From: a virus
Strand: one strand, 5' to 3'
DNA length: 36,642 nt
IMG/VR virus record: IMGVR_UViG_3300035182_000146
Span: 1 to 36,642 of that record
Position numbers and translations under genes: made by a program. Shown piece after piece: positions 1 through 36,642 of the stretch (the first letter of the stretch is position 1; each line of letters starts with the position of its first letter). The notes under the pieces were generated by a model. That model was not told the DNA's origin. It saw only the letters and a list, made by a program, of their open reading frames with translations, and did no database searches.

Positions 1-353
1 GTTGAGCGAGGATTAAACAGATGCCTTGCTGAACCAGCCATAATCGCCCGTAGACATTGCGGTCGCCGGGGACGTGTACGAACCGCCAGAACTGGTGGCA
101 GAGAAGGTGCCAGCATTGACGGTACATACAGTGGTGGAAGCGGTGATCGCGCCACCAGCCTTGGCGAACACGTAGATCTTGCCGTCCGAGCCAAAAACTT
201 CCGTGCCAACGGCATGGGGAACCACCCGAGCGCCGGACGAGATATCAGAGGCCAGTACGGTATTCACCAAATCGATGCCATGAATATTTACGATAGGATA
301 TGCCATGTGATCCTCCTATTAGGCGATCAACGCGCCGCAGAATTGCGGACCGT
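1..353. repeat. Left copy of an imperfect terminal repeat
   Basis: Bases 1-353 match 36290-36642 at a constant offset of 36289 with no gaps. I count 17 substitutions, 15 of them between 127 and 217. Bases 1-126 are identical. The repeat holds the complete 97-codon post-capsid gene and the last codons of the capsid gene. It is either the overlap of a circular or circularly permuted genome assembled from a mixed population, or a real diverged duplication. Confidence 0.9.
13..306 (-). CDS. Small post-capsid virion protein, copy A (possible capsid decoration protein)
   Basis: A 97-residue protein, rich in Gly, Ser, Thr and Val, with no predicted membrane segment; the composition suggests beta structure. 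It begins 12 bp after the major capsid gene and has a near-ideal Shine-Dalgarno (AGGAGG, about 6 nt before ATG), as expected for a protein made in large amounts. Many podoviruses encode a capsid cement or decoration protein next to the capsid gene, so that role is inferred from position and composition; no specific family was recognised. A second full copy at 36302-36595 differs at five residues (V33I, I43L, T55P, T58S, V59T). Confidence 0.75.
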   Translation of the reverse strand: MAYPIVNIHGIDLVNTVLASDISSGARVVPHAVGTEVFGSDGKIYVFAKAGGAITASTTVCTVNAGTFSATSSGGSYTSPATAMSTGDYGWFSKASV

Positions 354-1314
354 TGGAGGTGAGATTGCCAGCCCAGCCGATGAGCTTGGTAATCGCATCT
401 TGATTGACGGATTGCCGTTCGCCACCAATGGGAACGAAGTTGCGGTCCTTGTGCGGGCGAAGGAACAAATAGTCCGTATTCAGGAACCACATGTGGTTGG
501 CTGTAGCGTGAGCACCGATACCACCGCCCAGGACAACATCAGCCGCCGTGCCGCCGCCATAGAACTTCAGCGCAGCGAAACCTGCGCCGGCCATCTCGGG
601 GTCAGCGACCTTCTGAATGGCTTGCAGTGAATTTACATACAGGCTGTAATAGTTATTGTCGGCAACGATCAGGTCGGCCTTATTGTTCCCCCGGATCAGT
701 TTTACGGCCAGTTGGGTCATGTACTGCTGGATGTTGGCGGCCGAAACCGGAGCGCCGCCGTTGGTCGTGCCGGAGTAAACCTGGTTCTGCCAGAAAGTCC
801 AGGTGGAGCGGGAGATGCCACCGTAAGTCGTACCGGACGGCGCATCCGCAACTGCCAGAGCCAAACCGGTCAAGTTCTTACCGTTGTTGCCCGTGCCATC
901 ACCGTAAAGGTCGGCATCAATCCGGTTCATCAACTGGGCCTCGGCGACCTTCACACGGCCTTCGAGCAGGTCGATGATTTGTTCCTTGCCGCTGTTCTGC
1001 AGCATTTCCAGGCCGGAGATTGTTACCGCAGCGGCATACTGAGCAATGGAAAACTGCGCCGAGCTGATCGGGCTGTTCGGGGTAACGTTCAGCACTTCGT
1101 ATCCGGAGTAGCTGTTCACGTTCGCCGTAGTGGTGTCGTTGTACATAATCTCCTGCAGGATCACGTTACCAGCGGAGAAGGGGCGAATATTCCCTTTCTG
1201 CTTCAAACGCAGGAGGAGTGGGTTATTTGCGGTGACGTTATCAGCCAGTTCGCCGGAGCGATTTTGAATGGTTGTGGCGATAATGTCGGAAATTTGGCTG
1301 TTCGCAAAGGCCAT
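319..1314 (-). CDS. Major capsid protein
   Basis: A 331-residue protein directly downstream of the scaffold gene. It has the character of an HK97-fold podoviral coat protein: an N-terminal arm with SDIIATTIQNRSGELADN, a long helix around residues 105-135 with repeated acidic and Gln residues, and a C-terminal part containing the NHMWFLNTDYLFLRPHKDRNF segment typical of phage coat proteins. The start ATG at 1314 has an AAGGAAA ribosome site. Order scaffold, capsid, small post-capsid protein is standard for a head module. The last codons recur at the right edge of the window (36608-36642). Confidence 0.85.
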   Translation of the reverse strand: MAFANSQISDIIATTIQNRSGELADNVTANNPLLLRLKQKGNIRPFSAGNVILQEIMYNDTTTANVNSYSGYEVLNVTPNSPISSAQFSIAQYAAAVTISGLEMLQNSGKEQIIDLLEGRVKVAEAQLMNRIDADLYGDGTGNNGKNLTGLALAVADAPSGTTYGGISRSTWTFWQNQVYSGTTNGGAPVSAANIQQYMTQLAVKLIRGNNKADLIVADNNYYSLYVNSLQAIQKVADPEMAGAGFAALKFYGGGTAADVVLGGGIGAHATANHMWFLNTDYLFLRPHKDRNFVPIGGERQSVNQDAITKLIGWAGNLTSNGPQFCGALIA

Positions 1315-1335
1315 AATGGTTTCCTTTTTCCGAGA

Positions 1336-2313
1336 TTAAATATGTCCACCAAGGGACGCTTCGACCGACTCGGCCAACTGTTCCCTGAGTGATTTTTTGC
1401 CAGTTCCACTATTCATCGCGCCTGTAGGGCTTGCTGACTTCGGGGAGACTGCTTTTGCCTTCTTGGCCTGGACTTCTTTCATGCGCTCGGCCTCAACAGC
1501 TTTGGAGTGTTCCTCCTGCTGCTTCTGCCAAACATCATCATGGAGTCTGATGGCCTTTTCGTAGGCTGTTTTCAGGTCGGTAGCCATGCCACTCTGTAGG
1601 AGGTTGGCCATCGTGTCCCTGACGGCTTCAAAGTGCGGAGCCGTTGCTGCAAATTCCTGTATTTCATTATTCAGCTTGGCATATTCCTGCTGTTGCTGAA
1701 GGGTCTGTAGTTGGGTGAACTGGTTCTTAATCTGGCTCAGCTCTTGCGCTAACATCCCGAACTGCGGGTTGTACTGCTGGCCGGCAAGACTTTCCAGATT
1801 GATCCCGTACTCCGTCGCCAGTCGAGCGAACATCTGCAACTTCTCGTCTGGAGTTCCGAGCGCCAGGGTACGATGCGCGTTACCGAGGTTCTGAATCCAC
1901 TGCGACGGGTTGATGTTGTGCTGCTGAAGTTCCGGAAGGAACGGAGCCATGGCCTCGTAGATCGGCGCGACAGAATCCCATTGGTTCTTGTAGGTGGAAA
2001 CTCCCTTGGCGTACTGTCCCTCGCGCTCCAGGATGTATTCCCTGATATTACCGGGCAGCGTTTCCCAGTCGTTCTCGTAGTCCTTTTTCCAGCTCGTAGG
2101 ACGAGGGATGACCCGTTTCGTCTCTTCGGTTGCCTGTTCAGCGACGACCTGTTCTTCGGCCTTGATTTCCTCTTGGATTTCTTTTTCCTGTGCCTTGAAT
2201 CGTCCTTGTTCATCCCGGTTCCGTTCCGCCGATTCGGACTCGGTTTCATTACCAAGGCTTTGATATTCTTCTACTGCTGCAGCAAGAGTATCGCGTAGAG
2301 TAGTCTCGCTCAT
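1336..2313 (-). CDS. Scaffolding protein
   Basis: A 325-residue hydrophilic protein, rich in Glu, Gln and Lys, with long predicted helices. A disordered acidic N-terminus is followed by helical segments with a Gln-rich stretch (near residues 200-215) and a basic C-terminus ending in SLREQLAESVEASLGGHI. Basic C-terminal helices contact the coat in many phage scaffolds. It sits immediately before the capsid gene. A longer reading starting at 2334 exists, but the ATG at 2313 has GGAG at a 5-nt spacing, so I chose it. The ribosome site lies directly against the T-run of a terminator hairpin. Confidence 0.8.
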   Translation of the reverse strand: MSETTLRDTLAAAVEEYQSLGNETESESAERNRDEQGRFKAQEKEIQEEIKAEEQVVAEQATEETKRVIPRPTSWKKDYENDWETLPGNIREYILEREGQYAKGVSTYKNQWDSVAPIYEAMAPFLPELQQHNINPSQWIQNLGNAHRTLALGTPDEKLQMFARLATEYGINLESLAGQQYNPQFGMLAQELSQIKNQFTQLQTLQQQQEYAKLNNEIQEFAATAPHFEAVRDTMANLLQSGMATDLKTAYEKAIRLHDDVWQKQQEEHSKAVEAERMKEVQAKKAKAVSPKSASPTGAMNSGTGKKSLREQLAESVEASLGGHI

Positions 2314-2322
2314 CTCAACTCC

Positions 2323-2346
2323 AAAAAAAAGCACCCGAAGGTGCCT
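2323..2346 (-). terminator. Intrinsic terminator before the scaffold gene
   Basis: On the minus strand a perfect 5-bp stem GCACC/GGTGC closes a TTCG tetraloop and is followed by eight T residues. It lies between the 118-residue virion gene and the scaffold gene and almost touches the scaffold ribosome site. No room exists for a separate promoter between it and the scaffold start, so scaffold and capsid expression would depend on readthrough or antitermination. Confidence 0.75.
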
Positions 2347-2366
2347 TGTTGATTAATGGTTGGGTA

Positions 2367-2723
2367 TTAAATCGCCAGCCAGATGGCCGCCGAGAAACAC
2401 TTGAATTGGTGCACCGTCTGCGCGGTATGGCTGTAAGCGGCATTCGTAGCTGCAGCGTTGATTGCGGCCCCCACGGGCGGGTAAACCAGTAGGGCATTCG
2501 TGGCTGCGGAGGAATAGATTGTAACTGTGTCTCCAGGCATCCCAGCGGGCAGAATCACGCCGTTCGTTCCGCTGGCTCCGGTCACGTTCACAACAGACGA
2601 GCCGATCAATGCGGCGGTTCCCTGGGTGGTTCCCGCCGCTGCAATGGTGGACGGAACTCCGCCGATCATAGAGGCGGTTACAGGCGGCAGGTGAGCATTC
2701 ACAAGCTCGACAGCTAAAGTCAT
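2367..2723 (-). CDS. Small beta-rich virion protein (head-fibre-like)
   Basis: A 118-residue protein rich in Ala, Gly, Thr and Val. Its middle and C-terminal part (VILPAGMPGDTVTIYSS, NALLVYPPVGAAINAAATN) resembles a domain that recurs in phage head fibres and surface proteins, where short strands repeat and end in a VYPP/G-x-IN pattern. This similarity is from memory and needs a profile search. The ATG at 2723 has AAGGA about 7 nt upstream. A terminator follows the stop codon. Confidence 0.6.
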   Translation of the reverse strand: MTLAVELVNAHLPPVTASMIGGVPSTIAAAGTTQGTAALIGSSVVNVTGASGTNGVILPAGMPGDTVTIYSSAATNALLVYPPVGAAINAAATNAAYSHTAQTVHQFKCFSAAIWLAI

Positions 2724-2734
2724 GATTTTTCCTT

Positions 2735-3010
2735 TCAGTAACGCAATTTAGAGTAGACCTGACGGGCAATTTGTTCCTTGAGCCGGTCAGGTCGTGCGGC
2801 TTGCGGAGTGATCTTTTCGTTTCCGATTTCGATTACGTTGTGGCGCTTAAGGTGTTCCCGATGGGCTTTCCTGCCTTCGATCATCTCTCCGGTAACTTGG
2901 GACTGGTAAGGCGCGAAGTCACCCAGTACGGCTGGGGATTTTGCCTCATAGCTATCTACGATTGGCTCAAGAACCCATTTCCCGTCAACTTTGATCTGTT
3001 TGTATCGCAT
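2735..3010 (-). CDS. Conserved phage protein of unknown function
   Basis: A 91-residue soluble protein. The segment from about residue 30 to 65 (DFAPYQSQVTGEMIEGRKA followed by HREHLKRHNVIEIGNE) resembles a small protein common in tailed-phage head modules, where a proline-tyrosine strand is followed by a Ser/His-rich helix. No function is known to me. It lies between the repeat protein and the head-fibre-like gene, two bases after the stop of the former, so translation is probably coupled. Confidence 0.6.
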   Translation of the reverse strand: MRYKQIKVDGKWVLEPIVDSYEAKSPAVLGDFAPYQSQVTGEMIEGRKAHREHLKRHNVIEIGNEKITPQAARPDRLKEQIARQVYSKLRY

Positions 3011-3012
3011 AT

Positions 3013-3981
3013 TTAGAGAAGCATTAAAAGGGCTTCTTCCTCCTCCTCTTCGTCATTTTTGGCTTTGGCTATGTCGAACAGTTTCTGAACCTTGCCCATG
3101 TCGGCATAGAACGCTTCCCAGTCGATCTTGGGTGCCTGAATCGCGCCCCGAATCTCGGCCGCGATGACCGGAGGAACAATCTCTCGTATCTCGGGCTGCT
3201 CTATCAGTTCCTTGATTATCTGGCGCGCGCGTTTCTTTTTGTTCCAGGTTCGTTCATATTTCCAATCTTCTCCCGCGTCGCCGTGATTCGATGACGGGAC
3301 AATTACGTACGAAACCAGGATGTCCGAAGATTCCTGGAGCGCCCCGGAGAACGCGACCGGCGACGTTGAAACCGATGCAGCGAGCACATCAGGAGCATCC
3401 GTCGTGGCCCCGCTGGCCCCGATTACAGGTGATACTTGCGCGTTTAGGCTATCTGGAGAATCCGTCGTAGCGCCTGACGCATCAATCGAAGGCGAAACAG
3501 ACGCGGCCAATATATCGGGCGCGTCAATCGTAATGCTAGATACCGAAATCGTGCCGCCTATTGACACGTTGGCCACAAGCGCATCACCGGAGTCCGTCGT
3601 GGCTCCGCTGACTCCGATGGAGGGCGAAACCTGCGCGTTTAGGCTGTCAGAGCCATCCGAGTTCGAGCTTGATGCAGCAATCGTAGGCGAAACAGATGCG
3701 GCCAATATATCGGGCGCATCAATCGTGGCGCTAGATACCGAAATCGTGCCGCCTATTGCAACGTTGGCCACGAGAACATCACCGGCATCCGTCGTGCCCG
3801 ATGTAATACCGACAACCGGGCCAACATTTGAAATCAGTGCGTCAGAACTGTCCGTTACCGCCGAATGGCCATCAACAATTACGCCGATATTCGATGCCAG
3901 GGCATCTGTTGCATCCGTGGTGGCCGACGAGACGCTTATTCCGGACCCACTCGCAGCAAAAAATAGTCTGCGTACAGGCAT
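3013..3981 (-). CDS. Tandem-repeat virion protein with acidic tail
   Basis: A 322-residue protein. Residues about 10-215 are roughly ten copies of a 19-21 residue repeat, with a pattern like I-x-x-S-G-A-T-T-D-A-P-D-x-L-x-A-x-V. The paired Asp and the Leu/Val positions are conserved, suggesting stacked beta strands with acidic edges that could bind metal ions. Residues 225-310 are a helical, partly basic domain (WNKKKRARQIIKELIEQ), and the C-terminus is Glu-rich before LLMLL. Position among head genes suggests a surface or fibre-like virion part, but I do not recognise the family. The start codon has no clear Shine-Dalgarno. Confidence 0.6.
   Translation of the reverse strand: MPVRRLFFAASGSGISVSSATTDATDALASNIGVIVDGHSAVTDSSDALISNVGPVVGITSGTTDAGDVLVANVAIGGTISVSSATIDAPDILAASVSPTIAASSSNSDGSDSLNAQVSPSIGVSGATTDSGDALVANVSIGGTISVSSITIDAPDILAASVSPSIDASGATTDSPDSLNAQVSPVIGASGATTDAPDVLAASVSTSPVAFSGALQESSDILVSYVIVPSSNHGDAGEDWKYERTWNKKKRARQIIKELIEQPEIREIVPPVIAAEIRGAIQAPKIDWEAFYADMGKVQKLFDIAKAKNDEEEEEEALLMLL
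3491..3776. repeat. Long DNA repeat inside the repeat protein gene
   Basis: About 91 bp at 3491-3581 recur at 3686-3776 with only a few mismatches, an offset of 195 bp (65 codons). This is a higher-order duplication laid over the 19-21 residue protein repeats. It shows that the array grew partly by recent tandem duplication in frame. Confidence 0.75.
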
Positions 3982-3984
3982 GGA

Positions 3985-4677
3985 TCAGGGTGAAAAAATT
4001 AGGTTCGGCTGGGCCGAAAGGGCCATCATCTCGGCATCTGAAGGCGAATAGGGCAATGCAAAGGCCATTGATGCCCACCCATTCAGAGCGCTGTAATAAC
4101 TGTTACCATTGATTATGTAATTTCCGATCAAGAATATATCCGGGGGATAGGCGGGCAGCCGAACAGTCGAATCGGTCGCAACTGGCGATCCATTAACCGA
4201 TAGAGACCGCCCATTTCCTGCTGCTTTGAACCTGGCCACCACTCTCATAATTCCAGACGGCTGCGTGACCGATGCATATGTAAATCCGGAATTATTTGCA
4301 AACGACTTTGCGGAGGCCCCGGTTGTCGAGATTGGAATGTAATGCCCATCGGCATGCGCTGATGCAAATAATCCACACAACGTACCTTCGCCGCTTATCA
4401 CGCCGGATGCCTGCCCGACCGCGATGATCATGACATCCTGGGTGGCGGGGTTGTACCCAGACACCGGTATAGAGATGCCGGCGGTATTATTTGATGCAGT
4501 CGGCGTCCCGACTACGCCGAATCCAGCCGGGGTTGCGCTTTGCGCGTAATAGCCAAGAAAAGTGGGTTGTGAAGTAAAATCGTCCCCGTAGAACCCGGCG
4601 AACGGAATCCCATATCGCGGGTTGATCAGCACCCCACAGGGAGGCTGGCAACTCCAGGGCACTTTACGCGAGAGCAT
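3985..4677 (-). CDS. LamG/concanavalin-like jelly-roll virion protein
   Basis: A 230-residue protein dominated by predicted beta strands. The C-terminal segment (WASMAFALPYSPSDAEMMAL followed by SAQPNLIF) matches the usual end of LamG/concanavalin A-like lectin domains in phage proteins, where a final strand is followed by a short helix and a P-x-x-L/I-F motif. The domain is often used to bind glycans, so a role in host-surface contact or head decoration is plausible but inferred. The ATG overlaps the previous stop codon (TGATG), indicating translational coupling. Confidence 0.6.
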   Translation of the reverse strand: MLSRKVPWSCQPPCGVLINPRYGIPFAGFYGDDFTSQPTFLGYYAQSATPAGFGVVGTPTASNNTAGISIPVSGYNPATQDVMIIAVGQASGVISGEGTLCGLFASAHADGHYIPISTTGASAKSFANNSGFTYASVTQPSGIMRVVARFKAAGNGRSLSVNGSPVATDSTVRLPAYPPDIFLIGNYIINGNSYYSALNGWASMAFALPYSPSDAEMMALSAQPNLIFSP

Positions 4678-5087
4678 CAGTTTCCTACTACGTTTGTAAT
4701 CTCACTTAGATATGCCTCACAGGTCACGGCCTGGCCAGTATTGCCGGTGATCTGTACTTCAATATGCATGATGGCCTGGTCGATTGGGATCGAAAATTCG
4801 GACACGGCATTGGCTACGGTGCCCCCACCCAATGGCCCAACATGGGTTTTCCAATCCGTACCGGCCACGGCGGCGGCTGGTGTCGCACCGGAGTTGTGCG
4901 CAATCAGGACAGTCGCTGTCGCCTGTGCCGTTGGTCCAGTCGCCCCGTTGGTGATTTTGATGGTCAACTGGCCACCATTTGCCACACGCTGATCAAGTGT
5001 CCCAAACGTGGTGGCTCCTGCTGCATTGCTGGTTCCAATGGCAATCAGGGTCCGTGGCGTTTTCGTGGTGGTGAATGTGGTTGTCAT
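4677..5087 (-). CDS. Small beta-rich virion protein
   Basis: A 136-residue protein rich in Thr, Ala, Gly and Val with alternating hydrophobic residues, consistent with a beta-sandwich surface protein. No family was recognised with confidence. I chose the ATG at 5087 rather than a longer reading from 5117, because it overlaps the upstream stop in an ATGA arrangement and gives the Thr-rich N-terminus typical of such proteins. It belongs to the cluster of small head or fibre genes between portal and scaffold. Confidence 0.6.
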   Translation of the reverse strand: MTTTFTTTKTPRTLIAIGTSNAAGATTFGTLDQRVANGGQLTIKITNGATGPTAQATATVLIAHNSGATPAAAVAGTDWKTHVGPLGGGTVANAVSEFSIPIDQAIMHIEVQITGNTGQAVTCEAYLSEITNVVGN

Positions 5088-5515
5088 ACCTGCCAGACTC
5101 CGTTCTCCGACCAGCACAGCGCATTGATCTGGTCAACGCTGACAGAGGACGGTTTGACAGCCAGTCCCAAAAGCGCATCACGTTCGGGCACGGTAAACAG
5201 GCCCGGAGTCATCGAAGCTATCCAACCACGTAATGCACTCTCGCCAAAATTGATCCCGGTCGGGTCGTTGTAGAGCCTATTCGTGATTGCCTTGACCGAG
5301 CGCGAGGCGGTTGCGGCCTGATCGAGTTTGGTTAAGATCGAATCCGACATCTCCGTCGATCCGGTCGATGCCACCAAATCAGCCACCAGCCCTCGATCCG
5401 TAAGCCAGTAGTCGGAAACAGCGGTCCTGCCCACGTTTAGGGCGGCAGCGATCTGTGCGGTATCTTCGGCCGCCAGCATCTCCGTAGGCAATGCCCTTAT
5501 CTCATCAATCAGCAT
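5084..5515 (-). CDS. Conserved phage protein of unknown function
   Basis: A 143-residue, mostly helical protein. The N-terminal half (AEDTAQIAAALNVGRTAVSD) and the later helical part (SVKAITNRLYNDPTGINFG) resemble a hypothetical protein frequently found beside phage virion genes. The AALNVGRTAVSDY stretch could be mistaken for a helix-turn-helix, but context argues for a virion or assembly role. It overlaps the neighbouring genes at both ends: 11 bp with the membrane protein gene and ATGA with the next. Function unknown. Confidence 0.6.
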   Translation of the reverse strand: MLIDEIRALPTEMLAAEDTAQIAAALNVGRTAVSDYWLTDRGLVADLVASTGSTEMSDSILTKLDQAATASRSVKAITNRLYNDPTGINFGESALRGWIASMTPGLFTVPERDALLGLAVKPSSVSVDQINALCWSENGVWQV

Positions 5516-5690
5516 TTCTATCCTCGGGTTTCGATGTCTCGCGCCAGGCCAGATACTCGGGTATCGAAATCAGCACAATATAGGCCACGATGGCAACGGA
5601 CCAGCTTAGCCATACCAAGATCGCACCGGCCAGGACGAGGGTTATCATTCCCCACTCGCGCTTGTACCTGTCGAGCTGATGGCGGTGCAT
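5505..5690 (-). CDS. Small membrane protein
   Basis: A 61-residue protein with a strongly hydrophobic middle (MITLVLAGAILVWLSWSVAI continuing to about residue 43), forming one long or two short membrane segments, and charged ends. The first ATG at 5690 overlaps the preceding stop as TAATG, so I kept it; an internal Met at residue 15 is an alternative start. Tight packing between virion genes suggests a real gene. No homolog was recognised. Confidence 0.5.
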   Translation of the reverse strand: MHRHQLDRYKREWGMITLVLAGAILVWLSWSVAIVAYIVLISIPEYLAWRETSKPEDRNAD

Positions 5691-6085
5691 TACGCACCAG
5701 AAGCCGTCACCGTCAGACTGGTAAAGGTGCAGGCCTGGCCGGAATTGATAGCCGTATTGGTGAGGATCATGTCAGTGCCAGACGTTCCGCAAGTGCCCTG
5801 GACTACAGCGGTGCCGCCGGATGTATTGATCCGGAAATAGCCTGCTGTTCCTGTCGCAGCGGCGTTTACCCCAGCCACCGAAGAGGCCGTAAGAACCCCA
5901 CTGGATACCGTGCCGAACTGTGTGGCATTCCCAGTGAATTGAACCAGCAGCGTCCCGGTCACCGATGCGGCGACGTTAGCAGGAGCCGCGCCGCTATAGA
6001 TGATTATCTGCGCGCTCGTCCCGATATCGGTATTGAGTTGCGTCATCGCGTTGGTGCGATGTGTCGTTGAATACTGGATGGCCAT
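5690..6085 (-). CDS. Conserved phage virion protein
   Basis: A 131-residue protein. Its N-terminus (MAIQYSTTHRTNAMTQLN) and the following IIIYSGAAPAN match the start of a widespread phage protein family in which an N-terminal helix bearing R-N-A-M is followed by K/I-I-Y-(S/T)-G strands and a Gly/Thr-rich beta domain. Members lie in head or tail gene clusters; their exact role is not known to me. The start overlaps the portal stop as TAATG. Confidence 0.65.
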   Translation of the reverse strand: MAIQYSTTHRTNAMTQLNTDIGTSAQIIIYSGAAPANVAASVTGTLLVQFTGNATQFGTVSSGVLTASSVAGVNAAATGTAGYFRINTSGGTAVVQGTCGTSGTDMILTNTAINSGQACTFTSLTVTASGA

Positions 6086-8313
6086 TATTGAACTCCTATT
6101 ATTTTCGCATCAGGGCCGCGCATGATTGGCCGCCCATTGATTGATCTGGCTTTACCGTCCGGTCCGCGCTCGATGATTTTGGGTTGGGTTGTGATTTCCA
6201 GCAACTGCTCCAGCTTTTCCAATACCGCGGGGATGGCGCTGCTCTCGTATTGCTCTGGCGTCGGCTCCAATTCTGCTCCGTCTGGAACGGCCTTCGCTGA
6301 TGCGCCGATCTGTGCAACGGCAATGCGCGTTGCGGCATCGAGTTCAGCTTTCCAGCGGTCGAAATCTTGTTGCTGTGCGGCCAGTTGCTGCTGCATCTGC
6401 ACGGCCATCTGCTTCATGGTCGCGTCGTGCTGGCGCCTCAGCTCTTCCTGCTGCGCATCCACCTGCATCTGCTGCTGCTTGATCTGGAGATCAGCCTGGA
6501 GTCTAGATTGCTCGATCTGCGTTTCTGCTTGAGCCTTGAACTGCTCAACCTGTTGCTCGTGCTGAATCTGGGCCTGCTGCTGTTGTTGTGCGGCTTGCGC
6601 CTTTACCATCTCCGGATTCGGAGCTTGTTGCTGAGGCTGCGATTTATACTGCTCAGCCGCTTCGTCGATCACGCCTTCCATCGTCTTGCCGACCTTGAAG
6701 CCGGCCACGCCGAACTTAAGCAGTTCAATCGCTACCGGAATAATCTGCGGAGCCTGAGCAGCGCCCTGGACGATCTTCTCGATAAACGCGGATGTCGCGC
6801 TTAAGAAGTCCATCCGATCCTGCTTTTCCTGCTGTTCGTCGGCGAAGACCAACGTGTCAGCAGCCACATCAACACGGAAATTCCTGGACACATCGTTGCG
6901 CAGTAGCTGCATCGCCATCGGCAGCATTTGCTGATCTACAGGAGATAGTTGGTCAGCCCCGGCCATCCTGAGGATGGTCATGTCGTCGAAGTGTTTGCAG
7001 ATGATTTGAGCCTTCAAGCGTAGAAGGCTCGTTGCGTACTGGCTCACCTCGTCCTGGTATACCTTGAGCCGGAGTGTCGCGTAGTTGTTTTTTATGTTCT
7101 GCGCGGTCGCCGTCTCACTGGCCTGCGTCTCGCCTCGCAGAATATCGCTGATTCCGGTGATCTCGTAAATCTGGCTCTTAATCTGCCCGAATGCCGTATA
7201 GGCATCGTTCAGGGCACGGGCAATGGGCGCAATTTCAACTAGCTGGATCGATCCCGATAGCCCATTCTTCTCGGCGAATGCACCCCAGTTTTTGACGGGC
7301 AATAGTTCTGTATTTCCGCCTTCCTTGAACAGCCTGGAAAGCTCCGGAATGGAAGAATCATAGACGCCGAATACTTTGAGCGCCTTAATCAGTCCATCAA
7401 TCCGGTCAGAGAGGATGTCTAATTGCGCGGCCTGGTCCTGGTACAAAGTAAAGTCCGGGACCGGGACCAGCGAGTCATTTGTTAGAGTGGCGTAAAGCGG
7501 ACGCGGGCATGGGAAGAAACCCTCTAATTCGAGCGGGTCGTCCTTCTCATCCACAAACTTCCCGAGCGATTTTGAGAGCCAGAACACGCGCCCGGCTTCT
7601 TTGTCCCATATCTCAATGATCAGGGCGCGTTTGTCCACTCCGTCAGGGTCGGTGTTCTTTGTATCGGTTGGCGAAGCATCTAATGGGATACGGTCAGCAT
7701 CCTCCCCGAATCGCTCCTGTAGTGCCTGGCGGGTCAGGTAGACTTTTCGCCATACAATCGAGACTTCTTCCCACGTCCGCGCAACTGAATGGCCAAAATC
7801 CTTCCAGTGCACGTAATCAGTCGGCGCGGCCTCAAAATCAAGTTGTTCAGAGACAGGATTCTCGGCCTCAACATCTTCCGTGATCTCTGTTTCAATGTCC
7901 GATTGGGTGAAGGTTGGCTCATAACGTACCCATGCAATCCCCCGCCCACCTAGAAAACGGTCATAGACCGACTGGCGCAGGGTCTGCCTGTAGTCCGCAT
8001 AGTGCTCAATTTCAAACTCAAGCGCGCGTTCAAGAATCAGGCACGCAACCCGCCCAACTGGGTCATTGTCTCGGTGCAATCTCGAAACATCGGGCTGCGG
8101 AATCCTAGAGAAGGTAGACGCCTTGAGGGTCTGGACATTAGACCAAAGCACGTTAAATCGTGAGCCGTCAGAATCACGAATATTCCTGGACTCGTCCTTG
8201 TAACGGTCCACGATCTTCTTTACGCGCCCCTCCCATTTCTTGAACTCGCGCTCGTACTGGGAGATGTGGTTGAGGTAATACTCAACCGACTGGGGCATTA
8301 CAACGTCAGTCAT
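6085..8313 (-). CDS. Portal protein, P22-like
   Basis: A 742-residue protein directly after terminase and one small gene, as expected for the portal that forms the dodecameric ring at the capsid vertex and the channel for DNA. The N-terminal part (YLNHISQYEREFKKWEGRVK; RFNVLWSNVQTLKASTFSR) and central wing/stem region match P22-type portals. Residues about 565-650 are extremely Gln-rich and helical, resembling the long C-terminal barrel helix of P22 gp1. Its large size fits that class. The ATG at 8313 overlaps the previous stop codon (TGATG); an internal Met at residue 6 is an alternative start. Confidence 0.85.
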   Translation of the reverse strand: MTDVVMPQSVEYYLNHISQYEREFKKWEGRVKKIVDRYKDESRNIRDSDGSRFNVLWSNVQTLKASTFSRIPQPDVSRLHRDNDPVGRVACLILERALEFEIEHYADYRQTLRQSVYDRFLGGRGIAWVRYEPTFTQSDIETEITEDVEAENPVSEQLDFEAAPTDYVHWKDFGHSVARTWEEVSIVWRKVYLTRQALQERFGEDADRIPLDASPTDTKNTDPDGVDKRALIIEIWDKEAGRVFWLSKSLGKFVDEKDDPLELEGFFPCPRPLYATLTNDSLVPVPDFTLYQDQAAQLDILSDRIDGLIKALKVFGVYDSSIPELSRLFKEGGNTELLPVKNWGAFAEKNGLSGSIQLVEIAPIARALNDAYTAFGQIKSQIYEITGISDILRGETQASETATAQNIKNNYATLRLKVYQDEVSQYATSLLRLKAQIICKHFDDMTILRMAGADQLSPVDQQMLPMAMQLLRNDVSRNFRVDVAADTLVFADEQQEKQDRMDFLSATSAFIEKIVQGAAQAPQIIPVAIELLKFGVAGFKVGKTMEGVIDEAAEQYKSQPQQQAPNPEMVKAQAAQQQQQAQIQHEQQVEQFKAQAETQIEQSRLQADLQIKQQQMQVDAQQEELRRQHDATMKQMAVQMQQQLAAQQQDFDRWKAELDAATRIAVAQIGASAKAVPDGAELEPTPEQYESSAIPAVLEKLEQLLEITTQPKIIERGPDGKARSINGRPIMRGPDAKIIGVQ

Positions 8314-8588
8314 CAGGCGGTAAATACAGTCACATTGGCAGTACCGCCAATCACAACGTAGCAGCCATAACCCAGTCCTGCAGGAATCTGATAAAACTGG
8401 CCTGCGGTAAGTGCAATGGTTCCACTAACGGGCAGAGTTGTTGTGGTTGTGGCCGAATCATAAATAGCAATGGTTCCGCTCGATGAGGCCGAACATAAAA
8501 CGCCGGCCAGCGTACATGGAACGCTTGAAACGTTCGCGCTCGCAGCGAGATAGTGGTAGCTGTAGCCGTTTTGTACGATGCCTGGCAT
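8313..8588 (-). CDS. Small virion-associated protein
   Basis: A 91-residue protein rich in Thr, Ala, Gly and Val (TTTTLPVSGTIALTAGQFYQ) with a beta pattern. It lies between terminase and portal. Its ATG at 8588 is preceded by AAGGA at about 6 nt. Similar small beta proteins occur elsewhere in this cluster, but I cannot assign a role. An overlapping open frame (8351-8593) has much poorer composition and was rejected. Confidence 0.55.
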   Translation of the reverse strand: MPGIVQNGYSYHYLAASANVSSVPCTLAGVLCSASSSGTIAIYDSATTTTTLPVSGTIALTAGQFYQIPAGLGYGCYVVIGGTANVTVFTA

Positions 8589-8589
8589 A

Positions 8590-9924
8590 TCAAATCCTTG
8601 TGTTAGTTATACGCCGCTCGGTGGCGTACAGTTCGTCCAGTGTCACGGTGTTGGCCCCGACGACGATGCCGCGTATTGGGTCATCTGGCGCTTTAGGCTT
8701 TTGTTCTTCTCGCCATGCCACTGCCAGATACCTAAAGGCGTCTGAGGCGTGCGAGGTCCAGTCGTGGCGGGGCTTATCCTTGAACGCCTTCTTGTCCTCG
8801 TCCCATTCTCGCTGGTATTGCTTGATGGCCTCTATGCCGTCTCTGCAATTGGCAGAGTCAATCCAGATGCGAGGGAACGCAGCGCGGGCTGCTTGAATTC
8901 CGTCCAGCATGTCGAGATGCGGCGTAATCGACAGGTGCTTGTGGCCAAGGAAGTTCGAGAGTTGTTCAATGATCGACTTGCCACCGGAGGCAAGCGTCTT
9001 GGCTCTCGCGTCATGCGGAAGGTAGTGCGTGCCGTATTTGTATGGCTTCCCGGCGACTAAGTTCCCATAATGCTCTATGTCTCGCCCCGATGCGGCGTAA
9101 TAGTCGATTATGTGTATTTCCCCCCCGATTACCTGGTAGAACCATATCGCCGTATCATCAGAGAATCCAAGGTCCCACGCGGTATGCACTGGGAACGGCT
9201 TTTGCCATTCAACCTTTGTAATCCTGCCAGCGACTTCAGCCTGGTATATTTCGCGCCCCCATACCGCGCCAGGAATAGCGGCGTCGAAATCGCACTCCAT
9301 TTCCTGCCGCCAAGCGTCTTCGTCCAGCTCGGCTTTAAGCGCATCGTATTCGGACTGTGGGAGTATTCCGCTGGCCGATGCCGTGATCTTGAGGGCAAGC
9401 CATTCAGGATCATTCTCAGCGCGGCTGTATGTTTCCCAGAACAGGTTTCTACCTTTTGGCGTGCCAATGATGATTGCCTTGCCCTGCCGATCCGCCAATG
9501 CGGGCCGTATAACGTAGCTCCATACGCTTGGTCGCCAGTCCCCATATTCATCGGCGATCAAGAAGTCAAAGAATAGACCACGCAGCGCATCGGCATTGTC
9601 CGCGCCGTAAAGCTGGATTCTCGCTCCGTTCGGATAATCAATCCGAAGTTCGGATTCGTTAATCGATACATTCGGCACCACTGATGAATATCGCTTCAGG
9701 TAATCCCATGCAACACTTTTGGCCTGGCGGTAAAACGGGGCCAGATATGCACCACGGAAATCTGACTTAGTGGTAGTTAACGCTTCGCGCAGAAGGTGAT
9801 TGATACACGCAACAGTCTTGCCTGCCCGTCGGTGGGCGACGATACAGGCCCATCGTTTTTTTGTGTTGTGGAGCGGCTTAAAAGCATCTCTCGGCTTATA
9901 CGGTATTTGTATCAGCTTTGCCAT
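8590..9924 (-). CDS. terL: Terminase large subunit
   Basis: A 444-residue packaging motor. The ATPase domain has a Walker A-like HRRAGKT (residues 31-37), Walker B FLIADE (121-126) and coupling motif GTPKG (154-158). The nuclease domain has DLGFSDDT (251-258), YLPHDA (301-306) and HASDAFRY (392-399), giving the expected acidic residues. It powers DNA translocation into the procapsid and cuts the concatemer. The gene overlaps the small-subunit candidate by 13 bp and has no Shine-Dalgarno of its own, so coupling is likely. Full length, no damage seen. Confidence 0.93.
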   Translation of the reverse strand: MAKLIQIPYKPRDAFKPLHNTKKRWACIVAHRRAGKTVACINHLLREALTTTKSDFRGAYLAPFYRQAKSVAWDYLKRYSSVVPNVSINESELRIDYPNGARIQLYGADNADALRGLFFDFLIADEYGDWRPSVWSYVIRPALADRQGKAIIIGTPKGRNLFWETYSRAENDPEWLALKITASASGILPQSEYDALKAELDEDAWRQEMECDFDAAIPGAVWGREIYQAEVAGRITKVEWQKPFPVHTAWDLGFSDDTAIWFYQVIGGEIHIIDYYAASGRDIEHYGNLVAGKPYKYGTHYLPHDARAKTLASGGKSIIEQLSNFLGHKHLSITPHLDMLDGIQAARAAFPRIWIDSANCRDGIEAIKQYQREWDEDKKAFKDKPRHDWTSHASDAFRYLAVAWREEQKPKAPDDPIRGIVVGANTVTLDELYATERRITNTRI

Positions 9925-10145
9925 GAGAACACATGGACCAATGGCTGATCCTCGTTGCCGCGCACTTCAACGGACTTTAGATCGGGTACTTCTTTGCCAA
10001 TAACGATTCTCGCCGCGTTGACTTGGGCTTGGGTCATTTCAATTTCACCGTTTGCGAATTGATTCAAACGGTTAAGTAGCTGAGTAGCCCTTATCAGGCG
10101 TTTTGTTTTTTCGTCGTGGTTGATCTTGTTTTTTCGTGCGGCCAT
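9912..10145 (-). CDS. Probable terminase small subunit
   Basis: A short 77-residue helical protein with a basic N-terminus (MAARKNKINHDEKTKRLIRA), then LLNRLNQFANGEIEMTQAQV and IVIGKEVPDLKSVEV. The helix followed by MTxAQVxAAR and a (K/R)xxPDL motif is typical of short small-terminase proteins in related phages. Position directly before and overlapping terL supports this. It would recognise the packaging site on the phage DNA. It lacks a separate obvious helix-turn-helix, so the assignment rests on context and remembered family pattern. Confidence 0.65.
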   Translation of the reverse strand: MAARKNKINHDEKTKRLIRATQLLNRLNQFANGEIEMTQAQVNAARIVIGKEVPDLKSVEVRGNEDQPLVHVFSWQS

Positions 10146-10185
10146 TTTTAATCGCGGAGTGGTCCGCGCCTAAAATGATGATGAT

Positions 10186-10338
10186 TCAGGCAATACCAAA
10201 GAAGGCTTTTATCTTGTCCCATGTATCGGACTCAAGGTTATGCACTTCTACGGGAATATTGGCGATTTCGGTTTCGATCTTGGCAACCTCGGCGCGTGCA
10301 TCGGCCAGCTTCTGGTTCAGAGCTTCGATTACGGTCAT
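10186..10338 (-). CDS. Small coiled-coil protein
   Basis: A 50-residue protein (MTVIEALNQKLADARAEVAK...) that is almost one helix with heptad-like spacing, ending in IKAFFGIA. I chose the ATG at 10338 because GAGG sits about 7 nt upstream, whereas the longer reading from 10389 has no ribosome site. Function unknown; it is the first gene after the hairpin-rich gap and immediately precedes the terminase genes. Confidence 0.5.
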   Translation of the reverse strand: MTVIEALNQKLADARAEVAKIETEIANIPVEVHNLESDTWDKIKAFFGIA

Positions 10339-10417
10339 ATTCAACCTCACATGGCGTGATGTATTTTTGGAGCCGGTGCTGACTGCCACGGTAGCCGAAA
10401 CAATAGCAAAAATAGGG

Positions 10418-10546
10418 TTAAGTGTCGGATGCTATTTTGTAGGGCATTCCCCTACACTTAAAGGTTTTCTACTTCTCTTCTTGTCTCTTTACCAAGGTGG
10501 CCGTAAAGCCACCTGATTTTTCAGTGGTGATATTTCAGTGATCACT
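10418..10546. other. Hairpin-rich non-coding gap before the packaging genes
   Basis: The non-coding stretch 10339-10559 holds several perfect inverted repeats: TTAAGTGT (10418-10425) with ACACTTAA (10454-10461), a nested TGTAGGG/CCCTACA stem with a 5-base loop (10438-10456), AGGTGGC/GCCACCT (10495-10514, followed on the plus strand by GATTTTT) and the palindrome AGTGATCACT (10537-10546). The third could be a weak plus-strand terminator. The first two share bases and could form alternative RNA structures. No gene was found here. Confidence 0.5.
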
Positions 10547-10559
10547 TGGTGTATCTGCG

Positions 10560-11396
10560 TTAGCCGTCATAGCAGCCGCAATCCATTTCTGGCGTTCCAG
10601 CATCCGAAAACAAACACAACTCCGCATCAGACTTAGCTACGAAGTCCCGCCATGAGAATGTCCGGCCTAGCCCGCTTCGGCTTTGTGGCGCTTGCCCCTC
10701 TCCAGCCATTGCTCTTCGCTCCATTTCGAGCACAGCCGAAAACATTTCCGGGTAGTTCTTTCGCAACGCCAGAATCTCGTGCTTCTTCATCGACGGACAC
10801 ATAACGCACGAAGATTTTCCCGGTTGAGGAAGGCCAGCGCGTGCAATTGCTTCAACGCACTCGTCACGCCCCCAATCCCACTCAATCAATGGAAACCGTA
10901 ACCTAGTCGGTTGAGTGTCCGCTAGGGCCGTCGCTCTTTCGTATCTCGGCAGTTCGTCGGCGTCGTACCCAACCAACCGAACAATTTGCGACAACTCAAT
11001 CCCTAGCGTTTCGGCAAGCCTACGGTTCCACCTGTTTTGTGGCTCTACTTTCCACTTCAGTGAGCACGACCCGTTACCGTAGGCCTTTGATGGCAAACGC
11101 CCAAGGCGGACGCATTCGTTGAACAAACTCCCGTCGGAAACCATCATCGGCTGCGTCGGTTTAACCACAGTTATCGTCGGAAACCCAACGGACTCACACC
11201 AAGCATTAACCGCTTCCATGTGGCGGTAGGTATATTCCTGCTCAGACCCTGTGTCTGCGAATGTGCAGTAGTCAGGGCGCTCTCCGCGCTCATATAGTCC
11301 AATCAGCATTGCGGTGCTGTTTGTGCCGCCCCCATAACTCATTACCGTAATAGTCGGCGCTGGCGGCACGGTGGCGTTGCTCTCGGTTTCTTTCAA
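10560..11396 (-). CDS. PAPS reductase-family (PP-loop) protein
   Basis: A 278-residue protein of the adenine-nucleotide alpha-hydrolase fold. The PP-loop is SYGGGTNS (residues 20-27), a variant of the usual SGGKDS, followed by a helix and CTFADTGSEQEYTYRH. Cysteines occur at 111 (GSCSLKWK) and as CVMC at 197-200, which could hold an Fe-S cluster or metal. Phage members of this family are suspected of roles in nucleic acid or sulfur chemistry; the substrate is unknown. The start is TTG at 11396 with GGAG about 6 nt upstream. The gene begins right after an attC-like element and its own stop TAA lies in GGCTAACGC, resembling the left arm of another. Confidence 0.75.
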   Translation of the reverse strand: MKETESNATVPPAPTITVMSYGGGTNSTAMLIGLYERGERPDYCTFADTGSEQEYTYRHMEAVNAWCESVGFPTITVVKPTQPMMVSDGSLFNECVRLGRLPSKAYGNGSCSLKWKVEPQNRWNRRLAETLGIELSQIVRLVGYDADELPRYERATALADTQPTRLRFPLIEWDWGRDECVEAIARAGLPQPGKSSCVMCPSMKKHEILALRKNYPEMFSAVLEMERRAMAGEGQAPQSRSGLGRTFSWRDFVAKSDAELCLFSDAGTPEMDCGCYDG

Positions 11397-11421
11397 TCTG
11401 TTCTCCAGTGTTCGTCAAAAA

Positions 11422-11492
11422 CGGCTAACACGTCGCTCAACACGGACGCAGGCGATAAATCCGCCTAACGCCGGTTTGCTAGGAGTTAGAGG
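11422..11492 (-). other. attC-like folded element behind the antitermination-like gene
   Basis: On the minus strand the element starts with CTCTAAC, containing the TAA stop of the upstream gene, and ends with GTTAGCC. CTAAC and GTTAG pair. Inside are AAACCGG and CCGTGTTGAG, which pair with a bulge, and a central AGGCG/CGCCT hairpin. The right half, GTCCGTGTTGAGCGACG then GTTAG, is very like the L'/R' half of integron attC sites. The PAPS-reductase-like gene follows directly. Confidence 0.6.
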
Positions 11493-11857
11493 TTATTACT
11501 CAATCTGAGTTGCATCCTGACCAGCCCAATGCACTTTGACGCGGCACAATGGGCGCGCTCATAAAATGTATCTCGCCCAATTCCCATATCTGCGGCGATT
11601 GCCTTGATCGGTTTAATCTTAATCCCGCAGTAGATGATAACGAACGGGACAAACTCGCCAACATCGAGACTTGACACGGCAAGATTAAATGCATTGAGTT
11701 CTGCGGACATAGGGCCATCGGGTTCTCTGCCGGTCTTGCTTGGCATGAATTGAGCAAGAATATTTCGCTGTAAAGGTGGACCTAGAAACCTACGGCTATC
11801 GAGCCACTGAACCCAGTCCTGTGCCATCTGATAAGCGGCCTCGTTACGATGCGCCAT
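11486..11857 (-). CDS. Putative antitermination/late-gene regulator
   Basis: A 123-residue protein. The N-terminus (AAYQMAQDWVQWLDSRRFLG) and the C-terminal helix-turn-helix-like part (IKAIAADMGIGRDTFYERAH) match a protein common in proteobacterial phages just upstream of the packaging genes, often annotated as antitermination or Q-like. Position between NinG and terminase fits lambda Q. The ATG at 11857 has AAGGGGA at 5 nt. The stop codon lies inside an attC-like element. Biochemical function is inferred from context only. Confidence 0.6.
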   Translation of the reverse strand: MAHRNEAAYQMAQDWVQWLDSRRFLGPPLQRNILAQFMPSKTGREPDGPMSAELNAFNLAVSSLDVGEFVPFVIIYCGIKIKPIKAIAADMGIGRDTFYERAHCAASKCIGLVRMQLRLSNNL

Positions 11858-12038
11858 GAGTTCCCCTTTCAGTCGGATTGAAATAGCTTTGGCATCGGCG
11901 TTCGTGCGCCTTGTTGTCTTTTAGGCAGCATTGCAGTCCCCAGAGTCGGGTTAGGTTTATGCATCCTTTACAAGTGCGGCTTTCTTCCATCTCGATGACC
12001 TTGGCCGGGTCACCGTATCGGTAAGCTCGTTCTGTCAT
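11844..12038 (-). CDS. Small Cys-rich protein (zinc-ribbon-like)
   Basis: A 64-residue protein with cysteines arranged CxxC, then CC and a later C (CKGCINLTRLWGLQCC...RRCQSY), compatible with a small zinc-binding fold. It overlaps NinG at its start (ATGA) and the next gene by 14 bp at its end, so it is part of one tightly packed unit. No specific family recognised. Confidence 0.6.
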   Translation of the reverse strand: MTERAYRYGDPAKVIEMEESRTCKGCINLTRLWGLQCCLKDNKAHERRCQSYFNPTERGTHGAS

Positions 12039-12460
12039 CGCGCCATCTCCTTGAGTCGGGTTCCGTAGTATTCGATGGCTTCTTCAACAAGTTCGCGTTT
12101 CTGCTTTGGAGATAACGTCTTCCGCGCCTCTGACTTAATCTCGTCGATCTTCTCGTGCCCGTATAAGTAGATCATGAATCGGGTGTAGTCGATCAGATGG
12201 CCTTCATCGAACCGATTGCAGGATTGGCACTCAGGATGGACATTTTCTTCCACGTAGCGAACGGCAGCGCCTCGTGACTTAGGCACGAAATGGCCACAGT
12301 CTGCGTCTTTCCAGGGCATAAGCTTTCCGCAGGATACGCATTTTACCATCCCGTTATATGCGTATTTTTGACGGATATAGAGGCTCATTAGCTTGTCGGC
12401 CTTGTCCTGCAAGGTGGATAGCTTTGGCCGGCATGGTTTCGTTGATTTCTTTGGAATCAT
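12035..12460 (-). CDS. ninG: NinG (Rap) recombination nuclease
   Basis: A 141-residue protein matching lambda NinG/Rap, which cuts branched DNA such as Holliday junctions during phage recombination. Visible features are a zinc finger pair CVSCGK (around residue 41) and CQSCNR (around 79), the DCGHFVPKSRGAAVRY block, and NVHPECQSCN with a following helix. Length is somewhat shorter than lambda NinG. The start overlaps NinB's stop (ATGA). Confidence 0.88.
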   Translation of the reverse strand: MIPKKSTKPCRPKLSTLQDKADKLMSLYIRQKYAYNGMVKCVSCGKLMPWKDADCGHFVPKSRGAAVRYVEENVHPECQSCNRFDEGHLIDYTRFMIYLYGHEKIDEIKSEARKTLSPKQKRELVEEAIEYYGTRLKEMAR

Positions 12461-12879
12461 CGTTTAGCCCAATCAGCATATTCATCCGGGACCGGATCGG
12501 TCAGTTGAATCCCGTTATCAATCGCCCACGCAATCACGTATTCCATCAAGCTCGATAGATTCCTAACGCTCATGGTCGCCGTGCTCTCACGAATATTTAT
12601 GAATTCGCCTTCGAGTCCGGGAACGATATCTGGCTTTTCTCCGGTAGCGATCTGCCAGCCAGAGACAAATAGCCCCTTCCAGAACTCAATCGACCGCTTC
12701 TTCCCAATGTATTGAGCCTGTCGGCTTATATCAGTCAGGATGGCGTGAAACTTCGCGTTTTGAGACAGTTTGCGGGTCGGCTCTTTGATCTCCACCACGT
12801 AACCGTCTGGGGCGTCCTGTACGGCCTGTATCGCCCCCATACGGGCAGGTTTGTGGGCGAGGATATATTGCTGTCTCAT
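12457..12879 (-). CDS. ninB: NinB recombination mediator
   Basis: A 140-residue protein matching lambda NinB (Orf), a single-strand DNA-binding recombination mediator. The conserved block PTRKLSQNAKFHAILTDISR, then SIEFWKGLFVSGW, STATMSV and SSLMEYVIAWAIDNGIQL are all present. Full length. It is translationally coupled to its neighbours by ATGA overlaps on both sides. With NinG it forms a lambda-like recombination pair. Confidence 0.9.
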   Translation of the reverse strand: MRQQYILAHKPARMGAIQAVQDAPDGYVVEIKEPTRKLSQNAKFHAILTDISRQAQYIGKKRSIEFWKGLFVSGWQIATGEKPDIVPGLEGEFINIRESTATMSVRNLSSLMEYVIAWAIDNGIQLTDPVPDEYADWAKR

Positions 12880-13064
12880 TTACGCCCCCATTCCGACAGC
12901 ATGGCAACTTTCAACTCCTCCGCCCGTTTCAGTACCATCGGCTTCTTGAGATATTCCGTGCGGAATGCCTTGGGCTGCCTCAGAAGCCATCTCGCCTCGC
13001 AGGTAAGCGCGTGAGACCGTGAGAAAGTGCAGCCCGGCTTCTCGCATGGTCGCTGATTGCACAT
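12876..13064 (-). CDS. Small phage protein of unknown function
   Basis: A 62-residue protein with two N-terminal cysteines (MCNQRPCEKPGC) and LTCEARWLLRQPKAFRTEYL, a segment common in small proteins of phage ninB neighbourhoods. It begins directly after the previous stop and ends overlapping ninB by ATGA. An alternative frame of the same length (12880-13068) lacks this pattern and was discarded. Function unknown. Confidence 0.6.
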   Translation of the reverse strand: MCNQRPCEKPGCTFSRSHALTCEARWLLRQPKAFRTEYLKKPMVLKRAEELKVAMLSEWGRK

Positions 13065-13235
13065 TCACTTCCGCCCCCTTTGATGTAGCTTTTCAGCGGC
13101 CTTCAATGCCTGTTCACGTGCCGACAGTTTTGGCAGATGATGCGATGCCATACGCTCGGCCTCCTGTCGGGATAGTCCGCCTTCATACTCGATGATGGCG
13201 GCGCGTTCCTCGTAGGCTTCTTGGGCGTCGGTCAT
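13065..13235 (-). CDS. Small phage protein with EERAAIIEYEGG motif
   Basis: A 56-residue protein starting MTDAQEAYEERAAIIEYEGG and continuing with LSRQEAE. This acidic-helix signature recurs in small phage proteins next to replication genes; the function is not known to me. I chose the ATG at 13235, which overlaps the helicase-loader stop as ATGA, over a longer reading from 13283 that would run inside that gene. Confidence 0.65.
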   Translation of the reverse strand: MTDAQEAYEERAAIIEYEGGLSRQEAERMASHHLPKLSAREQALKAAEKLHQRGRK

Positions 13236-14008
13236 TTGCGGCCCCGGTAGGATTCCCAATCTAATGATTCCCACAATCCACAATCCCGCAGTCGGTCGAA
13301 TGCCCGGTGGCCTAGGTATTCGGCCAGCCCTTTCCGATCCTGGTTGGTAAGGATGATGATCGGCAGCATATCCCGGTAACGCTGGTCGATTACGTCGGTC
13401 AAAATTACCTGCTCGCCCTCGCTTCCGTACTGCATACCGACTTCATCCAGAATCAGAAGATCGACTCCGCAGAGGGTTTCAAGCACTTGCGATTCAGTTC
13501 GCTCGCTATCCCTACGCCAAGTCGCCCGGATCATGCGTATCATATCCATAGAAGTCAAGTACATGGCCGTATGGCCGGCTTCCATGATGTGCTGAGCAAT
13601 GGCACAGGCCAAATGGGACTTCCCGGTACCCGGAGCCCCAGAGAAAACAATCCCGCCGCCATCCTGCAGACGAGCCTTGAATTCGTTTGCCCAGGCCATT
13701 GAGTGCGACTTGGCTCTGGCCTTTCCCGCCGAGTCGGCTTCGTAGGTGTCAAAGGTCTTGCCCCGGAATCGAGATGGAATTCCGGCCCGGCACAATGCGC
13801 GCTCTAACCGTTCCTGGCGCTCCGCCTCGTCCCGCTTCCGGCGTTCTTCGTCCTCGGCCTTCTGGCGATTTTCTACGCACTGCGGGCATCCAGAACGACG
13901 CCCGAGCACCTTTCCGGAAATGACGATATGGTGAGCGATGTATGGCCCATGCTCGGAGCATTCGGAATGCTCGTCGGTAATGCTCGTTTGAGGGCTAGAA
14001 AGTGCCAT
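13232..14008 (-). CDS. DnaC-like replicative helicase loader
   Basis: A 258-residue AAA+ ATPase: Walker A GAPGTGKS (124-131), Walker B LLILDE (184-189), sensor-1 ILTNQD (219-224) and an arginine-bearing RAFDRL (235-240). The N-terminus carries C17, H20 and CPQC (41-44), a possible zinc site, followed by a very charged helical linker. It would load the host DnaB helicase at the phage origin together with the O-like protein encoded just upstream; the two genes overlap by 14 bp. Confidence 0.9.
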   Translation of the reverse strand: MALSSPQTSITDEHSECSEHGPYIAHHIVISGKVLGRRSGCPQCVENRQKAEDEERRKRDEAERQERLERALCRAGIPSRFRGKTFDTYEADSAGKARAKSHSMAWANEFKARLQDGGGIVFSGAPGTGKSHLACAIAQHIMEAGHTAMYLTSMDMIRMIRATWRRDSERTESQVLETLCGVDLLILDEVGMQYGSEGEQVILTDVIDQRYRDMLPIIILTNQDRKGLAEYLGHRAFDRLRDCGLWESLDWESYRGRK

Positions 14009-14726
14009 CTGGATTTACCCCTTCGCGGTAGTTTTTCGTGGAAAAGTCGCCATGCCTCGACGGAGCGGCCTGTTGTCGCTGTGTGGAATTATTCATCCAG
14101 TCGGCCTTAAAGCCGCCCCAGCCACGAAGGCAGCATTCGGCAATGGCACCGGAGAGCGGGATTGGGACCTTCGCCGCCTCGGACTCGATGCCTTCCAATG
14201 CGGTCAGGGTTACAGGGAGCTTCTTGGCCTTTCGGAGGGCCATCCAGTCATCGGCATGCTGAATCCCGACTCCCCGCTCAACGAGATACAAACGAGCGTC
14301 GAAGCGCGAGTGTATTTGTTTTTGTTTTTTCTCTTTCTCTGTCTCTTCTCTTCTCTTCTCTACTGTACGTTTCTGTAACGTTACATCACCGTTACATGAC
14401 TGTTTTTGTAACGCACGATGCCTTGCGACCCGCTCTGCGCTTGAGTCTGACGAACGTTGGCGTTTTTCCCATGAAGTCGGCTGATTGCTTTCATTGATCA
14501 GATTCTTCGCAATTAACCGTGCCTTAGTGTCCGCCCATTCTTCGATTGTAACGCGGAGTTGAAACGCTATTTCATCATCGTGTAACGTTACATTGCCGTT
14601 ACTGCATCGGATGCACATCAACATGACGAAACGGCGTTGATCGACCTCTGAAAGCATTTGCACTTTAGGATCAGTAGCAAATTCTGAATAGAGCCGAAAC
14701 CAGGCCGCAGGCTCGTTTGTCCTCAC
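13995..14726 (-). CDS. O-like replication initiator
   Basis: A 243-residue protein. Residues 5-80 (AAWFRLYSEFATDPKVQML, then RRFVMLMCIRCSNGNVTL) match the N-terminal winged-helix domain of phage replication proteins of the lambda O type. A charged linker (EKRREETEKEKKQKQ) follows, then a C-terminal domain around AIAECCLRGWGGFKADWM, a common end for such initiators, which would contact the helicase loader. The start is GTG at 14726 with AGGAG about 8 nt upstream. Repeats resembling iterons lie inside the gene, as in lambda O. Confidence 0.8.
   Translation of the reverse strand: MRTNEPAAWFRLYSEFATDPKVQMLSEVDQRRFVMLMCIRCSNGNVTLHDDEIAFQLRVTIEEWADTKARLIAKNLINESNQPTSWEKRQRSSDSSAERVARHRALQKQSCNGDVTLQKRTVEKRREETEKEKKQKQIHSRFDARLYLVERGVGIQHADDWMALRKAKKLPVTLTALEGIESEAAKVPIPLSGAIAECCLRGWGGFKADWMNNSTQRQQAAPSRHGDFSTKNYREGVNPDGTF
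14374..14603. repeat. Iteron cluster, candidate replication origin inside the initiator gene
   Basis: TGTAACG occurs at 14374, 14407, 14547 and 14581. At the first and last it forms the palindrome GTAACGTTAC and is followed by CCGTTAC, making two near-identical 22-bp units at 14374 and 14581. Next to them, 14317-14362 is an almost pure pyrimidine tract (purine on the minus strand), a candidate unwinding region. The layout, initiator gene with internal binding sites beside a biased tract, is the lambda arrangement. Confidence 0.5.
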
Positions 14727-14811
14727 GCCAATTCTCCTTTCAGCATGGTCGTTCCCCTCGGGGACTTACTCTGATAGATAATAATACCGTCAATATGGCC
14801 GGATAGGTGGA

Positions 14812-15282
14812 TCATACATACCCCAGCGTGGTGCCCCCCTGAAACGGTCGGTGACTGTGTTTCTGTCCACCTTTTCCGCTGTGCTTCATCGCATAGCGGA
14901 CATGGCCCGGAGCGATCACCAGAACTTCCGGCGTAACCTCTCCTCGATCGATGCAATACGGCTTTCGCTTCTGCTGTTTGTTCCTCATCGTCTCACGAGT
15001 TAGGCCAAGGTAATCGGCCATCTTCTTGATGCTCGAACGGCTTCGCCTGAGCTTTTTGGCGGTAATTTGCAGTGGGTATTTTGCGTACATCTCGATCAAG
15101 GTCTGTTGATCCTTCCTCGACCAAGCCGCAGGAGTGCGCTTGTAGACCTTATGCAACCCCAGGATGTGCTTTACCGAGTTGGGGGGGCAGCCTAGGATTT
15201 CCGCAATCTGGTAGCGGTCCTTAGTTTTGTAGAGTTCGATGGCCTTGGCAACGAGTTCAGGCGTCCAGAATTTATTACTCAT
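14812..15282 (-). CDS. HTH DNA-binding protein of unknown role
   Basis: A 156-residue basic protein with two or three helix-turn-helix-like units: WTPELVAKAIELYKTKDRYQ with AEILGCPPNSVKHIL, WSRKDQQTLIEMYAKYPL with TAKKLRRSRSSIKKMADYLG, and a third near LTRETMRNKQQ. This looks like tandem Myb/SANT-type or homeodomain-like units used in phage regulators. It overlaps the Cro-like gene by 8 bp and precedes the initiator by an 85-bp gap (14727-14811) in which I see nothing else. Likely an early regulator; target unknown. Confidence 0.6.
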   Translation of the reverse strand: MSNKFWTPELVAKAIELYKTKDRYQIAEILGCPPNSVKHILGLHKVYKRTPAAWSRKDQQTLIEMYAKYPLQITAKKLRRSRSSIKKMADYLGLTRETMRNKQQKRKPYCIDRGEVTPEVLVIAPGHVRYAMKHSGKGGQKHSHRPFQGGTTLGYV

Positions 15283-15466
15283 GGCGCGGCCCCTTTACTT
15301 CTTTGCATGCGGCAGTCAACGCCTGCATCGTGTCCCAACTGGGCGATGTCTTGCGGTTTATGATCCTCCATATCGTAGTCTGGCTGATTCCAGCTTTCAT
15401 GGCTAGTGTTGGCCATACGCCTTTTCTATCCTCAAGCTGTTCGATCAGTTTGTCGAGTTCGTTCAT
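15275..15466 (-). CDS. Cro-like repressor
   Basis: A 63-residue helix-turn-helix protein (TLAMKAGISQTTIWRIINRK; WDTMQALTAACKEV) of the Cro/CI DNA-binding class. It is the first gene of the leftward early operon, preceded by GAGGAAA about 5 nt before ATG 15466 and by a candidate promoter and palindromic operator. It would damp early transcription in both directions. No partner CI repressor gene was seen, unlike temperate lambda-like phages. Confidence 0.75.
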   Translation of the reverse strand: MNELDKLIEQLEDRKGVWPTLAMKAGISQTTIWRIINRKTSPSWDTMQALTAACKEVKGPRHE

Positions 15467-15483
15467 TGTGTTTCCTCTGTTTT

Positions 15484-15495
15484 GTCAATATTGAC
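15484..15495. promoter_or_regulatory. Palindromic operator candidate
   Basis: GTCAATATTGAC is a perfect 12-bp palindrome between the leftward promoter and the Cro-like start codon; its right end is also part of the rightward -35 box. One dimeric repressor bound here could control both directions. Confidence 0.5.
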
Positions 15496-15519
15496 GCCAA
15501 CACAATACGCCTAAATTAT
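15491..15519 (+). promoter_or_regulatory. Rightward early promoter candidate
   Basis: TTGACG (15491-15496), a 17-base spacer and AATTAT (15514-15519) fit a sigma70 promoter reading toward the plus-strand operon. The -35 box overlaps the palindromic operator. A weaker alternative is TTGCAT at 15543 with GATGAT at 15566. Confidence 0.4.
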
Positions 15520-15530
15520 TTTCTGTGCAA
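15502..15530 (-). promoter_or_regulatory. Leftward early promoter candidate
   Basis: On the minus strand TTGCAC (15530-15525), a 17-base spacer and TATTGT (15507-15502) lie upstream of the Cro-like gene. Transcription would begin near the palindromic operator at 15484-15495. Boxes match the consensus only partly, but spacing and place are right. Confidence 0.4.
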
Positions 15531-15566
15531 ACAAAATTGTGCTTGCATTTTCGTTATGGATATGGG

Positions 15567-15818
15567 ATGATGCATCCACTCTCTGAGCAATCAGAGATGC
15601 AGCACCAGCCTCTCCCTAGACGAGTGTGAGCCGCAGCGAAGGAGACAAAGCCGGGAGACTCACCGGGGCAGGGCAGAAAGCATAGCCACATCGGCAAAGC
15701 AATTAAGCAAGCTGGGCAAAACAGATTTTGCATTCGCGCCAGCAAGGTAGGCGACAACGGAATCAAGCCTGATACGTGGTACGCGCTTGATGATAACGGC
15801 AATTTTGTGGAGTTATGA
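15567..15818 (+). pseudogene. Interrupted or start-less small gene in the control region
   Basis: From ATG 15567 the frame is open except for one TGA at 15627-15629, then runs to TGA 15816. The second part looks coding (SHIGKAIKQAGQNRFCIRAS; IKPDTWYALDDNGNFVEL) and its stop lies one base before the next gene's ATG, whose ribosome site sits inside it. No ATG, GTG or TTG with a ribosome site opens the second part. It may be a broken gene, use an unusual start, or be a chance open stretch. The rest of 15467-15819 holds promoters only. Confidence 0.3.
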
Positions 15819-15819
15819 A

Positions 15820-16164
15820 ATGAACAAATATGATGGATGGCTGGAACAGCCCTATTCCGATGCAGATAAGCGCCAGGCAGCCTTCGATGCTCGACAAACG
15901 CACATCAAAGACGCGCTATGGGATTCGCTGGCGTCTTCTCCTCTGACCGCCGAGAAGATGGCCGGCGATTGGGAGCTGCTGGTAAATATTGAGGGCGAAG
16001 TCATCCAGCAGATCGCCTACGCCAAAGCGCACCCGGAAGAATGCGCGTGGGCAATGAGCCAGATTATCGGCCTGGTGGATCGCAAGTTGGAGCTGGTGGC
16101 AACGTATCAGGCCGAGCACACGCAGGGCGAAGATGAAATCGAACGCGCACGGAGGATCAAATGA
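15820..16164 (+). CDS. Unknown early phage protein
   Basis: A 114-residue acidic, helical protein starting MNKYDGWLEQPYSDADKRQ. The ATG at 15820 has GGAG at a 7-nt spacing; a longer reading from 15787 lacks one. It is the first clear gene of the rightward operon and overlaps the next by ATGA. The N-terminal W-L-E-x-P-Y pattern occurs in small phage early proteins, but no function is known to me. Confidence 0.6.
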   Translation: MNKYDGWLEQPYSDADKRQAAFDARQTHIKDALWDSLASSPLTAEKMAGDWELLVNIEGEVIQQIAYAKAHPEECAWAMSQIIGLVDRKLELVATYQAEHTQGEDEIERARRIK

Positions 16165-16457
16165 CAAACAGCCGCACCAGTGATTGTAATCAGGGTCGAG
16201 ATTTAGACGGCAGCAGCTCGATATTTCGGTATGATAAAAAGCGCCGTACCGACTCCGACCCGGAGCGCGGCGTGATTTACATCTTTGCGATGATCCTGGC
16301 CGCGCTGGCCCTGACGGTCGCAATGGTCCGCAACGACGACCCCGCAAGCTGCCTGCCGAGCGCACCCGATCAGGTCAGCGTCGGGCGGATGGATAAGCAG
16401 GGTCATCTGGTCTGTGTGATCCAGCCTGCCCAACCTCAACGCATCATAACGGAGTAA
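16161..16457 (+). CDS. Small single-pass membrane protein
   Basis: A 98-residue protein with a charged N-terminus, one hydrophobic segment (VIYIFAMILAALALTVAMV, about residues 38-56) and a C-terminal tail with two cysteines. It overlaps the preceding gene by ATGA and precedes the recombination genes. Function unknown; no signal-peptidase or lipobox pattern is obvious. Confidence 0.55.
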   Translation: MTNSRTSDCNQGRDLDGSSSIFRYDKKRRTDSDPERGVIYIFAMILAALALTVAMVRNDDPASCLPSAPDQVSVGRMDKQGHLVCVIQPAQPQRIITE

Positions 16458-16460
16458 GAC

Positions 16461-17309
16461 ATGAGCAACGATATAGCAGTAGTCAACGAACAACGCGCAC
16501 TAACAGCCGGAGAAATCCGGTCTCATGTAAATCGAGTTCAGGAAGTCATGAAGGCCGTGATGCTGCGCGGCACGCACTATGGAATTATACCTGGCAGCAA
16601 GAAGCCGAGCCTTTATAAGCCGGGTGCTGAGGTTCTTTGTGTGACCTTCCGTGTCGCTCCTAGCTACAAAATCGAAGAACTTTCCACAGATGATTGCGTA
16701 CGTTACCGGATTACCTGCGTAGGAACACATCAGACCACTGGAATGGTGCTCGGAGAAGGCGTTGGCGAATGCTCGTCAAACGAGGAAAAATACAAGTGGC
16801 GACGGACCATCTGCCAGGAAGAATATGACAATACTCCGGCTGATCGAAAGCGCATCAAATACGGTAAAGACGATGGCAAAGTCGAGAAGACCCAACAGAT
16901 TCGAACCGAACCAGCAGACATTGCCAACACCGTTCTTAAAATGGCAGTAAAACGCGCCCAGGTAGCCATGACGCTGAATGTCACAGCAGCTTCTGACTGC
17001 TTCACCCAGGATATTGAAGACCTTCCGCCCGAGCTTCTTGAGATCGAGCGCAACCGGGAACAGGCCGGGAAACCTCCCGAAGAAAAGCCGCCCTACCCTA
17101 CCGCCGAATTTGAAAAGAACATCGGAATATGGCACAAGGCTATCAAGGAAGGGCGCGCATCGGCAGAACAAATCATCGCCCGATCGTCCACCAAGTACAT
17201 GCTTTCTGATGAGCAGAAATCCGCCATCAGAGCGCCAATTGAAGAAGCACCGGAAGCCGCGCCAACTAATGGAGAATGGGTTGCCGATTTTGAAGGAGCA
17301 GAAAAATGA
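16461..17309 (+). CDS. Conserved phage protein, probable recombination partner of YqaJ
   Basis: A 282-residue protein. The segment RGTHYGIIPGSKKPSLYKPG (about 36-55) followed by AEVLCVTFRV is a strong signature of a phage family regularly encoded beside exonuclease or recombinase genes. Residues 100-150 carry YKWRR and a charged region; DIANTVLKMAVKRAQVAMTL follows near residue 155. I do not recall a proven activity. Overlapping the YqaJ nuclease by ATGA suggests a joint role, perhaps single-strand annealing, which is inference. Start ATG 16461 has a GGAG ribosome site. Confidence 0.65.
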   Translation: MSNDIAVVNEQRALTAGEIRSHVNRVQEVMKAVMLRGTHYGIIPGSKKPSLYKPGAEVLCVTFRVAPSYKIEELSTDDCVRYRITCVGTHQTTGMVLGEGVGECSSNEEKYKWRRTICQEEYDNTPADRKRIKYGKDDGKVEKTQQIRTEPADIANTVLKMAVKRAQVAMTLNVTAASDCFTQDIEDLPPELLEIERNREQAGKPPEEKPPYPTAEFEKNIGIWHKAIKEGRASAEQIIARSSTKYMLSDEQKSAIRAPIEEAPEAAPTNGEWVADFEGAEK

Positions 17310-18745
17310 TAGAAATAAACGAATCCCAAGGAAGTGAAGCGTGGCTAGCCCACCGTGCAAAGTGCCTGAATGCCAGCGACGCGCCGGCCATGATGGGCGT
17401 CAGCCCGTACAAGAGCCGCGCCGATCTTCTCAAAGAGAAGTCTACCGGGATTTCGCCCGAGATTGACGCCGAGACCCAAGCCAGGTTCGACCGTGGCCAT
17501 GAAGTCGAAGAAATGGCCCGGCCCATAGCAGAGCGCATCATAGATAGCGAACTGTTCCCGATTGTCGCCACCGATGACACCGGCAAGTATTCCGCAAGCT
17601 CAGATGGATCGACGATGCTCTGTGATATCGGATTCGAACATAAATCATGGAACGAATCGCTGGCGGAAACGGTAGCAACTGGCCACGTTCCAGAGTCTCA
17701 CAAATGGCAGCTTGTACATCAACAAATGGTTTTCGGGTTTGAGAAGGTCCTTTTCATGGTATCCAATGGAACTGAAGAAAAGATGGTCTATTGCTGGTTT
17801 AAGGCGACTGATGAAGAAATTAAGCGCCTGCGCGCCGGTTGGGATCAATTCGAGGCCGACCTGGCGGCATACCAGCACGTCGAAGCCAAGCCCGAGGCCA
17901 TAGGCCGAGCACCGGATCAACTTCCTTCCCTGCACATCGAAGTAACTGGCATGGTCACCGCCTCGAACCTGGATGAGTTCAAGGGAACCGCGCTGGCCAT
18001 GTTCCGTGGAATAAAAACCGACCTGCAGACCGACCAAGATTTCGCCGACGCCGAGAAGGCCATCAAGTTCTGCAAGGATGCCGAAGAACGGCTGGAATCG
18101 GCCAAGTCCCATGCACTGAGCCAGACCGAGAGCATCGATGAGCTTTTCCGCGCCATCGACGCCATCAAGGAAGAGGCCCGGACGGTTCGACTCAAGCTGG
18201 ACAAGCTAGTCAAGGTTGAGAAGGAAAACCGAAAGGCCGAGATCATAAAGAAGGCAATGACCGAATACCGAGAGCATATCGATGTCCTAAACAAGCGGAT
18301 CGGCGGCCAGTGGATGCCGGCCATCGCACCGGCCTTTGCCGAGTCCATAAAGGGCCTAAAAAGCCTGGACAGTATGCTCGACAAGATCGGAACCACTCTA
18401 GCCAATGCCAAGATCGAGGCGAACGAAACAGCCATGCGCATCGCCTACAATAAGAGCGCAGTTGGCGAGGATATGGCTCTATTCCCGGATTGGCCGAATG
18501 TCTGCGCCAAGTCAGAGGAGGACTTCTCCGCCATGCTATCCATGCGCCTCAACCAGCGTAAAGAGTCCGAAGAAAAACGGCTTGCGGAAAGGCGTGAAGT
18601 GAAAGACGCGACGACGGAAGCGATGCAGGAGACTGACCTTCCGCAGAAGCCGGACCAGTGGATTGTGATCGACCCGCAAGGCCAGACGCACAAGGGAACC
18701 TTAGAGCAGATGACTCGGCTCTTGATGCAACAGCACCCGTTCTAA
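17306..18745 (+). CDS. YqaJ-family viral exonuclease
   Basis: A 479-residue protein. The N-terminal nuclease domain (about 1-215) has the lambda Exo/YqaJ pattern: NASDAPAMMGVSPYKSRADL, GHEVEE (64-69), SSDGST (98-103), FEHK (110-113) and QLVHQQ (135-140), giving the expected catalytic Asp, Glu, Lys and Gln. It would resect double-stranded ends to feed annealing. Residues about 230-400 are a long helical, coiled-coil-like extension, and the C-terminus is a separate small module. Overlap with the previous gene by ATGA indicates co-expression. Confidence 0.85.
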   Translation: MIEINESQGSEAWLAHRAKCLNASDAPAMMGVSPYKSRADLLKEKSTGISPEIDAETQARFDRGHEVEEMARPIAERIIDSELFPIVATDDTGKYSASSDGSTMLCDIGFEHKSWNESLAETVATGHVPESHKWQLVHQQMVFGFEKVLFMVSNGTEEKMVYCWFKATDEEIKRLRAGWDQFEADLAAYQHVEAKPEAIGRAPDQLPSLHIEVTGMVTASNLDEFKGTALAMFRGIKTDLQTDQDFADAEKAIKFCKDAEERLESAKSHALSQTESIDELFRAIDAIKEEARTVRLKLDKLVKVEKENRKAEIIKKAMTEYREHIDVLNKRIGGQWMPAIAPAFAESIKGLKSLDSMLDKIGTTLANAKIEANETAMRIAYNKSAVGEDMALFPDWPNVCAKSEEDFSAMLSMRLNQRKESEEKRLAERREVKDATTEAMQETDLPQKPDQWIVIDPQGQTHKGTLEQMTRLLMQQHPF

Positions 18746-18769
18746 ACACAGTTATTCAGGAGGATTGAG

Positions 18770-18997
18770 ATGGATATTGTCGAAAAACTTTATGCTGTAC
18801 GTGAAGAAGGCTCTGATCCAGATTTAATCTATGATGCTGCGGCTGAGATAATTCGTCTTCGTGATGCGATTCGCCAGACACTGGATGAAAATGGACATTT
18901 GGCTGACGGTGATGTCTGTACGCTGATGGCGCTCAAGTATGCTCTACGCGAGTCTGGAGAACCGTGGGATGACTTGTTATCAGGCAAACTGAGATAG
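18770..18997 (+). CDS. Small phage protein with LADGDxCTL motif
   Basis: A 75-residue helical acidic protein. AAAEIIRLRDAIRQTLDENG followed by HLADGDVCTLMALK is a signature seen in small phage early proteins. The ribosome site is strong (CAGGAGGA before ATG). Function unknown. It sits between the nuclease and the methyltransferase. Confidence 0.6.
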   Translation: MDIVEKLYAVREEGSDPDLIYDAAAEIIRLRDAIRQTLDENGHLADGDVCTLMALKYALRESGEPWDDLLSGKLR

Positions 18998-19002
18998 GGG
19001 CG

Positions 19003-19938
19003 ATGATGGCTGAACTAGCGATATTCGGAACTGATTTATTCGGAGAGGTAATAAAGCCGAAGGCAAGCGGGCCGGTAGCCGAGCGGTTTACGCTGCCGCC
19101 GTTTACCTTGCTTGACGGCCGCTCTGGCGAGTGGCAAGAACGCAAGCGCGCATGGAGTGCGATGGGTATACGCGGAGAGGTTGGGCGCAGCGCAAAAACT
19201 TACAACATTCACGATTGGGCAGACGAAAACGCAGGAGGCAGCAAGGCAGACGGAGACGGGACCAGCATTTTTGACCCGACCGTTTGCGAGATTGCCTATA
19301 GGTGGTTTAGCCCTTATGGCGGCCAAGTGGTTGACCCGTTTGCAGGAGGCAGCGTGCGCGGAATTGTGGCCGGGTGCCTTGGTCGGCAGTATTGGGGATG
19401 CGACTTGCGGCCTGAACAGATTGCGGCCAACGAGGCTCAAGCCGACGAGATAGCTCCAAGTGTGCGCCCGTTTTGGGTATGCGGGGACAGCATGGAAACG
19501 CTGCTGAATGCTCCAGAGGCTGACTTCGTGTTTTCATGCCCTCCTTACGGAGACTTGGAGAAGTACAGCGACGACCCGCGAGACTTGAGCAAGATGGACT
19601 GGCACGCCTTTGTGGCGGCTTACAAGCGGATCATTCTGCGCGCAGTGGGTCGCATGAAGCAAGACACCTTCGCGTGTTTTGTGGTGGGCGACTTCCGCGA
19701 CGGGCGAGGATTCTATAGAAACTTCGTGAGCACCACGATTGAGGCTTTCGAGGAATGCGGCGCAAGGCTTTACAATGAGGCGATTCTTGCGACTCCTGTC
19801 GGCACTGCCGCGATGCGCGTGACAAAGCAGTTTGAAAGCGGCCGTAAGCTGGCGAAGACGCACCAGAACGTGCTGGTGTTCTGCAAGGGAGATTGGCGTG
19901 CTGCTGCCGCGAAGTGCAACGGTATTTTCAATTCATAA
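19003..19938 (+). CDS. Orphan DNA methyltransferase
   Basis: A 311-residue SAM-dependent methyltransferase of the N4-cytosine/N6-adenine type. The SAM-binding motif is DPFAGG (111-116) followed by GRQYWGCDL, and the catalytic motif is CPPY (179-182), in the order I then IV. The N-terminal FTLLDGRSGEWQERKRAW block is typical of phage orphan methylases. No restriction partner is near, so it probably protects phage DNA or marks it for packaging or regulation. Target sequence unknown. The second Met (19006) is better spaced from AGGGG than the first. Confidence 0.85.
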   Translation: MMAELAIFGTDLFGEVIKPKASGPVAERFTLPPFTLLDGRSGEWQERKRAWSAMGIRGEVGRSAKTYNIHDWADENAGGSKADGDGTSIFDPTVCEIAYRWFSPYGGQVVDPFAGGSVRGIVAGCLGRQYWGCDLRPEQIAANEAQADEIAPSVRPFWVCGDSMETLLNAPEADFVFSCPPYGDLEKYSDDPRDLSKMDWHAFVAAYKRIILRAVGRMKQDTFACFVVGDFRDGRGFYRNFVSTTIEAFEECGARLYNEAILATPVGTAAMRVTKQFESGRKLAKTHQNVLVFCKGDWRAAAAKCNGIFNS

Positions 19939-20011
19939 CATGCTTTTCCCGGTCCCGATTGATCATAAATTTATCCGTTTCTTCCATAAAAACATTTGAT
20001 TAAAAATCTTC

Positions 20012-20040
20012 TTGCGTTACCGGAAACGGTGGGCTATAGT
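20012..20040 (+). promoter_or_regulatory. Sigma70-like promoter for the small accessory genes
   Basis: TTGCGT (20012-20017), exactly 17 bases, then TATAGT (20035-20040), 32 bp before the next start codon. It lies in the only sizeable gap of this operon (19939-20071), which is AT-rich, and would give the small-gene string its own transcript. Confidence 0.5.
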
Positions 20041-20071
20041 TACACCATCAACAACGCACCTGGAGCACAAA

Positions 20072-20269
20072 ATGGACCGCGAATCACTTCTTAAGATCAT
20101 CGATAAGATTCAATCTTTGAAAGAGCTATGGGCACCCGATTGGGAAGCCCAATTAGTGAACCGGAAAGCCCAGCTTGCCGCGTTGGATCGTGGTGAAGTA
20201 GTAAAAGCCGACCGGCCAATGAATTTCGTTGGGTTCACGAAGTACGGCGACCCAATAGTGAGGAGATGA
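20072..20269 (+). CDS. Small protein of unknown function
   Basis: A 65-residue protein: an N-terminal helix (MDRESLLKIIDKIQSLKELW) and a C-terminal strand-rich part (FVGFTKYGDPIVRR). The ATG at 20072 has TGGAG about 6 nt upstream; longer readings from 20012 overlap the promoter and lack a ribosome site. First gene after the internal promoter. No homolog recognised. Confidence 0.55.
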   Translation: MDRESLLKIIDKIQSLKELWAPDWEAQLVNRKAQLAALDRGEVVKADRPMNFVGFTKYGDPIVRR

Positions 20270-20271
20270 AA

Positions 20272-20556
20272 ATGAACATTTTTGGCGCAATCGTCCGGGA
20301 ATCGGACACTGGGCAATACGGGATCCTCACTTGCGATCATTCGGCTAGCTGTTATGGCTTGCCGGTATTCGTGCCGCTCGATTCCCAATACATCCCAACT
20401 GGGGAGGATGCCCGTGGAAGTGGAGAAGTCGGGAATCTCATAACGTGCGGGTATGTAGGAGAACTCCCTGTACAGGGAGGGGAGCATGTCGGCTGGTCTG
20501 AAGATTTCCGGGACCGCGTTATCGCGGCCGGATTCAAGTTTGAATACGGGAAATGA
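20272..20556 (+). CDS. Small protein of unknown function
   Basis: A 94-residue protein (MNIFGAIVRESDTGQYGILT...) rich in Gly and Asp with predicted strands. I chose ATG 20272, with AGGAG at 6 nt, over ATG 20266, which leaves no spacing. It overlaps the next gene by four bases. Not recognised. Confidence 0.5.
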   Translation: MNIFGAIVRESDTGQYGILTCDHSASCYGLPVFVPLDSQYIPTGEDARGSGEVGNLITCGYVGELPVQGGEHVGWSEDFRDRVIAAGFKFEYGK

Positions 20557-20708
20557 AAACATCTAATGAGAGGGTTGCGGCCCTGCGAGAGCGGGCCGCT
20601 GCGCGTGGCCTAAAGCGCCGAGAGATATACGCGCATGAAGATGACTGGGCAGCAATCAAATCGCTGGCCGAAAAACTGCAGAAACGCAGAAACGCAGAGA
20701 GAAACTAG
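20553..20708 (+). pseudogene. Small helical phage gene, probably truncated by an 8-bp duplication
   Basis: It codes for 51 residues (MKTSNERVAALRERAAARGL then KRREIYAHEDDWAAIK and a basic end), a pattern resembling a small phage protein, possibly ribbon-helix-helix-like. CAGAAACG occurs twice in tandem at 20679-20694. Removing one copy carries the frame on for about 70 residues, through KLDAVKSAAAVDEAVKMADE, to a TGA that overlaps the next ATG as ATGA, the junction type used throughout this genome. The intact form was therefore probably longer. Confidence 0.6.
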
Positions 20709-20769
20709 ACGCGGTGAAAAGTGCCGCCGCGGTCGACGAGGCCGTGAAGATGGCCGACGAAGAGGAACG

Positions 20770-20988
20770 ATGAAAGTAAAAGACAAAGAGATTGGGCAAA
20801 TGATCGACGTGTGCGAAAAGGACTGCCCGACGCGGGAGTGCTACTGGCCGCGCCCTGACCCGGGAGTATTTACGCAAGGAGTTGGGTATCGTCAGAGATC
20901 CATCAAGGTCGGATGGCTGTGCGGGACGCGAGAGGCGAGCGGATGCCCCGATGGCGTGGTGCAACAAGGAGAGAAGACATGCAAGTAA
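20770..20988 (+). CDS. Small Cys-rich protein
   Basis: A 72-residue protein with cysteines in CEKDCPTRECYW, later LCGTREASGC and a C-terminal C, a spacing compatible with a small metal-binding or disulfide fold. The start ATG 20770 has GAGG at 5 nt; a longer reading from 20635 belongs to the neighbouring gene's frame. It overlaps the next gene by 10 bp. Function unknown. Confidence 0.5.
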   Translation: MKVKDKEIGQMIDVCEKDCPTRECYWPRPDPGVFTQGVGYRQRSIKVGWLCGTREASGCPDGVVQQGEKTCK

Positions 20989-21200
20989 CATGGGAAGTGG
21001 AAGACATCACCCCTGGCCGGCGCTACAGCAAGAAAGGCATCGGCGAGACGTGGATCATTGGCTACATATCTGACATGGACGGGCCGGCGAGATATGTCTC
21101 AGTTTCATCCCACGACGGCATGGTTTCCGAGGTGCGCACCAAAGAGAAGTTGGCCCAGGTGCTGACCGAAAACGGATACCTTCCGGTAGAACTGCTGTGA
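20979..21200 (+). CDS. Small protein of unknown function
   Basis: A 73-residue protein starting MQVTWEVEDITPGRRYSKKG, with alternating strands and a C-terminal KLAQVLTENGYLPVEL helix. Opening W-E-V-E-D-I is seen in small phage accessory proteins. ATG 20979 has AGGAGAG upstream; the longer frame from 20913 does not. An attC-like element begins three bases after its stop codon. Confidence 0.55.
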   Translation: MQVTWEVEDITPGRRYSKKGIGETWIIGYISDMDGPARYVSVSSHDGMVSEVRTKEKLAQVLTENGYLPVELL

Positions 21201-21202
21201 GG

Positions 21203-21269
21203 CATGACACCTGAATACATGGGCGATGCGCGGCTTCGTCGCCTGCGTCCTGTGGACTGACGTGTTATG
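21203..21269 (+). other. attC-like element 1 (most diverged)
   Basis: Left arm CATGACAC (21203-21210) pairs with right arm GTGTTATG (21262-21269), one G-T wobble. Between them are GGCGA/TCGCC arms and GCGTCCTGTGGACTGACG, which aligns with the right half of the minus-strand element. An 18-codon frame (21204-21260) lies inside it, but I do not consider it a gene. Confidence 0.45.
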
Positions 21270-21284
21270 AATTTCGGGGGTGAT

Positions 21285-21821
21285 ATGCCATATCTAAACG
21301 AAGACGGAACAATAGACACATTGAAAGGCTATATACGCCAATGTGACCACTGCGTGGCTATAGAAAAGGTATTTGATGAGGCCACAGACAAAGACGTAGG
21401 ACGATATGACGAAATCTACGCATTAGAAACTACGATACGAGAATTATTCAAGGGGACGAGCTGGCCAGGGGTGCCAAGAGTTTTGTGCGTTGAGTGCATG
21501 ACGAGGCTGATGCCAAACCTGTACAAGATTAGGGATGCAATTGAACTAGACATTTTCGTAAACCGACTGAAAGGAGCAATAAATGAAAAACGGAAGCAAG
21601 GAACTAAAGACCACCGACAACTTCGGACGATGCTTGCGAATGCTGCAAAAGGTGTACTCAACGGAGACTTGGACATCGAGCGTGCCACGGCGCTGCACAA
21701 GCTGGCGAAGAACATCAGCGAGAGCCTGTACAGCGAGACCAAAATAGCAATGTTCAGCCATGAGATTGGAAGCGACATCCCTAAGATGGGCGACCTACCG
21801 CTTGTCGGCAGCGACGCATAA
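21285..21821 (+). CDS. Accessory protein, possibly a frameshift fusion
   Basis: A 178-residue reading with a CDHC and a CVEC pair in the N-terminal 110 residues, suggesting a zinc fold, and a C-terminal part (LDIERATALHKLAKNISESL then YSETKIAMFS) resembling a separate small phage protein family. A strong ribosome site (AAGGAG) and ATG at 21583 lie inside in another frame and encode MKNGSKELKTTDNFGR, the expected start of that second family. So two genes may have been joined by a single-base change. ATG 21285 has GGGGGTG upstream; 21267 is an alternative. The stop lies in an attC-like element. Confidence 0.5.
   Translation: MPYLNEDGTIDTLKGYIRQCDHCVAIEKVFDEATDKDVGRYDEIYALETTIRELFKGTSWPGVPRVLCVECMTRLMPNLYKIRDAIELDIFVNRLKGAINEKRKQGTKDHRQLRTMLANAAKGVLNGDLDIERATALHKLAKNISESLYSETKIAMFSHEIGSDIPKMGDLPLVGSDA
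21583..21821 (+). pseudogene. Small phage gene with a probable frameshift
   Basis: ATG 21583 follows AAGGAG at the ideal distance and gives MKNGSKELKTTDNFGR, then the natural continuation (TMLANAAKGVLNGDLDIERA and onward) is found one frame away, used by the longer reading 21285-21821. Restoring the frame near 21630 would give an approximately 80-residue protein of a common small phage type. No standard slippery heptamer was found at the point of change. Confidence 0.45.
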
Positions 21822-21876
21822 CGAAGTAACCGGCGGCCCGCTTGCGGCGCGTCCAGTTTGATGACGGTTTATGCGT
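21814..21876 (+). other. attC-like element 2
   Basis: ACGCATAA (21814-21821), which includes the upstream stop codon, pairs perfectly with TTATGCGT (21869-21876). Inside, AACCGG faces CCAGTT and a CCGC/GCGG hairpin forms the centre. The right half reads GTCCAGTTTGATGACGG then TTTATGC, close to attC right halves. Confidence 0.55.
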
Positions 21877-21930
21877 GGATTCGGAAAATGATTTGCAGAG
21901 GTGAGTTTGCAGAAGGAGGCATGTTCCACA

Positions 21931-22245
21931 ATGACAGAGATTGATGAGACAAGAGGCTTCTTGACGGTGCGCAGGCTGCACGCAACATCACAGGAAGGCA
22001 TAGAACGGGACGCTGCCCGCTACCGCTGGCTGCGCGACCGGATGGAGGTGCATTACGAAGTACCTATATCTGGCAGGGGAAACCGCGCCACGCTGGCAAT
22101 GCGCCTCGGGCACGAATTTCTGGATTGCAAAATGCCCCCGGCGGGCGGGTGGGTGGCTCAACGGTACTTCGATGAATGCCGAGACAAGTTGGATGCCGCG
22201 ATTGACGAGGCGCTTGGCTATCTGGCGATGGACGAGGCGAGATGA
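21931..22245 (+). CDS. Small phage protein with DAARYRWLRDR motif
   Basis: A 104-residue protein. ERDAARYRWLRDR near residue 28 and the C-terminal CRDKLDAAIDEALG are a signature shared by many small phage accessory proteins of unknown function. ATG 21931 follows AAGGAGG at a rather long spacing of 11 bases. It lies between two attC-like elements, together with the next small gene, which it overlaps by ATGA. Confidence 0.6.
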   Translation: MTEIDETRGFLTVRRLHATSQEGIERDAARYRWLRDRMEVHYEVPISGRGNRATLAMRLGHEFLDCKMPPAGGWVAQRYFDECRDKLDAAIDEALGYLAMDEAR

Positions 22246-22433
22246 AAACGTGCGCGACCTGCAATGCCAGCCAAAATAACACGGTAGATCGAGTGTTGCG
22301 CTGCATGCGCTGCGTGGGAAAACCGAGCGGAAACAGCAACTGGCGACCACTGGGGCATAACGCAGAGCTAGGGGGGCCGAAGCTGTCCGTGTTGAAGGCA
22401 AGGTTATGCAACAAACGGAGGAATGATGATTGA
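22242..22433 (+). CDS. Small double-CxxC protein running through an attC-like element
   Basis: A 63-residue reading with CATC and CMRC near the N-terminus, a small zinc-knuckle pattern. From about residue 37 it reads through the attC-like element, so the C-terminal half may not be functional sequence. The stop overlaps the next gene's start. Coding status of the N-terminal half is supported by the ATGA coupling to the upstream gene. Confidence 0.45.
   Translation: MKTCATCNASQNNTVDRVLRCMRCVGKPSGNSNWRPLGHNAELGGPKLSVLKARLCNKRRNDD
22355..22409 (+). other. attC-like element 3
   Basis: GCATAAC (22355-22361) and GTTATGC (22403-22409) are a perfect 7-bp inverted pair. The right half GTCCGTGTTGAAGGCAAG aligns with the other elements; the left inner arm is degenerate. 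The next gene's ribosome site begins 8 bases after it. Confidence 0.55.
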
Positions 22434-22638
22434 GAAACTGAAATGGAACGACGTGGCCAAAGGGATGACCGACGCGGGCAGCACGGTGCTTCTTTGGGTG
22501 CGAGACCCGAAACCGTTCTCGAATCCAGGCTGGATGACTGGATATCTTGACGACGGCAGTTGGCACGATAGCGAGACAGGCAGCGCACTGACCGAGATCG
22601 TCACGCATTGGGCAGACCCGAATGGCCCCGGTGCATAA
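22426..22638 (+). CDS. DUF551-like small phage protein
   Basis: A 70-residue protein. VLLWVRDPKPF, MTGYLDDGSWHD and the end IVTHWADPNGPGA follow the pattern of DUF551-type phage proteins, which end in VTHW-x-x-L/P. ATG 22426 is 4 bases after GGAGG; ATG 22423 has almost no spacing. The stop TAA is inside GCATAAC of the next element, the layout of an integron cassette. Confidence 0.6.
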   Translation: MIEKLKWNDVAKGMTDAGSTVLLWVRDPKPFSNPGWMTGYLDDGSWHDSETGSALTEIVTHWADPNGPGA

Positions 22639-22687
22639 CGCAAAAATAAGGGGCGGCGACGCCGCCTAGAATGACGGGTTAGAATGC
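22633..22687 (+). other. attC-like element 4
   Basis: GCATAAC (22633-22639), containing the upstream stop codon, faces GTTAGAATGC (22678-22687): GCAT/ATGC and AAC/GTT pair around a bulge. The centre is a perfect GGCGGC/GCCGCC hairpin with a GAC loop. The next start codon is two bases after it. Confidence 0.55.
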
Positions 22688-22688
22688 G

Positions 22689-22868
22689 ATGAAACAGAAG
22701 AAACCAGACCACTGCAAAGGATGCACGCACTACCACAAGGCTGGCCATAAACGAGGTACTGCTTTGTACGGAAGTAAGTTCGACAACTGGTGTTGCAAGT
22801 ATTCGAATGCAGCACCGAAAGCGGTAAGCATCTGCAAGGTTCAAGGCGGAAAGCCTTCTAACAAGTGA
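22689..22868 (+). CDS. Small Cys-rich protein after element 4
   Basis: A 59-residue basic protein with CKGCTHYH, NWCCKY and a later C, compatible with a metal-binding fold. The ATG lies two bases after an attC-like element and has no clear Shine-Dalgarno, a common situation for the first gene of a cassette. It is the last plus-strand gene; the late genes converge on it from the right. Not recognised. Confidence 0.5.
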   Translation: MKQKKPDHCKGCTHYHKAGHKRGTALYGSKFDNWCCKYSNAAPKAVSICKVQGGKPSNK

Positions 22869-22874
22869 TAGGAG

Positions 22875-23114
22875 TCATGTCGTCGCCCCTTGTGCCGATG
22901 CAATCAGGGCGCGAATGTCCTCGACTTTCCAAAAAGAATCGCGTCCATTTCCGATTTTAACAGGATTTTGAACGTTAACGCCATGAACGACGTTGATTTT
23001 CGCGCAATCCGTTAAGCAACAGAACCAGCAGGGCTTTACCCCGTTTATGGGTAGAAGACATGGTGTAGTCCTCGCAACGTCTCCACAAAACGCACGGACA
23101 CATCCGGGCGTCAT
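22875..23114 (-). CDS. Doubtful small gene at the end of the late operon
   Basis: A 79-residue reading. The C-terminal half (NPVKIGNGRDSFWKVEDIRA) resembles the end of AlpA/excisionase-like DNA-binding proteins, but the Cys-rich N-terminal half does not match and no ribosome site is clear. It may be a fragment, a small regulator, or not a gene. It follows the holin gene by 9 bases. Confidence 0.3.
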   Translation of the reverse strand: MTPGCVRAFCGDVARTTPCLLPINGVKPCWFCCLTDCAKINVVHGVNVQNPVKIGNGRDSFWKVEDIRALIASAQGATT

Positions 23115-23123
23115 GCGGGCAAT

Positions 23124-23678
23124 TCATTTTGTCTGAGACAAGATAATCTTGTTCTTGTCGTTAGACCCCGCAGAAGAACCGAAGTAGTAGGATATTGCTG
23201 AAATCCAAGCCGTTCCCAGCGCGCCTAGCATGATATTTAGGACATCCCGGCTACCTGTAGGCGGCTGGTACTGCAGCAGGAATCCGAGAATTCCGAAGAA
23301 CCCAAAGGTAATGGCGAAGGACAGCAGGCTCGGCGTCCAGTCCTTGACGATCTCTTCACGCTTTCTGGCGGAGTCTCGATCTGCGGCGTCTGTCTGAGCA
23401 AGCGCGGCCTCGTGGTCTGCGTTGAGCTTGGCCAGGTCTATACCTTGCTGGCCAATGATTTCTGCGTGTTTCTGATCCGCAGCGCGTACCTGAGCGATGA
23501 TGTCCGGCGTCATTCCGCCGCCCTGGATTACTTTGGTTATGTCTTCCTGAGAGGCGGTCGGGCCGAGTCCAAAGGCCTGCGCCAGTGCTGCTACGGCAGT
23601 TCCGGCCAGCGGGCCGCCAAGCATGGTTGCCAAGGCCGGGGCGATGGAACCGATGGCCGTCTTGAGGTCAAAGCTCAT
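23124..23678 (-). CDS. Holin of the 3TM gene-transfer-agent type
   Basis: A 184-residue protein. The N-terminus is Ala/Gly/Leu-rich, the middle is a charged helix (DRDSARKREEIVKDWTPSLL), and two hydrophobic segments follow (SFAITFGFFGILGFLL and VLNIMLGALGTAWISAI), ending in YYFGSSAGS, the usual end of this holin family. It would form membrane holes that let the endolysin act. ATG 23678 has GGAG at a 7-nt spacing, while ATG 23684 has only one base. Confidence 0.75.
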   Translation of the reverse strand: MSFDLKTAIGSIAPALATMLGGPLAGTAVAALAQAFGLGPTASQEDITKVIQGGGMTPDIIAQVRAADQKHAEIIGQQGIDLAKLNADHEAALAQTDAADRDSARKREEIVKDWTPSLLSFAITFGFFGILGFLLQYQPPTGSRDVLNIMLGALGTAWISAISYYFGSSAGSNDKNKIILSQTK

Positions 23679-23693
23679 GTTCATGCTCCTGAA

Positions 23694-24164
23694 TTAGGCC
23701 GCGCTTGCGACCTTGAACAAACGATTCATCCACCCCCGGCCATAATTAGGCCAGGTGTTGAGTTTCATATAAGCGAACGCCCGAAGGGTCATGAAGTTAG
23801 CAGCCTGGTCTGGAGTAGCTTGAGCGGACTTGTGCATCGTCAATGGTCCAAGTTCTCCATCAACCTGCACGCCAACAGCACTCTGCAATAATCGCGTAGC
23901 GGTGACAGGACCTTGATTGACTGCCGCATCGAATACGTACAGACTCAACGGCCAAGGGATGTCGTCGCACTGCATCCGGTCCCAGTAATCGCGCCGGTAG
24001 ATTGCCTTGGCGTCGTCTTCTGTCAGATTGGAAATATCCAGATTCGGGTAGCTGCGTTTGCTGATGCCCCATTTCGTTTCGCCGCCCGTATCGTTAGGAT
24101 CATTGACGTATCCGCCCTCGACTCCGACCACAATTGAAAACGCTCTATCGAAATCTCCGATCAT
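23694..24164 (-). CDS. Endolysin, glycoside hydrolase 108-type muramidase
   Basis: A 156-residue lysozyme. The N-terminal catalytic signature EGGY (16-19) is followed by VNDPNDTGGETKWGISKRSY, and the C-terminal half (VFDAAVNQGPVTATRLLQSA, LGPLT) is the peptidoglycan-binding-like part of this family. It would cut glycan strands during lysis. No signal peptide was seen, so it depends on the holin gene just downstream. ATGA overlap with the previous gene. Confidence 0.85.
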   Translation of the reverse strand: MIGDFDRAFSIVVGVEGGYVNDPNDTGGETKWGISKRSYPNLDISNLTEDDAKAIYRRDYWDRMQCDDIPWPLSLYVFDAAVNQGPVTATRLLQSAVGVQVDGELGPLTMHKSAQATPDQAANFMTLRAFAYMKLNTWPNYGRGWMNRLFKVASAA

Positions 24165-24412
24165 CGGTCAGCCTTCCCATCGAGTTTGTCTTCAATCTTA
24201 TCCAGCTTTGCAAAGAGGGCATCGGACAGTTTCATAAAATCATTTTTATGTACGTATTGCCCCGCTACGAGAACTTCCACGGCGGATAATTTATCGGCCA
24301 GGTTTTTGTCTGCTTCCTGCAATGACTTAAGCGAATCCCAAGCCGCTTTGAGATAGGCACCTAGGATCACATTAGCGAGAGCAATCGCTATATCTATCGT
24401 AGTCTGGTCCAT
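24161..24412 (-). CDS. Small membrane-anchored lysis-region protein
   Basis: An 83-residue protein with an N-terminal hydrophobic segment (IDIAIALANVILGAYL) followed by a coiled-coil helix ending in KLDKIEDKLDGKADR. Similar small proteins sit next to endolysins in many phages; a spanin-like or accessory lysis role is possible but unproven. It overlaps the endolysin gene by ATGA. Confidence 0.6.
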   Translation of the reverse strand: MDQTTIDIAIALANVILGAYLKAAWDSLKSLQEADKNLADKLSAVEVLVAGQYVHKNDFMKLSDALFAKLDKIEDKLDGKADR

Positions 24413-24434
24413 GCGTTACCTATTTAATGGAATT

Positions 24435-24488
24435 TTTACAATGATAAAACGGTGCTTTACAATGATCTGATGGCATTTTTACAATGAT
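24435..24488. repeat. Three direct repeats spaced about two helical turns
   Basis: TTTACAATGAT occurs at 24435-24445, 24456-24466 and 24478-24488, starts 21 and 22 bp apart (ATCATTGTAAA on the minus strand). They straddle the stop codon of the membrane protein gene and the short gap before the lysis genes. The spacing would put protein sites on one face of the helix. Confidence 0.65.
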
Positions 24489-24744
24489 CAGGTTGAAGGT
24501 AATCGAGCAACTTACAGAGCCAGCATCCCCATTTGGCTCCGCGTTGCCTAGCGTATTCTGCCCGAGCCGAAATAGTCATCGAAGCCTTCCCGCCCCACGG
24601 TACGTTCCAGCTTTCATCCTCGGCGATCAGGCATTGCCAACCTCGCTCTCCGCCAGACAGAACGATGCATGACGCCCACAGGTAGCGGATTGGTGCAAGG
24701 CAAAGCAGAACGATCCATAGGGCCAGCCTGATGAAGTAATTCAT
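24457..24744 (-). CDS. Small membrane protein of the lysis region
   Basis: A 95-residue protein with an N-terminal membrane segment (IRLALWIVLLCLAPIRYLWA) and a Cys-rich cytoplasmic part (KWGCWLCKLLDYLQPDHC). The middle S-M-T-I-S-A-R-A pattern and final D-H-C resemble a widespread phage protein of unknown function. Coupled to the upstream gene by overlap. Its last codons contain two of the three direct repeats. Confidence 0.6.
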   Translation of the reverse strand: MNYFIRLALWIVLLCLAPIRYLWASCIVLSGGERGWQCLIAEDESWNVPWGGKASMTISARAEYARQRGAKWGCWLCKLLDYLQPDHCKNAIRSL

Positions 24745-25145
24745 TCCCTATTCCTCTGGAACTTGAGACCAAATGAACCGCCCAAAGAGCGCCATCCGAT
24801 ATAAACCTTCCACGTATTTCCGATGTGGCTGACGAACGGCAGCGGGAGCCAGCCGTAGACCACTGTGATTGTGATGTTCCAGCCCCCGCCGGAGGGAGCG
24901 AATACCTGACCAGGATGGCGGCCGTATGTGATGCTCGGGCGGTCGCAAAAACCAAGCACGTAGAAGGTAAAATTGTGTAGCGGGTTTCTGAAAAACCAGC
25001 AGATAGTCGCCCACCATGCCGGGTGAGTTGGCATGTAATCGGCTGGACGAATACCGTCATTTGCATTCCCCGCCCACCACAATGGGTTGATCTTCTTGTA
25101 CCAAGGGAATGGCTCAATAGTTGGGGTATAACTCAGTTTGTTCAT
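24741..25145 (-). CDS. Conserved phage protein of the lysis region
   Basis: A 134-residue aromatic-rich protein. INPLWWAGNANDG, RNPLHNFTFYVLGFCDRP and the C-terminal WKVYIGWRSLGGSFGLKFQR are typical of a phage family found near lysis and tail fibre genes, with tryptophans that suggest membrane contact. Function not known to me. It overlaps the next gene by ATGA. Confidence 0.6.
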   Translation of the reverse strand: MNKLSYTPTIEPFPWYKKINPLWWAGNANDGIRPADYMPTHPAWWATICWFFRNPLHNFTFYVLGFCDRPSITYGRHPGQVFAPSGGGWNITITVVYGWLPLPFVSHIGNTWKVYIGWRSLGGSFGLKFQRNRE

Positions 25146-25153
25146 ATTGCCGT

Positions 25154-25648
25154 TTACCCCCCGTAGATTTTAGGCCAGCCGGTTGAATAGTCATATGATG
25201 CCGGATCGGTGCTTGATTCCATCGCTGCCCGGTGCGTTTCAGCGACGGCAAAAATCGCTTGGTCGCTGGCCGCCACCGCCGAGAAGACTGCCCCAGCGAC
25301 CGTTTGGTTCATGGCAATAAAACTTCCGTCCATTGTCTTCCATTGCAGGCCTGCCGGAATGCCGGCGCCCATCATGACAAGGCCGATTTGCTGGATGCGG
25401 GAAGCATCGTCGCTATGAAACCACTTATTGTCTGCGCCAACCTCGACCATCACGCCCCCTGCTTTGCGGCGATCGCGCTCTGACTTGATGGATTCCCACT
25501 TCTCGGATTTCACTTGATCAGGCGTTGGGGCCTGTATTGATGCGGCTTCTGCGTCGCTGATTTCGACGCAATCTACGGGAAGCAAATGAGCATAAACTTC
25601 GTTTTCCAAAAAGTGAAGATGGTTATTGGCGTCTTTGTAGTAAGGCAC
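25154..25648 (-). CDS. DUF4376-type tail fibre-associated protein
   Basis: A 164-residue protein. The block WESIKSERDRRKAGGVMVEV, KWFHSDDASRIQQIGLVMMG and LQWKTMDGSFIAMNQTVAG is the signature of DUF4376 phage proteins, which lie beside tail fibre genes and are thought to help fibre assembly or attach to the tail. It starts 12 bp after the tail fibre stop. Confidence 0.75.
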   Translation of the reverse strand: MPYYKDANNHLHFLENEVYAHLLPVDCVEISDAEAASIQAPTPDQVKSEKWESIKSERDRRKAGGVMVEVGADNKWFHSDDASRIQQIGLVMMGAGIPAGLQWKTMDGSFIAMNQTVAGAVFSAVAASDQAIFAVAETHRAAMESSTDPASYDYSTGWPKIYGG

Positions 25649-25660
25649 TTTGTTTTCCTT

Positions 25661-27088
25661 TTAACGAAGTTCGTTCCATTGATTTAGCGTTGCCGAACTA
25701 TTTTGGGTAATGGAATATGATCCGCCAGGCGGCACGATAAACGATATCGGCATAAGTCCATTTGCGACACCGATTTGCGACGCACCTACGCCATTAACTG
25801 AATACCCCGAATAGTTGCCCGACGCAGCAGTCGCCACGGCAAATACTGCAATTGGCCGCCCCGTAGTGTTGTAATACGTTGTCCCAATTGCTCGACTTCC
25901 GGTTACGTTTTGCCAAGTCTGCCCGTAACCAATGCTCGACATTGCGGACAAGGCTTGACCGCCGATGCCTTGCACAGCTGATGGGGCCGTAGCCCACGTT
26001 CCAGCAGTGTTTTGCGTGCTATCCACGAAACCAACAATTCGATAAGGTACGCCCGTTCTCGCCGTATTCGAATATACGACATTCGCGCTATTGGCTGACG
26101 CGCTGATTGCTGTTGTGGAAATAAGAGATGTTTCATCAAGATTGTTTCCGCCAGCCAAGTTGATAATAGCCAGCTCTACCGTTCCGCTATTGTCGATTGC
26201 CAGCAGCACAATTCGCGCCCACTGACCGGACGTGGTGCCAAGTGTTGCCCCGGACGGAACCACCAGCGAGATGGCAGTTGATACCGTGCGGGTATTAGGT
26301 ACACCATTGGTCAAAGAGGAATTACGGAAATCTAACGATGTAGGATTCAGACCAACCGTCAGAGCGTTTGATGCGACGGAAGCTGTAATTGGTTGGATTT
26401 GTTTTTGAGCAGGAGCCCACGTCCTATCCCCGCGCAAGAAAGTCGTACCGTCTGCCGTCCCGCTGCCGAGGGCGGAGGATGGGATGTTCGAGGTGGAGGT
26501 GCCGGTGAGGCTGGTGGCGTTGGTTGCAGTGGTGGCAGATGTTGCGCTGTCAGCAGTGGAGGCGTGGTTTACCGATGTGCCGACCAACTGGAATAGCGTG
26601 CCGTCATAAACCACCTCAACAACTGCCCCGGAAGGAATATCACCGACGGCAAGAGAGGTTGACCCGTTCTTGGTGATCGACTTCGCCCCCAGGCTGTTTA
26701 TGTTGAGCGTGACAGAGGTTGTGGTGTTCGCCCCGGACGAGACAAAGCGGAAGCACTGGCCGGATGCGTAAGCCCCCATAACAATCGCCGCCGAAGCGAT
26801 AATAGTGTCGGTTCCGGAAACCGAAGTCAGCCAGTCGAAGGCGTTGTCTTGGCATTGTGCGGCAGATGCATATTCGTTACGGTTTTGAGCATTGGCTACA
26901 TTGATATGCCTGAAACCGGTCATGGGCAGGTTATTGGTTATCGGCGTCTGCCCGTCCTGAGATATCGATTGGGTTAGCGCGGTGGCAATGTCGGTGAGCG
27001 TGGTATTGGCCCAAGTCGGGTCGATAGTAGTTCCGTTGCTTACCGGGTTTCCGGATGGTAACGAGTAGGAGCCGGAGCCGTTTCTCAT
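25661..27088 (-). CDS. Tail fibre protein
   Basis: A 475-residue protein. The N-terminus (SGSYSLPSGNPVSNGTTIDP, then TWANTTLTDIATALTQSIS) matches the virion-attachment end of podoviral tail fibres, followed by LPMTGFRHINVANAQNRNEY. The centre is a Ser/Thr/Ala-rich shaft (HASTADSATSATTATNATSL), and the C-terminus (GYSVNGVGASQIG to LNQWNELR) is a beta-rich receptor-contact tip. No neighbouring reverse transcriptase or template repeat was found. Confidence 0.8.
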   Translation of the reverse strand: MRNGSGSYSLPSGNPVSNGTTIDPTWANTTLTDIATALTQSISQDGQTPITNNLPMTGFRHINVANAQNRNEYASAAQCQDNAFDWLTSVSGTDTIIASAAIVMGAYASGQCFRFVSSGANTTTSVTLNINSLGAKSITKNGSTSLAVGDIPSGAVVEVVYDGTLFQLVGTSVNHASTADSATSATTATNATSLTGTSTSNIPSSALGSGTADGTTFLRGDRTWAPAQKQIQPITASVASNALTVGLNPTSLDFRNSSLTNGVPNTRTVSTAISLVVPSGATLGTTSGQWARIVLLAIDNSGTVELAIINLAGGNNLDETSLISTTAISASANSANVVYSNTARTGVPYRIVGFVDSTQNTAGTWATAPSAVQGIGGQALSAMSSIGYGQTWQNVTGSRAIGTTYYNTTGRPIAVFAVATAASGNYSGYSVNGVGASQIGVANGLMPISFIVPPGGSYSITQNSSATLNQWNELR

Positions 27089-27250
27089 AGTGTGCTATCC
27101 TAAGACGATACAAAACACCGCACGAGGCGGCCTGGAGTGTGAAAAATTAACTCATCTACGCTGCTTGGAATCGCTGCGATGCCTTTGGCGGCTATTATTC
27201 TTCGAGGCCTGGCGCACTTTATCAGGCTTGCCGCGATTAGATTTCTGCCA
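27089..27250. other. Gap between tail fibre and internal protein genes
   Basis: On the minus strand a CCGC/GCGG hairpin with a 5-base loop lies near 27119-27137 and is followed by GTTTTGT, a weak terminator candidate. The upstream 626-residue gene's frame stays open for 32 codons beyond its TGA, encoding a very basic stretch (NRGKPDKVRQASKNNSRQRH and onward). A short gene starting GTG inside it is possible but has no ribosome site. Confidence 0.35.
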
Positions 27251-29131
27251 TCATGGCTGAGTCGGATTCTGACGTATAAAATTGGGCATTAAGGTGGCGA
27301 ACGCTGGCGTATAAGCAGGCCCTAGTGCAGCGGCAGTATTCGCCATCGGAGACAGAATAGGACTTGCCACCATTGCGCCTTTGTCGGCTGCATTACCTAC
27401 TGCCCCAAGTGCCGTCGCCATATTTTTAGCCGCTGAGACAGCCGGGGCGCTTGTATAAATGCGGCTTGCTATATTACCGGCGATCGAAATAGGCAACTCC
27501 AACGGGTTCAATGTCCCCATTCTCGTTGCTGTTCCTGAGTCTCCAACCAGCGGAGGGAAAGCCTGGGCGAATCGTGCTGCGTCATAGAGCGGTGACTGAT
27601 TATTGCCGAATAGAAACCCGGATCGGTCTTTGTGCTGAAGCACCGAAGCCAAGGCACGCCCGTTCACATTACCGTTGGACGAGTTCACCACGTTATCACG
27701 TCCCGTAAGCAACATAAGGTTGCGATATTGCCCACGTGCTGTATTGAGAGCATCCGACAGGTCTGGACGGCCAGAGTCGCGTAGGCCATTAAATAGCACA
27801 TCATCTACATGGTCTTTCACATCTCCCAATGCCATTCCTAGCTGACGATCTCCGCCGTTGCTGATCATTTGGTTTGAGGATGCCTTTCCGAGTTTGCTGG
27901 CTAGGTCTGAAAGTTGCTCAGTGGTGGCGCTCCCCTTGGCGGCGTGGTTCATGAACAGATTGACTAGCGGATGGTTCGCGATTGATTGCGTACCGTCCCC
28001 GGTTAGCCCTTGATATTCGGACTCTGTTTGCGCAAGTTTGTCAAGGAACGAATCAGGATCAATCGGAACCGCCCCCTGCCCTTTGATATTTTCGTAAACC
28101 TGTCCGATTCGATTGGCAGCATTCCCGAGCGTCACGCTGTCAAGCGTCGGGGAATTCTCACCAATTCCCGATGCCCAAATTCTATTTAGGGTTGAGGCGT
28201 TAGATGCCTTGATTGTGTTGAATGGGCCGGAAGTCGCAGGATGGCTTTCCATGAACGCTTCGACCTGCTGGAGCGGGATATTGCCGCTTGCTTGCCCAGG
28301 GGTCAGCCGGAATCCAAGTTTTATCCCTGCAGACATTGCGGCCTGTTGCGCTTTGTTGAGTCCAGCAGCCGAACCGGGAGGGACCACTCCGGGTCCGAAT
28401 CCGCTACCACTGATCGTGGCGTTTATCCCATCAGATGCGATAGTTGATCCTGTACCACCAGAAGAGCCAGAACCACCAACAGAGCCAGCGGGCCCAACAG
28501 AACCACCCGAAACAGCAGAACCAGCAGAGCCCGCTGAACCAGCAGAACCAGCAGAACCAGCAGAACCAGCATCCCCACCCAGTGCGCCTGCTATATTCCG
28601 AGATTTAAGCGCATTTGCTATTCGCTGCGCATATCCAGAAGCATATTTGCCTGCTGCCCCACCTAAAGCGCCAAGCATAGCATTAGTCCATACTCTCTCA
28701 CCTCCACTAGTTGGCTGGGCAGCCCCAAGCGCCCCTCCTAAAACCATTGAACCGGCATAGGTGTTCACGCCTGGTATGATCATGGCCGGTGCCGCTGCCC
28801 CAATATTCCCCGCCAGATTACCCAACCATCCGGATCGTGTATTCATAAGCGGAGCCATTGAGGCTTTCCAATCTTCCACCTCTTGCGGGGTGGCTTTCCC
28901 GAACCGCTGTTTAGCCCCAATCCACAACCCATCTACCGCGCCACCAGCAGACGCAACGAAGCGATCCATAGGCGACATGCTGGCTACCTGTTTTTGATAC
29001 AGGTCAGCCATAGACGGAACAGCGGTAGACGGCGCAGCATCTGCCCTCATCTGATCGGCAAGGCTCATCTTGGGCGCAGCAGCAGGCGCACCCGTAGCAT
29101 CGGCCCTCATCATGTCGGCTAGGCTAGCCAT
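27251..29131 (-). CDS. Internal virion (ejection) protein
   Basis: A 626-residue protein in the position of podoviral internal core proteins. The N-terminus repeats a short motif (SLADMMRADATGAPAA / SLADQMRADAAP). Residues about 95-160 are Gly/Ala-rich and hydrophobic, followed by a linker of repeated GSA triplets near 190-225, then a helical C-terminal domain. It probably enters the cell with the DNA; the exact role is inferred from place and composition. It is packed directly against the next large gene. Confidence 0.7.
   Translation of the reverse strand: MASLADMMRADATGAPAAAPKMSLADQMRADAAPSTAVPSMADLYQKQVASMSPMDRFVASAGGAVDGLWIGAKQRFGKATPQEVEDWKASMAPLMNTRSGWLGNLAGNIGAAAPAMIIPGVNTYAGSMVLGGALGAAQPTSGGERVWTNAMLGALGGAAGKYASGYAQRIANALKSRNIAGALGGDAGSAGSAGSAGSAGSAGSAVSGGSVGPAGSVGGSGSSGGTGSTIASDGINATISGSGFGPGVVPPGSAAGLNKAQQAAMSAGIKLGFRLTPGQASGNIPLQQVEAFMESHPATSGPFNTIKASNASTLNRIWASGIGENSPTLDSVTLGNAANRIGQVYENIKGQGAVPIDPDSFLDKLAQTESEYQGLTGDGTQSIANHPLVNLFMNHAAKGSATTEQLSDLASKLGKASSNQMISNGGDRQLGMALGDVKDHVDDVLFNGLRDSGRPDLSDALNTARGQYRNLMLLTGRDNVVNSSNGNVNGRALASVLQHKDRSGFLFGNNQSPLYDAARFAQAFPPLVGDSGTATRMGTLNPLELPISIAGNIASRIYTSAPAVSAAKNMATALGAVGNAADKGAMVASPILSPMANTAAALGPAYTPAFATLMPNFIRQNPTQP
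28512..28571. repeat. 9-bp tandem repeat in the internal protein gene
   Basis: About six copies of a 9-bp unit (GCAGAACCA on the plus strand) encode the repeated Gly-Ser-Ala linker. Such in-frame units can gain or lose copies by slipping without breaking the gene. Confidence 0.7.
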
Positions 29132-31093
29132 TTAGAATGCTCCCAATTTAGATAGCGCATCGGCCTTGTTGATGAAGTGCGGGTCTTGCTTCAACACGCC
29201 TTGCAGGAAGGTACGCGCAGCCGCTGGATTGGACTCGCGCAGCGCCTTGTATTGCCAGATGCGCGGGTCGGCGTTCTGGTCGAAAGCCATTTCCTTCTGC
29301 TGATATCCGACTGCATCCCGGTTGTTGCCATAAGGGGCAAGGAGCGCTGCCTTTGCCTTGACCATCTCGTTTGCACCGACAAGGTTTCCGACTGCTTCAT
29401 GGATGGCATCAGCGGTCATGTGCGCACTTGGGTACGCGGCTTCCAGGAGGGTTCTGGCCGAGTCCGTACCCATTCCGCCTGAACTCAATCTAGTGACTAT
29501 TTGGCTGCTGTATTTTTTCAGCAAGTCATTCTCCGTCTGCGCATCCTGTGCCTGAGTTGCCCCTGGAATGAGCGAAATAAGGCCGTTGGCAAAAGCCAGT
29601 TTGCTCGATGCCGGTCCTACGATAGATTTCTGTGCCAAATCGTTGATGTTTTGCAGATACGACGTGGTGATCTGCGCTTGGCGATTGGCTTCCTGAAGGC
29701 TCGCCCATGCGTTCTGGATATTATTCGCTTGAGTGGTAGCAGCGGCAGTATCGCCAAGGCGCGGGCCTGCCGCCATCGGTTTAGGTTGAGCATTGCCGAA
29801 GATGCGCGAACCCTGCTCGTGCAGCATGATCCCGGTTCCAACTGCCTGACGGATGGCGGGATTGTTTAGGTCGATAGGCTGATTAGGATCAATCCCCAAA
29901 CGCTGCGCAACGTCCTTGATATAGGCTTGGGTGTTGTTCTCAATATGATTGTTCACTATATGAGGTGCCCAGCGGCTAATCACGTCGGAAAGCGTGTTGA
30001 TGCCCTTCGACGCATATGCCTTCAGGTTGTTGTCGATTGCTGCCAGCCCTTCCTGCGGTGTTGCAAACGACTGGAACCCTCTGGATGCGCCTTGCGGACG
30101 GATGTTACCGTAGTTGTTTCCTGGAACTCCCCCGCCTGCTGCTTGAGCCGCGAGAGTTTTCGGCATGAGTTCCATTTGCTGCGTCTGCGGATTATAAGTC
30201 TGCACCATATCAACCATGCCAGAACCTGCCGCCGTCCCTGCCGCGTTGCGTTGCATTGCCTGCGGGTAGGTGATCGGCTGGCCTTCAAGAGTCTGCAGTC
30301 CACTAGGAGCAGTTGCGCCTTGGTTATAGGTAGGCATAGTTCCACCAGGAATCTCGGGAACGAAGCCCACAGGCTGCATCGTAATCGGGTTGATGTACAT
30401 GCCGTTCTTCTCGATAACTCCGTCCTTGGCAGCTTTCTCCACGGTGTATGGGGCAATAGAACGCGGGTCGATTCCCTGAGCCTGCCAGTTAATCATTTCC
30501 TGCGTCGGTGCCGGTGCCATCCGCGCCCAAAACGCCTTGGCTGCTTCCGGGCTGAGACCTTCGAGGATCAGCGACTGGATGACATTTTGCTGATTGAATG
30601 GATTAGCTTGAGCCGGGTAGCTGATCGGTGCCGAAGTTTGGCCCGAGTAGGGATTTCCCTGGAGTGTAACTGCCGAATTGGGAGCCAAGGAGGCCCCCTG
30701 AGAAAAAGGGCCAGACGCACCACCGGGCGTCGGCTGAGCTGCAGGCTGGGGCGTTGGTTGTTGGCCATACATCGGAATAGAGCCGTCGCCACCGTACCCT
30801 GGAAGTCGAGATAGCATCGAGTTCATATTCCCGATATTCTGCTTCATCAGGTAGGAATTCCCACCAGACGCCATCTTGCTCCCACCAAGCACCTGCGCCA
30901 GGCCGGCCAGGTATTGTGTGGCCGAAGGCGCAACATAATGGCCGCTGACCATCTGTCCTTGGGGCGGTTGCATTCCTTGTTGCATCAGAGCCTGGCCAAG
31001 CTGAATGGCCTGCTGTTGTCGTGCGTATTCCTCGGGATCAAAACCCGGATTTTGGGCCATCCCAATAGTCTGTAGTAGGTTGTTGTCTGCCAT
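29132..31093 (-). CDS. Internal virion protein with peptidoglycan-hydrolase-like domain
   Basis: A 653-residue protein. The first 320 residues are Gln/Pro/Gly-rich and low in complexity. Residues about 325-430 form a compact domain (NNYGNIR, then GFQSFATPQEGLAAIDNNL, GINTLSDVISRWAP and AYIKDVAQRLGID), matching virion-borne murein-degrading domains that open the cell wall at infection. A long helical C-terminus follows. It lies one base from the other internal protein gene, so the two are made together. Confidence 0.75.
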   Translation of the reverse strand: MADNNLLQTIGMAQNPGFDPEEYARQQQAIQLGQALMQQGMQPPQGQMVSGHYVAPSATQYLAGLAQVLGGSKMASGGNSYLMKQNIGNMNSMLSRLPGYGGDGSIPMYGQQPTPQPAAQPTPGGASGPFSQGASLAPNSAVTLQGNPYSGQTSAPISYPAQANPFNQQNVIQSLILEGLSPEAAKAFWARMAPAPTQEMINWQAQGIDPRSIAPYTVEKAAKDGVIEKNGMYINPITMQPVGFVPEIPGGTMPTYNQGATAPSGLQTLEGQPITYPQAMQRNAAGTAAGSGMVDMVQTYNPQTQQMELMPKTLAAQAAGGGVPGNNYGNIRPQGASRGFQSFATPQEGLAAIDNNLKAYASKGINTLSDVISRWAPHIVNNHIENNTQAYIKDVAQRLGIDPNQPIDLNNPAIRQAVGTGIMLHEQGSRIFGNAQPKPMAAGPRLGDTAAATTQANNIQNAWASLQEANRQAQITTSYLQNINDLAQKSIVGPASSKLAFANGLISLIPGATQAQDAQTENDLLKKYSSQIVTRLSSGGMGTDSARTLLEAAYPSAHMTADAIHEAVGNLVGANEMVKAKAALLAPYGNNRDAVGYQQKEMAFDQNADPRIWQYKALRESNPAAARTFLQGVLKQDPHFINKADALSKLGAF

Positions 31094-31102
31094 GTTTGTT
31101 CC

Positions 31103-32198
31103 CTAGTTGTTCAGTCCACAAATTCCGCACTCGGCAACCAAGTTATTGACCGCGTTTTGTGCTGCTGCCGCCACGATAGAAATTTTCTGCCGATATTCTT
31201 CGAACCTATCCGCGTGATGCTTTTTCAGATACGCCCCGCGCCCATCGCCCACCCATGCGGTGCAGACTAGGCAATCCCCGGAATGCGGCATTCCCTCGGT
31301 GTAATAGCGTGGTATTTCCCAGCCGTTCTGCTCGATGTACTTGAAAACCTGCTCCGTGCTCCAGTCCTCTATCGGATACAGGAACTCAAAGCCATCTAGC
31401 ACATCCCCGGAGCGGGCCGTACCCTTGAATGTTTCCTCAACCCGCTGCCCACGAATAATCAGCGTTATTCCGTCCTTTATCATCCGCTCATGCATGGGCT
31501 GCATGACGACACGCGAACAGCAGGAGAATCTATCCTGCAATAGAACGGTTTCGGCTACTCTTAGATTGTGGCTTGTCAGGGTGGAAGAATAAGGTATCAC
31601 ATCTGATGGCATCCCGTGGAGCGAGATAACGGCATCCCGTTTCCCGTCAATCTCTATGAAATTCGGGACGCTACGCCTGACTTTATCAACGACCTCGACC
31701 ACTTCTGGAAATGGGTCGCCTGTATTAAGCCAATAGACCGTTATCCTGTCCAATTGAATCCTTGCCGCCAGAAAATTGCAGCGCGATCCGTTCGTGTCTT
31801 GCAATGATCGAATCAAACAACTCTGGAAAAAAATCACGAACATCTGCAATTGGCTCATCTGCCGATTCTAAAATCGGCTGCATGAAGGCCGCAAACTCTG
31901 GATGCTGCATGAACGGGTCGTCACCGCCATCGCATACATAGGCTTTGCATCCTGCTGGTCTGGCATCGTAGATACTGCACTGGTTATCAATATGGAACGG
32001 GCAGCCTGAAGCACGCACTGCATGGCGCAGGGGTTTGTGTATTGCCAGTTTCCTGCCGCTTATCTTTGCAGCTTCCTGCGCTTCGGTGAGAGTCATAACC
32101 ACAAGCCGGTCTGTACCGCCCACATTGCAGCACTTGCCGCACCCTGTGCCGCAATGGGACGGTAGTCTTTCGCTTGCGAACTGTTCAGGTGTCATCAA
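31103..32198 (-). pseudogene. Disrupted YkgJ-domain/PAPS reductase fusion
   Basis: Two readings overlap in different frames. From 32198 comes a YkgJ-like cysteine cluster (C16, C20, C23, C24, C66, C74, C84, C89) leading into HERIALQFSGGKDS, the PP-loop (143-148), where the frame soon stops at 31725. The rest of a PAPS reductase (DRITVYWLNTGDPFPEVVEV; later GDCLVC and CGIC) is open in another frame to 31103. Compared with the family, about ten codons after the PP-loop are missing, so roughly 29 bases seem deleted near 31748-31755. The product would lack the helix that binds ATP phosphate. Confidence 0.7.
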
Positions 32199-33013
32199 TA
32201 AATTGCCGCGGCAAGCGCCAGAGAGCCTACGCCCGCTGTCGTCTGCGCAGATTGTGCGTTCTGCGCGTTGACGTTGCCGACTTGGGTGTTATAGAGGTCA
32301 TTTGTCGCACCCAACAAATCGGCACCGGCTGTAGTTGCTTGTTGCGCCGGGTTGACATAGTTAGGCGTCTGAACCTGGGAGCCTGTGCGCAATGCGTTAA
32401 TCATATTGATGGGCTGCATCTGGTTGTAGGCCTGCTGGTTGAATGCCTGATTATTGGCGTTCAATCCCATGTTCATTCCCGACGTCGTGGCTTGGGCTAA
32501 TAGATTGTTGTTATTCTGGTCCTGCTGCTGCCATGCGTTTTTCCACGCCTCGGAACCTTGCGTGACTCCCTGATTAGCCAGTTGTGCAGTAAGGAAATTA
32601 TTCGACCGGTCGATCTGAGGTTGCAGTTGGGCCATCATCGCGTCTTGATACGACTGGCCAGGGTTGATTCCCGTCGAAGGGAGCGATGACATATCGACAC
32701 CAGGCCTGCTAAGGACCTGATTTGCATACTGAAGCCCGTTGTTCGCCGTACCCAATAGACCGATGGACAGGTTATTATTCCGATCCAGCATTGTCTGTTG
32801 TGCCGGAGTAAGGGTTTGCGTCGCCGTCCACCGGGCATTGACGTTCGATGGATCGTTCGGCATGTCGGTCGAATAGGTCAGATTCCCGTAGGGCGTGATC
32901 TGATTTACCCGGTTCGCCTGGGCTGCATATTGAGCCGCCTCTAGATTGCCTGCCGCCGTTGCATTGGCTGCGCCTACATAATCCGGTGGTGGAGGTGCGG
33001 ATGATTTACCCAT
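32195..33013 (-). CDS. Conserved internal/tail virion protein
   Basis: A 272-residue protein rich in Asn, Gln and Ala. The N-terminus (MGKSSAPPPPDYVGAANATA, GNLEAAQYAAQANRVNQITP then YGNLTY) is a well-conserved start of a podoviral virion protein next to the internal core proteins. The remainder is helical. The exact role is not known to me; a part in DNA ejection is likely from its place. It overlaps the YkgJ-type gene by four bases. Confidence 0.7.
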   Translation of the reverse strand: MGKSSAPPPPDYVGAANATAAGNLEAAQYAAQANRVNQITPYGNLTYSTDMPNDPSNVNARWTATQTLTPAQQTMLDRNNNLSIGLLGTANNGLQYANQVLSRPGVDMSSLPSTGINPGQSYQDAMMAQLQPQIDRSNNFLTAQLANQGVTQGSEAWKNAWQQQDQNNNNLLAQATTSGMNMGLNANNQAFNQQAYNQMQPINMINALRTGSQVQTPNYVNPAQQATTAGADLLGATNDLYNTQVGNVNAQNAQSAQTTAGVGSLALAAAIY

Positions 33014-33014
33014 A

Positions 33015-33413
33015 TTATTTCCAGTTCAAAATACGGCACTTGTCGCGCCATAAAACCATGATGATTATGTCGCCGCCGTCATCAGCCGCGTTCTTCATCA
33101 CGCCTTCTATTTCGTACCCGATGTGCTTGTTGAGCCGGATAGCCTTGGTATTGCTGGCGTTCACCATGCCGGTTACGCGCTTTAGGTTACATTTATTGAA
33201 ACAATAGTCAGCCGCCGCGATCCAGAACCCTTTAGGCGCGGGTTCGTCTTGCCGTTGGTGGGCAACGATGTTTACGCCGTTGTATGACTCAAATGCAAAA
33301 CCAGCGATTAGTTTTTTGTTCTTGACATAGCCGAGTCCTACGGTATTCGGGCCTATAGCAGACCCAACCGCCTCGTAAACCCATGCAGCGACTTCCGGAC
33401 CTTGGACAATCAT
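33015..33413 (-). CDS. GNAT-like acetyltransferase
   Basis: A 132-residue protein. KRVTGMVNASNTKAIRLNKH followed by IGYEIEGVM is the GNAT motif B region, where acetyl-CoA-binding families have N-x-x-A-x-x-L-x-x-x-x-G-(F/Y). The N-terminal half is short and lacks a clear Q/R-x-x-G-x-G/A loop, so activity is uncertain. Such genes are common between tail and internal protein genes of podoviruses; the substrate is unknown. Confidence 0.7.
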   Translation of the reverse strand: MIVQGPEVAAWVYEAVGSAIGPNTVGLGYVKNKKLIAGFAFESYNGVNIVAHQRQDEPAPKGFWIAAADYCFNKCNLKRVTGMVNASNTKAIRLNKHIGYEIEGVMKNAADDGGDIIIMVLWRDKCRILNWK

Positions 33414-34933
33414 TAAAGTACAGCCCCCGGCTCCATGACAATATCCGTCGAAATCCAGTTAACGCTCGTTCCCTTGGCCGCGCACATGAAACGAGGCGCG
33501 GCAGCATAGCCGATGCCATTGATGCCATTCCACGACTTATAAATGGAATTAGAGCCGCCGCCCCATTTTGCAGCGCCCCATATCGACGTACCCCACACAG
33601 ACCCGGATGGTGCCGAGTAGGTGAGAGATGTACTTGGTGCCGTAGTATCAAAATCAACGTTTACATTGGCATAAATGGCCGGCTGGCCATTCGACGACAC
33701 AATCGGGCGCATCATGGTGAATCGTTTTAATTTTCCGCGAAGCCCGAAATAGTTGAATGCCTGCAAGGCATCGCCGTTGATCTGTGCCCCGGCGTCGTCG
33801 GTGCCATACCATGCCTGGCCGACATAGCCATTTCCGCCGAAATAAATCTGATCCAGCGACATTTCCCAAGCATTAGCTGCCCAGCCGGTGAACCTGCACC
33901 ACGCTCCGGTCACCGTGTTCTGCACGTACTGTTCCTGTAAACCCGTGGCGACAGGGACATTCAGAAGCAGGGCATTTTGCAGCGGGTAGGATATCGCCTG
34001 CCAACCGAAATTAGAATCATAGAGCGAGGTGGCCGCACTAATTGCCCACTGAATATTGTCGGTGAGCGATCCCTTATTTCCCAATTCAGCAAAGAACCGG
34101 CCCTGGCTCATCGGGGTCAGCCCTTCCTGAGAAATCAGAAGCAAGTCCGACCCGAATTTTGTAAAGCACTTCCGCCCCATTGGTGAGCCAACATGCCAGA
34201 TTCCGAGCAGGCTCCAAGCGGCCGAGTTGGAAGGATCAGTCCCGGAGTAAATCAGCATTTCACCCTCGGAGGTGATGAAGGCAACGTAATCGGACATACC
34301 GAAACCGCCTTCCACCGTCCATTCGGCCATGCTGACCAGATACCCGCCCCGGCGACAAAGCGAGCCGAAATCCAGCGAATTCGCCGCGCCACCGACCGAG
34401 ATGACTGGCAAATACCAGGCCCGCAAACTTTGGGTTTCGATGAACCATACCCGCTGTTTGGCCACATAAGGGTGGGTTAGAAGGGTCGTTGTGACGCCTG
34501 TAATAGCAGGAGTCGAGGACCCATCGATGGCCGTCCAGGTGGTTCCGTTGTACAGAAGCGGCTTGTCCACGCCGTTCGCCAAATAGAGGAAGTTCCCACC
34601 CGGCGTGGCGACGTTGGTGTGATACCACTTGTCCGAGGTTGCGGTAGTCCACACCGGAGCGCCCACCGCACCTCCGGAGGTAACATCGTATATATTCGCG
34701 CCAGAGGCGGCGAACAGCTTCGTATTGGCCCCGGCATTGTAAGACATTACCGCGTTGACCTGGCCACCAAGGCCTGTAGCAAACTTCCGGTATCCATTGC
34801 GCAACATTACATCGGACGGACGCGGGAACCAGTTATTCAGAAAGACCGCATTTTCGGGCGGCATTTCTCCCAAAGAATTCTTGGCGTCCCATCCGCCAAC
34901 CGGGGCTGGTAGCGAAAACGGGTTACTGGCCAT
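33413..34933 (-). CDS. Tail hub/DNA-stabilisation protein (gp10-like)
   Basis: A 506-residue beta-rich protein. The opening (FSLPAPVGGWDAKNSLGEMP then ENAVFLNNWFPRPSDVMLRN, GYRKFATG) is typical of podoviral tail proteins related to P22 gp10 and T7 tubular protein B, with repeated propeller-like strands such as KLFAASGANIYDV and RVWFIETQSLRAWYLP. It would plug and extend the portal channel. Overlaps the GNAT gene by one base and the adaptor gene by 11. Confidence 0.75.
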   Translation of the reverse strand: MASNPFSLPAPVGGWDAKNSLGEMPPENAVFLNNWFPRPSDVMLRNGYRKFATGLGGQVNAVMSYNAGANTKLFAASGANIYDVTSGGAVGAPVWTTATSDKWYHTNVATPGGNFLYLANGVDKPLLYNGTTWTAIDGSSTPAITGVTTTLLTHPYVAKQRVWFIETQSLRAWYLPVISVGGAANSLDFGSLCRRGGYLVSMAEWTVEGGFGMSDYVAFITSEGEMLIYSGTDPSNSAAWSLLGIWHVGSPMGRKCFTKFGSDLLLISQEGLTPMSQGRFFAELGNKGSLTDNIQWAISAATSLYDSNFGWQAISYPLQNALLLNVPVATGLQEQYVQNTVTGAWCRFTGWAANAWEMSLDQIYFGGNGYVGQAWYGTDDAGAQINGDALQAFNYFGLRGKLKRFTMMRPIVSSNGQPAIYANVNVDFDTTAPSTSLTYSAPSGSVWGTSIWGAAKWGGGSNSIYKSWNGINGIGYAAAPRFMCAAKGTSVNWISTDIVMEPGAVL

Positions 34934-35624
34934 ATCCAGAATCAGGGATGTTCTCCCAGCCGATTAGGACGCTAGACTGCTTGGGAGCGAAACTCAGGGT
35001 AGAAGCGCCAGCATCGTTCGATTTCGCAACAGACAGATAGCGCATAAATTCGGCCTGGTACTCTTGGGTATTGAAGCCCTTGACCGAGAAATACCTTAGC
35101 TTCAGCCCGGTTATCATCAGTCGATCTGGGAAAATGCAGACATCGGTATCCAGCGTGAACGAACTCTTAGCCGTTGAGTCTGCTGCCGTAACCCATGCGT
35201 TCGAGATGTACTCGAAACCTACTGTTTCACCGGTGTTGGTCGTAGGCCAGACATTCAGCGCGTTGCCCATCAGCCGGTAACGTAGCCGTGGCCCGACCGA
35301 GATATACGCGGAGGTCAGAAACTCCCATTGCTGCGGCGACTCGGGACCGAGCATTTCCCACCGTTTCGACTTATCGTAGTGGGTACGATCAATTTGCCGA
35401 TCATAGTCACTTGGGAGCGGATAAGAGGCCGTTCCGGTCGTGGTGAATGTGTAGGCCTTCTGTAGCGCTTGCCAGTCGAATTCCCTGCTCAGATCACCGC
35501 CAAGGCCATTCAACAGGGCCAGCATCTGCACCGTATCGGAGGCGGTATTGCCAATCACATAGTTAGGCGCATTGAGGCCCATTTCCCCGCAGGCCTGCTG
35601 TACGATCTGAAGCAGTGTTTGCAT
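34923..35624 (-). CDS. Tail adaptor protein (gp4-like)
   Basis: A 233-residue protein. MQTLLQIVQQACGEMGLNAP, LLNGLGGDLSREFDWQALQK and SYPLPSDYDRQIDRTHYDKS follow the pattern of phage head-tail adaptors related to P22 gp4 and T7 tubular protein A. It would bind the portal and receive the hub protein encoded next. Direct contact with the 193-residue gene (stop and start adjacent) shows co-translation. Confidence 0.75.
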   Translation of the reverse strand: MQTLLQIVQQACGEMGLNAPNYVIGNTASDTVQMLALLNGLGGDLSREFDWQALQKAYTFTTTGTASYPLPSDYDRQIDRTHYDKSKRWEMLGPESPQQWEFLTSAYISVGPRLRYRLMGNALNVWPTTNTGETVGFEYISNAWVTAADSTAKSSFTLDTDVCIFPDRLMITGLKLRYFSVKGFNTQEYQAEFMRYLSVAKSNDAGASTLSFAPKQSSVLIGWENIPDSGYGQ

Positions 35625-36206
35625 TTAGTCGGCTTTCTCGTCTTCTTTGGCCGGTCTTCCGCGCTTCGGCTTCTGTTCTTCTAACGACAGCGCCAGGCGT
35701 TCGACCTGTGCTTTAAGGTCGGCGATCTCTTGTTCGCGCTTGCGCAGCTCCTCGGTCTGTGACTGTACCAGTGCTGAATCCTTGGCATTTTCAAGATAGG
35801 CCGTGGCCTTATCACGCAACGCATAAGGAGCCATACCGGCGGCCATGCCGATTGACATGATCTGGCTGTCGGATGCATTGGCGATCTGCTCGACAGTATA
35901 AAACTTGAAGTGGCGAAGTTCAGTGGCCTGAGCGGCAGTCAGCAACGGCCATTCTCGAATAAGCGTGCCTTGCGTCTCGATTGAATCGCTTTCAGTCTTC
36001 TCGTTGAGGTATTGCGCCCACTCAATCGGGAAGCGGGTTTTGTGGCCTTCGTTCACGAACGTATCAATGATCGAGGTCGAATTTCCGGGAATTTCGATCC
36101 GCACAAAGTCAGCCATGTAATGAATGGGTCTGCCTTCGCGCGATGAAAGGAATTCATTCTGCATTGGCTTGGAATAGAAACGTACAGCAAGGGATTCGGT
36201 CTGCAT
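35625..36206 (-). CDS. Conserved phage protein with coiled coil and AT-hook tail
   Basis: A 193-residue protein. The N-terminal domain (VRFYSKPMQNEFLSSREGRP, FVRIEIPGN, EGHKTRFPIEWAQY) is widespread in phage head regions with unknown function. Residues about 148-178 form a coiled coil, and the end PKRGRPAK (180-187) is a textbook AT-hook, which binds the minor groove of AT-rich DNA. The ATG has GAGG about 7 nt upstream. First gene after the terminator at the end of the capsid group. Confidence 0.7.
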   Translation of the reverse strand: MQTESLAVRFYSKPMQNEFLSSREGRPIHYMADFVRIEIPGNSTSIIDTFVNEGHKTRFPIEWAQYLNEKTESDSIETQGTLIREWPLLTAAQATELRHFKFYTVEQIANASDSQIMSIGMAAGMAPYALRDKATAYLENAKDSALVQSQTEELRKREQEIADLKAQVERLALSLEEQKPKRGRPAKEDEKAD

Positions 36207-36260
36207 TTATGTACCTCAAGTGGTTGAGTTTTGTTATGGGCTCTATGTGGAAAACCCATA

Positions 36261-36283
36261 AAAAAAGGGGCCGAAGCCCCTTT
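36261..36283 (-). terminator. Intrinsic terminator after the post-capsid gene
   Basis: On the minus strand GGGGC/GCCCC closes a TTCG tetraloop and is followed by seven T residues, with AAA before the stem. It ends the scaffold-capsid-decoration group. The gap 36207-36301 otherwise holds only the ribosome site of the next gene. Confidence 0.85.
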
Positions 36284-36301
36284 CCACTCGTTGAGCGAGG
36301 A

Positions 36302-36595
36302 TTAAACAGATGCCTTGCTGAACCAGCCATAATCGCCCGTAGACATTGCGGTCGCCGGGGACGTGTACGAACCGCCAGAACTGGTGGCAGAGAAGGTGCC
36401 AGCATTGACGGTACACGTAGAGGTGGAAGCGGGAATCGCACCACCAGCCTTGGCAAAGACATAGAGCTTGCCGTCCGAGCCAAAAACTTCTGTGCCAATT
36501 GCATGAGGAACCACCCGAGCGCCGGACGAGATGTCAGAGGCCAGTACGGTATTCACCAAATCGATGCCATGAATATTTACGATAGGATATGCCAT
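36302..36595 (-). CDS. Small post-capsid virion protein, copy B
   Basis: The second complete 97-codon copy, with the same AGGAGG ribosome site and start. It differs from copy A at five residues (I33, L43, P55, S58, T59), all conservative or in a Thr-rich loop, and keeps the frame. Many base changes are silent, as expected if both versions are under selection in living phages. Function as for copy A. Confidence 0.75.
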   Translation of the reverse strand: MAYPIVNIHGIDLVNTVLASDISSGARVVPHAIGTEVFGSDGKLYVFAKAGGAIPASTSTCTVNAGTFSATSSGGSYTSPATAMSTGDYGWFSKASV

Positions 36596-36607
36596 GTGAT
36601 CCTCCTA

Positions 36608-36642
36608 TTAGGCGATCAACGCGCCGCAGAATTGCGGGCCGT
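36608..36642 (-). CDS. Major capsid protein, C-terminal fragment cut by the window edge
   Basis: The last codons and the TAA stop of a capsid gene, identical to 319-353 except for one base (position 349 versus 36638). The rest lies beyond the window or is represented by the left end. Confidence 0.8.
   Translation of the reverse strand, partial: GPQFCGALIA

Follow-up and report, generated by a model that had tools for sequence, protein, structure and literature searches.

Four hairpin elements spaced through the small accessory genes of a tailed phage raise the question of whether they are attC recombination sites and, if so, whether the genes between them are exchanged as integron cassettes in a genome that encodes no integron integrase. 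The DNA analyzed (hereafter, the window) is an IMG/VR virus record of 36,642 bases, and it was assigned to a tailed phage by the terminase, portal, and major head protein found with PHROGs. Our answer is that this phage very probably carries at least five attC sites, four of which form an integrase-less CALIN in an accessory operon that would be shuffled by IntI acting in trans. The conserved genes of the window are as follows.

319-1314: major head protein (PHROGs)
6085-8313: portal (PHROGs)
8590-9924, minus strand: terminase large subunit (PHROGs)
17306-18745, plus strand: conserved flank, a gene of 479 aa, used as bait for the relatives L094, L095, L096, and L097

Two models were trained on bacterial attCs only, namely the class 1 cassette attCs of plasmids and the attCs adjoining intI in betaproteobacterial contigs. 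One was a covariance model built from 15 of these attCs and scored in full without filters, and the other was an arm profile of 24 + 24 nt. The sites in the window are listed below.

21202-21270, minus strand: attC site 1 (covariance 13.1 bits, E 0.29; arm profile 16.8)
21816-21874, minus strand: attC site 2 (covariance 16.4 bits, E 0.048)
22355-22409, minus strand: attC site 3, with 7-bp perfect outer arms (covariance 17.1 bits, E 0.032; arm profile 32.9)
22633-22684, minus strand: attC site 4 (covariance 22.9 bits, E 0.0014, the best in the window)
11423-11491, plus strand: attC site 5, between the minus-strand genes 11486-11857 and 10560-11396 (covariance 13.0 bits, E 0.32)

An earlier note on this DNA had described four elements, each with a GCATAAC-type left box on or near a stop codon, a central dyad, GTCC..TTGA..G, and a GTTATGC-type right box; all of these parts were found again in sites 1 to 4, as was the perfect pairing of 7 bp that it had reported for the third element. 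The bacterial attCs have TAAC-NNNTC-NxTCAA-x-GGAC in the half that begins at the gene stop and GGTTAGCTC-nn-ACGTTAGGC in the distal half, and the window elements match this pattern on the minus strand. Over the whole window, the covariance model ranked the four elements 1 to 4 (minus strand) and site 5 fifth (plus strand), with 12.0 bits for the next background match vs 13.0 bits for site 5. The attC identity proposed in the earlier note was thereby upheld, and the covariance test that it had suggested gave scores above background with the four elements on top. No match at E ≤ 5 arose in other phage loci totaling 473 kb, which served as a control. The arm profile picked out exactly the four elements on the minus strand (scores of 32.9, 23.5, 16.8, and 11.1) and gave no score of 10 or more on the plus strand of the window. 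The maximum of this profile on 20 dinucleotide shuffles was 12.1, and therefore the weakest element (21816-21874) lies within the shuffle range and is not significant by arm score alone. The individual covariance E-values of the window sites are modest (0.0014-0.32); the weight of the attC call lies in the presence of four sites in 1.5 kb on one strand, together with the relatives, and not in single E-values.

The R'' and R' boxes (RYYYAAC / GTTRRRY) are complementary, near-perfectly in sites 2 and 3 (6-7 of 7) and imperfectly in sites 1, 4, and 5. The R' box of site 1 is degenerate (GTCATGC on the minus strand, GCATGA/C on the plus strand). The L'' and L' half-sites show the bacterial asymmetry, which assigns sites 1-4 to the minus strand and site 5 to the plus strand. 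The earlier note had read the elements on the gene strand, and this orientation has to be reversed, since the strand-specific models and the breakpoints described below both place the attC strand on minus. It follows that GTCC-x-TTGA is the reverse complement of the canonical left half and that the crossover box is the arm that had been taken as the left one. Single-strand folds compared with shuffles gave z values of −0.3 to +0.8 for sites 1-3 and about −1.4 to −2.0 for sites 4 and 5. Because the folds of sites 1-3 are no better than those of shuffles, folding by itself gives these sites no support. The raw count of GTTRRRY was uninformative (65 observed vs 55.7 expected), and the window elements matched no Rfam family. 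The covariance model had no match in the Polaribacter phage P12002L, indicating that it misses some published attCs. On sequence grounds, the four elements are genuine attC sites, with minus as their attC strand and the genes on the other one.

The absence of an integron integrase from the window, claimed in the earlier note, was corroborated, as neither TIGR02249 nor PF00589 had a match. The locus, with four attC sites within 1.5 kb and neither of these matches, is a CALIN, and without intI it is not a complete integron. The integron integrase family (TIGR02249) was also absent from 11 related records, with one weak sub-threshold match in a distant record, and the tyrosine recombinase family PF00589 was absent from 18 related records.

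Three cassette units were distinguished between sites 1 and 4.

21208-21821, plus strand: cassette unit A, the attC-1 body and gene(s) with no function assigned
21822-22360, plus strand: cassette unit B+C, the attC-2 body followed by gene 21901/21931-22245 and by the first part of ORF 22242-22433, which is Cys-rich
22361-22638, plus strand: cassette unit D, the attC-3 body and the 71-aa gene 22423-22638

Site 1 adjoins the TGA stop codon of an upstream gene whose end is at 21200; one relative (L293) has the same upstream gene with a different downstream neighbor. The ORF of unit A spans 21267-21821, within which the coding model prefers 21510-21821; its stop codon is the TAA of GCATAAC in site 2. 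Unit A occurs in seven IMG/VR loci with varied neighborhoods, and the homology stops at the attC-2 box. At site 2, the break against G003 falls at TAA/CG. The genes of unit B+C are found in L094/G001 directly after the 20690 homology and are followed by a different attC body. Homologues of unit D are present in G003, G012, and G021, each with other neighbors, and the stop codon of gene D is the TAA of GCATAAC in site 4. The accessory region of the window and protein A had no match among GenBank phages, and the label DUF551, which the earlier note had attached to these small genes, found no support from Pfam or PHROGs at threshold. The Cys-rich ORF 22242-22433 runs across the crossover into the attC-3 body; an exchange of the next unit would therefore swap its C-terminus, and the end in G001 does differ.

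Site 5, which first surfaced as a blastn self-match of the window, is also opposite to its genes. It shares approximately 89% identity across 76 bp with an attC of G024 (L304 12789-12856), a contig that encodes an integron integrase, and 92% across 62 bp with L296. The neighboring gene 10560-11396 matches phage phosphoadenosine phosphosulfate reductase (phrog_424, E 9e-31).

Relatives were collected from IMG/VR as phages with either the 479-aa flank gene or single cassettes in common with the window, which gave 19 records; the close relatives are all metagenomic contigs. The covariance model had matches in 15 of the 19, with scores up to 46 bits and a maximum of 11 sites on one contig (G012, 69 kb). 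The cassette order varies among them, A preceding D in the window and D preceding A in G003. The major head protein is common to the window, G001, and G003, and the other contigs gave no match to that family; the cassettes therefore reside in what look like different backbones, some of these contigs being fragments. An endonuclease of phrog_16945 (L096 13426-14046; about 40 IMG/VR loci) is a cassette in a few phages and lacks a detectable attC in most others, from which it appears that ordinary phage genes enter attC units. In L095 (8290-8830), an insertion with an HNH-like protein seems, by eye, to split a gene end that is intact in L096.

Breakpoints were examined in all pairs of sites on different contigs by identifying the homologous flank and checking whether the attC body went with that flank. 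When the left gene was common, including genes 96-100% identical, identity extended up to the TAA and the body then fell to background; none of the 17 pairs reached 0.75, although the pairs are not independent and represent, by our estimate, about nine separate junction changes. When the right gene was common, the body was similar in 10 of 12 pairs in the first set (0.73-0.94). In the 141-site set, it was at about 0.75 or more in 7 of 12 pairs and at background level in the other five. Between G021 and the window, for example, gene D is 87% identical and the attC body is clearly swapped. No pair shared both flanks. The position-wise profile placed the crossover inside TAACG, a 5-bp interval holding the complement of G/TT. 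Class 1 integron plasmids treated identically and read on the same attC strand gave 0 of 21 for the left and 12 of 12 for the right. Judged from these alignments, a break at TAA/C (G/TT on the attC strand), with most bodies remaining with the gene on the other side, is the signature of class 1 integrons. The earlier note had predicted breaks in relatives at the integron crossover in the right arm; the breaks do fall at a defined integron point, but this point is TAA/C in the left arm. Its suggestion that the accessory genes are shuffled as cassettes agrees with both the covariance scores and the breakpoints in related phages.

In addition, 54 pairs in the 141-site set had bodies at least 0.85 identical (85-98%) with neither flank gene in common; the bodies of G014 8221 and G027 (L308 16617) are 98% identical. 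Plain cassette exchange does not explain these pairs, which suggest that bodies may also move or be copied alone, through a second crossover at R'' or gene conversion. The attCs within one chromosomal integron are known to be alike, and the body-only pairs recall that situation.

The same pairs bear on ordinary phage mosaicism, i.e., homologous recombination between the short conserved boxes (TAACGC) of hairpin elements with no integrase, since they are an exchange that a plain integron crossover does not give. Mosaicism would also be served by the short identity that the conserved boxes supply and by the lack of an integrase in these phages. However, conservation also extends to the R'' box and the TTGA half, yet the left-homologous pairs break only on the R' side, and class 1 integrons are equally one-sided. 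We therefore regard mosaicism as an unlikely source of the junctions.

Gene polarity relative to attC was determined with a codon-usage gene call, which replaced a test based on ORF length only that was too noisy in small phage genes. In the window, seven genes lie opposite to attC and none lies in the same direction, which is not the arrangement of a standard gene cassette. Among the window's relatives, genes opposite to attC outnumbered those in the same direction by 36:1 and 43:5 (about 79:6). With a 19-base attC-arm pattern, 13 more viral contigs were found, in which the ratio was 72:1, and five viral contigs that encode an integron integrase gave 30:1. The TAA stop codon often coincides with the TAA of the R' box. 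Bacterial integrons had 10 genes opposite vs 43 in the same direction. Scored with our model and read against the annotation, MW202573 has attC on minus and genes on plus, and H101 has attC on plus and genes on minus; both are therefore also inverted, whereas TJE1 has canonical polarity. Because the attC body accompanies the downstream gene, the genes sit backwards in their cassettes.

This polarity is unlike that of bacterial cassettes, and it counts against dead remnants, i.e., bacterial cassettes captured long ago in which recombination has ceased. The window's own sites are degenerate and low-scoring, as remnants would be, but some sites of the relatives exceed 40 bits, and no attC neighborhood is kept among the relatives though the genes are 92-100% identical. 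The remnants that the earlier note had offered as one option are hence not the best reading, given the lack of pairs sharing both flanks, and we consider them improbable. It is highly improbable that the hairpins are terminators or mRNA elements at gene ends with an incidental likeness to attC: they are located on stop codons, and weak terminator activity has been ascribed to attC sites (Qi 2023, PMC9892861), but the match to bacterial attCs is strand-specific and includes both half-sites, no T-run follows the elements, and the breakpoints fall at the cleavage point. Just as improbable are assembly chimeras that mimic shuffling, because, even though every close relative is metagenomic and several come from one sample, the common segments are mostly 73-98% identical rather than 100%, the breaks fall at one defined base, and the isolate or complete phages MW202573, H101, and TJE1 carry such sites.

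In the cassette shuffling that we favor, an integron integrase would be supplied in trans by a host integron or by a co-resident phage encoding one. It would fold the bottom strand of attC, which is the coding strand in this phage, and join sites at G/TT, corresponding to TAA/C at the gene stop codon. The mobile unit would consist of an attC body and the downstream gene, so that gene and attC point in opposite ways, the reverse of bacterial cassettes. From the patterns above, we infer the recombination itself, the involvement of IntI, which IntI acts, and present-day activity. In bacteria, cassette polarity makes captured genes readable from Pc and keeps the bottom strands on the leading-strand template, which limits excision, and excision rose when the array of Vibrio cholerae was inverted (PMC11023631). 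If the phage genes run with replication, the recombinogenic strand would be on the lagging template and recombination would be raised.

It is already established that phages carry attC sites and CALINs and that IntI1 can use such sites (PMC9892861); the earlier note had mentioned reports of attC sites in phage genomes. CALINs were described in the virulent phages TJE1, PH101/H101, P12002L, and MW202573, and five of six tested phage attC sites worked with IntI1 (Qi 2023, PMC9892861). The present locus resembles these in having attC clusters in phages without an integrase, and it differs in that the present phages are different and uncultivated. The main text of Qi 2023 (PMC9892861) makes no mention of gene polarity relative to attC or of breakpoints between relatives. 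With sedentary chromosomal and class 1 integrons, the window shares the attC architecture, the G/TT crossover, and a body moving with its gene; unlike them, it has no intI and its genes are antisense to attC. The turnover of phage accessory genes is usually credited to homologous or illegitimate recombination, whereas the mechanism proposed here would be site-specific, act on one gene at a time, and operate in several backbones.

A search of IMG/VR with IntI revealed seven contigs that encode a true integron integrase (TIGR02249, 425-475 bits), as listed below in the order of G022 to G028.

G022: L300
G023: L301
G024: L303/L304
G025: L305/L306
G026: L307
G027: L308-L310
G028: L311

Six of the seven also carry head, tail, packaging, or baseplate genes, and four of those six encode a separate phage integrase; in G028, a phage-type primase was the only phage gene found. 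These contigs are a candidate source of the enzyme. Matches to attC were present near intI on six of the seven, where they lie upstream of intI, with intI and the cassette genes on the other strand, and inverted arrays were measured on five (G022, G023, G024, G025, and G027). In the IntI tree, six phage IntIs fell outside the sampled betaproteobacterial clade, the bacterial sampling being narrow, and the two phage IntIs used as queries had no counterpart of 60% identity or more among the phage and plasmid collections searched. By itself, the similarity of attC bodies (30 vs 26 closer) did not discriminate between a bacterial and a phage origin of the integrase.

In the atypical Treponema integrons, intI is transcribed towards attI (PMC3607928). 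Unlike them, the phage integrase contigs have the array upstream of intI and attC on the strand opposite to the genes. The integrons of Vibrio and Shewanella temperate phages and of P1 (PMC9892861) are similar to these contigs in that IntI is encoded in the phage genome, and the Vibrio phage integrons were described as fragments of chromosomal integrons (Qi 2023, PMC9892861). As far as could be found, the polarity rule, the natural breakpoint evidence, and the phage integrase loci are new; in the literature covered, with preprints and most subscription journals outside it, there was no report of inverted polarity, of breakpoint evidence in phages, or of this group of phage integrons.

We propose, as a tentative extension, that phages may possess an integron world of their own, in which a cassette pool antisense to attC is kept apart by polarity from the bacterial sense pool and is shuffled by phage integrases that also serve integrase-less phages in trans. 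Under the reversed polarity, capture of a bacterial cassette at such a phage site would place that cassette antisense to the operon of the phage, and a phage cassette that entered a host attI would run antisense to Pc; separate phage and bacterial cassette pools are predicted from this. An IntI-like integrase with 45% identity to phage IntI was also observed at 4680-5678 of KX853513 (L312), from virus Rctr41k of a DAMO/anammox enrichment.
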